A stretch of 64,000 nucleotides of DNA from Bacteroidia bacterium. Its GTDB lineage: Bacteria > Bacteroidota > Bacteroidia > J057. Below, piece after piece: positions 1 to 64,000 of the stretch. How positions within the stretch are numbered: the first letter of the stretch is position 1; the number at the start of each line of letters is the position of its first letter. The stretch covers positions 1 to 64,000 of the forward strand of contig JAUIGE010000029.1 in the NCBI GenBank assembly GCA_030430205.1. Reading direction: 5' to 3'. Made by a program: the position numbers and the translations under genes. The notes under the pieces are model-generated. The model saw only the letters and a program-made list of their open reading frames with translations, did no database searches and was not told the origin of the DNA.

Positions 1-1490
1 GCGATCCTATCACGGCCAATATACACCGGAGCCGTATTGTCAATATCATCTGAGATACGGGAATCCGTTACATCTGCCTCAAGTACCCCATCCACATATA
101 GTTTTACATTATTTGTACTACGACTGATTACTGCTGCAACATGGTGACATTGGTTATCTGTGATGATAGAAGTTCCCTGGAAAAAATCGGGATCATATTG
201 ACCGTTTTTTCTCCACTCAAGTGTCAATTTGCCATTTACTGCCCATAGTTGATAGCCCGTAATACCAGATAGGCCTTGAGAGTTATCAAACATTTTTGAA
301 AAAATACAACGATCTACAGGAGAGTTGAAGGTAGACTTGACAACAGCTTGGATCGTAAAATCCGTACTACTTCCTACATCAAACTGGTTGGGGTTAGCAA
401 CCAAAACATAGTCGCTTGAAGAAAAATGGAGCGCATTATCCTCAGCAGAGGGTGGCGGTGGCGTAGCGGGAGAGGTAGCCAGATTAAACCAGAAATCCCA
501 AAAAGGATTGGCAACATCAGGGAGGGCCAGAAAAGCTTTACCGTCAGCATAAGGGTCATGATAATTGGCTCTGGGCTCTAGTAAACTAGCAGCATTTCTG
601 ATAAAGAAAGTGTATTCCTGGCCTGCCTGAAGGTTAGTCGAAAAGCCACTCAAATCAATCTGTGCTTTCAAATTGCCATCCGTACTAATGGATATAGGCT
701 GTGTGTATATCATCGACCCCGGGGCGATGGTAGAACCTGTATAAAGCTCTATCGTGGCGCTAACAGCAGATACCGGATTTCTCAACAAGATCTCAACTTC
801 ATCCAGCGATACGACTCCTGCTGAACAAATTTTAAAACTTTGTCCAAAAGAGGCAAGCGTGGGCGTTTCGATAGGGATAAAATTTTGGTTGCCGCAATAA
901 GAGATAGGTGCACCCGTAGTAATATCAAACCAGAAATCCCAAAAAGGATTGGCAACATCAGGAAGAGCAAGAAAAGCTTTCCCATCGGCATAAGGGTCCT
1001 GATAGTTGGCTCTGGGTTCTAAAAGACTAGCGGCATCTCTGATAAAGAAGGTATATTCCTGCCCTGCCTGGAGATTAGTCGAAAATCCACTTAGATCAAT
1101 CTGTGCTTTCAAACTACCATCAGAAGTAATAGAAATAGCCTCTGAGTAAATAAGTGAGCCTGCATCTATGGTTGAGCCAGTATAAAGCTCTATCGTAGCA
1201 CTCACACCAGAGACAGCATTTCGCAATAGTATCTCGATCTCGCTAAGTGATACGCTCCCTGCTGAGCAAATTTTAAAGCTTTGTCCAAAAGAGGCAAGGG
1301 TAGGCGTGGTAGCAGGGTTAAAATTTTGATTACCACATTGAGCAGGTGATTGAACATACATCATCCCTAGAAAAAGGGCGCAAAGGCTGATTCGCGATCC
1401 CATTCGAAACATGAGCGAATGAAGTATAGCTTTCATTCTCAGGAAATTCGGCATAGAATGTCCTGACGAGTTTGTTAATAATCGTCGCAT
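1..1490 (-). CDS. Secreted LamG-domain protein with tandem repeats (partial)
   Basis: The frame is open from ATG 1490 down to the window edge, so the C-terminus is missing. A hydrophobic signal segment ending near SPAQ is followed by two 137-residue repeats. Each begins CGNQNF and ends WDFWF, and they are nearly identical. A Pro-rich linker then leads into a concanavalin A/LamG-like domain (LHFSSSDYV, HHVAAVISR, LYVDGVLEAD), a fold common in secreted carbohydrate- or surface-binding proteins. The truncated part may hold a T9SS sorting domain. In-frame ATGs at 1452 and 1436 are alternative starts; MKAILHS at 1436 gives a more typical signal peptide. The 137-residue repeat is a family I do not recognise. 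Secretion is well supported; the ligand is unknown. Confidence 0.8.
   Translation of the reverse strand, partial: MRRLLTNSSGHSMPNFLRMKAILHSLMFRMGSRISLCALFLGMMYVQSPAQCGNQNFNPATTPTLASFGQSFKICSAGSVSLSEIEILLRNAVSGVSATIELYTGSTIDAGSLIYSEAISITSDGSLKAQIDLSGFSTNLQAGQEYTFFIRDAASLLEPRANYQDPYADGKAFLALPDVANPFWDFWFDITTGAPISYCGNQNFIPIETPTLASFGQSFKICSAGVVSLDEVEILLRNPVSAVSATIELYTGSTIAPGSMIYTQPISISTDGNLKAQIDLSGFSTNLQAGQEYTFFIRNAASLLEPRANYHDPYADGKAFLALPDVANPFWDFWFNLATSPATPPPPSAEDNALHFSSSDYVLVANPNQFDVGSSTDFTIQAVVKSTFNSPVDRCIFSKMFDNSQGLSGITGYQLWAVNGKLTLEWRKNGQYDPDFFQGTSIITDNQCHHVAAVISRSTNNVKLYVDGVLEADVTDSRISDDIDNTAPVYIGRDRI
486..1337 (-). repeat. Two tandem ~411-bp in-frame repeats inside the LamG gene
   Basis: Copy one covers about 926-1337 and copy two about 486-896, joined by a short spacer. 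Long runs are identical at nucleotide level (for example around the words encoding FGQSFKICSAG, FSTNLQAGQEYTFFIR and LPDVANPFWDFWF), so the duplication is recent or kept alike by gene conversion. Confidence 0.85.
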
Positions 1491-1744
1491 AATTTTGTTT
1501 TTAAAAGTGAAAATGTGGAAAAAGACTAACCTCCTAGAATCTTATAATCAAATGCTATTTAGGTGTTACAAAAATTTAAGTGTTTACAATTGAGAAAAGC
1601 TATAAGAACGGTGTTTTAAGTATTAAGACAGGCTTTTAAAGCTTAATTATTCTATTTTTGGGATTTTACAAGTTTATCAATTTGCTTATTCCCATACAAC
1701 CGCAGAAACCCCTGTTTGGGTACCCCTGTTTTATACGGGCTGAG

Positions 1745-2416
1745 TTAATTCTGAAATTGGGACAAATCTATTTGGACAAGATTCCGAATAATCGCGACTG
1801 CTACCAGGCCGGCCGTATTTCGGCAACGGAGTTTCCTCAGTAGATTCGTCCGATGCCATTCTACGGTACGATAGCTGAGGCTAAGCTTTGCGGCTATCTC
1901 TGTATTGGTATATTGTTCGCAAATGAGCGTTAAAATACCTTTTTCTCTATCAGATAATTCCATTTCCAGAGATGAAAGCTGATATCCCTTCTTGTTTGTC
2001 AAATTCTGTTTGACCAATTTCAGGATGGTATCATGGTAGAAAAAACCTTTCTCATCCACCTGCCGGATTGCATCTTCCAATTCCACCTGGTTCGTATTTT
2101 TGGGCAACCAGGCAACTACGCCCATCTCCAACAATTGGAGAATAAACAAGGAGGAAAATTGGGAGGAAAGGGCAATAACCTTAACGTTTGGGTATTTTTT
2201 GAGCAGAAGAGAAACTTCTTCTATTGATTTTACCTTTCCTGCTTTAATTCCAATAAGTATGATATCGGGAGAAGACTTTGTCGCCGCCAGCGACTTCACT
2301 AGCTCAGTTCCTTTGTTGGCTTCTCCGATCAATTTGATTTCCTCGAAAGCATTTACAGCCTGATTCAGTCCTTGTCTGAAAAAAACCTCATCATCGATTA
2401 AAGCTACATGAATCAT
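1745..2416 (-). CDS. NarL/LuxR-type response regulator with atypical receiver
   Basis: The 223 residues comprise an N-terminal receiver domain (about 1-120) and a C-terminal LuxR-type helix-turn-helix (about 150-215; LSDREKGILTLI, TNTEIAAKLSLSYRTVEWHR). The acidic pair is present (ALIDDE), as are the switch Ser (KVIALSS) and the conserved Lys (WLPKN). However, the phospho-acceptor position reads DIILIGI, so residue 56 is Gly where family members have Asp. It therefore should not be phosphorylated in the usual way and may act constitutively or bind a ligand or partner. No histidine kinase is adjacent on the same strand. It is divergent from the lipoprotein gene at 2686. DNA target unknown. Confidence 0.88.
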   Translation of the reverse strand: MIHVALIDDEVFFRQGLNQAVNAFEEIKLIGEANKGTELVKSLAATKSSPDIILIGIKAGKVKSIEEVSLLLKKYPNVKVIALSSQFSSLFILQLLEMGVVAWLPKNTNQVELEDAIRQVDEKGFFYHDTILKLVKQNLTNKKGYQLSSLEMELSDREKGILTLICEQYTNTEIAAKLSLSYRTVEWHRTNLLRKLRCRNTAGLVAVAIIRNLVQIDLSQFQN

Positions 2417-2685
2417 GGGTAATATTCGTGTTTTGAGTGAGCATTGTGTTTCGAGCTTGGTGCATCAGATGTTGACTGAGTACTGAAGTAAAAGTGAGGG
2501 GAATGAAAAGAAAAGCCAAGAAATGCTACCCTAGTTTTACAAAATCTAGTACTTGTCCTAGGTGTTGACTTGCGCTTAGCCCTGGGGTTTCCTGGGGTTT
2601 TCCCTAAAATGGCGCCACTCGTTTTTGTATTCCCTGGCCATTTCCTAAATTGAGTTTCATTCGAATCACCCAAATTTTTAATGCG

Positions 2686-3630
2686 ATGATTTTAAATACT
2701 TCAAAAAAATTGCCTGCACTTTTTTCTCTATTGATTGCCGGCCTTTGTATGCTCCTGCTGAATGCCTGCGGTGAGACCAGCAAGCAGGATGCTGCTGAAG
2801 AAACAACTGCCAGAGATAACAATTCATCAGAATTGATTACGCTTCCAGACTCAATACCTGCAGATCAGGCAACGATATATATCGATTATTTCAAAAACTG
2901 TCCAGAGAGTGAATTAGGCAGAAATTTCTTTTTTGATGAGGTAATAGAGCAATCTGAAAAGCTACTTACGCTGATCCTGGATTCTACCCAGGAAGCTTCA
3001 TTTTACCATAGGCTAAAAGCATATAAAGAGGAAAGTTCTTCAACCATTGAACTTTACATATATATGGCGCTCGCGAGTGATTGCGCAAGTGAGACAACAG
3101 AAAACACTGTGAATTTTTCTCCTCTCCTGGTCATCATGAAGGATACGGTAGCCGATTCAGTGTATTATCCGCTGAAACCTTCCCAAACGGATGTTTTGGC
3201 CCAGTTTGATGGATCTGTCGGAGATTGTCCCGTTGATCTTGGTTGTGGAGATGAGCAGTTTTCTCCTATCAACGCGAGTTGTTATGGAGCTTTGTTTGAC
3301 AATTGGGAAAATATTGCTGTTGATGACGTGAGCAAACAGCTCTATGAGGATCAAGAGACAGGCATTGCAGCTTGTCGCGTACAGTACTTTGCATTTGACA
3401 ATCTGGATACGGACTCAATATATACCTACATGACAGATCAGATGGAGGGAGAAAATCACAGCTTTTTCTATCTGCATCTGGGGCAATATGATGAAGCGAA
3501 TTGTATCCCGCTACGCACGATCTTGCACCTGGATGATGCCGGAACTAATCCGACCAATGCGTATTTCGAATTCGCCAGACCTTGTCCACCATATTGTGAA
3601 TCCGGAACAGTCAACTGCGAAGAGGAGTAG
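2686..3630 (+). CDS. Hypothetical lipoprotein
   Basis: The product is predicted to be an exported lipoprotein of 314 residues. A Lys-containing N-terminus is followed by a hydrophobic segment and the lipobox LLLNAC. ATG 2686 was chosen because it puts the signal peptide at the N-terminus; an upstream in-frame TTG at 2650 would add a non-signal extension. The mature part is acidic and unusually rich in cysteine, mostly in its C-terminal half (for example GDCPVDLGCGDEQ and ARPCPPYCESG), which suggests disulfide-stabilised modules in the periplasm or on the surface. I recognise no family. It lies 25 bp upstream of the 7TM/kinase/regulator operon and could be its first gene and a sensory partner, but that is inference. 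Confidence 0.75.
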   Translation: MILNTSKKLPALFSLLIAGLCMLLLNACGETSKQDAAEETTARDNNSSELITLPDSIPADQATIYIDYFKNCPESELGRNFFFDEVIEQSEKLLTLILDSTQEASFYHRLKAYKEESSSTIELYIYMALASDCASETTENTVNFSPLLVIMKDTVADSVYYPLKPSQTDVLAQFDGSVGDCPVDLGCGDEQFSPINASCYGALFDNWENIAVDDVSKQLYEDQETGIAACRVQYFAFDNLDTDSIYTYMTDQMEGENHSFFYLHLGQYDEANCIPLRTILHLDDAGTNPTNAYFEFARPCPPYCESGTVNCEEE

Positions 3631-3655
3631 GCTACACCCTTAAGTTTTTATCAAG

Positions 3656-4291
3656 ATGAGCAAAGAGCTATCCTATTTAATGGCGAATATCGCCACCTAT
3701 GCGGGTTTGCTCCCGGGCATCATCGCACTTATTAGGCTCAAAAAGCTGACAAGATCGCAGCGTTTTTTGGCCATTTTAGTTTGGGGAGGAACAGTGATCG
3801 GCCTCCTGGCATATCTCCAGACAAAACTTGAGATATATAACAACCTCTACCTGCTGCATATTTACACGGTCTTTAATTTCGTCCTGATGGGCTTTGTTTT
3901 TCGGTCGGTAATTCCTCGAAAAATATTTTATCCCCTATTGATCGGCTATAGTGCTTTTGCATCCATTTATAGCATCTGGATTGAAAAGCTTCAAACGATG
4001 AATGTGCTGAACCGCTCTATCAGTGCTTTTCTCATTATGTTTTTTGCCTTGAACTTTTTTCTGAAAACCCTGAAGGAAATGAAGGTGCAACGACTTGAGC
4101 GAATGCCTATGTTTTGGATCAGTATAGGCGCTTTATTCTATAATGCTGGTAGTTTTTTTATATTTTTATTCAGTAAAGATATAACCCCTGTTGAGGAGCT
4201 TTGGCATACCTACTATGGTATACATTCCACTTTCACCATTCTCCTCTATACATTTTATGCTACCGCATTATGGATACAGCCGAAAACCTGA
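3656..4291 (+). CDS. Multi-pass membrane protein of a two-component operon
   Basis: The 211 residues form about seven hydrophobic segments with short loops, ending in a cytoplasmic IQPKT tail. No catalytic motif is visible. The stop codon lies 22 nt inside the following histidine kinase gene, which indicates translational coupling. The kinase has only one membrane segment and no sensor domain, so this protein is plausibly the separate 7TM-like sensor or membrane anchor for it. That role is inferred from gene order and topology, not from homology. The start ATG at 3656 is preceded by an A/T-rich leader. Confidence 0.75.
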   Translation: MSKELSYLMANIATYAGLLPGIIALIRLKKLTRSQRFLAILVWGGTVIGLLAYLQTKLEIYNNLYLLHIYTVFNFVLMGFVFRSVIPRKIFYPLLIGYSAFASIYSIWIEKLQTMNVLNRSISAFLIMFFALNFFLKTLKEMKVQRLERMPMFWISIGALFYNAGSFFIFLFSKDITPVEELWHTYYGIHSTFTILLYTFYATALWIQPKT

Positions 4292-5109
4292 AAAATATAT
4301 CCTTTCAACTTACTTTTGGAATTGTAGGCATGATCTTATTAACCACATTTATTATCATTTTCTTTGTTGTGTACCAAAGAAGATTACTTCAACAGCAGTT
4401 GAGCGCGCAACAGGTTGAAGCAGCTTACCAAAAGGAGTTGATTAATGCAGGGGTGTTGGCACAAGAGGCTGAGCGTGAGCGCATTGCGACTGAATTGCAT
4501 GACAGCATAGGCGGGCTTCTCTCCGCCACCAAAGTATATGTAGCCAATGTCAACCAGCAACTGGCGCCCGAGCAATTTGAGCTATTCAAAACGAAAGCCT
4601 TGCAGACGCTGAATGAAAATATCGGCGAAGTACGCACGATCACCAATGATCTCTTTCCCCAAAGCCTGGATCATGCAGGCCTTGTGATAGCCTCCCGAAA
4701 TTTGATGGAAAAACTGAAGGACCTAAAACAGGTCCAGGTAAATTTTCATGCAAATGAAGAACGGAGATTTGATAAAGATAGCGAAAAGGCCATTTTCAGG
4801 GTTTTGCAAGAGCTTATCCATAATACTTTGAAACATGCGGAGGCAAAACAGGTGAATCTTGACTTTCACTTTGAACCAGATCGGTTGACGATCCGCTATA
4901 GGGATGATGGACGTGGCTTTGATCGACAGGCTTATATGACAAAAAAGAACCGCAATAGCTTTGGCCTGAAGAGCATGGAGAGCCGTATCGCTTTTTTGAA
5001 TGGAAAAGTCAACTATGAAACTTCACCCGGTCAAGGGGTAAAAGTGGAGCTTAGCATACCTTTGTTGAATAAAACCCTGGAATCAGATACTGATGGAAGC
5101 ACCGATTAA
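4270..5109 (+). CDS. Sensor histidine kinase, HisKA_3 (NarX/DesK) class
   Basis: The 279-residue protein has one N-terminal membrane helix (about 15-36), a coiled-coil stretch, then the HisKA_3 phospho-acceptor block ERIATELHDSIGG with His77. The ATPase follows, with N-box ELIHNTLKHA, G1 box DDGRGFD and G2 region SFGLKSMESR. Kinases of this class phosphorylate NarL-type regulators, matching the next gene. ATG 4270 was chosen because it begins directly before the membrane helix and overlaps the previous gene by 22 nt; an earlier TTG in frame would be antisense to that logic. The gene overlaps the response regulator start by 17 nt, so the three genes form one tightly coupled operon. The signal sensed is unknown. 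Confidence 0.92.
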   Translation: MDTAENLKNISFQLTFGIVGMILLTTFIIIFFVVYQRRLLQQQLSAQQVEAAYQKELINAGVLAQEAERERIATELHDSIGGLLSATKVYVANVNQQLAPEQFELFKTKALQTLNENIGEVRTITNDLFPQSLDHAGLVIASRNLMEKLKDLKQVQVNFHANEERRFDKDSEKAIFRVLQELIHNTLKHAEAKQVNLDFHFEPDRLTIRYRDDGRGFDRQAYMTKKNRNSFGLKSMESRIAFLNGKVNYETSPGQGVKVELSIPLLNKTLESDTDGSTD

Positions 5110-5749
5110 AATAGGCCTGGTTGATGATCAAAACCTATTCAGAGAAGGCATGAGGTTGGTTTTGAGTACTTTTCCAGAGTTGGAAATCATGATGGAAGCA
5201 GACAGTGGCCAACACTTATTGGACCAATTGGAGGATGTCCAACCTGATGTAATTCTGTTGGACTATACCATGCCTGAAATGAATGGGTTGGCAACCTTGA
5301 AAAAAGTCAGGCAAAATCATCCTGAAGTAAAAGTGATCATGCTCACCATGCATTATGATGAGAGCCTGATGGTCATCTTGATGCAAAATGGGGCCAATGG
5401 TTATTTGCTCAAAGATGAAACCTCATCCATCGTGAAAGAGGCCATTCAACAGGTAATGAAAGTCGATCATTATTTTCCTGATTATGTATCTAAAGCCCTA
5501 TTAAAAGAAGTCCAAAATAGCACTCCAGTTCCCAAAAAAGGACCCAATTCCCAGCAAAAGGGCTTTTCACAAAGGGAAGAAGAAATACTGGCCATTGTAG
5601 GCAAATACAATCGACAAGAAATGAGTGATAAATTATTCATTTCAATCAAAACAATTGATTTCCACCTCAAAAACCTTCGGGATAAAACGGATTCAGGCAC
5701 TACGGCCGAATTGGTGCGTTTTGCCATCCAACAGGGCTATCAGGCATGA
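5093..5749 (+). CDS. NarL/FixJ-family response regulator
   Basis: A canonical receiver domain (about 1-125) has the acidic pair VDDQ, phospho-acceptor Asp57 (DVILLDYTMPEM), switch Thr (IMLTMHY) and Lys (YLLKDE). It is followed by a LuxR-type DNA-binding domain (about 150-215; FSQREEEILAIV, KTIDFHLKNLRDK). The start overlaps the histidine kinase stop by 17 nt, so it is the cognate output of that kinase. In contrast to the regulator at 1745-2416, all phosphorylation residues are intact. Target promoters cannot be seen. Its stop codon overlaps the ATG of the downstream broken DinB region (ATGA arrangement). Confidence 0.93.
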   Translation: MEAPIKIGLVDDQNLFREGMRLVLSTFPELEIMMEADSGQHLLDQLEDVQPDVILLDYTMPEMNGLATLKKVRQNHPEVKVIMLTMHYDESLMVILMQNGANGYLLKDETSSIVKEAIQQVMKVDHYFPDYVSKALLKEVQNSTPVPKKGPNSQQKGFSQREEEILAIVGKYNRQEMSDKLFISIKTIDFHLKNLRDKTDSGTTAELVRFAIQQGYQA

Positions 5750-6281
5750 AAAATTGTATTTTCCTTCTCCTGTTTTTTCAACTGGCTTTTTTGGAAGCCC
5801 AATACTTCGAGTTCTCCCCCCTCTACCATTCCTGCGGAATGAAAGCTTTCGGGGAAGCATCAGTTCCATCAGTCTCCATCAGCGTCAAAAGAACAAGCAT
5901 GCAATTCACAAAAATCGAAGATTTCCTCTCCTACTACAGCAAAGTCAAAAAGCGCACAACTCGCCTTTTCGCCTGCATCCCCCCCGATAAAATCGAGTGG
6001 AGCTATGCCGCAGGCAAATTCACGATAGGCGATCTCATCCGCCACCTGGCGTGTATAGAGCGCTATATGTACGCTGAAAATGTTCAGCTAAAACAGACCT
6101 TCAGCAAAAATGTACCACACCGGGCGAAGCCAAACTCAGTACCTGGAAATGGCTCCGCCTGATGGCTGAGCATGAGATTCACCATCGGGGACAGCTGTAT
6201 ATGTACCTGGGGATGCTGGGGGTGGAGACCCCACCGATTTATGGGCTGACTTCGGAGGAAGTGGCGGAGCGGGGAGTTTAG
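5746..6281 (+). pseudogene. DinB-family protein, internally deleted and frameshifted
   Basis: Two halves of a DinB/YfiT-like four-helix metalloprotein are present in different frames. The first half runs from about 5899 (MQFTKIEDFL) through TIGDLIRHLACIERYMYAENVQ in one frame. From about 6102 the homologous C-terminal half reads in another frame (QQKCTTPGEAKL, then AEHEIHHRGQ, LGMLGVETPPIYGLT), ending at TAG 6279-6281. Family members have roughly 40 more residues between the halves, so a deletion of about 120 nt with a frame change is inferred. The frame as it stands stops at 6162. An in-frame signal-peptide-like extension starts at ATG 5746, overlapping the regulator stop; it does not belong to DinB proteins and may be a separate remnant. 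The metal-binding His residues are now split, so the gene is probably inactive. Confidence 0.8.
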
Positions 6282-6355
6282 TATCCTATTACTTCATCCT
6301 TACGAAATATGACAGCTAATTTCGGAGGAAGCTGGGTATCAACAATAAATTTCAC
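6278..6355 (-). pseudogene. Stub of DUF5615 (PIN-like) toxin gene
   Basis: A GTG at 6355 overlaps the DUF433 stop (GTGA). It opens a frame reading KFIVDTQLPPKLAVIF, the typical N-terminus of DUF5615 PIN-like toxins that follow DUF433 antitoxins. After about 25 codons it stops at 6278-6280, overlapping the end of the DinB remnant. The remaining ~80-90 residues of the toxin are absent, so only a stub is left. Confidence 0.65.
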
Positions 6356-6570
6356 GCTACCAGTTTTTTGATGGTCCGAGCATTAGCAATAAGTGACGCA
6401 TAAATTAGGCAAGCCTGAATATCTTCTTTTTCGATATAGGGATAATCTTCAAGAATTTCCTCACTTGTCATACCTCCTGCAAGCAATTCAAGCATTTGTG
6501 CTACCGAAAAACGCATATTTCGAATGGTAGGTTTGCCGCTAAAGAGAATTGAATATTGAAGGCGACACAT
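6352..6570 (-). CDS. DUF433 family antitoxin-like protein
   Basis: The 72 residues match the DUF433 pattern: GKPTIRNMRFSV, then LLAGGMTSEEILEDYP, then EDIQACLIYAS. This is a small helix-turn-helix-like family usually encoded just upstream of a DUF5615 PIN-domain toxin in VapBC-like pairs. The length is normal. The N-terminus before GKP (MCRLQYSILFS) is short compared with many members but acceptable. The adjacent toxin survives only as a stub, so this gene is an orphan antitoxin, either a relic or a decoy against related toxins elsewhere. It ends only 27 bp after (on the minus strand, downstream of) the T9SS protein gene at 6598. Confidence 0.75.
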   Translation of the reverse strand: MCRLQYSILFSGKPTIRNMRFSVAQMLELLAGGMTSEEILEDYPYIEKEDIQACLIYASLIANARTIKKLVA

Positions 6571-6597
6571 TATATGTATACCGACGATCCCATTTGA

Positions 6598-8913
6598 TCA
6601 TCGTATCACTAGTTTTTGAACGCCTGTCCCCTCTGCTGCCTCTGCTGTATCCCATTCGACCATATACATACCACTTGAAAGTGCTCCAATATGGATGGCA
6701 GTATTGCCGGAGAATGCTGGCAATATTTGTTTTAAAAGAACCTTTCCATGTAAATCAACAATTCTAATGATGCTGGAATGCGTGGAATGGCCTTGTAAAA
6801 AAAGGATTTCCCGGGCAGGGTTAGGAAATAGGGAGAAAGAATGATGGGATACATTCGGGGATATCGGAACCGCTGCCAATTCAAGTTTTACCAACTCATC
6901 CCGCAGACTATTGACATACCAAATAAAACCATCAGGGCCGATTTTAATTCCTGTTATGCCTGGATAGCCTGTATGTAACCGCTTCAGCGGTTTTACAGTA
7001 GCGCCGCCAATATCATAAATGATGATATCCCCATTTGCATGATCACTGACAAGCAAGCGATTGCCAAGCAATTCAATTCCTGTAGGCTGTATTAAGCCAG
7101 AATCAATCACTACTTCCCAGGTTGTATTTGACAGGTTGGTATATTCGGCTAAGGTTTCAAATGGTCCAAATGAAGGCATACCTCCGGGCGTTCCACTCGT
7201 GATATCCATCCTTAAAACCCTTTTGTTGCCACCATCAACGATATAGAGCCAATGGGTAGACTTGTCCAGTACAAGGTGGCAAGGAATCTCATTGTTAATC
7301 ATTCTCACGGTGAAATCTGTAACTCTCCGTACCCGACCATCATCGTGGTCATCATTACCTGGACCGTGGTCTTTTACAAAATCATAGCGTACTACTTGCT
7401 TATTGTACCCATCGACCACCCAAAAAGCATTTCCGCTTTCGCTTGCGATCCCTAAACTGGTGGGGCTTTCATGCAGCATATCGAGGTGGCTTCCATTTCC
7501 GCCTGAAGGTTGTGCATAAATACTGGAATCACCAGACCACAAAGTGGGGCCTGTAAAAGGATCGGAACCATTGTGATTGGCATCAAAAATTCCTGGAGAG
7601 GTCGCGAAATTACCGTTGTTACTGAAAGCTATTCCCGTAGGCAATGACATAAAATGCCATGCATTTTGGTCCCTTCGCCAAAGGTTACGTTGATTGGCCT
7701 TGCCCGGATTGGAAACGGTAAGGGTACTCCCCCCGCTGGTTTCATTGTCATAATTGATTACCCACAATTCATTTTTATTCAGGTCAGGGTGAAAATCTAA
7801 ATCCATGGGCGCATTGAGGCGGTCAGAGGCATCTGCTATTACCCGGGGTAAGGGAAAGGTGTATATATAATCGTCGATGATATTGGGAATGGCTGCCGAA
7901 AGGGAAAAGCTGGTTTTTGCAGTATCGTTTGCTGGTTTAGCATCTGGGTTGCCATTGATATGGCTGCTCCATACTTCAAGTGTATATGTACCTGGTACGG
8001 TAGGTGCCCAGGGAGTCGGATGCTGGAAACGTACCTGATCGCCACTCAAAATACCAGCAGAAACAGTTCCTGTTTCTATGGGACCCCCATTTAATCGATA
8101 ATTCAAATCATAAGTATAAACACTATCTGAACCGAGGCTGGTCAGTTCTCCCTGAATCACAAAAGGACCATCTCCGATATTGACAAAAGGGTCCATCGCT
8201 ACATGATTCAGGGCAAGGTCGTATTGAGCTTGTCTGCCCCAGATGAATTCATAATAAGCATTATCTATAGCTGTAATGTCTGTCCCGGCGTGTGTCTCAA
8301 GATTGGGCGAATTTCGTACTTGAAAAGCGGTTGTATCATTGATCTGAATGCCAACTGTCAAGCCCGAATAGGTTTGCTGGTGTCTTTGTTCTACAAAATA
8401 AACATTACCTCTCCCTTCTGTTAAAACAATGGCCCAGTAAGTCCAGATTCCCTGATAACTATAGGATGAAAAAGCTACCCAATGCTGTCTGTTTGGAGCT
8501 GTACCAAAAGTTTTGGTTAAAATCCGATCATCTGCACCTGTCCCCTGAAGGCCCCATATACAAAATGATTTGTCAGGAATTTGAGAAGAAGGTAAAGACG
8601 TATTTACAAAACTTATTAGGGAGGTATTGGCGACATCAAAAGTGAGAATACCTGTATTGCTTACTCTATATTGAGTGACAGCAGAGCCATTAAAGTTGAA
8701 GGTAAAAGGAAGTGTTTGGATAGCGGAAGTAGTGCCCATAAGCAGACCTCCTGACAATATAGTAGTCCAACCTGGAGCTGAAAGTACCTCATCATCAGTA
8801 TTTAATCCTCCTGGATTAAGACCGGGCGAGGGATGAGAGATATAATAGTATTGACTGAAAACGATATTGTAAGAGAATAATAAAATGAGGGGCAAGAGGT
8901 ATTTTTTTTTCAT
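6598..8913 (-). CDS. Secreted T9SS protein with NHL/beta-propeller-like region
   Basis: The 771-residue protein starts with a signal peptide (MKKKYLLPLILLFS through VFSQ). An N-terminal region contains LPFTFNFNGS and VSNTGILTFD, a choice-of-anchor/jelly-roll-like pattern seen in secreted Bacteroidota proteins. The middle (about 350-680) holds segments such as WVVDGYNKQVVRYD, LYIVDGGNKRVLRMD and GIKIGPDGFIWYV, typical of NHL/six-bladed propellers. The C-terminus is a type A T9SS sorting domain (FSLFPNPAREIL, LHGKVLL, LSSGMYMVEW). It should therefore be exported to the cell surface or medium. The ligand or activity is unknown; no catalytic motif was seen. Confidence 0.85.
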   Translation of the reverse strand: MKKKYLLPLILLFSYNIVFSQYYYISHPSPGLNPGGLNTDDEVLSAPGWTTILSGGLLMGTTSAIQTLPFTFNFNGSAVTQYRVSNTGILTFDVANTSLISFVNTSLPSSQIPDKSFCIWGLQGTGADDRILTKTFGTAPNRQHWVAFSSYSYQGIWTYWAIVLTEGRGNVYFVEQRHQQTYSGLTVGIQINDTTAFQVRNSPNLETHAGTDITAIDNAYYEFIWGRQAQYDLALNHVAMDPFVNIGDGPFVIQGELTSLGSDSVYTYDLNYRLNGGPIETGTVSAGILSGDQVRFQHPTPWAPTVPGTYTLEVWSSHINGNPDAKPANDTAKTSFSLSAAIPNIIDDYIYTFPLPRVIADASDRLNAPMDLDFHPDLNKNELWVINYDNETSGGSTLTVSNPGKANQRNLWRRDQNAWHFMSLPTGIAFSNNGNFATSPGIFDANHNGSDPFTGPTLWSGDSSIYAQPSGGNGSHLDMLHESPTSLGIASESGNAFWVVDGYNKQVVRYDFVKDHGPGNDDHDDGRVRRVTDFTVRMINNEIPCHLVLDKSTHWLYIVDGGNKRVLRMDITSGTPGGMPSFGPFETLAEYTNLSNTTWEVVIDSGLIQPTGIELLGNRLLVSDHANGDIIIYDIGGATVKPLKRLHTGYPGITGIKIGPDGFIWYVNSLRDELVKLELAAVPISPNVSHHSFSLFPNPAREILFLQGHSTHSSIIRIVDLHGKVLLKQILPAFSGNTAIHIGALSSGMYMVEWDTAEAAEGTGVQKLVIR

Positions 8914-9041
8914 GATAAAATGAGAGTCGGTTCCATTTGAAATTTACCTATTAGACGCAGTTGGAGGAACATGATCAACACTTTTTATAAAAAAATAGGA
9001 AAATGATCAGGTGACAGGGGAGGATTAACAAAAAAATCACC

Positions 9042-9761
9042 TTATGGGATAAGTATCGGACCAATCATTTCCAACCACAAAAAATATCCACTCATTCCAC
9101 CAATCAATCCTGCGAGGATAAAAGTGAGGCGTTTATCTTTGGGAACAACCCCAAAAACGACATACAAGGCAATCGCCAATCCCATAAGTCCCAGTGATAC
9201 AGAAAAAGTCCAATCTGGTAATTCCAGGTAGGAAGCGATTCGGATTTCATCACTTCTGCCTCCTGTAAGAATGGGGTTCCCATTCCAAAGTGAGCGAACA
9301 ATCCCATAAATCACATTAAAGGTCATGCGCAGCCAGAAAAGTGACAGAAAGACTGCCAGCCAGTCGATTATTTTAAATCCAGCATGTGCCCTTTTTTTGC
9401 GCCTGACGAATAAGATGAAGAGCCCCAGGATACTTGTTAAAATGGTTTGGAATGGCCCTCCCAGGGTAACTTTAAACCCATCAGAGCGCCATTTTTTAAA
9501 ATGATCTTGATAAACTGTTTTTTCGGGAAACGGCAGATCATGCTTGATTTCATAAGCATACTTTTCATAGAAAGCGATCTGTATGTCTCGCATTTCTTTT
9601 TTATCCCAGTTCATGCTGCCATAATGGAGCTGGGTATCGTAGCCAAGGTATTTGGCGACGGCGATGTGGCCACATTCATGAGAAACGGTGCCGATGGCCG
9701 TGAAGAGGATGAAGGCGGCAGCGAAGAGGAGGAAGGGAAGGGACTTGAAGCTTAGGGACAT
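9042..9761 (-). CDS. M50-like membrane zinc metalloprotease
   Basis: The 239 residues start with a hydrophobic helix carrying the zinc motif HECGH (residues 28-32, in TVSHECGHIAVAKYLG), as in intramembrane M50 site-2 proteases and related M50-like families. A soluble segment follows (about 40-95), then GGPFQTILTS with several more membrane helices. The GGP..T element resembles the conserved helix near the active site of M50 proteins, but the second typical NxxPxxxxDG motif was not found. It is therefore an atypical, M50-like protein rather than a RseP/SpoIVFB orthologue. Substrate unknown. The next gene on the strand, a small lipoprotein, lies 17 bp upstream and may be co-transcribed. Confidence 0.75.
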   Translation of the reverse strand: MSLSFKSLPFLLFAAAFILFTAIGTVSHECGHIAVAKYLGYDTQLHYGSMNWDKKEMRDIQIAFYEKYAYEIKHDLPFPEKTVYQDHFKKWRSDGFKVTLGGPFQTILTSILGLFILFVRRKKRAHAGFKIIDWLAVFLSLFWLRMTFNVIYGIVRSLWNGNPILTGGRSDEIRIASYLELPDWTFSVSLGLMGLAIALYVVFGVVPKDKRLTFILAGLIGGMSGYFLWLEMIGPILIP

Positions 9762-9778
9762 ATTTCGAACTAAGTGAT

Positions 9779-10162
9779 TTAAAAAGCAGCATCCGTCACC
9801 ACAGCCCGGTATACGCCTTCCTCAAAGTCCCATTGCTCATTGGCCATAAAATCCAGCTTTGTCCCCACTGAATCACCTTTGGTGATCTGGATGGAAACCA
9901 AATCAAAACTTACATCTCTATAGAATGGCCCGCCCTTACAGGCTTCAATGCCATGCTCACTCATGAAAAGGTTTTGCGTGTTTCCGGGAGAAATTTCGAC
10001 GCTATCCATCAAGCCGGAAGTCGTATAAGAATGGGATTCCCATTTTACTTTGATACTTGAGGAGCTTTGATTTTCTACTTCGTAGGAATATTCATAAATG
10101 CAATCGCAGGAGGAAAGGAAGAGGGCCAGACCAGAAATAAACAAGAGAGTTAAAAGTTTCAT
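9779..10162 (-). CDS. Small hypothetical lipoprotein
   Basis: The 127 residues begin with MKLLTLLFISGLALFLSSC, a clear lipoprotein signal with lipobox LSSC. ATG 10162 was preferred; the frame is open further upstream to 10282, but that extension is hydrophilic and would bury the signal peptide. The mature part, with YEVENQSSSSIKVKW and VEISPGNTQNL, looks like a small beta-sandwich, but I recognise no family. It probably forms a transcription unit with the downstream M50-like protease gene (17 bp apart). Confidence 0.65.
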   Translation of the reverse strand: MKLLTLLFISGLALFLSSCDCIYEYSYEVENQSSSSIKVKWESHSYTTSGLMDSVEISPGNTQNLFMSEHGIEACKGGPFYRDVSFDLVSIQITKGDSVGTKLDFMANEQWDFEEGVYRAVVTDAAF

Positions 10163-10259
10163 ATGATTTATTTTTGACGTGGAAAACGTTTTTTCGCTAA
10201 CTCGGTTGCTCTGGATTTCTATGGATTTGTTGTGATTCATGGAGAGGTTGAACTTGATA

Positions 10260-10787
10260 TTAAGATAATATTTTCTTTTCAAGCCATTTACCCTCCATGT
10301 GGAAAGTGAAGATCAAAGTATCTGCTTTTTGTCGAAGGTCAATGGAATCTATATCTGAGAAGCTATATGTTTTTTCATCTATTTCCAGATAGGCTACAGG
10401 TTTTGCAATGATGCGTTCGGTGAGGAGGTTTCTTTTAATAATAGCCAATTTGGGAGTAGCAATCACACTTTCAGCATATAACTTAATGCTATATTCTTCC
10501 ACCATGATTTCAGAATCTGGATTTGTATCTGTTGCAAAAGCTATCAGACTCAAAATCGGAATTCCCATAGGAAACCAACTCAAAAAGATGAGACCGACTA
10601 AGCAACCCGCATAAATCCTGGCCCATTTCTTTCGGTTATATTTTACAATGAGGATAATGGTGAAAAGGAACCAACTCCAGAAAAGCAATTGATCGCTCCA
10701 TTGGCCTGCCAGAGAGATGCCTTCTGTCAGGTATAGGATGAAGTCTGCGAGGAGGCAGATGGTTAGGAGGAGGTAGGCTTTGAGCAT
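10260..10787 (-). CDS. Hypothetical membrane protein
   Basis: From ATG 10787 the product has 175 residues, with about four hydrophobic helices in the first 100 residues (MLKAYLLLTICLLADF, LLFWSWFLFTIILIV, YAGCLVGLIFLSWF, IPILSLIAF). A hydrophilic C-terminal domain of about 75 residues follows, containing YLEIDEKTYSFSDIDS. The tail resembles PH-like small beta domains but is not assigned. The start lies one base after the deoD stop, so the two genes are probably co-transcribed; a longer reading from 10880 would overlap deoD and has an Arg/Trp-rich, unlikely N-terminus. Confidence 0.6.
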   Translation of the reverse strand: MLKAYLLLTICLLADFILYLTEGISLAGQWSDQLLFWSWFLFTIILIVKYNRKKWARIYAGCLVGLIFLSWFPMGIPILSLIAFATDTNPDSEIMVEEYSIKLYAESVIATPKLAIIKRNLLTERIIAKPVAYLEIDEKTYSFSDIDSIDLRQKADTLIFTFHMEGKWLEKKILS

Positions 10788-10788
10788 C

Positions 10789-11487
10789 TTATGCCAATGA
10801 CAGCGCCAACTCCCCCATCCGCACAAAGCCCTTCTCCCGCTCCTCCGAAGAAAGCAACTCCCCCGTCTCCAGGTGATCACTCACCGTCAAAATCCCCAGC
10901 GCAGCGACGTTATTCTCCGCTGCCAGCGTATAGAGCGCCGCTGTCTCCATCTCGATGGCGAGCACCTGGTACTTCGCCCATTTTTTCCAGTCTCCGGGCA
11001 CGGGGCCGTAGAATTGATCGGTGGAAAGAATATTGCCGGGATGCACGGCGATGCCCGCTTTTTCAGCATGCACATAAGCCTTGTGCAGCAGGCCCCAATC
11101 CGCCACTGGCGCAAAAGTATGACCGCCAAAGCGCTGGTCATTGAAGCTGGAGTCGGTGCAGGCACCGGTCGCCAGGATGATGTCCATCAGCCCCAGTTGT
11201 GGCTGGATCGCTCCGCAGCTGCCGATGCGGATCAGCTGTTTCACACCGTAGCCATGAATCAATTCATGCACATAGATGGCATGCGAAGGCATGCCCATGC
11301 CTGTGCCCTGGATGGAAACACGCTTTCCCTTAAAAAAACCGGTAAATCCGTACATCCCCCGAACATTATTGTAACAATGTGGGTTATCCAGCAGTTCATG
11401 TGCAAGAAACTCTGCACGCAAAGGATCTCCGGGTAGTAAAACTGTTTCTGCTATCTCTTCTTTTGCTGCTCCGATGTGAAGGCTCAT
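10789..11487 (-). CDS. deoD: Purine-nucleoside phosphorylase, DeoD type
   Basis: The enzyme cleaves purine (deoxy)nucleosides with phosphate to the free base and (deoxy)ribose-1-phosphate, in purine salvage in the cytosol. The 232-residue length fits hexameric bacterial PNP. Visible motifs are the phosphate-binding LLPGDPLRAEF, GTGMGMPSHAIYVHEL, GSCGAI, the purine/ribose site AIEMETAALYTLA, and TVSDHLETGE, which holds the catalytic Asp. The start ATG 11487 gives the usual MSLHIGA N-terminus. A membrane protein gene begins one base after its stop. The upstream region (11488-11936) holds a structured RNA on the opposite strand. Confidence 0.95.
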   Translation of the reverse strand: MSLHIGAAKEEIAETVLLPGDPLRAEFLAHELLDNPHCYNNVRGMYGFTGFFKGKRVSIQGTGMGMPSHAIYVHELIHGYGVKQLIRIGSCGAIQPQLGLMDIILATGACTDSSFNDQRFGGHTFAPVADWGLLHKAYVHAEKAGIAVHPGNILSTDQFYGPVPGDWKKWAKYQVLAIEMETAALYTLAAENNVAALGILTVSDHLETGELLSSEEREKGFVRMGELALSLA

Positions 11488-11592
11488 AAGGCGTCTATTT
11501 TGAAAAAAATGTTTTGTCGTCTATCAAAGTAGCTTAACTTCGCATCACTTTGATCTTTGAAGATAAAAAAAGCAATCGCTTTTCACACTATA

Positions 11593-11793
11593 CCCGCATG
11601 AGTGCGACTGTGTTTTTGAACCTAACAGTCAAAACGATTAAAGGATGACTTAAGCTGTTTAGGGCGGGCCCTGTCTGCTTGCAGATTCTCCGCCTTCGGG
11701 CCGGGACGAGGGATTACCGATATAGCTTAGCGCCTTTATCCATGTCTTAGGTGGGTTCTTAACCTCCCTTTGTGCTTGTGCGGGCTTTTTTTT
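11593..11793 (+). ncRNA. Structured RNA with 6S-like architecture
   Basis: No protein frame explains this ~200-nt interval, but it folds into a long rod. The 13-nt segment at 11593-11605 pairs fully (with G-U pairs) with 11772-11784. Next ACCTAA (11620-11625) pairs with TTAGGT (11747-11752). Then CTTAAGCTGT (11649-11658) pairs with ATAGCTTAG (11722-11730), with one bulge. A GC-rich apical region with small hairpins (TCTGC/GCAGA) closes it. Eight T residues follow the closing stem (11786-11793), as in an intrinsic terminator. A closing stem, asymmetric internal bubble, small 3' hairpin and long apical stem resemble 6S RNA; RNase P RNA, tmRNA and SRP RNA signatures are absent. Assignment to 6S is inference. 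Confidence 0.55.
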
Positions 11794-11907
11794 ACAATAA
11801 GGGTAACCTTTACATAAATAGGGCGTATCAATCATTAATTACGCCAAATTAGAAAGCCAAATAAGATTTTAGCCTTAGAAAACGAAAGCCAAACTTAGAC
11901 AAGATTA

Positions 11908-11932
11908 CCCCGCCTCTCGGCGGGGTTTTTTT
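11908..11932 (+). terminator. Intrinsic terminator, GC hairpin plus T run
   Basis: CCCCGC and GCGGGG arms flank a short loop and are followed directly by T residues on the + strand. It is oriented for transcription coming from the structured RNA region, and not for the minus-strand protease gene that ends at 11937. Its presence 115 nt after the RNA's own T run suggests either a back-up terminator or a second short transcript. Confidence 0.8.
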
Positions 11933-11936
11933 ATGG

Positions 11937-14912
11937 CTATATTTTTACCAAAATCTGCCTCCATCGCTGGCCTCCAAATCTTAATTCCAGGATGTAACTC
12001 CCTTTTGGATAGGTGCTTAGGTTTATTTTTTGTTCGGAATTTTCCGATTGAAGCAGGCGGTCCGACTGCGTCTGTAGCCTACGTCCCTGCATATCCAAAA
12101 TATGCCACTCCAGCCTTCCATTTTGTGGAGCTACCGTCTGGATATATACATAATCCTTACTCGGATTCGGAAATACGCGAAAGGCAAAAGCCTGCTTGTC
12201 TCCAAGCCCCAGCATCGATGCCGGACCTACTTCTACAGACCGGATGACAGGATCGCCTTCACAGCCAACTGAATTCCAGCTTTGAACCCTTATTATCTGT
12301 GTCCCAAGAGAATCCCATCGAATATACAGGCTGTCTCCAGTCGGAGGGCAATTCATGCAGCTTCCGCCGGTAAGGCTTATTGTCAGACTATCAGTCCAGC
12401 CTTGTGGCCAGTAATAGGCGAGGGTAGTACCTACCGTCGCAGAGTCAGGACCTAGTAAAAAATCTACAGGAGCCTGAGGCAATGCGTGAATTTCAAAGGC
12501 TTGACTTTGGGCACTTCCACAATTTTTTTCTGCCTGTAAATGCACCTGAAAAAGCCAATCCATATTCGGATACAAGGTATCGACCACATTGGCCTGGCCT
12601 GTTGGGTAGGGATTCTTAATCCCGCCAATAAGGATAGCACCTTGACCCTTCGAAAGTTGCTTAAAAACCAAGGTATAAAGCGAATCTTTTTCTGCCTGAA
12701 ACTGAAAATCATTTCGCTGAAGTAAGGCAGGATATTGCAGGTTGATGATCGGATCCAACCAACTTGTATCAGTCCAGAGGAGCTGACCCTGAGTGGGACT
12801 GCCTTTATATAGGAAGCTCGCCATCTGAGTGGAGTCAAACAGGGCAATACGGCAGGCTAATTTTTGAAAATGATCTGAACTCTCAGGTCGGAAACTCTGG
12901 AAGTAGAAGCTATCAGGCTGGATATAAAAAGACTTATAGCCAGAATCTGATAGTTGTAACTGCTGATCCATATACTGTAAGGTATCATAAACCTGAGGAA
13001 GCCACATATCAAGTTGGTAAGAACCGGGAGGGATTTGTGTTGGATGAATGCCTGTGACAGGAGCTCCATTGAGAGAAAATTGAGCATCGGGCCATAAGCC
13101 CGCTAACAAAAAGCTGGAATCACCTTCACAAAATGAGGCTGGAATCACCACTGAAGGCACATCATAAATGCTAATGAGAAAAGACTTTTCTGCTGAGCAA
13201 CCATTATAATCTTTATATGACATCTGTACCTGGTGCTGGCCTGTACCCAGCTGATCCAATCGGAGCAGGCTGTCAGGAAGCTGATTGACAAGGTATTTTC
13301 TGTCATAATAATACAAGGTCGTATAGGGCGAAAGCAGGCTATCCAATACAGGATCAGCATCTGCTATGCAAAACCGATCTTCCAGGCTGAATTCAAATTT
13401 AAACGTATTGACAACTGCAAATGTATAGGTGACAGCCTCCTGGCAAACTGCTTTTGTGGAGGTGATTTCGATCGCGTAGGCAGGGGTAAAGTTTGAGAAA
13501 ATAGGACCTGTAGGATCTGAACTCATGCTCCCGTTGAGTTGGTTAAAGGTAAATTTTCGCGCACTGCGCGTAAATCGTATGGGGTCTCCCTGTGTCCAAA
13601 CGGCGAGACTGTATACAGAATCAGTCATTTGGGTAAAACTGCTGTCGCGGAGCTCTATGCGATGCCAACGCATGTCTTGCCACGCCTTGAGCGTATCGGT
13701 TTGTTGGTACAGCGGAGTCCCCAGTGTGCCCAACCCTTTGTAGATCGCCCAATGGAATTGAATATTGCTATCTGCGATAGCACGAAAATGAATCGCCTCT
13801 ACAGGCGCATTTTCAGATGCCCTAAAGCCCTGCCACCAGCTATTCGTATCTATTGTTCCACCATAAATGGGCTGTAAAGCATCAAATTTTTGGTAAGGTT
13901 GCACAGGACCCTGGGCGGGCGGATGATAGGTGATATCATAAGCCCCGACAGCTAAATTTCCTGCCTGCAGGGTATTTCCACTGACCCCCGGGCCAGAAAA
14001 GGTGCCTCCCGCTGGAAAGCCTTGAAGCCTATGTCTTGTGCTATCACCGACACAGAGACTCGCTGGAATACCCCTAAAACCAGGGCTGGAATCTGCCCGA
14101 TGAAGGTAAAACAAATCCTGACGCCAAATGGCTTGCATTCGCTCTGCCTGACCTGAAGAAAAACGCTCTGGACCACACCCCAAATTAGCTGCCTGATAAT
14201 AAGACATAAGATTGAAGACATCTGGCTGGTAGGGATCGCCATTCGCATCTGTTGCCGTCCCGGTGTACTGACAGTTGCCAAAGCTACTTTGTGGATAAGG
14301 GTCAGCTGGTGTGTCGCAAACCAGATCCCCTGTCGTATCACAGTTGGTTCCATTGACCAGTTCTCTTGTGATGGGCTGGCCGAAGGTGTTAAAAGTATGA
14401 TATAGCCCAAAGGTATGGCCTAATTCATGGGCCAGGGTTTGGGCATTGATGGGAGACATAGTGATCGTTTGAATATTTCCTGGAAAAACAGCTGTGCCTC
14501 CCGCAAAAGGGACATAAACATCAAGGACATGGATATATTTCGGGTCAGCGTTTGCCTGAAACCAATCGTAGAAGTTGCTTCCATTAGATGAATATGATAC
14601 GCTGTCAACATAGATAGGCGAGCCACAAAGCGCAAACTGCATGCCTGAGCCCTGAAAATAACGATTGGTCTGATCCAGAGCATCCAGGAATTTACTGTGT
14701 GCACTGGGATTATTGAAGTTGGGGCTGTTGCGAAAGAAATACAGTTTGATCTGGAAGGTGCCAATACTATCAATCGACTCTGTCAAAGGCGATTGATAGG
14801 CAGAGGACACAGGGAGGAAAGGGAAATCCTGCTGGTTGCAAAGATGCTGGGGGAGTAGCTGAGCAGAAGCAAAAAAAGGGAAAAGCAAAAGGCTAAGAAT
14901 AAGGATTCTCAT
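11937..14912 (-). CDS. Secreted M43 (pappalysin-like) metalloprotease with T9SS domain
   Basis: The product is a 991-residue secreted zinc endopeptidase. A signal peptide (MRILILSLLLFPFFASAQ) starts at ATG 14912; a TTG at 14921 in frame is less likely. The catalytic domain (about 50-270) carries the extended zinc motif HELGHTFGLYH near residue 160 and the Met-turn region NLMSYY, defining family M43B. A long beta-rich middle follows, with segments such as CVGDSTRHRL and SFCEGDSSFLLAG, repeat-like modules found in Bacteroidota surface proteins. The C-terminus is a T9SS sorting domain (FRVFPNPSKDYVYI, DMQGRRLQ, YPKGSYILEL). It probably digests extracellular protein. It is distinct from the larger M43 protein at 53.6-59.1 kb. 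Confidence 0.9.
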   Translation of the reverse strand: MRILILSLLLFPFFASAQLLPQHLCNQQDFPFLPVSSAYQSPLTESIDSIGTFQIKLYFFRNSPNFNNPSAHSKFLDALDQTNRYFQGSGMQFALCGSPIYVDSVSYSSNGSNFYDWFQANADPKYIHVLDVYVPFAGGTAVFPGNIQTITMSPINAQTLAHELGHTFGLYHTFNTFGQPITRELVNGTNCDTTGDLVCDTPADPYPQSSFGNCQYTGTATDANGDPYQPDVFNLMSYYQAANLGCGPERFSSGQAERMQAIWRQDLFYLHRADSSPGFRGIPASLCVGDSTRHRLQGFPAGGTFSGPGVSGNTLQAGNLAVGAYDITYHPPAQGPVQPYQKFDALQPIYGGTIDTNSWWQGFRASENAPVEAIHFRAIADSNIQFHWAIYKGLGTLGTPLYQQTDTLKAWQDMRWHRIELRDSSFTQMTDSVYSLAVWTQGDPIRFTRSARKFTFNQLNGSMSSDPTGPIFSNFTPAYAIEITSTKAVCQEAVTYTFAVVNTFKFEFSLEDRFCIADADPVLDSLLSPYTTLYYYDRKYLVNQLPDSLLRLDQLGTGQHQVQMSYKDYNGCSAEKSFLISIYDVPSVVIPASFCEGDSSFLLAGLWPDAQFSLNGAPVTGIHPTQIPPGSYQLDMWLPQVYDTLQYMDQQLQLSDSGYKSFYIQPDSFYFQSFRPESSDHFQKLACRIALFDSTQMASFLYKGSPTQGQLLWTDTSWLDPIINLQYPALLQRNDFQFQAEKDSLYTLVFKQLSKGQGAILIGGIKNPYPTGQANVVDTLYPNMDWLFQVHLQAEKNCGSAQSQAFEIHALPQAPVDFLLGPDSATVGTTLAYYWPQGWTDSLTISLTGGSCMNCPPTGDSLYIRWDSLGTQIIRVQSWNSVGCEGDPVIRSVEVGPASMLGLGDKQAFAFRVFPNPSKDYVYIQTVAPQNGRLEWHILDMQGRRLQTQSDRLLQSENSEQKINLSTYPKGSYILELRFGGQRWRQILVKI

Positions 14913-14979
14913 ACATACCAAAGATTGAAATGTGAAAAAATTATATGATGCCTTTGCCTATTGCTTCCCCAAACTAAGA

Positions 14980-15020
14980 AGCCTTTGGCTACTGTAATAC
15001 CTACAGTGTACCAAAGGCTA
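14980..15020. terminator. Imperfect hairpin between two minus-strand genes
   Basis: AGCCTTTGG and CCAAAGGCT form perfect outer arms, with CTACTGTA/TACAGTGTA pairing inside and a short loop. A TATTTTT run follows on the + strand. It lies downstream of the M1-type peptidase stop and upstream of the M43 protease start, so it may end the peptidase transcript; the T run favours the + direction, leaving the role uncertain. Confidence 0.45.
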
Positions 15021-15073
15021 TTTTTAGAGGTTGAAAGGGAATTTTTTTTCAGAAAAGAGGTTTCCGCCAGGGA

Positions 15074-16984
15074 CTATTTCTTCCAAATATTGTCCTCCCG
15101 ATTCGACTCGGGTATCGTCTGCCCGCCTACGGCGACCATCTTGATTTTCTTGTCAAACTTCTGTTTGACGACCAGCACATCACTTTTCTCCCAGACCATA
15201 GCGCTATGGTGCATTTCTTCGGTGCTATTGTCATCGAAGGTCACGGTGATATGCGCCGGAACCGGCAGGCCGCCTACATTGCGGACAGTCGCGCTGAGCG
15301 CGCCCCCTTTCACTTTGACATCTGTCAAAGCCAGGTCTGGCTCCACAGTCTGGAAAAACCAGGGCTCCCAAAACCAATCCAGGTTTTTGCCTGAGGCTTT
15401 ATTGATCGAATAAAAGAAATCGTAAGGCACAGGGTGCTTGCCATGCCACTGGTCGATATAATGCTGCAATGCAGAAGTGAATTTCTCATTGCCCAGCATA
15501 TCGCGCAGGGTAGCATAAGCCATTGCTGGCTTTGAATAGGCATGGTTGCCGTAGCCAGAGCCTGTCAGCAGAGAAGGCGTCATCAAGGGCAATTCGGTAT
15601 CCGTCCCGGCTGTCGCGCCCAGCGCCATGGCTGTCCACATCATGGGATTGGGAGACTCGGGCTCCAGCCTTTGGGTCAGGTCATTGGGGATAAACTGGGC
15701 CCAGCCTTCATCCATCCAGGCGTATTTACGCTCATTGATCCCCATATAAAAAGGGAAATAGCTATGGGCGATTTCGTGATGTGTCAGGGTAAGCAAACCA
15801 AAAGTACTCCGCACAGGCCCGTCATTGACGATCATAGGAAACTCCATGCCGCCGGAGCCATTGAAAACGGTCACAGAGGGAAAAGGGTAGGGGACCGCCG
15901 GAATTTCTTCCGAAAGGTCTTTGACCACTGTGCGCGCAGTGGCTGCGGCCTGATCGTAATATTCGCCATCAGGGCGATAGGCTGCATCTGTAAATACACG
16001 ACGCCCGGGCTCTACCTCGATGCTACAGCCATCCCATAAGTAAGAATCACTCACGCCAAAGGCAAAGTCTGGAACATATTCCGCCTTGTATTTCCATGTC
16101 AGAAAACCCTTTTCTCCTTTTTTCAAAAAATCACCTTTCTCCTGATCCTCAGCCGTCACGATGCGCACGACCTCGTCGCTTTTCCAGGCCTGCTGATAGC
16201 GCTCCAACTGCGTGGCAGCAAGCACCTCCTCAGCATTTTGCAATACACCCGTTCCCCACACCATCACGCTGTCAGGCATGGTGATTTCTACCTCAAAATC
16301 GCCAAAGTCATTGTACATCTCTACCGTGCCCATATAGTTATTTCGGTCCCAACCGTCGATGTCATCATAGACCGCAACCTGCGGAAACCAATAAGCCACA
16401 AAGAAGGACGACGGACCATAGGTCCCCATGCGTAAGCGACTGTTTTGAGGAATAACAAAGCTCCAGTCTATTTCCAGTTTTACCTGCTGGCCTGTCCCCA
16501 GCCTTTCATCCAGCCTCAAAAAGAGATTGGTACCTGTACGGCGTACCTGGGGCGCAGGTCCCCGGCTGTAGCGACTCGGCGTACTGCTGGGGTTCGAAAC
16601 GTCTATTTCTTCTCCATTGATCGCCACGCGGCTCAGAATCACCCCTTCTGTTACATCCTCTTCAGGGATGCCCCAATCGCGGGCACCGCCTTTTTTCATG
16701 ATGTCCTGATACAGGCGGATGGTCAGACTTCTCAAGCTGTCGGGGCTGTTGTTGGTATAAGTGATCGTCTCAGAACCGCTCAAAGTGCGGGTCGCCGGGT
16801 CGATCGTAGCCTTGATCTGGTAGTCAGATCTGTTTTGCCAGTAGGCCTTGCCAGGCTTACCGTCCATAGAACGGCTGCCTTTTTCATAAGCATCGCGGAA
16901 GTTCCGCTTCATGTCCAGCTGCGCTGTGGCAGAAAAGGCGAAGCCTAAAAGGAGCAGGGCCAATAGCAGTAATTTCTTGTTCAT
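15074..16984 (-). CDS. Exported M1-family (aminopeptidase-like) metallopeptidase
   Basis: The 636-residue enzyme has an N-terminal signal peptide (MNKKLLLLALLLLGFAFSATAQ). The N-terminal beta domain includes YQIKATIDPATRTLSGSE, typical of M1 peptidases. The catalytic domain has the substrate motif GGMEFPMIVN (the GxMEN equivalent) and the zinc motif HEIAH near residue 403, with the downstream Glu in YAWMDEGWAQF. M1 enzymes remove N-terminal residues from peptides, with zinc bound by two His and one Glu. The short C-terminal region lacks a clear T9SS domain, so a periplasmic location is likely. It is transcribed divergently from the 5-oxoprolinase gene; a peptide-degradation link between the two is plausible but inferred. 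Confidence 0.92.
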   Translation of the reverse strand: MNKKLLLLALLLLGFAFSATAQLDMKRNFRDAYEKGSRSMDGKPGKAYWQNRSDYQIKATIDPATRTLSGSETITYTNNSPDSLRSLTIRLYQDIMKKGGARDWGIPEEDVTEGVILSRVAINGEEIDVSNPSSTPSRYSRGPAPQVRRTGTNLFLRLDERLGTGQQVKLEIDWSFVIPQNSRLRMGTYGPSSFFVAYWFPQVAVYDDIDGWDRNNYMGTVEMYNDFGDFEVEITMPDSVMVWGTGVLQNAEEVLAATQLERYQQAWKSDEVVRIVTAEDQEKGDFLKKGEKGFLTWKYKAEYVPDFAFGVSDSYLWDGCSIEVEPGRRVFTDAAYRPDGEYYDQAAATARTVVKDLSEEIPAVPYPFPSVTVFNGSGGMEFPMIVNDGPVRSTFGLLTLTHHEIAHSYFPFYMGINERKYAWMDEGWAQFIPNDLTQRLEPESPNPMMWTAMALGATAGTDTELPLMTPSLLTGSGYGNHAYSKPAMAYATLRDMLGNEKFTSALQHYIDQWHGKHPVPYDFFYSINKASGKNLDWFWEPWFFQTVEPDLALTDVKVKGGALSATVRNVGGLPVPAHITVTFDDNSTEEMHHSAMVWEKSDVLVVKQKFDKKIKMVAVGGQTIPESNREDNIWKK

Positions 16985-17158
16985 GTTTCTCGCTTTGGTT
17001 GAATAAAGAAAATAGACGCAGATTTTCGCCTTTGATTAATCATCCCAAGCATAAAGGATCATAAAAACCAGCGTGAATCAGCGTCAAAAAAACCATCTCC
17101 CCAAAAAAAGCGCTTTACTTTGGTTAAGCCAATGCCTTTAGACGCTATTTTTACCCGC

Positions 17159-20100
17159 ATGCAAGAAAAGTGGAAAATTCATATAGATACGGGCGGCACA
17201 TTCACCGATTGTATGGCATATAGCCCCGAGGGAGAAAAGATTCGGGTAAAAGTGCTGAGCAGCAGCAGCTTAAAAGCAAGTGTGCTGGAGGTGGATATGG
17301 AAGGGAAAAGGCTGAAAATAAAGGCCGCCTGGCATGTGGCTAAAGGGCTATTTGTAGGATATAGATGCGGGATCGAAGGGCTAGGACAAATAGCAAGAAT
17401 TGCAGAAAATGACCCAGCCACAGGCTGGGTAAAATTGACTCATGGGCACCCAGCCCTCCGGGCCGGGACCCTGGTAGAATTCATTTCTACCGAAGAAGCG
17501 CCCATCCTCGCCGCCCGTCTGGCGACGAAAACGCCCCTCTCAGCGCCCCTGCCGCCCCTCGACATGCGGCTGGGCTCTACCAAAGGCACCAATGCCTTGC
17601 TCGAAAGAAAGGGTGCTTCCACCCTTTTGCTCATCACCCAGGGCTTCGCCGATTTGCTGCACATCGGCACCCAGCAACGCCCCGAGCTCTTCGCGCTCGA
17701 TATCCAAAAGGCAAAACCTTTATTTGACGAAGTCATCGAGATCCGCGAGCGCCTGGATGCGCGGGGAGAAGTGCTAAAGGCCCTTTTGCCCTCAGAAATC
17801 AAGCGCATACTTGCAGAAATAGAAAAAAGCGCATGCGCTTCCATCGCCATCTCATGCATGCATGCCTACCGCAATCCCATTCACGAAAAGCTGCTGGCAG
17901 CAGCTCTCCGGGAGGCTTTCCCTCAAAAGCATATTTCTACTTCTGCCGAAGTCAGCCCCGCGATCAAGTTTGTCGAAAGAACCGCCACCGTCGTCGCCAA
18001 TGCCTACCTCGCTCCGATATGGGAAAGCTACCTTTCTGCTGTGAAAGCCAAATTGGCGGGCGGCTCTCTCAAAGTCATGAGCAGCGCCGGCAGCCTAATG
18101 GATTCGGGACATTTTCATCCCAAAGATAGCCTGCTGAGTGGTCCGGCAGGTGGGGTAGTGGGAGCAGCGGTAAAAGCGAAAAGCCTGAACCATGGCAAAA
18201 TTTTAACGCTGGACATGGGCGGCACCAGCACCGATGTGGCGCGCTATGATGGTCAATTTGACTTTCGCTTCAAAACGACTGTCGGAGATGCTCAACTGCT
18301 GAGCCCTTCCCTGGCGATCGAGACAGTCGCCGCAGGCGGCGGATCCATCTGCGGCTTTGACGGCTACAAACTGTTTGTAGGCCCCGAAAGCGCGGGCGCG
18401 CAACCCGGCCCCGCCTGTTATGGCGCGAGCGGTCCGCTCACGATCACGGATGTCAACCTGCTCTCCGGGCGCCTTGCGCCCGACGCATTCGGCATCCCCC
18501 TCGATGTCGAGGCGGCAGAAAAAGCCCTGGCAGCGCTTTGCGCTGCCTCCGGGCAAAGCAAAGAAGCTTTGCTGGCAGGCTTCCTGGCGATCGCCAACGA
18601 AAAAATGGCGGATGCCATCCGAAACATCTCCGTCCGCAAGGGCTATGACCCGAAGGCCTATGCCTTGTTGGCCTTTGGCGGGGCAGGCGGGCAGCATGCC
18701 TGCCGGGTGGCGGAATTGCTGGGCATTTCAAGGGTCATTATCCCCGGCGATGCCGGTTTGCTGAGTGCCTATGGCATGGGAGAGGCGCGCATCGAGCGCT
18801 TTGCCTCGCGCCAGGTGCTGCAATTGCTGGAGGCCTGCGAAGGACAATTGGAGGAGGGTTTTGCTGAGTTGGAAAAAGAAGCATCTGAACAGATGCTGGC
18901 GGAAGGTTTTTCTCAAAAAAACATCGAAATCCGCCGAAAAAGCATTTTCCTGAGATTCAAAGGACAGGATCAGAGCATCGAAGTCCCCTGGCAAAAAGGG
19001 GAAGATTTGATCGCTTTTTTTCGAAAAAAATACAAAAATCTCTATGGTCACTGGCTCGAAGGAAAGGCGCTCGAAGTAGAATCCATCAAGATATGGGCTT
19101 CGGATATGGCGAAAAAAACGGCTGTAGAAATGGTAGAAAAGCAAAGCTATTCGCCTGTTCCTTTCCGTCATCAAATGGCCCTCTTTCAGGCTAAATGGCG
19201 GTCCTTGCCCATTTTTCAGCTTGCTGAACTGGAGGCTGGAGCTGTGATGGAAGGGCCTGCTTTGGTATTGAGTGCGGATAGCACGACGGTTGTGGACGGA
19301 GGCTGGGAGTTTGTGTTAAATGAAGGGCGAAGTGCGGTATTGAAAAGTCGGAAGATGGGGGGAATGACGATTGACGAACAAGGAGTTACGAATGAAGAAG
19401 TGGGGGAATGGGGAGAATTAGGAAATGAGCAGATAAGCAAATTGAACCCAAAACACGAAACACGAAACTCAGAACCATCTTCTGATCCTATTCAACTGGA
19501 ATTATTCACGAATCGATTTCGTGCAATAGCGGAGGAGATGGGCGCCTTGCTCCTCCGAACTGCTTTCTCCGTGAATGTAAAAGAGCGCATGGACTTCAGC
19601 TGTGCGCTGCTGGATGCCGACGGCGAATTGGTGGCAAATGCGCCGCATATTCCTGTGCATTTGGGCAGTTTGGGGATGTGTGTGCGGAAAGTCCGGGCTG
19701 CCATCGAGATCGGGGAAGGCGATGTGATCATCACCAATCATCCGGATTATGGGGGTTCGCATTTGCCGGACATCAGTTTGATTCGGGGCGTTTTTTACGA
19801 AGGAAAATGTGTGGGCTATGTCGCGAACCGCGCCCATCACGCCGAGATCGGCGGTACCCGCCCCGGTTCCATGCCGCCCGACGCGGCAAGTCTCGCAGAA
19901 GAAGGCGTCGTCATCAGGCCGATGTACCTCATCCGTCGCGGCGAAAGCCGCTGGCAGGACATCCATCGCCTGTTGACGACAGGCGACTGGCCCAGCCGGA
20001 ATCCGGCTGAAAACGAAGCCGACCTGCGAGCGGGGCTCGCCTCTCTGCTCGCAGGCGAGCAGGCCTTACTCAACCTCTGCCGGCAGGAATCGCCTGTCGT

Positions 20101-21046
20101 GGTGCAGCGCTATATGGAAGCGCTGAAGGCTTATGTTGGGGAGCGGTTTAAGAAGAGCTTTACTAAACTTCAAAAGTTTAGTAAAGCTCTTCTTAACCCC
20201 ACCTCCGAGCAGGAATTGCTCGACGACGGCACCATCCTCCGCATCAGCATCCGCTACGAAGAACCCATTCTGATATTCGACTTTACGGGCAGCAGCCCCG
20301 TTCACCCCGGCAACCTCAACGCGACGCCCGCGATCGTCAATAGCGCTGTGCTCTATGTGCTTCGCCTCCTGCTGGATGAAGACCTGCCGCTTAACGAAGG
20401 GCTGATGCGTGATGTACACATCCTCCTGCCAGAAGGCATTCTCAATCCGCCTTTTCCCGCCGATCCCACCGCCTGCCCCGCCGTGGTCGGCGGCAATACC
20501 GAGACCAGCCAACGGCTGGTAGATAGCCTGCTGAAAGCCCTGAAGCTGGCTGCCTGTAGCCAGGGCACGATGAACAACCTGCTCTTTGGCAACGACAAAT
20601 TCGGTTATTACGAAACCATCTGCGGCGGCACCGGTGCCGGTCCCGGCTTCCCGGGCGCTGATGCTGTGCATCAGCACATGACCAACACCCGGATCACCGA
20701 TCCGGAGATCATGGAGCTGCGCTACCCCGTGCGCCTGGAGGAATTTGCGATCCGCAAAGGCTCGGGCGGCGCGGGCCGCTGGCGCGGCGGAGATGGGATT
20801 GTCAGGAAGCTTTGCTTCCTGGAGCCAGTATCTTTAACCCTGCTAAGTCAGCATCGTGAGGTGGCTCCTTATGGGATGGAGGGGGGAGAAAATGGTAAGA
20901 TGGGTCGTCAGTATCTCATCAAAAAGGATGGATTAACACTTCCGCTTCCAGGTATAGCAAAAGTAGAAATTGAAGAAGGAGATCGTATTATAATTGAAAC
21001 CCCTGGTGGGGGTGGGTGGGGAGAATTAGGAAAGGGGATGGATTGA
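17159..21046 (+). CDS. 5-oxoprolinase (ATP-hydrolysing), HyuA-HyuB fusion
   Basis: The product of about 1295 residues joins both hydantoinase/oxoprolinase halves. The HyuA half begins KIHIDTGGTFTD (nucleotide-binding) and includes GSTKGTNALLER, LSGPAGGVVGA, LDMGGTSTDVAR and FGGAGGQHA. The HyuB half starts near LELFTNRFRAIAEEMG and includes NHPDYGGSHLPDI, GNLNATPA and RKGSGGAGRWRGGDG. It opens 5-oxo-L-proline to glutamate with ATP. The fusion is as in eukaryotic and some bacterial enzymes. An additional segment of about 80-100 residues separates the first strand from GSTKGTNA. The linker between halves (residues ~735-772) is encoded by a heptamer array, and a 49-bp palindrome lies in the HyuB half. 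ATG 17159 fits the family; ATG 17132 is an alternative. Confidence 0.9.
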   Translation: MQEKWKIHIDTGGTFTDCMAYSPEGEKIRVKVLSSSSLKASVLEVDMEGKRLKIKAAWHVAKGLFVGYRCGIEGLGQIARIAENDPATGWVKLTHGHPALRAGTLVEFISTEEAPILAARLATKTPLSAPLPPLDMRLGSTKGTNALLERKGASTLLLITQGFADLLHIGTQQRPELFALDIQKAKPLFDEVIEIRERLDARGEVLKALLPSEIKRILAEIEKSACASIAISCMHAYRNPIHEKLLAAALREAFPQKHISTSAEVSPAIKFVERTATVVANAYLAPIWESYLSAVKAKLAGGSLKVMSSAGSLMDSGHFHPKDSLLSGPAGGVVGAAVKAKSLNHGKILTLDMGGTSTDVARYDGQFDFRFKTTVGDAQLLSPSLAIETVAAGGGSICGFDGYKLFVGPESAGAQPGPACYGASGPLTITDVNLLSGRLAPDAFGIPLDVEAAEKALAALCAASGQSKEALLAGFLAIANEKMADAIRNISVRKGYDPKAYALLAFGGAGGQHACRVAELLGISRVIIPGDAGLLSAYGMGEARIERFASRQVLQLLEACEGQLEEGFAELEKEASEQMLAEGFSQKNIEIRRKSIFLRFKGQDQSIEVPWQKGEDLIAFFRKKYKNLYGHWLEGKALEVESIKIWASDMAKKTAVEMVEKQSYSPVPFRHQMALFQAKWRSLPIFQLAELEAGAVMEGPALVLSADSTTVVDGGWEFVLNEGRSAVLKSRKMGGMTIDEQGVTNEEVGEWGELGNEQISKLNPKHETRNSEPSSDPIQLELFTNRFRAIAEEMGALLLRTAFSVNVKERMDFSCALLDADGELVANAPHIPVHLGSLGMCVRKVRAAIEIGEGDVIITNHPDYGGSHLPDISLIRGVFYEGKCVGYVANRAHHAEIGGTRPGSMPPDAASLAEEGVVIRPMYLIRRGESRWQDIHRLLTTGDWPSRNPAENEADLRAGLASLLAGEQALLNLCRQESPVVVQRYMEALKAYVGERFKKSFTKLQKFSKALLNPTSEQELLDDGTILRISIRYEEPILIFDFTGSSPVHPGNLNATPAIVNSAVLYVLRLLLDEDLPLNEGLMRDVHILLPEGILNPPFPADPTACPAVVGGNTETSQRLVDSLLKALKLAACSQGTMNNLLFGNDKFGYYETICGGTGAGPGFPGADAVHQHMTNTRITDPEIMELRYPVRLEEFAIRKGSGGAGRWRGGDGIVRKLCFLEPVSLTLLSQHREVAPYGMEGGENGKMGRQYLIKKDGLTLPLPGIAKVEIEEGDRIIIETPGGGGWGELGKGMD
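19364..19475. repeat. Degenerate heptamer array inside the oxoprolinase linker
   Basis: Sixteen consecutive 7-bp words stay in register: ATGACGA, TTGACGA, ACAAGGA, GTTACGA, ATGAAGA at the start and ATTGAAC, CCAAAAC, ACGAAAC, ACGAAAC, TCAGAAC at the end, with drifted words between. It encodes the hydrophilic linker between the HyuA and HyuB domains. The same words recur after the gene's stop codon. Confidence 0.7.
20148..20196. repeat. Perfect 23-bp-arm palindrome within coding sequence
   Basis: The arms at 20148-20170 and 20174-20196 are exact reverse complements around a 3-nt loop (CAA). The inner 15 nt of each arm (AGCTTTACTAAACTT) match the palindrome at 47306-47364 except for one base. 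It reads through in frame as FKKSFTKLQKFSKALL in the HyuB half, where relatives have a variable surface loop. Confidence 0.85.
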
Positions 21047-21082
21047 CGATTGACGAACAAGGAATGACGAATATCGAAGTGA
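21027..21082. repeat. Heptamer array spanning the oxoprolinase stop codon
   Basis: Words in 7-bp register include GATTGAC, GATTGAC, GAACAAG, GAATGAC, GAATATC and GAAGTGA. The TGA stop of the 5-oxoprolinase gene (21044-21046) lies inside the array. The sequence closely matches the start of the array at 19364-19398, so the two are duplicates of one ancestral stretch. Confidence 0.7.
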
Positions 21083-21098
21083 AGACAATTATAGCTTG

Positions 21099-22661
21099 TT
21101 ATTTCACGATTCGATAGACGGTTCTATCTAGATATGTTCGGCCCAAAAAGTCTTCCGCTTTCACCTCAATCGTGTGTAGCCCCAGGCTCAGGTTTGTCGT
21201 CAGGCGCGTCTTCCAGATATGGGCAGAATTGACGGGATTGCTGGGGCGGCGCCCCTCGGGCGGGTGGAGGGTGTGATCCCATTTGTATTGGATCGCGCTC
21301 AGGTAGGGATCGCAGGTCTCGAAGCGGGTCATCTTTTTCCAATCGCCTCCGTCGATGCGGTAGGAAAGCTGGTCCTTTTCCGTTCCCTGAAAGAAATTGA
21401 CGATCAGCTCGCCTGTGGTGCGATTGCCCTGGCGGACAGCCATGGGGGCGTAAAGCCGCATTTTGTAGTCGGCGGGCTTGCCGTAGGCTTTGTATTCGTA
21501 GCTGTAGGAATTGCCATGGTAAGTCATGACCAGATACCCCTTGGGCGTGCCGTCGCGCATGGTGGCATCGGGGATGCCTTCGCCATCGGCTTCGCCGCAC
21601 CACCAGTCCCCGCAGGTCGTGCCGACCGTGAAGTGATGATGGTCTTTTTCCTGTAACCAGCCGTCCTTTTTTCCATAGAAAAAATGCTCCTGCTGGTGAG
21701 AATGCGCTGATAGCGAGAGCGTAAAGGGAAAGTCTTTCAGCAATTCAAACAAGCGATCCCGATCCGCTTTGCGAAAGGTTTCTCCATAAAATGCCTGCAA
21801 GAAAAGCGGGATATGCATGTGCACCACCACCAAATGGTCTTTGGGAACGCTTTTGAGGTCATTTTCCAAAAAGTCCAACTGCCATTTGTGTAAGCCTCCT
21901 ACATAGCTTGGTTTGCCATCAGGCCGTGGAAACATCACATCATCCAGCACCACAAAATGTACGTTGCCATAGTTGAAGGCATAATTTGCCGGGCCATATA
22001 TGCGCTCGAATGTCTCATCAGCCAGGCTATCGTACGTCGCATCGAGGTTCATATCATGGTTGCCATAGAGATTGTACCAGGGAATGCCGATTTTGGCGAC
22101 CGCCTCATTGATCGGCTGATAGAGCGATAGATCGTCCTCCACGATGTCACCCATCGTCAGACCCAAGGCGTAGCCTTTTGCTCCGATCAGTTCCCGCACG
22201 ATCGAGCGGGTAAAGAAACTCACCGTTTCATCCGTCGGTGTCTGGGGATCACCAAAATACAGCATCTTAAAACTGTCAGGTTCCTCCGCCTTGATCAAAG
22301 GGAAGTTGACAGATTCGGGCAATTCTCCTGTTGGCGCTACGCCAGGGTATTCAAGTTTCGGTGAGCCTTTGGGCTTATGGCGGTAGAAAAATTGAGGAAG
22401 GTTCAAAGAATCTACCGGAGGATGAAAGTCTCTCGGCTTAATAACAAAGATGATGTCATCTTGATCGATAGGGAGTTTATAGCGGCTTTTCTTGTCGGTT
22501 TGCACGACTTGTGTGCCGTTGGAAACGCTGATGTTTGCGATGCCTTTTTCGCCTTCGTCTAATAAGCTGTTTTCATTTTTATCTTCGAAAACGATGCCTG
22601 TGATGGTTTGGGCGGGGAGGGATAAGGGAATAAATAGGAGGATATAGAGTAGCAGTCGCAT
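21099..22661 (-). CDS. Secreted calcineurin-like metallophosphoesterase
   Basis: The 520 residues begin with a signal peptide (MRLLLYILLFIPLSLPAQ). A small N-terminal beta domain (about 20-110; ITGIVFEDKNENSLLDEGEKGI) resembles SdrD/Cna-B-like metallophosphoesterase N-domains. The catalytic domain follows, with FGDPQT, MGDIVEDD, YGNHDMN, VVHMHIPLF and LSAHSHQQ, the dimetal ligands of the calcineurin-like family. A C-terminal domain (about 390-520; PPEGRRPSNPVNSAHIWK) completes the usual three-part layout. It probably hydrolyses phosphoesters outside the cytoplasm; the substrate is unknown. No T9SS domain was seen. Confidence 0.92.
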   Translation of the reverse strand: MRLLLYILLFIPLSLPAQTITGIVFEDKNENSLLDEGEKGIANISVSNGTQVVQTDKKSRYKLPIDQDDIIFVIKPRDFHPPVDSLNLPQFFYRHKPKGSPKLEYPGVAPTGELPESVNFPLIKAEEPDSFKMLYFGDPQTPTDETVSFFTRSIVRELIGAKGYALGLTMGDIVEDDLSLYQPINEAVAKIGIPWYNLYGNHDMNLDATYDSLADETFERIYGPANYAFNYGNVHFVVLDDVMFPRPDGKPSYVGGLHKWQLDFLENDLKSVPKDHLVVVHMHIPLFLQAFYGETFRKADRDRLFELLKDFPFTLSLSAHSHQQEHFFYGKKDGWLQEKDHHHFTVGTTCGDWWCGEADGEGIPDATMRDGTPKGYLVMTYHGNSYSYEYKAYGKPADYKMRLYAPMAVRQGNRTTGELIVNFFQGTEKDQLSYRIDGGDWKKMTRFETCDPYLSAIQYKWDHTLHPPEGRRPSNPVNSAHIWKTRLTTNLSLGLHTIEVKAEDFLGRTYLDRTVYRIVK

Positions 22662-22723
22662 GATTCAACTTTTTACCAAGGAATGATTAAAAAATAAATT
22701 GTGAAAATGAAACACCTGCTGTT

Positions 22724-22915
22724 TATGTCCTGGGGATACCGGATCGCTTGTTCCCAAAACCTCTCAAGCGTCCGGCATGACGGCAGAGCCGTGGGGCTAT
22801 GGACGGGTTTCGGCAGGCTTTTGCCTGCCAGGGATGCGAGCCTCCCAACGCCACAGGCGTCACACCGGAAATGGGGAGGCTTTGCGAACCCATTATCCGG
22901 TGCCTCCAGGACATA
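22724..22915. mobile_element. MITE-like hairpin-rich element with terminal inverted repeats
   Basis: The ends TATGTCCTGG and CCAGGACATA are perfect 10-nt inverted repeats. Five bases further in, CCGGAT and ATCCGG pair as well. Inside are stacked hairpins: ACGGC/GCCGT, GGCAGGC/GCCTGCC, ACGCC/GGCGT and GCCTCCC/GGGGAGGC. The terminal TA on each side could be a TA target duplication. No credible protein frame is present. It sits between the phosphoesterase start and the dinD pseudogene. Confidence 0.6.
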
Positions 22916-22976
22916 CATACAGTTTGGTTCCAGATAACAACTTATTCTTTTACTATTCCCAAGATGGTAAAAATTT

Positions 22977-23545
22977 TTATTCCGACAATCCCCCAGGCCT
23001 CTTCCCTAACTTCCTTTCCTCTCCTTTTACTCTTCGTTTCAATCTTTGAATATCCTCTTCAGGAGGAAGATTTTCAGGTTTAATTCCTCGTTGAAGGAGA
23101 AGATCTCGCACCCCTTTATTATTTTTGATATGCTCGGTTGAAATGGATTTTTCTGTACTGAGCTTTCGCTCTTTTGAATTGAAGATGGTGATTTCAGTAG
23201 CAAAGTCTTTTGCTTTAATCGTAATCGTGGGTAAGAAATCCGCTAATGCCCTGTTTGTTGGTAAATTAAACTGGAAAGTTCCTTTTCTGACAAACTCAGT
23301 TTTTCCCTTGCCTGCAGGGGTTCCCAATCTCTGATCCGCTGTTCTATGAGTTCATATTTTCGGGTTTGTATGGCGAAATAGTTTTGAGCAAAGGCAATGG
23401 TTTCTTTTTGGGGGTCGCCGTTCTGCGCAATGAGGTAACAAGCGTAGCGAGTGAGCATGATGTCAGCGATTTCTTTTGATCGTTTTGTTGACGTCAACAA
23501 AATGATCAGAAACGCTGTTTTGGCTGATTTTACCTATTATGGCCT
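22977..23545 (-). pseudogene. dinD: dinD-like gene, truncated and frameshifted
   Basis: Pieces of a DinD (DNA-damage-inducible protein D/BRO-related) gene are spread over several frames. From the 5' side, [11 protein letters not shown] lies in one frame near 23500-23535. Next [30 protein letters not shown] and [18 protein letters not shown] read in a second frame (23243-23500). Then [31 protein letters not shown] and RGIKPENLPPEEDI read in a third (22977-23270). About 30 codons are missing between the last two pieces, and the N-terminal ~80 residues are gone. The family pattern is clear, but no intact product can be made. It belongs to a decayed accessory island. Confidence 0.8.
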
Positions 23546-23592
23546 AGGGAAAGTTCGTCTGGAACCGGAAGAGTTGTCATAAAAGAGAAAAA

Positions 23593-24296
23593 ATGAAAAA
23601 GGTTATTAAGATTTCTAAAGTAAAGATTCAGGAAATTGTGAATCAGCAAGCTCCTGATAAAGGGACAATACTTTTTGTGTTGGATTGCAAATCAATTGAG
23701 GATAGTAAAAGCTTTTTAAAAGCGGCCACCAAAGTTTTTCCCCTTAATCCACCAATAATGGCAATACAGGTGGTTTGGGATGCTTTTACTGACTCGCTAT
23801 TTGGAGGATTTTCAGATTTTGTAGATCTGGTCTCCTTCCCAAATGTGTTATTTGTTTTTTTAGTACAGGACAAAAAAATGGAACCTATGAAAGATGAATA
23901 CCCCAAAGTCCCGAAGGGACGTCATATGCCACGATCGGGCAAAGCCCGATCATTCGATTAACGCCAGGCATTGAAGCCCTGAAAGGGCGATCTATTGGGT
24001 AAGGCGTTTTTTTTATATATCGTCCTTTCAGGACTTCTATGGGAGTCGTTCCCCTTCATGGGGCTTCGCCCCATGCTAAATATAGCGTCCCTTCGGGACT
24101 TTTGGGTGCTTAACTGAAAAATTGTCCTGTACTGAAATTTGTTTTAAAAGATATTAACGTAATAGCGGAAAAAGATCCTGCAGCCTTTATAGAAATAGAA
24201 TATTCCTTTAACAAACTTTTGAAAGATGTATATAAACCTGAGACTGGTCTAAGTGAGCTTTTGGGAAATATTGATGTAATATTTAGCTATTCTTGA
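23593..24296 (+). pseudogene. Barstar-like gene split by an inserted element
   Basis: The first 91 codons (23593-23865) encode MKKVIKISKVKIQEIVN through SFPNVLFVFLV. A 264-bp element then interrupts the frame. If the element and one TA duplicate are removed, the frame continues without a stop from 24132 (LKFVLKDINVIAEKD, then EYSFNKLLKDVYK) to TGA 24294-24296, giving a 145-residue protein. As it stands, translation would enter the element and stop at 23961. The pattern TILFVLDCKSIED, VVWDAFTDSL and NVLFVFL resembles barstar-family ribonuclease inhibitors/immunity proteins, a tentative match. A DUF7710 gene lies downstream. Confidence 0.75.
23866..24129. mobile_element. TA-flanked MITE-like element
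   Basis: The element begins CAGGACAA and ends TTGTCCTG (perfect inverted ends) and is flanked on both sides by TA, as in target duplications of the IS630/Tc1-mariner group. A second, internal pair of inverted repeats (AAGTCCCGAAGGGACG near 23915 and its complement near 24090) and several stems (ATGGGGC/GCCCCAT, GATCGGGC/GCCCGATC, CCTGAAAGG/CCTTTCAGG) make it strongly structured. It encodes no transposase, so movement would need an enzyme in trans. Confidence 0.75.
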
Positions 24297-24384
24297 TGAA
24301 AAATGAGCGTGGTGAGTTAAGTTTCCCCAAAAAGTCCAAGCCCAAAGATCAGACACTATACGATTCAAGTAAAAATGAATTAAA

Positions 24385-24657
24385 ATGAACCCATATTTAT
24401 TTGTATTCATGGGCGAAAGAGGATTTGTCCCTGCTGGAATTTTCACCTCATTTGAGGTGGGTAAAAACTGGATAGTAGAAGAAAGACTTAGTGGAACGTT
24501 ACATAAATTGCCTCTTGATATAGGATTATATGATTGGGCAATTGCAAAAGGTTATTTCACACCTGAAAAACCTCATCAATCTACTCCCAGATTTATCGAG
24601 AAATTTTCCTGCGCATCAGTAGAGCATTGGCATTTTGAGGAGGGAGTTCTACAGTAG
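24385..24657 (+). CDS. DUF7710-like small protein
   Basis: The 90 residues follow the pattern FVFMGERGFVPAGIF, then a helix with W (EVGKNWIVEE), GTLHKLPLDIGLYDWA, and EKFSCASVEHWHFEEG. This resembles the DUF7710 family of short bacterial proteins found near toxin-immunity genes. No signal peptide or catalytic motif is evident, and the function is unknown. The start ATG 24385 is 88 bp after the end of the split barstar-like gene on the same strand, so both may be cargo of the same small accessory island. The family assignment is from memory of the pattern. Confidence 0.6.
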   Translation: MNPYLFVFMGERGFVPAGIFTSFEVGKNWIVEERLSGTLHKLPLDIGLYDWAIAKGYFTPEKPHQSTPRFIEKFSCASVEHWHFEEGVLQ

Positions 24658-24682
24658 ATACCTGGCTATGAAAATAATGCTT

Positions 24683-25705
24683 TTAATCAGCGTCCAACCC
24701 CCGAATCCGCTCCACAAAAGCCCTCTCCATCTCCTCCGTCACATCCAAATGCGTCACCAGCCGCACCATCGTAGCCCCAAAAGCAACAGCCTTTATGCCC
24801 ACAGCTTCCAGCTTGCCCAGCATCTCCTGCACCGACATCGTCGGTTCAAAAATGATGATATTCGTCTCCACAGGTACCACCTGTTTCACCCATGGCCGCG
24901 CTTCGAGCAGCGCGCCCATGCGCAGCGCCATCGCATGATCGTCAGCAAGTCTGTCGACTTGGTGCTCCAGCGCATAGAGCGCGCCTGCTGCCAGATAGCC
25001 CGCCTGGCGCATGCCGCCACCAAACACCTTGCGCACGCGGCGCGCATGTCGGATCATATCCCTGCTGCCCAGCAGCACCGAGCCCACGGGCGCGCCCAGG
25101 CCTTTGGAAAAACAAACCGAGATCGTGTCGCACAAGCGCCCGAAATCCGCCTCTCCGTAGCCTTTGGCTACCATGGCATTGTACAGACGGGCACCGTCGA
25201 GGTGTAGGTGCAAGCCGTATTCGTCGCAGAGTTCGCGGATGGCTTGCACTTCGGCCAGCTCATAGCAGCTGCCGCCGCCTTTGTTGACTGTATTTTCGAT
25301 GCAGACGAGGGAAGTACGCGGAAAATGTACATCATCCGGCGGATTGATGTTGGCGCGGATGTCCGCGACCTGCATGCGCCCCTGCGGCGCGGAGATGCGG
25401 CGGGCGGTCACGCCGGAGTGGTAGGCGGCACCGCCGCCTTCGTAGAGGTACACATGCGCATCTTCGTAGCAGATCATCTGATCCTGCGGCTGGGTGGCGA
25501 TGCGGATCGCGATCTGGTTGCACATGGTGCCCGAAGGGCAGAAGACGGCGGCTTCCATGCCGAAGCGCTCGGCCAGCGTAGCCTCCAGCTTGTTGATGCT
25601 GGGGTCATCCCCAAAGACATCGTCGCCCACAGGGGCGGCAAACATGGCTTTCAGCATACCCGCCGTAGGGCGGGTGAGGGTATCGGAACGGAGGTCTATG
25701 ATCAT
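24683..25705 (-). CDS. ltaE: Low-specificity L-threonine aldolase
   Basis: This PLP enzyme cleaves L-threonine/allo-threonine to glycine and acetaldehyde. The 340-residue length and fold-type I motifs fit: MIIDLRSDTLTRPT, VGDDVFGDDPS, FCPSGTMCNQIA, HLHLDGARLYNA and the PLP-binding Lys in SVCFSKGLGAPVGS (around residue 199), with GGGMRQAGYLAA after it. The cytosolic product glycine links to the threonine 3-dehydrogenase encoded at 43187. The gene is more GC-rich than its flanks on the accessory-island side. A heptamer array begins 35 bp before the start codon. Confidence 0.95.
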   Translation of the reverse strand: MIIDLRSDTLTRPTAGMLKAMFAAPVGDDVFGDDPSINKLEATLAERFGMEAAVFCPSGTMCNQIAIRIATQPQDQMICYEDAHVYLYEGGGAAYHSGVTARRISAPQGRMQVADIRANINPPDDVHFPRTSLVCIENTVNKGGGSCYELAEVQAIRELCDEYGLHLHLDGARLYNAMVAKGYGEADFGRLCDTISVCFSKGLGAPVGSVLLGSRDMIRHARRVRKVFGGGMRQAGYLAAGALYALEHQVDRLADDHAMALRMGALLEARPWVKQVVPVETNIIIFEPTMSVQEMLGKLEAVGIKAVAFGATMVRLVTHLDVTEEMERAFVERIRGLDAD

Positions 25706-25739
25706 CGTGATTTTGTTGTAAAAGTATTAGATTGTGCTT

Positions 25740-25819
25740 CAGTTGGCAGGGGGCAGGCTACAGTTGGCAGCCGAAACCCGAAACCCGAAACCCGAAACCC
25801 AAAACCCGAAACCCAAAAC
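25740..25819. repeat. Composite heptamer array
   Basis: Eleven 7-bp words are in one register: CAGTTGG, CAGGGGG, CAGGCTA, CAGTTGG, CAGCCGA, then AACCCGA three times, AACCCAA, AACCCGA and AACCCAA. It fills the gap between the divergent threonine aldolase and the small membrane protein gene. The AACCCGA block is the complement of the words at 44146 and 59296; the CAGTTGG block is the complement of AACTGCC words at 41232. Confidence 0.85.
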
Positions 25820-25828
25820 GTCTTTTCT

Positions 25829-25957
25829 ATGCGAAAGCTCAAAGAATTTTATAACAAATACAAAGATTATATCGCTCCGGATATGTGGATGTATATCATC
25901 ATGTTTGGGGGGATAATCCTCTTTTTTGGTCTGGCTTTTATTTTTGGGTGGCTGTGA
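25829..25957 (+). CDS. Small single-pass membrane protein (42 aa)
   Basis: ATG 25829 opens a 42-codon frame. It begins MRKLKEFYNKYKDYI, an amphipathic, basic helix, and ends in one membrane helix (MYIIMFGGIILFFGLAFIF). The arrangement, and the sequence KEFYNKYK, resemble short membrane proteins common in Bacteroidota, but no function is known. It sits between a heptamer array upstream and a strong inverted repeat that begins at its stop codon. Its short length means it could be missed by gene callers; I regard it as probable rather than certain. Confidence 0.6.
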   Translation: MRKLKEFYNKYKDYIAPDMWMYIIMFGGIILFFGLAFIFGWL

Positions 25958-26002
25958 TTTTCCTTACCAATTGGAAATGGCACTTCCGATTGGTAAGGAA
26001 AA
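25958..26002. terminator. 19-bp-arm inverted repeat after the small gene
   Basis: Arms 25958-25976 and 25984-26002 (TTTTCCTTACCAAT and its complement) pair with one mismatch around a 7-nt loop. Runs of T at the start and A at the end make it look like a bidirectional terminator. It begins immediately after the TGA of the 42-residue gene and ends 18 bp before the ATPase start, so it could also act as an operator. Confidence 0.6.
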
Positions 26003-26020
26003 ATGGTAATTTCATGCTCT

Positions 26021-27172
26021 ATGAAACTCCTTAAAAGAGAACTGACAGAAAAAATCCAGCAAAGTCTCCAAAAATATCCTGTAACTGCAATTATTGGATC
26101 AAGGCAAGTAGGGAAATCAACACTTGCAAAAAGTTTATTACAAGCCCACCCTAATAGCCTATATCTGGATTTAGAACGCCCAAAAGATAGGCAGCTGCTG
26201 GATAATGCGGAAGATTTTTTTTCGATTCATAAAGAAAAATTAATCTGTCTTGATGAAATTCAGTTAGTTCCTGGTGTTTTTTCAGTCATGAGGAGTATTG
26301 TGGATGATGAAACATATCATAATAAATTTTTGGTTTTAGGATCAGCCACTCCTGAATTGCTTCGGCAAACATCTCAAACACTGGCTGGCAGAATCGCCTA
26401 CCATGAGTTGACTCCTTTCCTCTGGGAGGAGGTCGGTCATCATACTAATTTGAATACATATCGATTGAGAGGAGGTTTCCCTAAAAGTCTGTTGGCGGAA
26501 TCAGATGAGGATGCGATGGAGTGGATAGCGTTTTTTATCAGAACTTTTTTGGAAAAAGATTTACAACAGTTTGGGTTAAATCTAACGGTACCTTTACTCC
26601 AGCGGCTGTGGATGATGCTGGCTCATTCAAATGGTCAGGTTATCAATTTCAGCAAATTAGGAAGCGCTTTAGGAGTAAGCCATCATACAATTCGGCGGTA
26701 TATTGATATTTTGGAACATACATTTCAGTTAAGGGTGATATATCCCTATTTTGCTAACACAAAAAAACGATTAATTAAGTCTCCCAAGGTTTTTATCAGA
26801 GATACGGGAATATTACATGCTTTGCTCGGCATTGCTTCATTTGATGAGCTATTTCGACATCCGGTATATGGGTCCTCCTGGGAATCTACGGTGATTGAAA
26901 ATGTGATTCATAAATACCAGCGTTGGAATCACTATTTTTTTAGGACAGTCGCAGGCGCTGAGATAGACTTGTTGCTTGAAAAGGCGAATAAAAAAATTGC
27001 GATTGAAATCAAAGCGTCCTCTACGCCAACCGTAACAAAAGGATTTTGGTCTGCTTTAGATACGGTTCAGCCAGATGAAACATACATAATTGCTCCTGTC
27101 CCGCAACCCTTCCCCTTTAAGAATGGAGTTTGGGTATATCCACTTGAAGCGTTTCTGAAGAAAGATGTCTAG
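26021..27172 (+). CDS. AAA ATPase with DUF4143 domain
   Basis: The 383-residue protein has an N-terminal AAA_14-type ATPase with Walker A GSRQVGKST and Walker B LICLDEIQ, plus sensor region VLGSATPELL. The C-terminal DUF4143 part (about 180-380) includes a winged-helix-like stretch (LGSALGVSHHTIRRYIDILE) and a nuclease-like core EIDLLL...KIAIEIKAS, a PD-(D/E)xK-type pattern typical of this family. Such ATPases are widespread, often mobile, and of unsettled function. ATG 26021 places the start just before the first helix; an earlier GTG-like start at 26003 lies in the inverted repeat. The gene overlaps the glycosyltransferase start by 8 nt. It is AT-richer than its neighbours, which hints at transfer. 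Confidence 0.9.
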   Translation: MKLLKRELTEKIQQSLQKYPVTAIIGSRQVGKSTLAKSLLQAHPNSLYLDLERPKDRQLLDNAEDFFSIHKEKLICLDEIQLVPGVFSVMRSIVDDETYHNKFLVLGSATPELLRQTSQTLAGRIAYHELTPFLWEEVGHHTNLNTYRLRGGFPKSLLAESDEDAMEWIAFFIRTFLEKDLQQFGLNLTVPLLQRLWMMLAHSNGQVINFSKLGSALGVSHHTIRRYIDILEHTFQLRVIYPYFANTKKRLIKSPKVFIRDTGILHALLGIASFDELFRHPVYGSSWESTVIENVIHKYQRWNHYFFRTVAGAEIDLLLEKANKKIAIEIKASSTPTVTKGFWSALDTVQPDETYIIAPVPQPFPFKNGVWVYPLEAFLKKDV

Positions 27173-28319
27173 AAATTCCTCTTCCCATATCGCCGTCAAC
27201 ACACGCCTCCTCCTCAGCCACAGGCTGGAAGGCATCGGCAGATTTGCCTATGAAGTGCTATCGCGCATGGTGCAGGAGAATCCTGATGTGCACTTTTCCT
27301 TTTTCTTTGACAGAAAATATGACCCTGCCATGGTCATGGGTGACAATGTCACCCCCTATGTCATCCCGCCGCAGGCGCGGCATCCGCTGCTGTGGCACAG
27401 CTGGTTTCACCTGATGCTGCCGCTCAAGATGCGGCAGATCAGGCCAGACCTCTTCTTTTCACCCGAATTTTACCTGACCGGCGCCAATCATATTCCCCAG
27501 ATTCCCGTCTTTCACGATATCGCCTATGAGCACTATCCGAAAGATATCGCCCCTTTTGCCTCCTGGCATTGCCGCACTTTTTCGCCTAAATATGCCGCCA
27601 AAGCTGCTCAGATTCTGACCGTCTCGGACTTCAGCAAGCGCGATATCATGGCGCAGTATGGGACCGATGAAAGTAAAATTTCAGTGGTTTACAATGGGGC
27701 GAGTCATGGCTTTCGCGCACTTTCAGCAGAAGAGAAAGACCGCATTCGCTCGACATATACCGGCGGAAATCCCTATTTTCACTTCGTTGGCACGATTCAA
27801 CCCCGCAAAAACCTGGAAAACCTTTTGCGCGCATTTGATAAATTTAAGACACAGCAGCCTTCGTCCGTGAAGCTTTTATTGGTAGGGCGGAAAGGCTGGC
27901 AGTATGCCGGGGCTATGGAGACCTATGAAGCGATGCGGCATAAAGAGGATGTGATTTTCACAGGCTTTGTGTCCGATGAGGAGCTGAATGGCATTTACGC
28001 GGCCTCCCTGGCATTGTGCTATGTGCCTTATTTCGAAGGCTTTGGCATACCCATATTGGAAGCGATGCAAAGCGAGACGGCCGTGATCTGTAGCCATGCG
28101 GCCTCTATGCCGGAGGTGGCGGGCGATGCCGCCATCATGGTGGACCCTTTTTCGCCGGAGGCGATCGCAGAAGCTTTGCAGCGGATTTGGGAAAATCCCG
28201 CAGAAAGACAGAAATTGATCGAAAAAGGAAAAAAGCAAAGAGAAAATTTTTCCTGGGAAAAAACCTATTCACTTGTCTGGAAGGTCCTGTCAGGATATTT
28301 AGAAAAAACTGAAAACTGA
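27165..28319 (+). CDS. Family 4 glycosyltransferase (GT-B fold)
   Basis: The 384-residue protein has the GT4 layout. The N-terminal domain includes AVNTRLLLSHRLEGIGRFAYEV and FHDIAYEHYP. The C-terminal nucleotide-sugar domain includes VSDFSKRDI, GTIQPRKNLENLL and PYFEGFGIPILEAMQ, where the E..G..E pattern (EGFGIPILE) is diagnostic, and then SMPEVAGDAA. It probably transfers a sugar from an NDP-sugar during cell-surface polysaccharide synthesis, at the inner face of the membrane. The acceptor is unknown. Its start overlaps the ATPase stop by 8 nt. The last codons (KTEN and stop) are part of a heptamer array, so the C-terminal end of the protein appears to have been set by the repeat. Confidence 0.92.
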   Translation: MSRNSSSHIAVNTRLLLSHRLEGIGRFAYEVLSRMVQENPDVHFSFFFDRKYDPAMVMGDNVTPYVIPPQARHPLLWHSWFHLMLPLKMRQIRPDLFFSPEFYLTGANHIPQIPVFHDIAYEHYPKDIAPFASWHCRTFSPKYAAKAAQILTVSDFSKRDIMAQYGTDESKISVVYNGASHGFRALSAEEKDRIRSTYTGGNPYFHFVGTIQPRKNLENLLRAFDKFKTQQPSSVKLLLVGRKGWQYAGAMETYEAMRHKEDVIFTGFVSDEELNGIYAASLALCYVPYFEGFGIPILEAMQSETAVICSHAASMPEVAGDAAIMVDPFSPEAIAEALQRIWENPAERQKLIEKGKKQRENFSWEKTYSLVWKVLSGYLEKTEN

Positions 28320-28338
28320 AAACTGTAGACTGAAAACT
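28304..28338. repeat. Heptamer array containing a stop codon
   Basis: Five 7-bp words in register: AAAAACT, GAAAACT, GAAAACT, GTAGACT, GAAAACT. The glycosyltransferase TGA (28317-28319) is inside the array, so the last residues of that protein are repeat-encoded. Confidence 0.75.
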
Positions 28339-28434
28339 GCCAGCGACACGCTTATTCATTTGAATCTAACAGAAAATCGAAGGAATCGTACTTCCTGAAA
28401 TAAAAATTACTCAACCTCTTATTTTTAGCTAACA

Positions 28435-29601
28435 ATGAAAAAACTGCTACCCTTTATCCTAATCCTACTTGTTCTGGTGCTTGCTTCTGCTTGTAGTTCT
28501 GGCAAACGGGCCCTTAAGCAAGGCAATTATTATGAAGCGGTGATGAAAGCCACCAACCGCCTTCGCTCTTCTCCGACCAACAAATCTGCGCTTCAGTCGC
28601 TAAAAACCGCCTACCCCAATTTGATCAATTATAACCGGGACCTCGCTGCTAACCTGGAGACGAGCAGCGATCCTTTCAAATGGGAACAGATCGCTGATTT
28701 GTATCAGCAGCTGAATACCGTTTATGATGAAGTCTTGCGCTCACCCGGCGCAAGGACGGTTGTGGCTTCGCCCCAAAATTTCCGCTCTCAATACGAAAAC
28801 GCACTTACCCGTGCGGCTGAAGCCCGCTACCAACTCGGTGAAACTGAGTTGGACAAGAGCCTGATGCTCGAAAACCGCGAGGCGGCCAAGCTCGCTTACG
28901 AGCATTTCAAAAGGGCTTTTGAGTTGCAGCCGAGTTTCCGCGATGCGGAAGCAAAAATGTACGAGGCCAGAGACATCGCCACCGTGCATGTGGTCATAGA
29001 ACCGATTCCGGTTTCTCAACGCTACAACCTCAGCAATGAATTTTTCCAAAATAAAATCATGGAATATGTACGCTCTTCTGCAAAAAGTGAGTTCGTGCGA
29101 TTTTATAGCCCTTATGACCTGGAAGGAAATAACAGACAGCCTGATCACATCATCCAAATGTGGTTTGACGACTTTCAGGTAGGCAATTCTAAAATCAAGG
29201 AAACGGTTACGGATAGAACTGCGGATAGCGTTGTAGTCGGTACTGTGGATGTGGTGGAAAATGGAGAAAAAGTCAAAAAGGACGTTTATGGAACCGTTAC
29301 GGCAAAAGTTCACATTTTTGAAAAAGAGCTGATTTCCCGTGGTTTGCTTGATTTTAAAATCATAGATGCAAAAGATGGCGCCATTTTGACCCAAAATAAA
29401 TTTCCCGGAACCCATACCTGGCGGGAGACCTGGGGCTATTTCAATGGAGATGAAAGGGCCTTGAGTACAACTGACAAAAACAAGATTAAAAACAGAAAAG
29501 AGGTGCCGGACCCCACTCCCCAGGATCTTTTCATCGCTTTCACCCAACCGATTTACAACCAGGTGACGAGCTTTATACAGAACTTTTACCGCAGGTACTA
29601 A
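28435..29601 (+). CDS. TPR-like lipoprotein
   Basis: The 388 residues open with a lipoprotein signal (MKKLLPFILILLVLVLASAC, lipobox LASAC). The next ~180 residues form helical tetratricopeptide-like pairs: KRALKQGNYYEAVMKATNRL, then YQLGETELDKSLML and AYEHFKRAFELQPSF. The C-terminal half (about 190-388) is a beta-rich domain with YNLSNEFFQNKIMEYV and GTVTAKVHIFEKEL. It is likely anchored in the inner leaflet of the outer membrane. I do not know its partners. The first helix pair resembles short lipoproteins of the Bacteroidota envelope. It is monocistronic, with a strong hairpin following. Confidence 0.82.
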   Translation: MKKLLPFILILLVLVLASACSSGKRALKQGNYYEAVMKATNRLRSSPTNKSALQSLKTAYPNLINYNRDLAANLETSSDPFKWEQIADLYQQLNTVYDEVLRSPGARTVVASPQNFRSQYENALTRAAEARYQLGETELDKSLMLENREAAKLAYEHFKRAFELQPSFRDAEAKMYEARDIATVHVVIEPIPVSQRYNLSNEFFQNKIMEYVRSSAKSEFVRFYSPYDLEGNNRQPDHIIQMWFDDFQVGNSKIKETVTDRTADSVVVGTVDVVENGEKVKKDVYGTVTAKVHIFEKELISRGLLDFKIIDAKDGAILTQNKFPGTHTWRETWGYFNGDERALSTTDKNKIKNRKEVPDPTPQDLFIAFTQPIYNQVTSFIQNFYRRY

Positions 29602-29617
29602 AGCTATCAGCGGGCAT

Positions 29618-29667
29618 AAAACAGGAAGGCGGAGGAGGAAGTTTATTCCCTCTCCGCCTTTCTGTTT
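29618..29667. terminator. Bidirectional terminator hairpin
   Basis: AAACAGGAAGGCGGAGG and CCTCTCCGCCTTTCTGTTT form long arms with one bulge around a short loop, with A residues on the left and T residues on the right. It lies between the convergent TPR-like lipoprotein and dxs genes and can serve both. Confidence 0.8.
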
Positions 29668-29681
29668 AGCTTATTATTATT

Positions 29682-31598
29682 TTATCCGAAAACTGCTTCT
29701 CCCATCAATTCCCGCACAGCTTTCACGATGGCATCTTTGTCGTAGCCATATTTTGCCCATAGCTCTTCCTGGGTGCCATGCTCGATGAATTTATCGGGCA
29801 GGCCGAGGCGCTCTACTTTGGCGCTGTAGCCATGGTCTACCATAAATTCCAGCACAGCTGAGCCAAAGCCGCCCATCAGGGCGCCGTCCTCTACCGTGAC
29901 CACACGGTCAAATTGCTGGAAAATCTCATGAAGCATCTCTTCATCAAGCGGCTTGACAAAGCGCATGTCATAGTGCGCAGGATTCAGCTTTTCAGCTTGC
30001 AGTTGCTCGATGGCCTCCTGGGCAAAATTGCCCGGATGGCCAATCGTCAGGATGGCGACGCCTTCGCCTGCTGTCATCCTGCGGCCTTTGCCTACAGGGA
30101 TGATTTCCATTTCATTTTGCCAGTCTACTTTCACGCCTTTTCCACGTGGGTAGCGAATGGAAAATGGGCCCATATCATCCTGACTGGCAGTCAGCATAAG
30201 GTTTCTGAGCTCATGCTCATCCATAGGGGCGGCTACAACCATATTGGGAATACAGCGAAAATAAGACAAGTCAAAAGAGCCCTGATGCGTATGTCCGTCA
30301 GCGCCGGCAAGGCCGCCGCGGTCGAGACAAAAAACCACATTCAGGTTCTGAATAGCCACATCATGGATCACCTGATCGTAGGCGCGCTGCATGAAAGTGG
30401 AGTAAATATTACAAAATGGAATCAGCCCCTGAGTAGCCATACCGGCCGAAAATGTCACCGCATGCTGCTCGGCGATGCCGACATCAAATGCCCTGTCGGG
30501 CATGGCTTCCATCATCAGATTGAGGCTACAACCACTGGGCATAGCGGGCGTGACGCCCATGATTTTTTCGTTTTTCTCCGCCAGTTCGATGATCGTTTTG
30601 CCAAAAACGTCCTGGTATTTGGGGGCTGAAGGTTTGTCAGATTTGCTTTTCTGAATCTCTCCCGTCACTTTATCAAACAAACCTGGCGCATGCCACTGGG
30701 TCTGGTTTTTTTCTGCCAGCTCAAAGCCTTTTCCTTTTACTGTCACACAGTGCAGCAGTTTGGGGCCGGGGATATTTTTCATGTCCTCCAGCAGGCGCAC
30801 CATGTGATTCACATCATGACCGTCTACCGGGCCAAAGTATCGAAAGCCCAAAGCTTCGAAAAGCATGCCTGGCTTGGTCGCTGAGGCCGTCAGGCCTTGC
30901 TCCAGCCTGGCCGCGATGCCGCGGGCCTTATCACCGAGCTTGTTCAATTTACCCAAAAGCTTCCACACCTCATCGCGGATCTTGTTGTAGGTTTTGGATG
31001 TGGTGATATCTGTCAGGTATTCTTTGAGTGCGCCTACATTCGGATCAATTGACATGCAGTTGTCATTCAGGACCACAAGCATATCTGCTTTTTCCCAACC
31101 ACCATGATTGAGTCCCTCGAAAGCCATGCCGCCAGTGATGGCTCCATCTCCGATCACAGCGACCACTTTGCGGTCGTCTTCCTGCTTATAGGTCTTGGCG
31201 ATGGCCATGCCTACAGCAGCGGAGATCGAAGTGGAAGAGTGGCCTACGCCAAAGGTATCATACTCAGACTCAGTGCGTTTGGGAAAGCCAGAGATGCCGC
31301 CAAACTTGCGGTTGGTGTGAAAAAGCTCACGGCGACCCGTGAGGATTTTATGGCCGTAGGCCTGATGACCTACATCCCAGATAAGCTGGTCATAGGGCGT
31401 ATTATAGACATAGTGCAGTGCCGTGGTGAGCTCTACTACGCCCAGGCTCGCACCAAAATGGCCGCCATTTACAGAGACAGTAGAGATGATATAATCCCGC
31501 AGTTCGTTGCAAAAATCATAGAGTTGTTCGGGCTTTAGCTTGCGCAATTCTTCTGGTGTATTCACCTGCGACAGCAGCGGTCCAGCTTCGATCTTCAT
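29682..31598 (-). CDS. dxs: 1-deoxy-D-xylulose-5-phosphate synthase
   Basis: DXS condenses pyruvate and glyceraldehyde-3-phosphate to DXP with loss of CO2, the first step of the MEP isoprenoid pathway, in the cytosol. The 638-residue length is normal. The thiamine-diphosphate motif is AVIGDGAITGG (near 150) followed by VVLNDNCMS. The transketolase-like second domain includes the family stretch DRGGLAGADGHTHQG and EQHAVTFSAGMA, and the C-terminal domain starts near VGKGRRMTAG. An N-terminal HFGASLGVVELT segment also fits. ATG 31598 gives the usual N-terminus. It is divergent from the peptidoglycan-binding protein gene, with about 200 bp between. Confidence 0.97.
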   Translation of the reverse strand: MKIEAGPLLSQVNTPEELRKLKPEQLYDFCNELRDYIISTVSVNGGHFGASLGVVELTTALHYVYNTPYDQLIWDVGHQAYGHKILTGRRELFHTNRKFGGISGFPKRTESEYDTFGVGHSSTSISAAVGMAIAKTYKQEDDRKVVAVIGDGAITGGMAFEGLNHGGWEKADMLVVLNDNCMSIDPNVGALKEYLTDITTSKTYNKIRDEVWKLLGKLNKLGDKARGIAARLEQGLTASATKPGMLFEALGFRYFGPVDGHDVNHMVRLLEDMKNIPGPKLLHCVTVKGKGFELAEKNQTQWHAPGLFDKVTGEIQKSKSDKPSAPKYQDVFGKTIIELAEKNEKIMGVTPAMPSGCSLNLMMEAMPDRAFDVGIAEQHAVTFSAGMATQGLIPFCNIYSTFMQRAYDQVIHDVAIQNLNVVFCLDRGGLAGADGHTHQGSFDLSYFRCIPNMVVAAPMDEHELRNLMLTASQDDMGPFSIRYPRGKGVKVDWQNEMEIIPVGKGRRMTAGEGVAILTIGHPGNFAQEAIEQLQAEKLNPAHYDMRFVKPLDEEMLHEIFQQFDRVVTVEDGALMGGFGSAVLEFMVDHGYSAKVERLGLPDKFIEHGTQEELWAKYGYDKDAIVKAVRELMGEAVFG

Positions 31599-31806
31599 GA
31601 TGTAGATGTTAAGTGTGTAGTTCGTTGGAAATTTGAAGTAAAACAGCGGGTTAGGCGAAATTGTTTAAGGCTCGAAAGATATAACATTTTTTTCATTTGT
31701 TTGTTCAGCGCATCGCAGACAACAAAAACCCTATGTCAAAGCGATAAGCAGAAATAAAAGGGAAATTGCTATATTGAACCTTCCATTCAAAAAAGCACTT
31801 CCCACT

Positions 31807-33546
31807 ATGTTTTATACGGATACTTTACAATCTCTTGTTGAGCAGGACCAGGTCAGTCAAACCCTTTATCGCGGCTCTGACGCCAGTTGGGCCATTCGAT
31901 GTTTGCAGATAGGCCTCAAGGATTTGGGCTACGGAGACGAAATGAACTGGGATACCTACATGGCTGATGGCGGTTATGGCGGCGGTTCGACGCGGGCGGT
32001 AGCAGCTTTTTTACAAAAAAGCGGCATCTCGGGGGACGGTACCAAAGTGGAGAAGCCTGTTCTCCAAAAAATGCTGGCCATGCTCGCCGCCAAAAACGAC
32101 CTGCTAAGCCTACGGCAGACCATCGCCGATGACGATGTCATGATCAAATACTCCCAGGACAGCGGCGACAACGCCGCCATACAGGGCCTGCAACGGCTGC
32201 TCTTCATTCTGGGCTATGGCGAGCAACTCGCCTGGGACAATATGAGCCCCTCAGGCGTATACCATACGCCTACCATGGCAGCTGTCAAGGCTTTTGGCCT
32301 TGCCGAAAATATGCCTACCGAAGGCATCGCCCTCAGTACAGAGCTCGCGAAGCGCATAGATCAAAAAGTCTCAGCTTGGTATGGCGCAAAGGTGGTCTTT
32401 GGCAACAGCGATGCCGCAGGAAGACGCGGCGCAGATGTGACCGTCGAGGAGGTCGGAGGCAAATTGTTTGCCTGGGACCAATTCTTTAAATTAAGGCTCC
32501 TGAGACATGAAAAAGGCGTTTTTGTACGTGGAAGCGAGCGTGCAGAAAGCTTTGTCCAAACCTATGCTGAAGCCCTCAAAGCCGAAGGCATGACCGATTC
32601 TGCCTTGCGTTTGATGGTGCCGGTTTCCGAAAATGAAGGAGCCATGGACGCCATCAATACCTGGGACAATGCCTTCCTTTCCTTTGGTATGTACCAATGG
32701 ACCATGGGCACAGGCACCGCAAAAGGCGAGCTGCCAAGCTTGCTCAACCGAATCAGAAAATTTGATCCGGATACCTTCCAGTCCTATTATGGGCGCTTTG
32801 GGCTGGGCATAGATGAAGCCAATTCCGATGAAGTATATGGAAGGGTGACCTTAAATGGGAAAAGTGTAGAGGCCGAGTCAGATAAAGAGCAATTTCGGGA
32901 TAACAAATGGGCCTTTCGCTTCTGGCGTGCGGGCCTTGATCCCATGATCAAACTGGTGCAGATGATCCACGCTTTTGAGCGTTTATACACTTTTTACCAT
33001 CATCCCAATTACCTGGTAAAAGGGAAGTATTTTGTAGATCAGATCATCACTTCTGAATACGGCACTGCCTTGATTCTTGACCACCACGTCAACCGTCCTG
33101 CCCACCCCAGAACCCAACTGGGACAGGCGATGGACCAGACAGGCCTTGCCTCCAAAGATCCCGCAAGCTGGACCACCGACGATGAGCGAAAGCTGATCGC
33201 CCAATACCTCCAAATCCGCAAGTCATCCAGCATGACGGATCCCGAAAAGCGAGCTACCATCACCCAGAAATACCTGAAAGAAGGCAAGCTTTCCGATGAG
33301 CGCGGCTCCTTTGAGTTGGCACCCAAAACCAAAGGTCTGGAAAGCGATGTCAGCGTATTTCCCCGTGGGTTGGATGAAAAAGCTTTCCCAACTATCAGAG
33401 AAACAGAAGAAAACCGCGGTACGGTGGAACCCGCTGGCTGGCGTGAGGAAGGTGTGCCTTCTACGAGCAGTACGGTTTCCGACTCCGTCGTAAACACGCC
33501 TGAAGAGAGCTGGTTGAAGCGGCTTTGGCGGTCTATTTTTGGGTAA
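31807..33546 (+). CDS. Peptidoglycan-binding, lysozyme-like protein without signal peptide
   Basis: The 579 residues start at ATG 31807, whose MFYTDTLQSL suits the first domain; a 5' extension to 31774 is possible. Two putative peptidoglycan-binding modules come first: about 15-95 (SWAIRCLQIGLKDLGYG, GSTRAVAAFLQK) and about 115-190 (AAIQGLQRLLFILGYG, TMAAVKAFGL). A lysozyme-like catalytic domain follows (about 240-440), with PVSENEGAMDAINTWDNAFLS and GMYQWTMG, where Glu in SENEGAMD is the probable acid residue. No signal peptide is present, unlike cell-wall hydrolases exported by Sec. Similar proteins occur with contractile injection systems and phage tails, but none is nearby. It may be an effector or an autolysin released on lysis. 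Confidence 0.75.
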   Translation: MFYTDTLQSLVEQDQVSQTLYRGSDASWAIRCLQIGLKDLGYGDEMNWDTYMADGGYGGGSTRAVAAFLQKSGISGDGTKVEKPVLQKMLAMLAAKNDLLSLRQTIADDDVMIKYSQDSGDNAAIQGLQRLLFILGYGEQLAWDNMSPSGVYHTPTMAAVKAFGLAENMPTEGIALSTELAKRIDQKVSAWYGAKVVFGNSDAAGRRGADVTVEEVGGKLFAWDQFFKLRLLRHEKGVFVRGSERAESFVQTYAEALKAEGMTDSALRLMVPVSENEGAMDAINTWDNAFLSFGMYQWTMGTGTAKGELPSLLNRIRKFDPDTFQSYYGRFGLGIDEANSDEVYGRVTLNGKSVEAESDKEQFRDNKWAFRFWRAGLDPMIKLVQMIHAFERLYTFYHHPNYLVKGKYFVDQIITSEYGTALILDHHVNRPAHPRTQLGQAMDQTGLASKDPASWTTDDERKLIAQYLQIRKSSSMTDPEKRATITQKYLKEGKLSDERGSFELAPKTKGLESDVSVFPRGLDEKAFPTIRETEENRGTVEPAGWREEGVPSTSSTVSDSVVNTPEESWLKRLWRSIFG

Positions 33547-33830
33547 GGAGTAACCCCATATTCCGCACTCATTTCCTTCATCTTCCGATAAAACGCCTCC
33601 CGATAATAAGCAGGCATCTCCGAGCCATGGGCAAAATACTTTTGGTAACGAGCTTCCAATTCGGGGAAGTGCCTGCGAATCGCCTGAAGCATCAGCGTCT
33701 TGCTGTCGGCTTTTTCATTGCCAAAAAGCGTGATTGTTGCAGGCTGGAGATAGGCTACATTCGCTTCTTTAAATGAAGAAAAAAGCTGATGTAAGGACGC
33801 GGTCGTATCGGAGAAAAAGGCAAAAGCGCC
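33547..33830 (-). pseudogene. C-terminal remnant of a radical-SAM (SplB-like) protein
   Basis: The minus strand holds an uninterrupted frame reading GAFAFFSDTTASL, ANVAYLQPATITLFG, MLQAIRRHFPELEARYQKYF and YREAFYRKMKEM up to SAEYGV. The succession LTLFG..., a helix with PEL..Y..YF, then a final helix resembles the C-terminal end of spore photolyase-like radical-SAM proteins. There is no start codon with a plausible N-terminus, and the frame then runs antisense to the preceding gene with no sensible end. It is best read as a fragment left after rearrangement. Assignment is tentative. Confidence 0.4.
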
Positions 33831-33857
33831 TGTCGGGCGATGCCGACAGACGCTTTT
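33822..33857. terminator. Bidirectional terminator hairpin
   Basis: AAAAGCG-CTGTCGG pairs with CCGACAG-CGCTTTT around the loop GCGATG. A residues precede it and T residues follow. It lies just after the stop of the first FKBP gene (minus strand) and would end its transcription, and could also stop + strand read-through. Confidence 0.8.
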
Positions 33858-33889
33858 GGGATCGCAAGATCCATGTATGAGCTGCGCTC

Positions 33890-34846
33890 TTATTCTCCGA
33901 TACCGAAAAATTCGATATCAAACTCCAGAGTAGCACCTGGGGGAATGTTGGGAGGGCTGCCTACATCGCCATAGGCGATGTCAGAAGGGAGCCAGATGGT
34001 CCATTTTTCGCCCGGCTTCATGAGGGGCAAAGCAATCTGCCAGCCGCGGATCAGCCTTGTGAGGTCAAAAGTTACAGGCTCACTGCCTTCACCTTTTTCA
34101 GAGCTGTCAAAGACAGTTCCGTCAAGCAGACGACCAGTATAGTGGATGGTGACTTTGTCACTGAGGGTAGGAGAAGCCCCGCCACCTTTACCAGATTTCA
34201 ACACTTTGTACTGCATGCCGCTTTCGTGTACCTGAACGCCATCTTTCTCTTTGTTGGCATCCATAAAAGCTTTACCCGCTTCTTTGTTGGGGCCAGCTTC
34301 AGCCTGGCTTTTTTCAGCCTGAGCTGCGCGAGCGTTATTGCTGGCAATCTGGTTGAATTTATTAGTGAGCAGTTGGCTCTCTGCCTCAGCAAATAAAGAG
34401 GTGCCAGCATTGGCATCATTAAAGCCTGCCGCCAATGGCTCCAGCACAGGTTCCATATTGATGTCTTTCAACTGGCTGACGAAGTAAACGCCATAAGCGT
34501 AAGAAACTTCATCCATATTGGATGTAAGGCCATCCTCAGCTGTAATGGCACGGCCATTACGGGCTTGAGCTTCACGGCCAAATTCCTGAATTTGCTGCAT
34601 CACAGCAGGCATTTCTATTGTGGTGGTACCTGCAGCCTCGTCTTTCAGGCCTTTTTCAAAATTGGCGGCATTCCAGGTAAGACCTTCCAGGTTCATCCCC
34701 TTGACAATAGAGCTGCCAAAAGCATAGTACATGCTATCCTCAGCAGTAGTCAGTTTAATATCTTTTCCAGATGTCGCTCCGCTTTTTCCTGAGTCACAAG
34801 CATATAGCAAGACCAGCAAGGGAAGCAAAAAAAACAGTTTCTTCAT
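33890..34846 (-). CDS. FKBP-type peptidyl-prolyl isomerase lipoprotein (copy 1)
   Basis: The 318 residues begin with MKKLFFLLPLLVLLYAC, a lipoprotein signal. A helical FKBP_N-type dimerisation region (about 35-210; SMYYAFGSSIVKGM, EVSYAYGVYFVSQL) precedes a C-terminal FKBP domain (about 215-318). The latter includes MQYKVLKSGKG, DKVTIHYTGRLLDGTVFDSS, IRGWQIALPLMKPGEKWTIWLPS and YGDVGSPPNIPPGATLEFDIE. These FkpA/Mip-like proteins catalyse prolyl isomerisation and assist folding outside the cytoplasm. ATG 34846 was chosen because it starts the signal peptide; the frame extends to 34903. A close paralogue precedes it. Confidence 0.93.
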   Translation of the reverse strand: MKKLFFLLPLLVLLYACDSGKSGATSGKDIKLTTAEDSMYYAFGSSIVKGMNLEGLTWNAANFEKGLKDEAAGTTTIEMPAVMQQIQEFGREAQARNGRAITAEDGLTSNMDEVSYAYGVYFVSQLKDINMEPVLEPLAAGFNDANAGTSLFAEAESQLLTNKFNQIASNNARAAQAEKSQAEAGPNKEAGKAFMDANKEKDGVQVHESGMQYKVLKSGKGGGASPTLSDKVTIHYTGRLLDGTVFDSSEKGEGSEPVTFDLTRLIRGWQIALPLMKPGEKWTIWLPSDIAYGDVGSPPNIPPGATLEFDIEFFGIGE

Positions 34847-34913
34847 TGTTATTTCTTTTAATAATATAGTTGATCTGCGAAGATCAATTTTTATGAGCCG
34901 CAAAGGTCTACAA

Positions 34914-35873
34914 TTATTCTCCTATTCCAAAATACTCTATATCAAAAACAAGGGTCGCTCCAGCAGGAATACTGGGAGGAGAGCCTAGATTTCCATAAGC
35001 AAGATCAGAAGGAAGCCATATCGTCCATTTTTCACCTGGTTTCATCATGGGGAGCGCTATTTGCCAGCCTTTTATCAGGTTATTCAGCGGAAAAGTAGCC
35101 TTTTCCCCACGCTTATATGAGCTGTCGAATACGGTGCCATCAAGCAGGCGGCCTTCGTAATGGATGGTTACTTTGTCGGAGATTGAGGGAGACTTAGCGG
35201 CAGCATCTCCACTTTTCAGGACTTTGTACTGCATGCCGCTTTCATGTTCGATCACGCCTTCCGCCTTTTTATTTTCTTCCATGAAAAGCTTTCCCGCTTC
35301 CTTATTGGCTGCTGCTTCAGCTTCAGCTTTGCCTGCCTGTATGGTCCGTGCCTGTTCACTGGCTTTTTGATTGAATAGATTGCTGAAGTGTTCTACTTTT
35401 TCTTCGCTGAGAAGCAAATCTTTGCCTGCGTTAGCGTCTCCAAAGCCTGCAATAAATGGCTTCGCCTGAATTTCCATCTCAATATCTGCTAATTGCCTGG
35501 CGAAATACATCCCATAGGCATAGGACACCTCCTCCATATTTACATCTATGCCATCCTCCTCGGTGATCTTCCTGCCCTGGCGAGCTTGTATTTCTTTCCC
35601 AAAAGGTTGGATGATATGTGTAGCTGAATCCAGGTCTATTTTAGCTTTGCCTTCCATCTCTTCTGTCAAACCGCTGTCAAACTGATCAACTTCCCAGGCT
35701 ACGCCTTCTACCGGCATGCTTTTGACAAGAAAAGCCCCAAAGGCATAATACATGCTGTCTTCAATAGTAAGCAGTTTTATTTTTTTTGAAAAAAGACCTC
35801 CTCTGCCGCTCTTGGTAGATTGGCAACCGAAGGCAAAAGCGAGGAGAATAAGTAGAAAAGCAAATTGTTTCAT
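34914..35873 (-). CDS. FKBP-type peptidyl-prolyl isomerase lipoprotein (copy 2)
   Basis: This 319-residue paralogue of the preceding FKBP has the same order: lipoprotein signal (MKQFAFLLILLAFAFGC), helical FKBP_N-like region (SMYYAFGAFLVKSM, EVSYAYGMYFARQL) and FKBP domain (DKVTIHYEGRLLDGTVFDSS, IKGWQIALPMMKPGEKWTIWLPSDLAYG). The two copies align over their full length and are strongest in the FKBP domain, so a tandem duplication is evident. The N-terminal halves have diverged more, suggesting different clients or dimer partners. The start at 35873 makes the signal N-terminal; the frame extends to 35924. The stop lies 67 bp upstream of copy 1, so they probably form one transcript ending at 33822-33857. 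Confidence 0.93.
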   Translation of the reverse strand: MKQFAFLLILLAFAFGCQSTKSGRGGLFSKKIKLLTIEDSMYYAFGAFLVKSMPVEGVAWEVDQFDSGLTEEMEGKAKIDLDSATHIIQPFGKEIQARQGRKITEEDGIDVNMEEVSYAYGMYFARQLADIEMEIQAKPFIAGFGDANAGKDLLLSEEKVEHFSNLFNQKASEQARTIQAGKAEAEAAANKEAGKLFMEENKKAEGVIEHESGMQYKVLKSGDAAAKSPSISDKVTIHYEGRLLDGTVFDSSYKRGEKATFPLNNLIKGWQIALPMMKPGEKWTIWLPSDLAYGNLGSPPSIPAGATLVFDIEYFGIGE

Positions 35874-36045
35874 GATAAAAATGCGCGTTTTGCAGTAAAA
35901 AGGGTAAAACCAAAAGGAGGCCAAAGGTCATCAAAACCAATCTTTTGCACAAGTCGGATTTTTGTGCGTAAATTTACCCGGCAAATATCCCCAACACAGC
36001 CTGGTCAGGTTGTAAAAATTGAGCTTACCTATTTAGATATTTGCC

Positions 36046-37560
36046 ATGTCAATCCAAGAACATTCCACTGCCTCACAAGGCCAAGACAAGAGTTACCTGG
36101 AGCAAAAATTTGCTTTTGAAGGGCTCACCTATGACGACGTTCTCCTCGTTCCGGATTATTCGGATGTCCTGCCCAGGGAAGTAGATACTTCCACTTACCT
36201 GACCCGGGAAATCAAGCTCAACATCCCCATCGTCAGCGCGGCGATGGATACGGTGACAGAGCACCAGCTTGCCATAGCCATGGCAGCCAATGGCGGCATA
36301 GGGATCATCCACAAAAACATGCCCATCCGCCAGCAGGCGGAAGAGGTGCGCAAAGTAAAGCGCTCCGAAAGCGGCATGATCGTAGACCCGATCACCCTGT
36401 TTCCAGACGATACGCTGACTGAAGCCAGCAGATTGATGCGGGAGCATCACATCGGCGGTATCCCGGTGGTCAACCGTCAAAAGATGCTTGTGGGCATCAT
36501 CACCAACCGCGACCTGCGGTTTGAAAAGCCGGATGCCCGGCAGGTAAGCGAATTGATGACATCAGAAAATCTGATTACCGCTCCCCAGGGTACCACCCTG
36601 GGCGAAGCCGAAAGCATCCTCCGCACCCACAAGGTGGAGAAACTACCCGTAGTAGACGCTGATGGAGTCCTGGTAGGACTTATCACCTATCGTGACATCA
36701 TCAAGAAGAAGACCTTTCCCAATGCCTGTAAAGACAGCCTGGGCAGGCTGCGGGTTGGCGCGGCAGTGGGCGTCACCGCCGATACCTTCGAGCGCATCGA
36801 AGCGCTCATCCAGGCAGGCGTGGATGCTGTGGTCATTGATACTGCCCACGGACACTCTCAGGGTGTCCTCAGCCGGGTGGCAGAGGCCCGCCAGCAGTTT
36901 CCGGATATGCAATTTATTGCAGGCAATGTCGCCACCGGAGGTGGCGCGGAAGCGCTCATCAAAGCCGGCGTAGACGCCGTGAAGGTGGGCGTAGGCCCAG
37001 GCTCTATCTGCACTACCCGGGTGATCGCGGGGGTAGGCGTACCGCAGCTCTCTGCGGTGATGGAGGCAGCCCGGGTCTGCCAACATTATGGTGTTCCCAT
37101 CATCGCCGACGGAGGCGTCAAGTATTCAGGAGATATGGTCAAGGCATTGGTAGCCGGAGGCTCCTGTATCATGGCCGGAGGCCTTTTTGCCGGTACCGAC
37201 GAAAGTCCGGGAGAGACAGTCCTTTACGAAGGCCGGAAGTTTAAGCAGTATCGGGGCATGGGTTCCATAGAAGCGATGAAGGAAGGCAGCAAGGATCGCT
37301 ACTTCCAGGATGCAGAAGACGATCTGCAAAAACTCGTGCCCGAAGGCATCGTAGGTCGCGTACCCTACAAAGGCTCTGTCACAGAGGTCCTCTACCAGAT
37401 GATCGGAGGACTCCGATCAGGCATGGGCTATTGTGGCGCAAAAGACATCCCTTCCCTGCAAAAAAAGCAGTTTGTTCGCATCACCAGCGCTGGCTTGCGG
37501 GAGAGCCACCCGCATGATATCAAAATCACGAAGGAAGCGCCGAATTATTCGATTAGATAA
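36046..37560 (+). CDS. guaB: IMP dehydrogenase
   Basis: GuaB oxidises IMP to XMP with NAD+, the rate-setting step to GMP, in the cytosol as a tetramer. The 504 residues show the (beta/alpha)8 barrel with an inserted CBS pair (about 105-230; [30 protein letters not shown]). The catalytic Cys lies in [13 protein letters not shown] (around residue 320), followed by [27 protein letters not shown] and the flap [13 protein letters not shown] 36046 is typical. Its TAA is shared with an octamer array that separates it from the convergent panD gene. Confidence 0.97.
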
Positions 37561-37640
37561 TGAGAGGATGAGAGGATGAGAGGATGAGAGGATTTGCAAA
37601 TGGAAGAATCTACTCATTATCTCATCTGCTCATCAAAGAT
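37560..37640. repeat. Octamer array with inverted counterpart
   Basis: Four copies of ATGAGAGG run from 37560, whose first base is the last base of the guaB stop. After a spacer, complementary 8-bp words (CTCATTAT, CTCATCTG, CTCATC) follow near 37614-37636. The two blocks can pair, giving a hairpin between the convergent guaB and panD genes. Confidence 0.7.
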
Positions 37641-37990
37641 CAGCTAAGTAGCCGATTGTTCTCATCGGGAAACACAATGGTAGGGGAAAAGCCTTTGGCT
37701 TCTTCGGCGGTCATCTGGGCGTAGGTGATCAGGATCACCATGTCACCGACCTGCACTTTGCGTGCAGCGGGGCCATTGAGGCATACCATGCCACTGCCTC
37801 GGGTACCAGCTATGGTATAGGTTTCGAAGCGTTCGCCATTGTTGATGTTGACGATTTGCACTTTTTCGCCTTCCAGGATATTGGCTGCGTCGAGGAGATT
37901 GGCATCTACAGTGATGCTACCCACATAGTTAAGTTCCGCCTGCGTGACTTTGACGCGGTGAATTTTGGATTTGAAGATGGTTAATGTCAT
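37640..37990 (-). CDS. panD: Aspartate 1-decarboxylase precursor
   Basis: PanD decarboxylates L-aspartate to beta-alanine for pantothenate synthesis. The 116-residue proenzyme is cleaved between Gly24 and Ser25 (YVGSIT) to make the pyruvoyl cofactor. Other family features are [14 protein letters not shown] at the start, [17 protein letters not shown], and [12 protein letters not shown]. The gene follows panC on the same strand with 12 bp between, so panC-panD form an operon supplying both substrates of pantothenate. Confidence 0.97.
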
Positions 37991-38002
37991 AGTTGCGTGA
38001 AA

Positions 38003-38848
38003 CTAGTATAGCGCCAGGTTGTCGATCAATCTTGTTTTTCCAACAAAGGCTGCTATGAATGCTCTGGGAGATGAAGAAGCGGTAAGGGAATCCACTTCTG
38101 CTAGATTCTTGTCATTTAACAATTCGAAGTAATCTAATTTTACCAGAGGATACTGTGCCAGGGTGTGATGCACAAAGTCTTTCACGTCTGTAACGGTCTG
38201 AAAGTCCTCTAATTTTTGCTTAATAGCCTTAAGCGTATGAATCAAAAAGAGCGATTGTATTCTTTCCTGGCTGCTAAGGTACACATTTCTGGAACTAAGT
38301 GCCAAGCCGTCCTCCTCTCTTATGATGGGGCATGGAACAGCTTGTACGGGAAAATGTAGGTCATTGACCATCTGGCGTATGATCTGAAACTGCTGGTAAT
38401 CTTTCAGCCCAAAATAAGCTCTGTCTGGCTGGATAATATTGAAAAGAATGCTCACTACCTGAATAACTCCGTTGAAATGGCCCGGCCGACTTCGGCCACA
38501 CAATTTTCTGTCCATGCTACGCAAAGAGAAGATGATTTCGGATTCTTTTTCAGGATAAATCTCTCTGGGAGCAGGCGCAAAAACCCAATCCACTCCCAAA
38601 GATTCCAGCAAAGCGCAATCTTGCTCCAGGCTACGGGGGTACTTGCTGAGGTCTTCATTGGGGCCAAATTGGGTGGGATTGACAAAAATACTGACAGCGG
38701 TCACCTCATTTTCCGCCACTGCTTGCTTCACCAAACTGGCATGTCCGGCATGCAAAGCACCCATTGTAGGCACCAGACCCAGTTTTTGGGTGGGCAGTAG
38801 CTGTTTTCTTTCCTCACGAAAAGAGGAGATGTCATGGAATATTTTCAT
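38003..38848 (-). CDS. panC: Pantothenate synthetase (pantoate-beta-alanine ligase)
   Basis: PanC joins pantoate and beta-alanine using ATP. The 281 residues contain VPTMGALHAGHASLV, where HAGH is the adenylate-binding HxGH motif, then SIFVNPTQFGPNEDLSKYPR, FAPAPREIYPE, YFGLKDYQQFQII, and REEDGLALSSRNVYLS (KMSKS-like region). The length and motif order are those of the family. It is the first gene of panC-panD and is divergent from the GT5-domain gene at 38974, with a promoter for the latter between them. Confidence 0.97.
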   Translation of the reverse strand: MKIFHDISSFREERKQLLPTQKLGLVPTMGALHAGHASLVKQAVAENEVTAVSIFVNPTQFGPNEDLSKYPRSLEQDCALLESLGVDWVFAPAPREIYPEKESEIIFSLRSMDRKLCGRSRPGHFNGVIQVVSILFNIIQPDRAYFGLKDYQQFQIIRQMVNDLHFPVQAVPCPIIREEDGLALSSRNVYLSSQERIQSLFLIHTLKAIKQKLEDFQTVTDVKDFVHHTLAQYPLVKLDYFELLNDKNLAEVDSLTASSSPRAFIAAFVGKTRLIDNLALY

Positions 38849-38899
38849 GAATAGAAGTGACGTGCAATCAGGTCAAAAGACAAGTAAGCTAAGTACAAA

Positions 38900-38930
38900 T
38901 TGCCAATACAAACTATTTTCTGTATTTTTG
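38900..38930 (+). promoter_or_regulatory. Bacteroidota-type promoter for the GT5-domain gene
   Basis: TTG at 38900-38902 and TATTTTTG at 38923-38930 match the -33 TTG and -7 TAnnTTTG elements of Bacteroidota sigma-ABfr promoters, with 20 bp between. Transcription would start about 35-40 bp before ATG 38974. Confidence 0.6.
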
Positions 38931-38973
38931 CCAAAAAAATATTGAAAATATTCGTTCTAACAGATTTAAATTT

Positions 38974-39792
38974 ATGGATAAAAAGCTGAGAATCCTTTAT
39001 GTCACATCTGAGATTGATCCTTTCCTGAAGATCAGTTCGGCTGCTGACTTGATTCGGCTCCTGCCGCAGAAGCTCCAGGAGAAAGGGTATGACATCCGCA
39101 TCTTCATGCCAAAATTTGGGGTGATCAATGAAAGGCGCAACCGCTTACACGAAGTGGTCCGACTTTCGGGGATTAATATCCGGGTAGCAGGGGAGGAAAA
39201 ACCATTGACCATCAAGGTCGCATCTATTCCGAATGCAAAGCTGCAGGTGTATTTTCTCGACAATGAAGATTATTTCAAAAGAAAATCTATCCTGACGGAC
39301 CCCAAGGATAATTCCTTTCACCTCGATAATGACGAACGTTCCATCTTTTTCTGCAAGGGCGTTATTGAAACGGTAAAAAAATTGGGCTGGCCCCCAGACA
39401 TCATTCACTGTCATGACTGGATGACGTCATTTATTCCACTATATTTGCGCACCAATTACCAGGACGACCCCATGTTTAAACATACAAAGGTTGTCTATAC
39501 GGTATACAACAATGGCTTTGAAAGTGAGTTTTCTAAAGACTTCCTCGACAAAGTTCGCCTCGATGGTATAGCTGAAGAACAGCTTAACAATTATGCAGGG
39601 AACAATTACGTTGGGATGGTCAAAGGCGGAATAGCACTTTCTGACGTTGTGACTATGGGTCATCCCGAGGTGGACGCATCACTTGAAGAGTACATTGCGT
39701 CTACCCAAAAGAAAAAAATCTATATAGACGCAAATGACAAAGAATCTTATGTCGAGGAGTACCACCAGCTTTATGAAAATATCGCTGGCTAG
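38974..39792 (+). CDS. Stand-alone GT5 (glycogen/starch synthase) N-domain protein
   Basis: The 272 residues match only the N-terminal catalytic domain of GT5 glycogen synthases: RILYVTSEIDPFLKISSAADLI, IRIFMPKFGVINERRN, PDIIHCHDWMTSFIPLYLR and VYTVYNNGFESEFS. The usual KxGGL loop is altered (KISSAADL), and the C-terminal nucleotide-sugar domain is absent. It is therefore probably not a complete synthase. Such single-domain proteins between panC and a DUF4270 gene are characteristic of Bacteroidota; a regulatory or surface-glycan role has been presumed. Its stop overlaps the DUF4270 start by 20 nt, so the two are translationally coupled. Confidence 0.85.
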   Translation: MDKKLRILYVTSEIDPFLKISSAADLIRLLPQKLQEKGYDIRIFMPKFGVINERRNRLHEVVRLSGINIRVAGEEKPLTIKVASIPNAKLQVYFLDNEDYFKRKSILTDPKDNSFHLDNDERSIFFCKGVIETVKKLGWPPDIIHCHDWMTSFIPLYLRTNYQDDPMFKHTKVVYTVYNNGFESEFSKDFLDKVRLDGIAEEQLNNYAGNNYVGMVKGGIALSDVVTMGHPEVDASLEEYIASTQKKKIYIDANDKESYVEEYHQLYENIAG

Positions 39793-41116
39793 ACTTAAAA
39801 ATAATTTTTCCTATAAAACATGGCTGTATCCGCTTTGCGCGGCTACAGCCATGCTTTTTGCAGCAAGCTGCAATCCCGTGCCCGGAGAAACCGGGCTGTC
39901 AGTCCTGCCTGACGATGACCTCATCGGCCTGAAATATACCGATACCCTCAGCGTAAAGCTGGAAAGTCAGATCCTGGACCATGTCCAGACAGGAAGCGCG
40001 CCCTGGCAATTGCTGGGCAATTATTTTGACCCGGCCTTTGGCCGGATCAGCGCCCAGGCCTACACCCAATTGTTGATTCCCGGCTCCGAACTGGAGTTTG
40101 GGGAAGACCTGGAATTTGTAGGCCTTCGCCTGGACCTGGATATCCTGGGCGTTTATGGCAGCTTTACTTCTCCCATAAAGTTGGGTATTTACGAATTAGA
40201 TGAATCCATCCCTGACAATGATACCCTGCTGGTATCTGACCACCCGGCTTTGAGGACCACCGGCGATGAGCTCTCCGGCCGCTTTGAAATTGACTTCAGC
40301 GAAGCCAATACTTTCTCTGATTTGCAGATTCCGCTTTCCAAAAGCCTGGGCGAAAAAATCCTTTTTGCCGACCCTGCTGATCTTTTTGACAATGAGGCCT
40401 TTACCTCTTTTTTCAAAGGATTGGCCCTTCAGTCAGAAAATGTGGGCTTTGCTACCCGCGAGCCAGGTGCTATTTATAATATATTTCTCAACAGTGGCGC
40501 CAGCTCTATGACGCTTATTTATAAGCGAAAAGGAGATGATGGGGGGCGGGTAACTGACTCGCTGGAGTTTATTATTAGCAACAATGCCCGAAAATTTCAT
40601 ACCATCACACGCTCGAATGTGAGCGGATTGGTATTTGATGAATATGGTCTCAATCAGCCCGCAAATGGGCAAAAACTATATGAGTTTCTCCAGGCAGGCA
40701 GCCTGGTTCGTACATTTGTACAGGTGCCTTCTCTGAAGACATTGCCTCTCATGGGAGTCAACAGAGCGGAGCTCATGCTGAGGGTGGACAATACTTTCTT
40801 TGGCAGTGCCAAACGCTATGCACCACCTGAGACCATTCTCTTTTTTCTCGCCAATGAAAACAAAGGCTTTTTGAAGGGGGATAATGGCCGAACCACTATT
40901 TTTGCCAGTGCAAACTACAACATTGACTCCGCTGCCTATATCCTCAATATGACGGCTCAGGCTCAACTGGTAATCAGTGAGCGGAGAGCCAATAATGGCT
41001 TTATCATCATGCCGGATGACTCATCCTATAGCCTGAACCGCGTTGTATTTGGCGGAGAGGACCATCCGCTGCTCAAACCGAGCTTTCGCCTGACTTACTC
41101 AGAGCTACCGAAATAA
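39773..41116 (+). CDS. DUF4270 lipoprotein
   Basis: The 447 residues begin with MKISLARLKNNFS and a hydrophobic segment ending in FAASC, a lipoprotein signal. DUF4270 proteins of Bacteroidota show the conserved opening GLSVLPDDDLIGLKYTDTLS, then GNYFDPAFGRISAQAYTQL, and later LPLMGVNRAELMLRVD. They lie at the cell envelope; their function is unknown. ATG 39773 was chosen as it starts the signal peptide and overlaps the GT5 gene by 20 nt; the frame is open to 39734. The order panC / GT5-domain / DUF4270 / glmS is common in the phylum. Confidence 0.9.
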   Translation: MKISLARLKNNFSYKTWLYPLCAATAMLFAASCNPVPGETGLSVLPDDDLIGLKYTDTLSVKLESQILDHVQTGSAPWQLLGNYFDPAFGRISAQAYTQLLIPGSELEFGEDLEFVGLRLDLDILGVYGSFTSPIKLGIYELDESIPDNDTLLVSDHPALRTTGDELSGRFEIDFSEANTFSDLQIPLSKSLGEKILFADPADLFDNEAFTSFFKGLALQSENVGFATREPGAIYNIFLNSGASSMTLIYKRKGDDGGRVTDSLEFIISNNARKFHTITRSNVSGLVFDEYGLNQPANGQKLYEFLQAGSLVRTFVQVPSLKTLPLMGVNRAELMLRVDNTFFGSAKRYAPPETILFFLANENKGFLKGDNGRTTIFASANYNIDSAAYILNMTAQAQLVISERRANNGFIIMPDDSSYSLNRVVFGGEDHPLLKPSFRLTYSELPK

Positions 41117-41177
41117 AAAAGGGCAAAAAAAATCGCTTGACTTTTTCGCCTAATCGGCGGATTATAGCTTATGATAG

Positions 41178-41298
41178 TAGGCAGGGCACAGTGGGCAGTT
41201 TGCAGTTTTTGTGAATAGAACCACCGTCATCAACTGCCAACTGCCAACTGCCAACTGCATACTGCCAACTGCATACTGCCAACTGCATACTGCCAACT
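41178..41298. repeat. Heptamer arrays in inverted orientation before glmS
   Basis: In the left block, CAG recurs exactly every 7 bp (41182, 41189, 41196, 41203). In the right block (41232-41294), nine words alternate AACTGCC, AACTGCA and TACTGCC. The left words are the complement of the right words, so the leader region of glmS can fold into a large hairpin. Confidence 0.85.
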
Positions 41299-41324
41299 TC
41301 TCTTACTGAAAACTTTAAATTATT

Positions 41325-43163
41325 ATGTGTGGAATTGTAGGATATATCGGATACCGAGAAGCCTTTCCCATCCTTATCAATGGTCTCAAAAGACTGGAGT
41401 ACAGAGGCTATGACTCTGCCGGCATCGCCATGCTCAATGACGATTTTACCATTTACAAAAAGAAAGGCAAGGTCGCAGACCTCGAAAACTTTATCAATGG
41501 AGCAGAATTGCATGGCAGCCTGGGCATGGGCCATACCCGCTGGGCGACACATGGCGCCCCCAATGATATCAACTCGCATCCGCATCAGTCTGCCTCCAAT
41601 TCCTTTGTTATCATTCATAATGGGATCATTGAGAACTATGCCATTCTCAAAAAAGAATTGCTTGAAAAGGGTTATACCTTCAAAAGTGATACAGATACGG
41701 AGGTATTGATTCAGCTGATTGAAGACATTTACAATCAAGATGATATCCCGGCTGAGGAGGCTGTAAGGAAAGCCCTGAAGCGTGTTATTGGTGCTTTTGG
41801 CATAGTGGTCCTTTGCAAGCCTGAAAATGGCAAGATGATCGTTGCTCGTCGGAGCAGCCCCATCGCCATCGGTATAGGCGAAGGCGAATACATCGTAGCA
41901 TCTGATGCCACTCCCATCATTGAGTACACCAAAGATGTCATTTATCTCAATGATGACGAGATCGCCATTCTCACTACAGATTCCCACCGCATCATCAATA
42001 TCAAAAATGAGGAGATCGAATCTCCTTTTATTGAGCGGGTAGAGATGGAAGTGGAGGCCCTGGAAAAAGGAGGCTATGAGCACTTTATGCTGAAAGAAAT
42101 CTTTGAGCAGCCGACTTCTATAGCTGATAGCATGCGTGGCCGCATCGATCCTCAAACCAATACCGTTTGGTTGGGAGGCCTGGTAGATGTGCGCGATCAA
42201 TTGGAGCGCGCGCGCAGGTTTATCATCGTTGCTTGTGGTACAAGCTGGCATGCAGGTCTGGTGGCTGAATATCTATTCGAAGAATATGCACGCATTCCGG
42301 TAGAGGTAGAGTATGCATCTGAATTTCGATACCGCAATCCCATCATCAAGAAAGATGATGTGATCATCGCCATCTCTCAAAGCGGCGAGACCGCCGATAC
42401 GCTGGCGGCAATAAAAATTGCGAAACAGGAAGGAGCCCTCGTTTTGGGCGTCTGTAATGTGGTCGGTTCGAGCATCGCACGAGAGACACATGCAGGGGTA
42501 TATACCCATGCGGGGCCGGAGATAGGCGTGGCTTCTACCAAAGCATTCACTGCGCAGGTGACAGCCCTTACGCTGATGGCGATCTATGTCTCTGAATTGA
42601 AGGACAGCGTCATCCGCCACAAGGCAAGAGAGGTGACAGATGGGCTGCTGCAAATCCCCAGCAAAGTCCGGAAAATCATTTCTCAAAACGAAAAAATCAT
42701 CGAGATTGCTTCCCTCTTCAAGGATGCTTCCAACTTCCTCTACCTGGGTAGAGGCTACCATTTTCCGGTAGCATTGGAAGGCGCTTTGAAGCTCAAGGAG
42801 ATTTCTTATATCCATGCCGAGGGCTATCCTGCAGCTGAGATGAAACATGGGCCTATCGCTTTGATAGATGAAAATATGCCTGTCGTTTTTATCGCTACCC
42901 AGGATGAGTCTTATGAAAAAGTAGTGAGCAATATCGAAGAAGTGGTAGCGAGAAAAGGCCGGGTGATAGCTGTGGTCACTGAAGGTGATCAAACCATCCC
43001 CGATCTGGCGGAGTTTGTGATCGAAATTCCCCAGGCAGCTCCTGCCTTGCAGCCATTGCTTTCGGTAATTCCGCTACAATTGCTATCTTACCACATCGCA
43101 GTGATGCGAGGGTGCAACGTGGACCAACCACGAAACCTCGCCAAGTCTGTGACGGTAGAATAG
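41325..43163 (+). CDS. glmS: Glutamine-fructose-6-phosphate aminotransferase (isomerising)
   Basis: GlmS makes glucosamine-6-phosphate from fructose-6-phosphate and glutamine, feeding peptidoglycan and LPS. The 612 residues start MCGIVGYIG; Cys2 is the glutaminase nucleophile after Met removal. RLEYRGYDSAGIA, GHTRWATHGAPND and HNGIIENY complete the glutaminase domain. Two SIS domains follow (CGTSWHAGLVAEY, ISQSGETADTLAA, GRGYHFPVALEGALKLKE), ending in the invariant DQPRNLAKSVTVE. The preceding leader holds inverted heptamer arrays; no glmS ribozyme is evident, nor expected in this phylum. Confidence 0.98.
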   Translation: MCGIVGYIGYREAFPILINGLKRLEYRGYDSAGIAMLNDDFTIYKKKGKVADLENFINGAELHGSLGMGHTRWATHGAPNDINSHPHQSASNSFVIIHNGIIENYAILKKELLEKGYTFKSDTDTEVLIQLIEDIYNQDDIPAEEAVRKALKRVIGAFGIVVLCKPENGKMIVARRSSPIAIGIGEGEYIVASDATPIIEYTKDVIYLNDDEIAILTTDSHRIINIKNEEIESPFIERVEMEVEALEKGGYEHFMLKEIFEQPTSIADSMRGRIDPQTNTVWLGGLVDVRDQLERARRFIIVACGTSWHAGLVAEYLFEEYARIPVEVEYASEFRYRNPIIKKDDVIIAISQSGETADTLAAIKIAKQEGALVLGVCNVVGSSIARETHAGVYTHAGPEIGVASTKAFTAQVTALTLMAIYVSELKDSVIRHKAREVTDGLLQIPSKVRKIISQNEKIIEIASLFKDASNFLYLGRGYHFPVALEGALKLKEISYIHAEGYPAAEMKHGPIALIDENMPVVFIATQDESYEKVVSNIEEVVARKGRVIAVVTEGDQTIPDLAEFVIEIPQAAPALQPLLSVIPLQLLSYHIAVMRGCNVDQPRNLAKSVTVE

Positions 43164-43186
43164 CCACCAGAGAAAAAACATAGACG

Positions 43187-44143
43187 ATGCCACGTAACAA
43201 AGAGGGAAAAACCCTTGTCATCGGTGCATTAGGCCAGATAGGCCAGGATTTATTGGATGCACTTTACACAAAATACGGAGTCGATCAGGTCGTAGCAGCT
43301 GATATCCGACATCCACAAACCCCAACGGCCGGTCCATTTCGCGTTCTTGACGTGATGGACCGGTCGGCGCTTTTTCGCCTGATAGAAGAGGAGGACATCC
43401 GCAGGCTGTATAACCTCGCGGCCATCCTCTCGGCCAGAGGCGAGCAAAATCCAGCCCTGGCCTGGGACCTCAATATGGTCGGGCTGCTCAACAGCCTGGA
43501 AGCAGCGCGGGAAACCCAATTGGAGCAAATTTTCTGGCCCAGCTCTATCGCTGTATTTGGCCCACACTCACCCCGCGCCAATACCCCGCAGTATTGCACC
43601 ATGGACCCCAATACTGTCTATGGGATCAGCAAACTTGCCGGCGAGCGCTGGTGCGAGTATTATGCGGAGAAGTACGGCGTAGATGTACGCTCGATCCGCT
43701 ATCCCGGCCTCATCAGCTACAAAGCTGCTCCCGGTGGAGGCACCACCGATTATGCAGTGGCCATTTTCCATGAAGCCCTCAAACATGGCCAATATACCTC
43801 CTTTCTCTGCAAGGGAACCTATCTGCCCATGATGTATATGCCGGATGCCATCCGCGCTACTTTACAACTCATGGACGCTCCCAAAGAAAGCATCAAGATC
43901 CGCTCTTCCTACAACCTGGGAGGCATCAGCTTCGCGCCGGAAGAGTTGGCGGCCGAGATCAAAAAACATATCCCGCACTTTAGGTGCAGCTATGAGTCGG
44001 ATTTCCGACAGAAAATAGCCGATAGCTGGCCGGGAAGCATAGACGATAGCCACGCCCAGAAAGACTGGGGCTGGGAAATTGAATATGATATGGCGGCCAT
44101 GACGGCGGATATGCTGGCGCATTTGGAGGGGGTGACGGCTTGA
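43187..44143 (+). CDS. L-threonine 3-dehydrogenase (SDR type)
   Basis: This NAD-dependent enzyme oxidises L-threonine to 2-amino-3-ketobutyrate. The 318-residue extended SDR has the Rossmann motif VIGALGQIGQDL, the catalytic pair Tyr144 and Lys148 in YGISK, and the signature RYPGLISYKAAPGGGTTDYAV of epimerase-like threonine dehydrogenases. It is thus not the zinc-dependent Tdh. The gene starts 23 bp after glmS, so it may be co-transcribed. Threonine aldolase at 24683 gives an alternative threonine breakdown route. Its TGA lies 2 bp before a heptamer array. Confidence 0.9.
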   Translation: MPRNKEGKTLVIGALGQIGQDLLDALYTKYGVDQVVAADIRHPQTPTAGPFRVLDVMDRSALFRLIEEEDIRRLYNLAAILSARGEQNPALAWDLNMVGLLNSLEAARETQLEQIFWPSSIAVFGPHSPRANTPQYCTMDPNTVYGISKLAGERWCEYYAEKYGVDVRSIRYPGLISYKAAPGGGTTDYAVAIFHEALKHGQYTSFLCKGTYLPMMYMPDAIRATLQLMDAPKESIKIRSSYNLGGISFAPEELAAEIKKHIPHFRCSYESDFRQKIADSWPGSIDDSHAQKDWGWEIEYDMAAMTADMLAHLEGVTA

Positions 44144-44145
44144 TG

Positions 44146-44222
44146 TTTTGGGTTTCGGGTTTTGGGTTTTGGGTTTCGGGTTTTGGGTTTCGCGTTTTGG
44201 GTTTTGGGTTTTGGGTTTCTTG
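44146..44222. repeat. Heptamer array TTTTGGG/TTTCGGG
   Basis: Eleven 7-bp words in register from 44146: TTTTGGG and TTTCGGG alternate irregularly, with TTTCGCG and the last word TTTCTTG as variants. It begins 2 bp after the threonine dehydrogenase stop and ends 29 bp before the TPR protein start, filling the intergenic gap. Confidence 0.9.
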
Positions 44223-44251
44223 TTGTTAGAGATAAATAAGTTAACATTCTG

Positions 44252-45157
44252 ATGAAAAAGCATTTTTTCCTTACCCTAATTAGCTTCTTCTTTTGTTCCT
44301 TATTATGGGCACAAAACTATCGGGAAGCCTTTCTCAAACACCTAAAAGCTGAAGATTCTACTGCACAGATAGAATTGCTGGTAAAATGGGAGCAAGCACA
44401 ACCCGATGATCCAGAGCTCTTTGTGAGCTATTTTAACCACTATTTTATGCAAGGTCGGGAAGAGGTTCTTTCTCTCAATGCTGGAATTCCCAGCGGAGAA
44501 AGCTTGCAGCTTCAGGATTCGAGCGGTAAGGTGGTAGGCTTTATGGGCAGCAGGATTTTATATGACTATAAGGCGATAGAAAAAGGCATCTCATACATTA
44601 ACCAGGGCATCTCCAAATATCCCTCCCGGCTCGATATGCGATTTGGCAAAATTTATGTCTATGGGCAGATGGAAGATTGGGAATCTTTCACTCAGGAAAT
44701 CCTGAAGACGATTTCCTATTCAAATGAAATCGGCAACCAATGGACCTGGTCCAATGGAGAAACTGTGGAGGATGGCGAAGCCTTCTTTTTATCCAATATA
44801 CAAAGCTACCAACATCAACTATTTGCCACAGAGGAAGATTCGCTCCTCAGCAATATGAGGCGTATCGCCGAACAGAGCTTGATTTTTTATCCCAATGATG
44901 TTCCCAGCCTTTCCAACCTATCGATCACCTATCTCCTGACGGAGAAGTACGACGAAGCCCTGGAGCCTTTGTTCAAAGCCCAAAAAATAGATCCCAGGGA
45001 TGGTATTGTCCTAAACAATATCGCCCGGGCCTATGTGCTGAAAGGCGATAAGAAAAAGGCATTGAAATATTATAAAAAAGTGATAAAGTATGGAGATGAG
45101 GATGGGCAGGCTTATGCGGAGAAACAGATTGCGCGCCTGAAGGAGGATAAAAAATAA
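44252..45157 (+). CDS. Exported TPR-repeat protein
   Basis: The 301 residues begin with a signal peptide (MKKHFFLTLISFFFCSLLWAQ). The rest is alpha-helical, with recognisable tetratricopeptide units in the last 80 residues (PSLSNLSITYLLTEKYDEALEP, IVLNNIARAYVLKGDKKKALKYYKKVI), and looser helical pairs before them. TPR proteins act as scaffolds in protein complexes; here the partner is unknown. The location should be periplasmic. It is separated from threonine dehydrogenase only by the heptamer array, which may separate transcripts. Confidence 0.82.
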   Translation: MKKHFFLTLISFFFCSLLWAQNYREAFLKHLKAEDSTAQIELLVKWEQAQPDDPELFVSYFNHYFMQGREEVLSLNAGIPSGESLQLQDSSGKVVGFMGSRILYDYKAIEKGISYINQGISKYPSRLDMRFGKIYVYGQMEDWESFTQEILKTISYSNEIGNQWTWSNGETVEDGEAFFLSNIQSYQHQLFATEEDSLLSNMRRIAEQSLIFYPNDVPSLSNLSITYLLTEKYDEALEPLFKAQKIDPRDGIVLNNIARAYVLKGDKKKALKYYKKVIKYGDEDGQAYAEKQIARLKEDKK

Positions 45158-45202
45158 ACATACCCAGGCTGCCTGAATATTTTATGGTGGCAAGCTTTTT
45201 TT

Positions 45203-46486
45203 CTACCAGGCCTCCTCATAGGCATTGCAAATGATGCGGAACAGGGTATTGGAATTGGCTCCACTATAGCCTGGGATGTTGCTGTTCACCATCATATCGA
45301 CGTAGATGCCATCAGGTAAAATCGCAAATGCGCCATGTACCTGCTTCCCATCCGATGCACCTAAATCGCCTCCGTGGCTAAAAGCCCTGCCGCGCGTGGT
45401 ATTGCGTTCCGTGGTAAATCCCTGTTTCCAGCCTAAAGTGGGATGATCCATCATGATTATGCGGTTTTCGGGGCTGAGGATCTCGTCATTTTCCCACATT
45501 CCCATGATTATTTTGACAATATCCGCGGCACGCATAAACCAACCTCCGCCCCCTCCATGACTTGTCCAATCGGTTTCAAATGCAGAACCAGCCTCATTGC
45601 CTGAGCTAAAATAATGAAGGGTCTTCACATCACCTCCAGGAGCCTTTTGCTCTGCATCAATGACACCTACCGGCTCAAAAACCCGTGTTTTCATATACTT
45701 TTCATAGTATTTTTTACTCAGGGCGTCTGTGATGGCGGGCGCGGTCTTTAACTCATTGTCAGCATCAGGAAGCTGTTTCCACAGGGCAGGGATGATGATT
45801 CTCATGATGGCAAGATCAGCATTTAGGTATCGGTATTTATTGTTGTCTGGATTGTCATCCACCACCAGGCTGTCTACGGCGGCAGAGGTAAAACTAAGCT
45901 TCAGACCCGCAAAATTCGTTGTGCTTTTTCCATCACTGTTGGTTCCCGGTACGGCAGTCCTGTGGCCTAAGCAATGACGAAAACTGAGTTTTTTCACATA
46001 AGCAGGCAAAGCCCAATCTGTGGGTAAATAAGGCCAGATCAAATCATCCACTGTTAAGTTATTTGCCGTGAGCAACTGCAACAAGGCGGCCGTTGTGAAG
46101 GACTTGGTCTGACTGGCAATATTAAAAATATTGCAATCACTCATAAAGTAGATACAATCGATCTTTTTTCTGGCGAAACCACCGCTTGCAGTACCAATAA
46201 TGCCTCCCTTGTAGCCTACTGCGATCTGGTAACCAACCGCAGATGAGATCGAATCCTCGAGTGCCAGAATAAATTTTTGCTTATCAAAAACAGATCCTGA
46301 AGGCCCCATGGGCGTTTCGCCTGAATAGGTAAGCGGGCAATCGGCGGTGGGCTCTTCTTCGCCATTGCCAGAGCCCAGGTTATTCCGTTCACACTGGCTT
46401 AAGCCTTCTTTACATCCCTGAGAAAAGAGAAAACTGAAAAGGGCCAATGCCAGGAGCAAATGATGAAAAGTTTTTAGTTGGATCAT
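45203..46486 (-). CDS. Serine hydrolase / beta-lactamase-family lipoprotein
   Basis: The 427 residues start with a lipoprotein-like signal (MIQLKTFHHLLLALALFSFLF, then SQGC). The beta-lactamase/transpeptidase-like fold is indicated by the SxxK motif in ASQTKSFTTAALLQLL (around residue 125), a YxN-type triad in KYRYLNADLAI, and HGGDLGASDG near the C-terminus as the KTG equivalent. Proteins of this class C-like family are carboxypeptidases, esterases or peptidases as well as lactamases; the activity cannot be told from sequence. It is probably on the periplasmic side of a membrane. The gene stands alone. Confidence 0.85.
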   Translation of the reverse strand: MIQLKTFHHLLLALALFSFLFSQGCKEGLSQCERNNLGSGNGEEEPTADCPLTYSGETPMGPSGSVFDKQKFILALEDSISSAVGYQIAVGYKGGIIGTASGGFARKKIDCIYFMSDCNIFNIASQTKSFTTAALLQLLTANNLTVDDLIWPYLPTDWALPAYVKKLSFRHCLGHRTAVPGTNSDGKSTTNFAGLKLSFTSAAVDSLVVDDNPDNNKYRYLNADLAIMRIIIPALWKQLPDADNELKTAPAITDALSKKYYEKYMKTRVFEPVGVIDAEQKAPGGDVKTLHYFSSGNEAGSAFETDWTSHGGGGGWFMRAADIVKIIMGMWENDEILSPENRIIMMDHPTLGWKQGFTTERNTTRGRAFSHGGDLGASDGKQVHGAFAILPDGIYVDMMVNSNIPGYSGANSNTLFRIICNAYEEAW

Positions 46487-46557
46487 TAGTTGATGATTGT
46501 TTAGGATTCTTTGGCCCTTGTATTCGCAAGTCCTTTCCTAAACCTTAACAACTTTTT

Positions 46558-47274
46558 TTAAAGAAGTGGATTCTTCGCCTTCGTAGCGCGAAAAGCCTTC
46601 AGATAATAGGGCTCAAAGCCCACCAAATCCGCGAAGTCCTTCGCCTGAAACCTGCGCCAAAGCGCAGGCCCCATATTGGCGGCGGAGGAAAGCTCCTCCG
46701 GTAGCAGGATCGCATTCGGCGATGCCGAAAGGATCTCCGAGCATTTGGCTACGCCATCCCCCACAAAGATCACTTTGTGATCTGCCAGCAAGTCAGCAAA
46801 AGCCTCATCTTCGATGATTTTCGCCTCTATTTCCGTTTCCGCATGCATCTGCGCATCATACTGCTGGCAGTAGACCTCCATGCGGCGCGCATCGAGCATG
46901 CTGATGATTTTGGCGTCGAGTTGATGGGCGAGTCCCTGGACTTTCCAGGCGATGCCTTCCAGGCTGGGAAGCGCCATCAGCGGCTTATCCAGCGCCATGC
47001 AGAGACCTTTGGCGGTGGAGGTACCTACCCGCAGACCGGTATAGGAGCCGGGCCCATCGGCCACAGCGATCGCCGCCAGCGATTTCATTTCCACTTCAAG
47101 ATCCTCCAGCAAAGCCTGGATCATGGTCGTGAGTAAACGCGCATGCGACTTCGCCCGGCGATATTCTATCTGCCCCAGCAATGCATCTTTTGAAAAAAGC
47201 GCCACTGAGCCCAATGGGGTGGCTGTATCCATTGCAAGGATAAAGGGTCCTGTATGTTCGATTGTTTTTGCCAT
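46558..47274 (-). CDS. tsaB: tRNA threonylcarbamoyladenosine biosynthesis protein TsaB
   Basis: TsaB is the partner of TsaD in making the t6A37 modification of ANN-reading tRNAs. The 238 residues show the ASKHA-type opening ILAMDTATPLGSVALFSK, then AVADGPGSYTGLRVGTSTAKGLCMAL, the family hallmark. ATG 47274 was chosen over an upstream TTG at 47280. The region upstream of the start holds a long perfect palindrome (47306-47364) shared with the divergent rqcH gene. Confidence 0.93.
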   Translation of the reverse strand: MAKTIEHTGPFILAMDTATPLGSVALFSKDALLGQIEYRRAKSHARLLTTMIQALLEDLEVEMKSLAAIAVADGPGSYTGLRVGTSTAKGLCMALDKPLMALPSLEGIAWKVQGLAHQLDAKIISMLDARRMEVYCQQYDAQMHAETEIEAKIIEDEAFADLLADHKVIFVGDGVAKCSEILSASPNAILLPEELSSAANMGPALWRRFQAKDFADLVGFEPYYLKAFRATKAKNPLL

Positions 47275-47305
47275 ATCCAAAAGTCAAATTTAGCGTATAT
47301 TCGCG

Positions 47306-47364
47306 CTAATCCTGTCTTAGCTTTACTAAACCTCTAAGGTTTAGTAAAGCTAAGACAGGATTAG
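47306..47364. repeat. Perfect 28-bp-arm palindrome between divergent genes
   Basis: Arms 47306-47333 and 47337-47364 are exact reverse complements around CTA. The inner AGCTTTACTAAACCT matches the palindrome at 20148-20196 except for one base, while outer arms differ. It lies between the starts of tsaB and rqcH, where it would affect both leader RNAs. Confidence 0.9.
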
Positions 47365-47384
47365 AAAAATCCCCAAAATAACCC

Positions 47385-48980
47385 ATGCATTTCCACCACT
47401 ATACCCTCCAACAACTGGCTGCAGCGATGAGCCAAACCTATTTGGGAGAGCAGGTGTATGCATGTTTTTCCCAAAACAAAAACGAGCTTGTCATTGAATT
47501 TGACAGCTTTTATCTGCGTATCGGCTGCCATACGCCCCAGACCTATATCATCCCTGTCAGCGAGTATACCAAGGCCCGCAAAAATGTAGTTGACCTTTTT
47601 CCTGAGCTTATCGGTCATAAGTTGGTGTCGGTACGGGTCGTGCCCTGGGAGCGGGTATTGATTCTGGAATTGGATAGAAACCGGCAGCTGATCTGCAAAA
47701 TGCATGGCCCACAAGCCAATGTCATCCTGGCTAAGGCGGGAAAGCCGCTCAGGCTGTTTGTCAGGGAAAGGGAAAAAGATTGGGAATTTGAAGAAATACC
47801 GGGATTTTTTGAGGAGGAAAAATTGGCTTTAGCTGATCGGCAGGAGGCATGGAGCCTGAAAGCAGTATTGGACCAGCTCAGGCAGGTTTCGCCTGTTTTT
47901 GACAGGCAGTTTGCTGCCCGGGTATTTGCCTCTCTGGAGGAGGGCCTGTCTTTTGAAGCTGCGCTTCGGAAGGTGATCGGCGAAGCTCAGGACGAAACCT
48001 TTTTCATCCGGAAGGAAAACCATAAAATCAGGATGTACCTGTTTCAGCCGGAGGCTGAAGGGGAGATGATCGCCGTAAAAGGCGTAATACCGGCCTTGCA
48101 AGCCTATATGACGGCTCACTTTCAGTTTGAAAGCTACCGGAATTTTTACCAGCAGGTAAAAAAGGAAATTGCCAAACCCTACCAGAAATTCCAGAAAATT
48201 CTGGCCTCCTACCAAAGAAATATTGACCAGCTGGAAGGCGAGCGCGATCCCGGTGAACTGGGAGATATATTGATGGCCAATCTGCATGTGCTGAAAATGG
48301 GAGAGGAGAAGGTGGTCCTGGATGATTTTTATACGGGAGAAAAAACCACGATTAAACTCAAGAAAAACCTCCCGCCTGCAGAGAATGCCGCTTATTATTA
48401 TACGAAGCGAAAACAGCAAAAAGCCCGATTGAATTACCTCAAAAGCCAACTTGACGATATAGAGGATAAAATGCTGGATGCCCAGGAAGAATGGGAGTCC
48501 TTCAATGAACTTCCCAGCCCGGAAAATCTTCCTTTTGCCCCTGATGGCTTTAATACCCAAAAGCTGAGGGAAGTGAAAAAAGTATTGAAAAGATTGGCCA
48601 AAGAGCAGGAAGAGGAGGATAAAAAATCGCCTTTTCGCACCTTTTGCAAAGCAAACTATGACATCTTCGTTGGCAAAAGCGCCAAAAATAACGATCTGCT
48701 CAGCTTCAAATTTGCCAATAAAGAAGACCTCTGGCTGCACGCCAAAGATGTGAGCGGCTCTCATGTCATCATTCGTCAAAAGCCCGGGCAAAATATCCCC
48801 GAAGCTGTGCTGGAATACGCTGCAGGCCTCGCCGCCTACTACTCCAAGCGCCGCATGGACAGCTTTGTGCCGGTGACCTATACGCCCCGAAAGTACATCC
48901 GCAAGCGCAAGGGCGACCCGCCGGGGATGGTGGTAGTAGAAAGAGAAGAGGTCATAATGGCTGAGCCTGTGAAATCTTAG
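47385..48980 (+). CDS. rqcH: NFACT-family ribosome quality-control protein RqcH
   Basis: RqcH/Rqc2 homologues bind obstructed 50S subunits and add C-terminal alanine tails to stalled chains. The 531 residues comprise an NFACT-N region (about 1-260; YFLxIGCHTPQTYI-like start, RQLICKMHGPQANVILAKAG), a long coiled-coil middle (about 270-410; ARLNYLKSQLDDIEDKMLDAQEE) and NFACT-R (about 415-510; VGKSAKNNDLLSFKFA, DLWLHAKDVSGSHVII). The last motif with SGSHVII is diagnostic. The name FbpA (fibronectin-binding) is used for the same family. It is shorter than Firmicutes RqcH, as is usual in Bacteroidota. Confidence 0.9.
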   Translation: MHFHHYTLQQLAAAMSQTYLGEQVYACFSQNKNELVIEFDSFYLRIGCHTPQTYIIPVSEYTKARKNVVDLFPELIGHKLVSVRVVPWERVLILELDRNRQLICKMHGPQANVILAKAGKPLRLFVREREKDWEFEEIPGFFEEEKLALADRQEAWSLKAVLDQLRQVSPVFDRQFAARVFASLEEGLSFEAALRKVIGEAQDETFFIRKENHKIRMYLFQPEAEGEMIAVKGVIPALQAYMTAHFQFESYRNFYQQVKKEIAKPYQKFQKILASYQRNIDQLEGERDPGELGDILMANLHVLKMGEEKVVLDDFYTGEKTTIKLKKNLPPAENAAYYYTKRKQQKARLNYLKSQLDDIEDKMLDAQEEWESFNELPSPENLPFAPDGFNTQKLREVKKVLKRLAKEQEEEDKKSPFRTFCKANYDIFVGKSAKNNDLLSFKFANKEDLWLHAKDVSGSHVIIRQKPGQNIPEAVLEYAAGLAAYYSKRRMDSFVPVTYTPRKYIRKRKGDPPGMVVVEREEVIMAEPVKS

Positions 48981-48981
48981 G

Positions 48982-49011
48982 TTGTGCCTTGACAGTTAAT
49001 TTGTAACTTTA
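48982..49011 (+). promoter_or_regulatory. Bacteroidota-type promoter before nuoH
   Basis: TTG at 48982-48984 and TAACTTTA at 49004-49011, with 19 bp between, fit the -33/-7 consensus except for the last base. The start point would be about 45-50 bp before ATG 49064. Confidence 0.5.
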
Positions 49012-49063
49012 CCCAGTCATCATTTTACCATTTTTTGGCCTATAATTTTTGGTTTGAAGGCTC

Positions 49064-50110
49064 ATGGATTTAACATCTGAAATTTTTCTCATATTCCCTG
49101 TTCTGCTCGTTATGCTGACTTGCGCAGCTTATGGATCGTATGCAGAGCGCCGCGTTGCAGCCCTTTTTCAGCAAAGGGTGGGTCCCAACCGCGTAGGGCC
49201 TTTTGGCCTCTTACAACCACTGGCGGATGTACTGAAGCTCCTGATCAAGGAGGATATTACACCGGGCTCAGCCAATCGCTTTATACATTTCCTCGCACCG
49301 GTGATCTCTGTGGCCATGGCCATGATCACTTTTGCGGTGATACCACTCGCCAAATTTGGCGATACGACCCTGGTTATCAGCGATATCAACATCGGTATGT
49401 TGTTTTTGCTGGCGGTGACTTCGGTTTCAGTCTATGGCATCACCCTGGCGGGCTGGGCTTCGAATAGCAAATATTCTCTCCTGGGAGGACTTCGGGCTTC
49501 TGCTCAGATGGTGAGCTATGAGTTGCCTATGGGACTTGCGGTGGTGAGCGTCATCCTGCTGACCAATGCCCGCATGGAAAGCGGAGCAGAGTTTCTCAAT
49601 GTGAGCGCGATCGTAGAAGCGCAGCGCGGATGGTGGAATATCTTTGTAAATCCCCTCGGTTTTGTTATTTTCTTCATCTGTGCCCTGGCAGAGGCGAGCC
49701 GTACACCTTTTGACCTGATCGAAGCAGAGCAGGAACTGGTAGGTGGATTTCATACAGAATATAGCTCCATGAAGTTTGGCATGTTCATGGTCATGGAGTT
49801 TTTGCACCTGGTGATTCCTCCGGCGATCATCACCACCCTTTTCCTGGGAGGTTACATAGGCCCTTTTGAAGGAGCCCTTGGTGTAGCCGATTGGGGATCT
49901 GCCTGGCAGATAGTCTGGGGAGTGGGTTGGTTTTTAGCAAAAACATTCACCATCTCTTTCGTGTTTATGTGGATCAGGTGGACACTGCCACGTTTCAAAT
50001 ACAATCAGTTGATGGACCTGGGGTGGAAGAAATTGCTTCCACTCGCATTGATAAATCTCTTCGTTATCGCGATAATTATTGCTGTTTTGGTCCACAATGG
50101 CTGGTTGTAA
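49064..50110 (+). CDS. nuoH: NADH-quinone oxidoreductase subunit H (complex I)
   Basis: NuoH (ND1) is the membrane subunit at the quinone-binding interface of complex I. The 348 residues give about eight membrane helices with the conserved loops ERRVAALFQQRVGPNRVGPFGLLQPLADVLKLLIKED in part, GLRASAQMVSYE, and EASRTPFDLIEAEQELVGGFHTEYSS, the last being characteristic. The neighbours are rqcH and clpC, and no other nuo gene occurs in the window, so the usual nuoA-N operon is broken up here. It has its own promoter. Confidence 0.96.
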   Translation: MDLTSEIFLIFPVLLVMLTCAAYGSYAERRVAALFQQRVGPNRVGPFGLLQPLADVLKLLIKEDITPGSANRFIHFLAPVISVAMAMITFAVIPLAKFGDTTLVISDINIGMLFLLAVTSVSVYGITLAGWASNSKYSLLGGLRASAQMVSYELPMGLAVVSVILLTNARMESGAEFLNVSAIVEAQRGWWNIFVNPLGFVIFFICALAEASRTPFDLIEAEQELVGGFHTEYSSMKFGMFMVMEFLHLVIPPAIITTLFLGGYIGPFEGALGVADWGSAWQIVWGVGWFLAKTFTISFVFMWIRWTLPRFKYNQLMDLGWKKLLPLALINLFVIAIIIAVLVHNGWL

Positions 50111-50166
50111 GCCGCTGAAACATTCAGTAAGCTTATGCGTTTTATGGGAAGTCTTTAAAAAACACT

Positions 50167-52743
50167 ATGGATTCCAGCAATTTTTCCGAAAGAGTTAAAG
50201 AAGTAATTTCATACAGCCGGGAGGAAGCAATTCGTCTCGGCCATGACTATATAGGCCCTGAGCATTTGCTTCTAGGGCTGATCAGAGAGGGTGAAGGCAT
50301 GGCCATCAAGGTGCTGGCCAATCTGGGAGTGGAGCTCTCACAGCTCAAAACGCATATAGAAAATGCCATCAAAGGCACAGTCACTACCATCAATCTCACC
50401 AACCTTCCCCTCACCCGCCAGGCCGAAAAAGTTCTTAAAATCACACGCCTTGAAGCGAAGCTTCTGAAAAGCAAAATCATTGGTACAGAGCATCTTATCC
50501 TTTCTATTTTGAGGGAAGAAACCAATGTCGCCGCTCAGATACTCTCTCGCTTTGGCATATCTTACGAGACTATCCGCGGGGAGCTGGAGCAGCGTGAGCG
50601 AACTTCGTCTCCCCGTATGTCCCTTACAAACGAGCCATCAGAATCTTCAGAGATGAGTCCACAAGAAGGAAGACCACGTAAATCGCCTAAATCCAAAACC
50701 CCTGTTTTGGACAACTTTGGTCGCGACCTGACCAAAGCCGCAGAAGAAAACAAACTCGACCCCATCGTAGGGCGGGAAAAAGAAATCGAACGGGTAGCGC
50801 AGATCCTGAGTCGGCGTAAAAAGAACAACCCCGTCCTCATTGGCGAGCCCGGTGTCGGGAAAACCGCCATTGCCGAAGGCCTTGCCCTGCGCATCATCCA
50901 GCGCAAAGTCAGCAGGGTCCTCTATAACAAAAGGGTTGTTACCCTGGATATCGCTTCTCTCGTAGCAGGCACCAAGTATAGGGGCCAGTTTGAGGAGAGA
51001 ATGAAAGCCGTGATGGCTGAGTTGGAGAAGTCTCCCGATGTCATCCTCTTTATAGATGAGCTTCACACCATCGTAGGTGCGGGAGGGGCATCCGGTTCTC
51101 TGGATGCTTCCAATATCTTCAAACCAGCCCTCGCCCGTGGCGAGATTCAGTGTATCGGCGCGACGACTCTTGATGAGTTCCGCCAGTATATTGAGAAAGA
51201 CGGCGCCCTAGACCGCCGGTTCCAGAAGGTGATGATAGAGCCTACCTCAGTAGATGAAACCCGCATCATCCTTGAAAACATTAAGTCGAAATACGAAGAT
51301 CACCACAATGTCAATTATACACAGGAAGCCCTTGATGCATGTGTGAAGTTGAGTGATCGTTACATTTCTGATAGGTATTTCCCTGACAAAGCGATTGACG
51401 TTTTGGACGAGGCTGGCAGCCGCGTTCACATCACCAATATTCATGTTCCTAAAACCATACTGGACCTTGAAGCCAAGATAGAGGAGGTAAAAGAGCTGAA
51501 AAACAAGGTGGTCAAGAGCCAGAAATATGAGGAAGCTGCTCAGCTTCGTGACCAGGAAAAACAATTGCTGGAAAAGCTGGAACAAGCCAAAATCGAGTGG
51601 GAAGAGGAGACCAAGAATAAGCGCTACACAGTCAGTGATGACGATGTAGCTGCGGTAGTATCTATGATGACGGGCGTGCCTGTAACCAAAATCGCCGCTG
51701 GCGAGATGAGCCGCCTGGTTAAGATGGGGGATGACCTCAAAGGTGCCATCATCGGGCAAGACCCCGCCATTGATAAGTTGGTAAAAGCCATCAAACGCTC
51801 TCGCCTGGGACTCAAGGACCCCAACAAACCTATTGGTTCCTTTATCTTCCTGGGCCAGACAGGTGTCGGTAAAACCGAATTGGCGAAGGTGCTCGCTCGC
51901 AGCATGTTTGACTCTGATGATGCACTGATTCGCCTGGATATGAGTGAATACATGGAAAAATTCACTGTCTCCCGCCTGATCGGAGCGCCTCCCGGATATG
52001 TGGGATATGAAGAAGGGGGACAGTTGACAGAGAAAGTACGTCGCCGTCCTTATTCCGTCATCCTGCTGGATGAGATTGAAAAAGCGCATCCTGATATTTT
52101 CAATATCATGCTTCAGGTATTGGATGATGGTTTGTTGACAGATGGTCTCGGTCGCAAAATTGATTTCAAAAACTGTATCATCATCATGACTTCCAATGTG
52201 GGGGTCAAGGAGTTGAAAAACTTTGGTTCAGGCGTGGGCTTTTCTACTTCTTCGAAGCAGGAATCCTCCTACGAAGCCATGCGCAGCACCATCGAAGGCG
52301 CCATGCGCAAGGTATTCCGTCCGGAGTTTTTGAACAGAATAGATGAGGTCATCATCTTCAATGAATTGGAGATGGAGCATATCATGGAGATCATTGATCT
52401 GCAGTTGCGCTCTGTTTTTGGGCGAATTGAAGAGAAAGGCTTTGCGATAAAATTGACTGATTCTGCGAAAGAGTTCATCGCTGAAAAAGGCTTTGACAAG
52501 CAGTATGGTGCCCGTCCACTCAACCGCGCACTCCAGAAATACCTCGAAGACCCCATCGCTGATGAAATCCTCAGAGGAGTTGCCAAAGAAGGGGATACCC
52601 TACTGGTAGATATGGAAGAAGGGGCTGAGCAGGTGAGTATCAAAGTAGAAAAAGGAAATATTTCTTTGGGCAAGAAAAAAACCAAAAAGAGTCCGACGCT
52701 TGAAAAAGAGAAGGACCCGGATGCGCCCGAAGAAACAGAATAA
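50167..52743 (+). CDS. clpC: ATP-dependent Clp protease ATPase subunit ClpC
   Basis: ClpC unfolds substrates for ClpP. The 858 residues hold two N-terminal Clp repeats (about 5-140; [23 protein letters not shown]), AAA module 1 with Walker [10 protein letters not shown] (near 225) and [12 protein letters not shown], a middle region with a UVR-like motif ([19 protein letters not shown]), AAA module 2 with GQTGVGKTE (near 560), and D2-small. The loop VGFST may be the ClpP-docking tripeptide region. The tail is a charged extension ([14 protein letters not shown]). The first two genes downstream, a CoA-binding protein and apaG, could be co-transcribed; the gap to the former is 15 bp. Confidence 0.96.
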
Positions 52744-52758
52744 AGGAATGTATATTCC

Positions 52759-53127
52759 ATGAATAAAACGACATTAGTTGTTGGTGCGTCTCTTAATCCC
52801 GCCAGGTATTCTTATCTAGCCATTCAAAGGCTGGTTTCTCATAAGCAGGCTGTCATGGCCTACGGCCTGAGAAAAGGAGAAGTCGCTGGCGTCGCCATAG
52901 AGACGGACCAACATTTTTTTTTGGATAAAGATATCCAGACCATCACCCTCTATGTGGGGGCCGAGAGACAGGCCCCACTCTACGATTGGATTCTCCAATT
53001 GAACCCCCAGCGGGTTATTTTTAACCCGGGGACAGAAAATCCTGAATTTGAAAATCGCCTGCGCAATGCAGGGGTAGAAGTGCTGGAGGCATGTACTTTG
53101 GTGATGCTTTCTACAGGACAGTATTAG
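52759..53127 (+). CDS. CoA-binding domain protein
   Basis: The 122 residues form one Rossmann-like CoA_binding_2 domain: TLVVGASLNPARYSYLAIQRL, a glycine-rich loop variant, then AYGLRKGEVAGV, and NPGTENPEFENRLRNAGVEVLEACTLVML, where the E-x-C-T-L end is typical of YccU-like proteins. These small proteins bind CoA; the physiological role is not known. It follows clpC closely and precedes apaG. Confidence 0.88.
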   Translation: MNKTTLVVGASLNPARYSYLAIQRLVSHKQAVMAYGLRKGEVAGVAIETDQHFFLDKDIQTITLYVGAERQAPLYDWILQLNPQRVIFNPGTENPEFENRLRNAGVEVLEACTLVMLSTGQY

Positions 53128-53175
53128 GCCATTCGGGTGCTTTTTCTTAATTTTTCGCAGGAATATAGCATTCAA

Positions 53176-53571
53176 ATGGAAAACACAGTCTCAAAAATCA
53201 CAGAAGGCATCCGCGTAAGTGTACGCCCCTCCTACCAAATGGAGGAGTCTTCCCCCCAACAACATTATTACCTCTTTGCCTATGAGGTAGAAATCAGAAA
53301 TGAATCTGCCGAAAAAGTACAGCTCATGAGCCGTGAGTGGCACATCACCGATGGGGTAGGGAGCGAGCGCTATGTGCAGGGAGATGGCGTCATTGGCGAA
53401 CAGCCAATACTGGAGCCCGGCGCATCGCATAGATACCTGAGTTATTGCGATTTTAAAACCTTTGCCGGCCGCATGGCGGGATTTTATTATATGCACCGCT
53501 TTTCAGATGGCAGGAGCCTCCGGGTAGAAATCCCGGAATTTGAGATGGTCGCTCCTTTTATCCAGAATTAA
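53176..53571 (+). CDS. apaG: ApaG-domain protein
   Basis: ApaG proteins are small fibronectin-III-like beta-sandwich proteins, associated with Co/Mg resistance in enterobacteria and of unclear action elsewhere. The 131 residues show ITEGIRVSVRPSYQ, YYLFAYEVEIRNES, VQLMSREWHITDG, VQGDGVIGEQPILEPGASHRYLSYCDF and the typical G-rich end of the sheet. ATG 53176 gives the expected N-terminus; the frame is open to 53137. It converges on the giant secreted protein gene, leaving only 10 bp. Confidence 0.93.
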   Translation: MENTVSKITEGIRVSVRPSYQMEESSPQQHYYLFAYEVEIRNESAEKVQLMSREWHITDGVGSERYVQGDGVIGEQPILEPGASHRYLSYCDFKTFAGRMAGFYYMHRFSDGRSLRVEIPEFEMVAPFIQN

Positions 53572-53581
53572 AAAACGATTC

Positions 53582-56500
53582 TTATTTATATTCTATCTCC
53601 CGATTGTAGGTCCCTTCCCCATCCGTAATCTGGATGATGTATTTTCCTTTGTCGAAAAAACTGAGGTCTAGCGTCTGCTCAAACTTGCCTTCTTCCAACA
53701 CCAGGAAGTCAGATAAAACGGTTGTTCCATCCTTGTCCAACATCCTGAATTTCATCATCATATCCCTGCCTGTTTCGATAGCAATGGTTATTTGCCCTGT
53801 GGTGGTAGTTTCCGGGAAAATGCGGATGCCGCTTTCGTCGAGTAATTCTTCCAGGTCACTGCTATTTCCTACGCGGATTGTCCTGGTCATTTCTGCGACA
53901 CAGACCCCATCCGATACCAGCATAAGCACTTCATAATTGCCCTCTTTGGTGTAGATATGTGAAGGGTTTTGCTGAGTGGAGGTTCCCTCGTCCCCGAAGT
54001 CCCATTCCCATTGAGAGGCTTTGCCTTCTGTGAGATCCTTAAAGGTGATGATACCATCCTGCGTCGCCAGGTCAATCTCGGTCAGAGAGGAGCTGAAATC
54101 TGCGCGCAGGCTGCGCACATCCACGCGCAGCTTTGCTGTGTCGAGGCAACCCGTCTCATCGCGTCCGATGACGCGGTAGGTGGCGGATTGCTTCGGCCGT
54201 GCCGCAGCCTGGGGGCCGGAAGTCTGGGGCCGCAGGCCCTCAGCAGGAAGCCATTGCTCAGCTTTGCCATTCTCCAACTTGAGTGTGATCTCCTCGCCTG
54301 CGCAGATGCTGGAAGCCGATGATGTCAATTCGAGCTTTCCGCTTCCTTTGACTTCGATGGTGGCCGAGCCCTCCATGGCACAGCCTTCCTCGCTGGTGCT
54401 TCTCACCGTATAGGTAGTGGTCTTGAGGGGTCTGACAAAAGCAAGACTGCCAGAGACCTCTGTCAGGCCCTGGATGGCATCCCAACGGTAGATGACACTG
54501 CCAGAAGCCTGTAGCTCCACCAGCTCACCTGCGCATACACGCTGGGTAGGAGGTGTTACTTTCAACGGCTTGATGTCGCCAACATGCACCGTCACAGAGG
54601 CGGTAGCAGGGCATCCACCGGCATTGTCGCTGGAGACGGTATAGGTCGTGGTCTGTTTGGGGCTAGCGACTATTTTGTTGCCTGAAGTTGTACTCAGGCC
54701 TTCAGCTGGTTCCCAGCGATAGGTACTGCCGCCGCTGGCTTCCAGCGTGGTGGATTGGCCTACGCAGATATCTGCCCTGGCAGGACTGACAGACAAGGCT
54801 TCGCCTCTGTTTACCTTGAGGTTTATTTTTGCTTCTCCTTTGCAGCCAAAACCATCTTTGCCGATAAGGGTGTAAAGGGTACTTTCGCGGGCTGTAACGC
54901 GCATTTTTTGATCAGAAATACGGGTAAAATCGCCTTCGGGAAGCCACTGATAGGTGATACCTCCTTCCGCTTCCAACTCGACTGTCTCACCGGCACAGAC
55001 ATTATTTTTTGAAGCTATTAATTTGATAGATGGAGCAGCTTTGACCTGAATGATGGCCTCGTCTTCGCTCATACAGCCAAAGGCGTCTTTTGCCTGAAGG
55101 ACAAAACTGGTACTTGCTTTTGGGGAAATGGTCAATTCCGTGCCTTCACCGATTTTGACATCATTGTCATCCAACCAAATGTAGCTGCTCGCTCCCCCCG
55201 CCGTGAGTTTTACCTGCTCGCCGGCGCAGATAGAGCCTGTTTTGGAAATGATTCTTCCTTTATTGCCTGTTCCCTGTACTTCAACACGGATTTTCGCTGA
55301 GCTTTTACAGCCGTTTTCGTCTGTTGCAGCAACCTGATAGACGATGTTCTGATCCGGAGAAGCCGTTACCCGGCTACCCGTCAGGCTGCTCAGGTCTGCA
55401 TCCGGCGACCAGCGGTAGATGCTGGCTCCTTCAGCCATCAATTCCACTTTTTCTCCGGCACAAATCCTTTTGACCGAATCTGCCACCCGAACCGGTGATC
55501 CTCTGCGGACATTGACAAAACTTCTGCGCACGATCTCATCTTTTCCATTGCAGCCGACCACGCGCAGGATTACATCATAATTACCCGGCAGGTAATAGGT
55601 GATTTCGGGATTTTGATCCGAAGAACGGGCAGGCATGCCCCCGGCAAATTCCCAGTAGTAGGTGGTCGCATTGAGGGAACGATCGAGAAATTTGACGCTT
55701 TCGCCTACACAAGCCTGGGTATTTTCCATGGAAAAACCTGCTACCGGTGGTTGGTTGGAGGCGACATTGATTTGTACATTTTCTCTGATCACGCAGCCAA
55801 ATTTATCTTCTGCACGCACAGTGTAGACCGTGCTTTGGGTAGGTCGTGCCTCGACTATCGGCCCAAAATTGGTGTTGAGGCCCGTGCGGGGCAACCACGA
55901 ATAAGAGGCTGCGCCTTCCACATTGATCTGGGCACGCATGCCCGGGCAAAGAGTGGGATGAGAGACAGATATATTAAGTTTGGTTTCAGGTGGGACTTTC
56001 ACGCGTATGCGTGCTGTATCCGTGCAGCCGGAGGCATTATAGCCGATGGCAGTGTAGACAGTGCTTCTGCGCGGATTGATGGGAACGACAGATCCCTGGG
56101 TGATAGGCAGGCCTTCGGCAGGCAACCAGCGGAAACTGCTGGCACCGCTCAACACCAATTCTGTGGTGGTGCCTGCACAAACGAGGTACTCGTTTTGGCT
56201 GCTGATCACCTTGGGTTTGGGCTTGGCCGTAATCGTCACATCTGCTCGCGAAGAGCAACCCAAAGAGCCTGTGCTTACTGTATAAGTTGTTGTTTGAGAG
56301 GGTGTTACCAATATCTCTTCTCCTTCGAATGCTTCACGTCCTGTGCTGGAAATCCAGCGATATGCCTCCGCTCCGGTAGCGCGTATGCGCACAGCTTCTC
56401 CCGGACAGATTTCTGTCTTTTCTGCTTTGGCATAAACAGGTGGAACCTCTTCCACCTTCACGGTGATGGTGCGGTTGAATTCGCATCCTCCCTCACTGGA

Positions 56501-59116
56501 ACCGATAACGGTATAAGTAGTGGTCCGACTGGGCCTGGCCGTGACGATCGGCCCTTTCACATTGCTGAGGCCATCAGCTGGAGACCAGCGAAAAGCGCCT
56601 GCGCCTGAGGCTGTCAGGACCACACTTTCGCCATTGCACACTGTCGCAAAGGCAGGTTCTATGGTAAAGGCAGAAGGTTTATTTACCTGAACGGTAAGGG
56701 TCTTGATGCTGGCGCAGCCACGTGGCCCCGAGCCTGTGACGGTATAGGTGGTCGTCACCTCAGGTGAGGCAATCACATTAGGCCCCCGATTCGCATCGAG
56801 ATTTTTGCTGGGTGCCCAGAGATAGCTTTGTGCGCCACTGGCACGCAGGGAGGCACTGCCGCCTTCGCAGATATTGATGGATTCTTTTTCCACCTTCATA
56901 TCCGGACCAGCTGAAATCGTGATCAGGCCAGGCTTTCTTTCAGTCCTGCTGCCAGAGGCATTTGTAAGGGTCAAAATCACATCATAAATGCCTGCTTCGG
57001 CATACATGATTTTAGGTTCGGCTTCTATAGAGGAAGCGGGAATCCCGCCCGGGAAAGTCCAGGCGCGTTTTGTTATTTCTCCTTTGCTTAAATCTTTGAA
57101 AGAAATGGTATTTCCTGCACAGACCGCGACATCCTGGGCGATAAAGTCAGGAACGGGAGTGGGGGCGACTTTCCCCGCCAGCTTGATGTTGTCGAGGTAG
57201 ACATTATTTCCATAACCCGAGATATTGACAAAAGCCAATTGCACAAAAGACTCTCCATCGTATTCGCTCAGGTCTATGGCTTCTGTCCGCCATTCCTCCG
57301 GGAAAGGGGTATAGGAGCGCCCATAATCCTGGGCGGTGGCCAGCTCATTACCTCCCCGAAAATATATAGCCTTGAAACGGCTTTCGCAGCCGGTGCTGAT
57401 AAAGACTGCCAGGGTATCAGAATATTTATTGTTGAATCGGGCATAGGCGACGTCAAAAGAAAGCACGCTTTTTTTGCTTCCGGACAGATCCATGATCGGT
57501 GTAATCAGCCAATCTGTGCCGCCTATAAGGTTATTTTCAAAATTATTGAACCAAAAACTACCTGAACTGGCGCCTCTGCCACTGACGCGCTGGGTGTGTT
57601 GCCATTGACCTTCTCCACCGGGATTATTGATGAAAAAGCTATTAGGGGGCACTTCTGTTGTTTCAAAAGTTGCGATCAGAGGCGGCTCAGCCCCCTGGGT
57701 GGTCACCTTGATATATCCGTCTACAACGATGGCGGGGCTCCTGCCAAAAGCGTTGCCAGCGATCAGGCTGACAGCATAGGTGCCAGGCTGGGTATAGGTG
57801 ATCTGGGGGTTGGCTTGGGTAGAACTGGCGGGGCTTCCTCCGGGAAAAGACCAGATGTACTCAGTAGGATTTCCCTGACACAATTCCTTGAAATTGACGA
57901 TGAGGGGCCCGCAGCCCATTTGGATATCTGAAGTGAAATTGGCGATGGGTGGCGCTCCCTGATCGCTGCATACGGCAGAATTGATCAGGCTGCTGCGCCG
58001 GGGCGCACTTTCCAGGACTGCGCGCATGCGCGCTTTCTGGTCATAGGTGAAAAGATTCATACAGACATCGTCTGAATAATCCATGAAATTTTGAATCATG
58101 GCCTGCCCGAAGCAGCCGCGCGCGCCATTCTGGCAACCAAAATTGGGGTCGCTGGTGGCGGGGGTATCCCCGCAAAAATCATCCACGCTGCAAGGGCCAT
58201 CGCCCCAAACGTGGCGCAACCCCAGCCAGTGGCCGACCTCGTGGGTGGCTGTCCGCCCTTTGTTGAAAGGGGCAGAGGCGGTGCCCATGGTGCCAAAGGC
58301 ATTGTAGTGGATCACCACGCCGTCGGTGGTCTCGCCCGTAGGGCCGGTCGGGATTCCGGCCAGGCCGGAAGATACCGGAAACTGGGCGTAGCCCAGGATG
58401 CCATCGGCAATATTGACGATCCAGATATTCATATATCGGTTGGGGTCCCAGATGGTATTGGGCTTGATGACATCATTGATGAAGCGGTCTTTGAAGGGCG
58501 AACCGCTGATGGAAATGCGGTCAATGCCGTCTGTCGGTTGCCCCAGTGGGTCAACCGAGGCGAGGCAAAATTCGATTTGCATATCTGCCGCAACCCGCTG
58601 AAACTCAGCAGGTGTGTTGATTTTGTCAGGATTTTGCCGACGATAATCCTGGTTCAGCACCCGCATCTGGGACATGATCTGCTCCTTGCTGATGTTCTCC
58701 GTAGGCTTGCTGTAAATGATATGGATGACCACCGGGATGGTGTAAATATCAATAGACTTTTTGCGTAGCCCACGGGCTGTCTGTGTCCGTCTCTGCAACC
58801 ATTCTTCAAAGTCTTCGGGCGTCTCGCCTCCATGCTTTGCCTTGCGGTCTTCCTCCATCTCAAGTGTGCTGCACTTGCGCCTGACCGGCACGGTGCTGCG
58901 GTATTGGGGGTTGAACTTGACGAAGTCATAGGTGGGGGTGCGCCTGTCCAGGCCGGGCTGTCCCTGGCGCAAATCCAATTGGATTTTGCTGTTGCCGCCG
59001 TAGGCGGCGGGGGGGAGGGGAGACTGGGCGGCCACTTTTACCAAAAAGAAACAACTCAGTAACAGGCTCAAGAAAAGGTTTTTCCCGATTTTATTTATCA
59101 TAGCCATAAAATTCAT
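53582..59116 (-). CDS. Giant secreted M43 metalloprotease with PKD and Cys-paired repeats
   Basis: The protein has about 1845 residues. A signal peptide (KNLFLSLLLSCFFLVKVAAQ) follows the start (several ATGs: 59116, 59107, 59101). The M43 catalytic domain has HEVGHWLGLRH near residue 295 and Met-turn NFMDYSDD. A PKD domain (IWSFPGGSPASS), a jelly-roll-like segment (WQHTQRVSGRG, ITPIMDLSG) and a second PKD come next. Eleven modules of about 75 residues follow, each with a C-x-G-E start and a G-C near the end (as SprB-like repeats), in blocks of five and six around a third PKD. A fourth PKD (WEWDFGDEGTS) and a C-terminal domain (IRIFPETTTTGQ, LSFFDKGKYIIQI) resembling a T9SS sorting domain close it. 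It is probably a surface or released protease. Confidence 0.92.
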   Translation of the reverse strand: MNFMAMINKIGKNLFLSLLLSCFFLVKVAAQSPLPPAAYGGNSKIQLDLRQGQPGLDRRTPTYDFVKFNPQYRSTVPVRRKCSTLEMEEDRKAKHGGETPEDFEEWLQRRTQTARGLRKKSIDIYTIPVVIHIIYSKPTENISKEQIMSQMRVLNQDYRRQNPDKINTPAEFQRVAADMQIEFCLASVDPLGQPTDGIDRISISGSPFKDRFINDVIKPNTIWDPNRYMNIWIVNIADGILGYAQFPVSSGLAGIPTGPTGETTDGVVIHYNAFGTMGTASAPFNKGRTATHEVGHWLGLRHVWGDGPCSVDDFCGDTPATSDPNFGCQNGARGCFGQAMIQNFMDYSDDVCMNLFTYDQKARMRAVLESAPRRSSLINSAVCSDQGAPPIANFTSDIQMGCGPLIVNFKELCQGNPTEYIWSFPGGSPASSTQANPQITYTQPGTYAVSLIAGNAFGRSPAIVVDGYIKVTTQGAEPPLIATFETTEVPPNSFFINNPGGEGQWQHTQRVSGRGASSGSFWFNNFENNLIGGTDWLITPIMDLSGSKKSVLSFDVAYARFNNKYSDTLAVFISTGCESRFKAIYFRGGNELATAQDYGRSYTPFPEEWRTEAIDLSEYDGESFVQLAFVNISGYGNNVYLDNIKLAGKVAPTPVPDFIAQDVAVCAGNTISFKDLSKGEITKRAWTFPGGIPASSIEAEPKIMYAEAGIYDVILTLTNASGSRTERKPGLITISAGPDMKVEKESINICEGGSASLRASGAQSYLWAPSKNLDANRGPNVIASPEVTTTYTVTGSGPRGCASIKTLTVQVNKPSAFTIEPAFATVCNGESVVLTASGAGAFRWSPADGLSNVKGPIVTARPSRTTTYTVIGSSEGGCEFNRTITVKVEEVPPVYAKAEKTEICPGEAVRIRATGAEAYRWISSTGREAFEGEEILVTPSQTTTYTVSTGSLGCSSRADVTITAKPKPKVISSQNEYLVCAGTTTELVLSGASSFRWLPAEGLPITQGSVVPINPRRSTVYTAIGYNASGCTDTARIRVKVPPETKLNISVSHPTLCPGMRAQINVEGAASYSWLPRTGLNTNFGPIVEARPTQSTVYTVRAEDKFGCVIRENVQINVASNQPPVAGFSMENTQACVGESVKFLDRSLNATTYYWEFAGGMPARSSDQNPEITYYLPGNYDVILRVVGCNGKDEIVRRSFVNVRRGSPVRVADSVKRICAGEKVELMAEGASIYRWSPDADLSSLTGSRVTASPDQNIVYQVAATDENGCKSSAKIRVEVQGTGNKGRIISKTGSICAGEQVKLTAGGASSYIWLDDNDVKIGEGTELTISPKASTSFVLQAKDAFGCMSEDEAIIQVKAAPSIKLIASKNNVCAGETVELEAEGGITYQWLPEGDFTRISDQKMRVTARESTLYTLIGKDGFGCKGEAKINLKVNRGEALSVSPARADICVGQSTTLEASGGSTYRWEPAEGLSTTSGNKIVASPKQTTTYTVSSDNAGGCPATASVTVHVGDIKPLKVTPPTQRVCAGELVELQASGSVIYRWDAIQGLTEVSGSLAFVRPLKTTTYTVRSTSEEGCAMEGSATIEVKGSGKLELTSSASSICAGEEITLKLENGKAEQWLPAEGLRPQTSGPQAAARPKQSATYRVIGRDETGCLDTAKLRVDVRSLRADFSSSLTEIDLATQDGIITFKDLTEGKASQWEWDFGDEGTSTQQNPSHIYTKEGNYEVLMLVSDGVCVAEMTRTIRVGNSSDLEELLDESGIRIFPETTTTGQITIAIETGRDMMMKFRMLDKDGTTVLSDFLVLEEGKFEQTLDLSFFDKGKYIIQITDGEGTYNREIEYK

Positions 59117-59166
59117 ACGCTTAGTCAAAAACGGATTTGTATGAACAAATATGCCAAATATTCAAC

Positions 59167-59193
59167 AAAAAAAGCACCCCTTATGGGATGCTT
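59167..59193 (-). terminator. Intrinsic terminator for the LRR gene transcript
   Basis: On the minus strand, AGCATCCC and GGGGTGCT pair around ATAA and are followed by seven T residues. It lies after the LRR gene's repeat tail and before the giant protease start, so it ends the upstream transcript. Confidence 0.8.
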
Positions 59194-59295
59194 CGTTGAG
59201 ATAGGGAATAAACTGCTGCTCCCGGAGAGGGAGCTGTCTGCCTTGTCTTCAAGACAGACTCTATTGAAAAAGCACCAATAACCGTTTTGGGGAGA

Positions 59296-59463
59296 GGGTT
59301 TTGAGTTTCGGGTTTCGGGTTTCGGGTTTCGGGTTTCGCATTCCGTCTCGCTTCCCGCCTCTCTGCTCTCTACTCTCTGCTCTCTGCTCTCTACTCTCTA
59401 CTCTCTACTCTCTACTCTCTGCTCTCTACTCTCTACTCTCTACTCTCTGCTCTCTCCTCTCAA
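59296..59463. repeat. 24-word heptamer array made of two word families
   Basis: One register covers 168 bp. GGGTTTT, GAGTTTC and GGGTTTC (4 times) pass through GCATTCC, GTCTCGC and TTCCCGC into CTCTCTG/CTCTCTA words (about 14), ending at the TGA of the LRR gene (59460-59462). The intermediate words show drift from one family to the other without loss of register. Confidence 0.9.
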
Positions 59464-60035
59464 AAATACAAATTCCTAATAGCCGGCAATTTAGCCACTG
59501 CATCAGGGATAGTTGTCAGCTGGTTGTCATTTAGGTATAAATTACGGAGCTGAACGAGGTTTTCGAGGCAAAGGGGTATTTCTTTTAACTTGTTTCCATT
59601 CAAATATAAATTCTTGAGATTGGTTAGCTGTCCCATGCTGGCGGGCAGGCACTCCAATGCGTTATTGTTGAGGTATAAAGCTTCCAACTGGCTGAGTCTT
59701 CCGATGGAACAAGGCAGGCCTTTGAGGTGATTTGCGGGCAAATACAGATGTGTCAGCTGAGAAAGATTGCCAAAGTCATCCGGCAGGCAGCTTATTTTTA
59801 CATCATTGCCATCGAGGGCAAACCAGGTAAGCCTTCCTTTGTGCCAAACCTGTTTCCCTAATTCCAGCGGTTCAATATTCAGACGATTTGCATCAATGAT
59901 ATGCTGCAAAACCGCCAAATCTGTCTTACAATAGGAAGCGGATTGGACATCGAATTCCAGTTTTTCCTGTGCATGCAGCAAGGAAAATGACAATAGCAAC
60001 ATGCCCCAAACAAATAGTAAAATTCGAACTCGCAT
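59460..60035 (-). CDS. Exported leucine-rich-repeat protein
   Basis: The 191 residues start with a signal peptide (MRVRILLFVWGMLLLSFSLLHAQ). A short N-terminal cap leads to about five leucine-rich repeats with the pattern LxxLYLxxNxLxxLPxxxGxL, for example LTHLYLPANHLKGLPCSIGRL, EALYLNNNALECLPASMGQL and NLKNLYLNGNKLKEIP. The last repeat ends abruptly at IRNLYF, with no capping domain, and the stop codon is in the border of a heptamer array. The truncated end suggests the gene has lost its original 3' part. Located in the periplasm or secreted; ligand unknown. Confidence 0.85.
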   Translation of the reverse strand: MRVRILLFVWGMLLLSFSLLHAQEKLEFDVQSASYCKTDLAVLQHIIDANRLNIEPLELGKQVWHKGRLTWFALDGNDVKISCLPDDFGNLSQLTHLYLPANHLKGLPCSIGRLSQLEALYLNNNALECLPASMGQLTNLKNLYLNGNKLKEIPLCLENLVQLRNLYLNDNQLTTIPDAVAKLPAIRNLYF

Positions 60036-60152
60036 GGTAGAGGGTAGTTAGAAAACGAAAGTGAAAGGGGAAGAAAATAGCCTTTTAGGGTTTAAGTAAT
60101 TGGCAGAGATTCGTTACCACATGATAGTGTGGTTTATGTGATCAAATCAATT

Positions 60153-60160
60153 TACCTTTG
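60153..60160 (+). promoter_or_regulatory. -7 element close to start codon of acyltransferase
   Basis: TACCTTTG is a perfect TAnnTTTG. It ends 5 bp before ATG 60166, so the transcript would be leaderless or nearly so. The -33 TTG is not clear, which limits confidence. Confidence 0.45.
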
Positions 60161-60165
60161 CAGCA

Positions 60166-60807
60166 ATGGAAAATAAAACGCCTTTTATTATCATCGGAGA
60201 TGGCGCGGAAGCTCGCGACGCACTCGATATTACGCTGGCCCTGGATGTGCTGGTATATGGTTTTTTTAGCCTGGAAGAAACCGAAGGATTGAAAGAAATC
60301 AATGATGTTTCAGTCATTACCCAGTTGGGAAGTGAGGATGCCAATGCGCTGCTGGCGGAGGAAGAAGTGCAGCTAACTGTGGCTGTCAGCGATTTAAGTG
60401 ACAGAAAAATGGTGGCTGATATCTTGGAACAATACAACCGTAAGCCTGCCAACCTGGTTCATCCTCAAACGATTATCTCTGACCACGCTCGTCTGGGGTA
60501 TGGAAATATTATCCATCCCGGAGCCATCATCAAAGCCAATGCCGATATCGGCAATTATTGCCATGTCCACTCCGGAACGATCATCGAAGCAGATGCAGAG
60601 ATAGGCGAATTTGTCAACATAGGAAGCGGTGCCCGCATCGGGAAAAATGTGCAGATCGCGCATGCAGCTCATATTGGGATGGGAGCGATCTTATTTCCCG
60701 GAATCAAAGTAGGCTTAGGGGCGATTGTAGCGCCGGGGGCTGTGGTCTTCAAAGATGTAGCAGCCGGAAAGAGCGTTGCTGGCAATCCGGCTGCTGTTTC
60801 TAAATAG
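60166..60807 (+). CDS. NeuD/PglD-like hexapeptide acyltransferase
   Basis: The 213 residues have an N-terminal Rossmann-like domain (FIIIGDGAEARDALDITL) and a left-handed beta-helix of hexapeptide repeats (LVHPQTIISDHARLGYGN, IIHPGAIIKANADIG, HVHSGTIIEADAEIGEF, VNIGSGARIG). The C-terminal cap is VAPGAVVFKDVAAGKSVAGNPA. This is the NeuD/PglD class of O- or N-acetyltransferases acting on nucleotide-sugar or sialic acid intermediates. No sugar-biosynthesis cluster is adjacent, so the acceptor is unknown. Probably a cytosolic trimer. It converges on the aldehyde dehydrogenase gene. Confidence 0.88.
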   Translation: MENKTPFIIIGDGAEARDALDITLALDVLVYGFFSLEETEGLKEINDVSVITQLGSEDANALLAEEEVQLTVAVSDLSDRKMVADILEQYNRKPANLVHPQTIISDHARLGYGNIIHPGAIIKANADIGNYCHVHSGTIIEADAEIGEFVNIGSGARIGKNVQIAHAAHIGMGAILFPGIKVGLGAIVAPGAVVFKDVAAGKSVAGNPAAVSK

Positions 60808-60817
60808 CTTAAATATT

Positions 60818-61013
60818 CGAATCAAGAGTTGAGAATTCTTATGGCGCGGATTACTCACAAGCCCTCCCACGAGCCGAAATCCACGCCAGCTTTTTCTTGA
60901 AAAGCAGGATAAAAGCTACTGGAAGTAGCTTGAAAACAAATAGCTGGAGCGGATTTCGGGCCCAAGGGCAGGCTTTGCGCGTAATCCGCTCCAGCTATTC
61001 AACTCTTGATTCG
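60818..61013. mobile_element. MITE-like imperfect palindrome with 15-bp terminal repeats
   Basis: The ends CGAATCAAGAGTTGA and TCAACTCTTGATTCG are perfect inverted repeats. Just inside, GCGGATTAC and GTAATCCGC pair, then AGCTGG/CCAGCT, and a central hairpin AGCTACT-GGA-AGTAGCT. There is no coding frame. It fills the gap between the convergent acyltransferase and dehydrogenase genes, 10 bp from one stop and 2 bp from the other. Confidence 0.6.
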
Positions 61014-61015
61014 CA

Positions 61016-62566
61016 TTAAATATCAAATTTTATTCCCTGTGCCAGTGGCAATTCGTCGGACCAGTTGATGGTATTGGTCTGGCGGCGCATATATGCGCGC
61101 CATGCATCCGAGCCGGACTCACGTCCGCCGCCGGTCTCCTTCTCGCCGCCAAAGGCGCCGCCGATCTCGGCACCTGAGGTGCCGATATTCACATTGGCAA
61201 TGCCACAGTCCGAGCCCAGATGGCTCAGGAAGTATTCTGACTCCTTCATATTTTCCGTGAAAATAGCTGAAGAAAGCCCCTGAGGCACCGCATTCTGAAT
61301 GCTGATCGCTTCGTCCAGGTTGCTGTAAGGAATCAGGTAGAGGATAGGCGCAAAAGTTTCTTTTTGCACAGAAGCAAAATCATTTTGTGCTTCTACGACC
61401 GCAGGCTTCACATACGTACCCGTTCCAAAACCTTCGCCTTCGAGTACATCGCCGCCGGCGAGTATGACGCCTCCTTCTTCTTTTACCTCTGCCAAAGTGG
61501 CCTGCATGGCCGCCACCGCATCCTTGTCGATCAGCGGACCGATCAGGGTATCGGCATCCATGGGATTGCCGATGCGGGAGCTGAGCGAGTTATAAGCATT
61601 GACGACGGTCTCCTTGAAGGAGTCATAGATCTCCTGGTCTATGATCACCCTGCGGGTGGATGTGCATCGCTGTCCGCAGGTGCCTACGGCACCAAAGAGG
61701 ATGGCCGGAATGGCCAGCTGCAGGTTCGCGTGACGCGAAACGATGATGGCATTGTTACCACCCAACTCCAGCAGGGATTTGCCCAGGCGTTTGGACACGC
61801 TTTCGGCTACTGCCTTGCCCATACGGGTAGAACCCGTAGCCGAAATCAGCGGTACACGCTTGTCAGCGGACATTTTCTGACCGATGTCAGGACCGCCAGC
61901 GATCATGCTGAAGACGCCTTCGGGAAGCTTGTTTTCTTTCAAAACGCCAGAGATGATATTCATGCAGGCGACAGCCGTAAGCGGTGTTTTTTCGCTGGGC
62001 TTCCAGAGAGAAACATTGCCACAGACAGCGGCGATCATGGCATTCCATGCCCAAACGGCAACGGGGAAGTTGAAGGCAGAAATGATGCCTACGGTGCCCA
62101 GTGGGTGCCACTGCTCATACATGCGGTGGTGCTTGCGCTCAGACTGCATGGTCAGGCCATACAATTGGCGGGAAAGCCCCACTGCAAAATCGCAGATGTC
62201 AATCATTTCCTGCACTTCTCCCAGGCCTTCCTGGAAGATTTTGCCCATTTCCATGGTGACGAGCGCGCCCAGCTCGTCTTTGTGCTTGCGGAGGGCCTCG
62301 CCGATCTGGCGGACGATCTCGCCGCGCTGCGGCGCGGGCACTTCTCTCCAGATCTCAAAAGCTTTTTGAGAGGTCTCGATGGCCATCTCATACTGATCAT
62401 GATCAGCAAACTGGATGGAACCCAGCAGGCTGCCATCGGCAGCGGAGTGGATGGGATGGTAAGGAACGCCAGAGGCGAACCAGCTTTCGGTACCTGTATG
62501 GAGAGAAGGATTTTTTTCTTTAATTCCGAGTGTGTTAAACATTTCGTTGACTGCTGTGGCTTCCAT
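61016..62566 (-). CDS. ALDH7/antiquitin-like aldehyde dehydrogenase
   Basis: The 516 residues are those of the alpha-aminoadipic semialdehyde dehydrogenase (AmaB/piperideine-6-carboxylate dehydrogenase) group: SERKHHRMYEQWHPLGTVGII and FNFPVAVWAWNAMIA are typical. The catalytic Glu is in LLELGGNNAIIV (near 265), the nucleophile Cys in GTCGQRCTSTRR (near 302), and the NAD-binding SATGSTRMGKAV precedes them. GAFGGEKETGGGRESGSDAW closes the active site. It probably oxidises a semialdehyde in lysine catabolism, in the cytosol. The 5' region contains a hexamer array at 62581-62622. Confidence 0.93.
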   Translation of the reverse strand: MEATAVNEMFNTLGIKEKNPSLHTGTESWFASGVPYHPIHSAADGSLLGSIQFADHDQYEMAIETSQKAFEIWREVPAPQRGEIVRQIGEALRKHKDELGALVTMEMGKIFQEGLGEVQEMIDICDFAVGLSRQLYGLTMQSERKHHRMYEQWHPLGTVGIISAFNFPVAVWAWNAMIAAVCGNVSLWKPSEKTPLTAVACMNIISGVLKENKLPEGVFSMIAGGPDIGQKMSADKRVPLISATGSTRMGKAVAESVSKRLGKSLLELGGNNAIIVSRHANLQLAIPAILFGAVGTCGQRCTSTRRVIIDQEIYDSFKETVVNAYNSLSSRIGNPMDADTLIGPLIDKDAVAAMQATLAEVKEEGGVILAGGDVLEGEGFGTGTYVKPAVVEAQNDFASVQKETFAPILYLIPYSNLDEAISIQNAVPQGLSSAIFTENMKESEYFLSHLGSDCGIANVNIGTSGAEIGGAFGGEKETGGGRESGSDAWRAYMRRQTNTINWSDELPLAQGIKFDI

Positions 62567-62580
62567 AGGGATAAAAATAG

Positions 62581-62622
62581 TTTGAGTTTTAGTTTGAGTT
62601 CAAGTTCGAATTTGAGTTTGGG
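62581..62622. repeat. Hexamer array in the leader of the aldehyde dehydrogenase
   Basis: Seven 6-bp words are in register: TTTGAG, TTTTAG, TTTGAG, TTCAAG, TTCGAA, TTTGAG, TTTGGG. It starts 15 bp before the dehydrogenase start codon on the minus strand. Confidence 0.65.
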
Positions 62623-62686
62623 AAAAAGGAAACGCAGGACGATGAAGCCCTGCGTCTTGTGTAAAAAGGGTTATTTTTTGCGCCTA

Positions 62687-63274
62687 TCAATCGTCACCGC
62701 TTTCTCCTGCTGCATCATTTTTGATGATCACACCTGTGGCTTCGAAAGCTACATTGATCTCAGGCTCAGTGATTTTTTCAATTTCCTCTTTTGACTGCCC
62801 TGCGTCCTCTGCATAGTGGCGAAGCATATCTACAGTGGTGGTATCATTGAAGGCTTTGCCTTCGATCACTGCGATTTTGCCACTGGCATCTTTAGGAACA
62901 AAGAAGCCATAATCTTTGAAACGAACGCGCATGTCTGTGCCATCGGCAAGCTTCATGGTCATCCAGCACCCTTTTTTCTGGCAACAAGCCTCGATGGTGC
63001 CTTCCAGTTTGGTGTTCATCTCGCCCTGATTGGCAAGCAGTGCTTTTACCTGGGTCACCGGCTGAGCGCCCTCTTCCGAAATGCGAAAACCGTGGAAGCT
63101 ACGGCTGCCATCAGCGGTTACGCTATCAGCAGGGAAAGTAGCCACTTCCGGCTCGTCCATTTCCTCTGTATTTGCTGCTACTTCTTGTCCGTTTTCATCG
63201 GCGGCCTCCTTAGCATCAGGAGAGCAGGCGTAGACAAATAAGCCTACAAAAAGAAAAAGAATGATTTTTTTCAT
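62687..63274 (-). CDS. DUF4920 lipoprotein
   Basis: The 195 residues begin with MKKIILFLFVGLFVYAC, a lipoprotein signal. An acidic linker (about 20-55) precedes the DUF4920 domain, with VKALLANQGEMNTKLEGTIEACCQKKGCWMTM and VRFKDYGFFVPKDASGK. The conserved Cys cluster (CCQKKGC) suggests a metal-binding or redox role in the periplasm; no activity has been assigned to this family in my knowledge. The gene lies upstream of the aldehyde dehydrogenase and may be transcribed with it. Confidence 0.88.
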   Translation of the reverse strand: MKKIILFLFVGLFVYACSPDAKEAADENGQEVAANTEEMDEPEVATFPADSVTADGSRSFHGFRISEEGAQPVTQVKALLANQGEMNTKLEGTIEACCQKKGCWMTMKLADGTDMRVRFKDYGFFVPKDASGKIAVIEGKAFNDTTTVDMLRHYAEDAGQSKEEIEKITEPEINVAFEATGVIIKNDAAGESGDD

Positions 63275-63518
63275 GAGTTTATGATTTGAGCCGCAAAGAT
63301 ACGGCTTTGTTGCGGATCGTCAAATCTTTGTAAGCCGCATCCCGGTACCATTCCATACTTCGCCGCTTTCCCGCCCTTCCCATCCTTTTCCCCTTTTGTC
63401 TGATGCCTGACAGCCCAATTTCGAAACATAAAGCAACATTGCATTTGAGATCAGCCTTGAAGTTGGTACTTTCATACATATTGAAAACGAGAACTTATTC
63501 CTCAACCAGATATCATCC

Positions 63519-64000
63519 ATGCATATAGTCATCATCGGTAACGGCATCGCAGGCATCACCACTGCACGCCATCTGCGGAAGCTTGATCCGGATGTTCGGA
63601 TTTCTGTCATTTCTGCTGAGACGGAGCATTTTTTCTCCCGCACGGCGCTTATGTACATCTATATGGGGCACATGAAGTATGAGCATACGAAGCCTTATGA
63701 AGATCATTTTTGGGCAAAAAACCGCATTGAGCTGATCAATAAGCATGTGAGCCGCCTCGATCCCGACAGCAAAGCTGTCGTTTTCAGCGACGACAGTCGC
63801 ATGCTGTATGACAAGCTGGTGCTGGCCACAGGCTCCGCTTCCAACCGTTTTGGCTGGCCGGGCCAGTACCTGGACGGGGTGCAGGGATTGTATTCCTACC
63901 AGGACCTCCTGACCCTGGAGCAATGGTCCGCCGGGCTGAAGCATGCCGTGATTGTGGGGGGGGGATTGATCGGTATAGAGCTGGTGGAGATGCTGCATTC
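63519..64000 (+). CDS. FAD-dependent pyridine nucleotide-disulphide oxidoreductase (partial)
   Basis: The frame starts at ATG 63519 and is open to the window edge (160 codons seen). It begins MHIVIIGNGIAGITTARHLRK, a dinucleotide-binding GxGxxG motif for FAD. KLVLATGSASNRFGW is the ATG motif of this superfamily, and AVIVGGGLIGIELVE is the start of the second, NAD(P)H-binding Rossmann unit. The family includes NADH dehydrogenase type II, nitrite reductase and ferredoxin reductase components; the C-terminus is needed to decide. It is divergent from the DUF4920 gene, with about 240 bp between. Confidence 0.9.
   Translation, partial: MHIVIIGNGIAGITTARHLRKLDPDVRISVISAETEHFFSRTALMYIYMGHMKYEHTKPYEDHFWAKNRIELINKHVSRLDPDSKAVVFSDDSRMLYDKLVLATGSASNRFGWPGQYLDGVQGLYSYQDLLTLEQWSAGLKHAVIVGGGLIGIELVEMLH

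Follow-up and report, generated by a model that had tools for sequence, protein, structure and literature searches.

The description of Acido-Lenti-1 as a candidate RNA reportedly dates from 2010. Rfam classes it as 'sRNA' with unknown function (RF01687), it is listed without a function in PMC2864571, and one recent paper proposes that it regulates nearby proteases (PMC13298647). Among the literature searched, the papers that name Acido-Lenti-1 make no connection with mobile DNA. Short hairpins that occur in many copies and form head-to-head dimers are characteristic of the REPs and REPINs with their RAYT/TnpA-REP proteins (PMC3733652, PMC6006769, PMC3116915), and REP hairpins that flank Y1 genes are already known (PMC3733652). 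Also MITEs that trapped another repeat have been found before. The example is BrickBuilt of P. gingivalis, which contains a 23-nt tandem repeat without an Rfam match and has inconsistent target duplications (PMC4596501).

The window analyzed here is a stretch of 64,000 nucleotides from a genome of the class Bacteroidia, and it contains an insert that shares features with all of these systems. The reading that we favor, with a probability of roughly 85%, is that the insert is a MITE of a genome-specific family, which generates a 9-bp target duplication and encloses a separate, REP-like module, i.e., a dimer of Acido-Lenti-1 hairpins. In contrast to BrickBuilt, the element in the window has a regular 9-bp duplication and an Acido-Lenti-1 core. 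In contrast to REPs and REPINs, its hairpins lack the GTAG tag and are enclosed in DDE-style ends with a 9-bp duplication. The features of the insert and of the gene that it interrupts are as follows:

23593 to 23858, plus strand: N-terminal piece of the interrupted gene with 88 complete codons and 2 bases, possibly barstar-like (open frame; weak Pfam Barstar match of the joined frame; profile comparison)
23850 to 23858, no strand: left copy of the 9-bp target duplication ATTTGTTTT (perfect match to the right copy)
23859 to 24136, plus strand: copy of MITE family A, a non-autonomous transposable element of 278 bp (alignment of at least 25 near-full genomic copies)
23859 to 23873, plus strand: left terminal inverted repeat TTTAGTACAGGACAA (inverted-repeat search and copy alignment)
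24122 to 24136, minus strand: right terminal inverted repeat, TTCAGTACAGGACAA when read on this strand (inverted-repeat search and copy alignment)
24137 to 24145, no strand: right copy of the 9-bp target duplication ATTTGTTTT (perfect match to the left copy)
24146 to 24296, plus strand: C-terminal part of the interrupted gene, with the stop codon TGA at 24294-24296 (open frame)

The ends of the element were defined by an alignment of 20 genomic copies, followed by measurements on 27 copies with both ends. Over these 27 copies the conserved ends were NTTAGTACAGGACAA...TTGTCCTGTACTGAA, and in both alignments the conservation extended 7 bp beyond the shorter repeat on both sides (NTTAGTA-CAGGACAA and TTGTCCTG-TACTGAA). 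Directly outside of the conserved ends a 9-bp direct repeat was present, which had a mean identity of 0.90 in the 27 copies. When the right flanks were reassigned to other copies 1000 times as a control, the mean was 0.36 and the maximum was 0.48. In 21 of the 27 copies 8 or 9 of the 9 positions were identical. The reconstructed target sites were AT-rich (25% GC), with a T at positions -4 and -1 and an A at the mirrored positions. Such a symmetric preference is as expected for a dimeric transposase, which would belong to the DDE class. Taken together, the insert has the properties of a MITE: it is 278 bp long, non-coding and multi-copy, and it has inverted repeats of about 15 bp and a constant 9-bp duplication.

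The genome (7.24 Mb, 80 contigs) was searched with the insert, and at least 25 almost complete copies and numerous pieces were detected, with E-values down to 3e-133. Some of the pieces ended exactly at contig ends, as is expected of a repeat that breaks assemblies. The first-pass annotation, which had described a non-autonomous insert that is bounded by inverted repeats and splits an open frame, was confirmed in these points, and the copy number speaks against a chance pattern. The element was absent from all 59 relatives examined and from the plasmids searched, and an exact 20-mer of one of its ends was found in none of 84,980 species genomes, a set from which some records were possibly left out. 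The genomes of 22 order-level relatives contained isolated matches to the element ends only. On present evidence, MITE family A appears to be specific for this genome. An empty insertion site was not seen in the relatives. A spanning frame of at least 100 codons was restored at 5 sites among the 27 copies, including the site in the window. Two further copies, L003 and L007, may also interrupt long frames, i.e., one of 513 codons at codon 479 and one of 361 codons at codon 13, respectively.

The first-pass annotation had also proposed to search for the element ends together with a matching transposase. All end pairs of the assembly that contained no more than one mismatch were MITE-sized; no two ends were a transposase gene apart, and a complete parent element with the same ends was not found in the assembly. 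Unpaired end-like sites were considered as traces of a parent, and they look like chance matches. Two PF01609 transposases, one IS50-like and one ISAs1-like, have other ends, namely CTACGGTCTATACACA and CAGGGTTTTCCTATAAAAAA, respectively. Searches for a parent insertion sequence yielded no useful matches in the 22 order-level genomes, in the 84,980 species genomes (exact 20-mer) or in viral contigs. The missing parent does not exclude a MITE, because it may have been lost from the genome or may be absent from the assembly. A target duplication of 9 bp is typical of IS4-family insertion sequences of the IS10/IS50 type. The element in the window shares this length with them, and it differs in that the search for a transposase with its ends found none. 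Based on the target preference, a transposase that is probably of the DDE type would have moved the MITE in trans and chosen AT-rich sites. The insertion point of the copy in the window is codon 88/89 of a small gene, which was broken by it.

The frame of this gene opens with the ATG at 23593. When the insert and one 9-bp copy are removed, one continuous open frame of 138 codons results, which runs to the TGA at 24294-24296 and in which ...NVLFV is joined to LKDINV.... The earlier claim that excision restores the frame thus held, while the proposed join with 145 codons had to be replaced by that of codon 88 to LKDINV. That the join with 145 codons is open as well is due only to the difference of 21 bp between the two joins. 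A convincing homologue of the interrupted gene was found neither in the 22 order-level genomes nor in two phylum- and class-level samples with 395 genomes each, in the 84,980 species genomes searched with peptide patterns, or in the plasmids and phages searched. Weak class-level matches with E-values of 0.002-1 covered short stretches, and many of them were located within much longer frames. Because no convincing homologue was found with which continuity across the junction can be checked, the evidence for the junction consists of the family-wide duplications. As read from the sequence, a small gene is broken by the landing of the element.

The gene had been annotated as barstar-like, and a competing view is that it is an unrelated orphan frame outside of the barstar family of immunity proteins. 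The orphan frame agrees with the absence of convincing homologues and with the result that no database family scored above its cut-off: Pfam Barstar (PF01337) matched the 9-bp join with 13.1 bits (E 0.094), below the cut-off of 23.4 bits, and it did not match the TA-based join. On the other side, Barstar was the sole immunity family to surface in the Pfam search, and it surfaced only with the 9-bp join. In addition, WDAFTDSLFGG of the interrupted gene aligns with the WDA motif of barstars, and in a profile comparison with eight barstars the gene scored above 198 of 200 shuffles, while the other two scored as high; only 38 columns, which surround the WDAF.D motif, were aligned, with a probability of 3%. 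We give the orphan frame slightly less than an even chance, and 'barstar-like' is plausible but weakly supported, at about even odds.

The interior of the element consists of six hairpins in mirror order, and it has the following features:

23905 to 24100, plus strand: core with six hairpins in mirror order (fold z -9.2; stem conservation over 16 cores)
23908 to 23920: hairpin H1
23933 to 23951: hairpin H2
23976 to 23988: hairpin H3
24022 to 24034: hairpin H3'
24057 to 24075: hairpin H2'
24087 to 24099: hairpin H1'
24057 to 24100, plus strand: match to Acido-Lenti-1 (RF01687), 39.6 bits with a gathering score of 37
23907 to 23951, minus strand: weaker, mirrored match to Acido-Lenti-1, 22.9 bits, below the gathering score

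The core strand folds far better than its own shuffles. The pair H2'-H1' matches the Acido-Lenti-1 model over its full length and above the gathering score, and this is the sole Rfam match at gathering level within the 64-kb window. The difference to the Rfam family is that here a mirrored dimer with inner hairpins lies within an element with terminal inverted repeats and a target duplication. In the whole genome RF01687 had 57 matches, 43 of them above the cut-off, and most were located inside MITE family A. It was present in 16 of 119 genomes (relatives of the window, its own genome included), in most of them in multiple copies, and it had no match in 14 control genomes. The cores of family A and of a second family, B, were combined in an alignment of 16 cores. 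Within the six local stems 99.5% of the cells were paired and two-sided compensated changes were seen at 8 pairs, compared with 89.8% of the cells and 4 compensated pairs for a pairing of arm to arm. Most of these changes distinguish one of two core types from the other and thus represent few independent events. Because the local stems pair better than the arms, the local hairpins are what is conserved.

The conservation of local stems, together with the Rfam class 'sRNA' and the presence of one terminator-like site per strand in the element region, would also fit a genuine gene for a small RNA, or a terminator acting in both directions, that is useful cargo and whose spread is a by-product of the transposon. 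We regard this explanation as less likely than not, because dozens of copies are scattered over the genome and arrays occur in other genomes, and the two terminator-like sites are little above the number in shuffles (0.6, sd 0.9). According to the preferred reading the interior is a separate module, in which two Acido-Lenti-1 units in mirror orientation surround an inner hairpin pair.

The mirrored core was found in two wrappers besides family A, which have unrelated ends, and one of them was found in another bacterial family. Family B is a second repeat family in the genome of the window; its ends are unrelated to those of family A, and no clear target duplication was found for it. The third wrapper, family C, surrounds a mirrored Acido-Lenti-1-like core in genome G046, which belongs to a different family of the same class. 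The copies L181-L184 of family C have ends near CATTRTTGTCCGACTAAA, and a 9-bp direct repeat, AAAAAATAT, was present on both sides of only one copy, L181. Two further arrangements were seen in the genome of the window. At L055 (G000 contig C68, 1970-2681) a 300-bp unit with the same six-hairpin core forms a tandem pair and has neither set of terminal repeats, and one RF01687 copy adjoins the IS50-like gene.

Arrays of Acido-Lenti-1 were also detected on both sides of Y1 (IS200-like) genes in two other genomes, i.e., at L129 (1503-1961) in genome G003 of the same family and at L152 (1407-1860) in genome G482 of another family. These were the only two of the 30 Y1 loci examined that had strong flanking arrays. 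Both proteins carry the motif Y..Q..HH, which is that of Y1 subclass 1.2 (PMC6006769); for this subclass REP partners have not been reported. The array-flanked genes are suggestive of a link between Y1 transposases and Acido-Lenti-1; an alternative is that a Y1 gene inserted into an existing repeat array. Membership in the CGTC-tagged REP families was considered and rejected: these have stems of 8-9 bp and loops of 4-5 nt, in contrast to the stems of 5 or 8 bp and loops of 3 nt found here, and CGTC adjoins H1' in family A only, with a 5-bp stem and a 3-nt loop.

The module occurs in three or more wrappers whose ends are unrelated, and in two genomes it forms arrays around a Y1 gene; it is not bound to one transposon. 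Most likely, Acido-Lenti-1 is a hairpin repeat of the REP-like kind, which would have been picked up and amplified repeatedly by MITEs; for the route of capture and for any benefit from the hairpins we rely on inference. The observations suggest that the Acido-Lenti-1 'RNA' is often passenger mobile DNA. A more specific version is that Acido-Lenti-1 is primarily a mobile hairpin of the REP class, which belongs to Y1 transposases of subclass 1.2, rather than an RNA gene, and that DDE-type elements independently captured the mirrored dimer several times and amplified it. We put this version forward tentatively and regard it as less likely than not. If it were true, a nested mobile-DNA system with two transposases would stand behind an Rfam 'sRNA' entry. 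Acido-Lenti-1 is annotated automatically, and these annotations are misleading if transposable elements carry many of the copies as cargo. The question of what Acido-Lenti-1 is would then become a testable question about mobile DNA.

The hairpin DNA of the core and the arrays at Y1 genes in two genomes could also be taken to mean that the whole element, including its ends, is a large REPIN and that a Y1 transposase of the IS200/RAYT type moved it in single-stranded form. This is very unlikely. The 9-bp duplications are clear, and Y1 transposition is not known to produce target duplications; moreover, the ends are inverted repeats with a symmetric target preference. The least probable explanation, with hardly any chance of being correct, is the one of the first-pass annotation, i.e., an element of the IS630/Tc1-mariner type that is bounded by the shorter repeat pair and duplicated a TA. 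It is true that each of the two repeats has a TA next to it and that the TA-based join is open. The alignment of the copies refutes this explanation, however: the TA is inside both conserved ends and is part of the element, because the conservation continues outside of it in all aligned copies, and the real duplication is the separate 9-bp sequence further out, so that the defining TA duplication is missing. A TA that borders an inverted repeat is by itself no proof of a target duplication. The MITE reading with the 9-bp duplication thus corrects the family of the element and fixes its exact insertion site.

The genes next to the interrupted gene were also inspected. Upstream, on the minus strand, a remnant of dinD (DNA damage-inducible protein D) is located at 22977-23500. 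It is a pseudogene that is represented by two NF008573 fragments with a gap between them, and the N-terminal 79 model positions are missing. It is abutted by a 36-codon tail of another frame (23472-23582, plus strand), which stops 10 bp upstream of the ATG of the interrupted gene. This tail had no match in family or homologue searches, and it may be what is left of a lost toxin gene. It is the only hint of a partner RNase toxin next to the interrupted gene; the first-pass annotation had suggested that the matching toxin has gone. The gene directly downstream of the interrupted one, at 24385-24657 on the plus strand, belongs to the family DUF7710 (PF24819, E 1.6e-32), and the two genes possibly belong to the same gene island.
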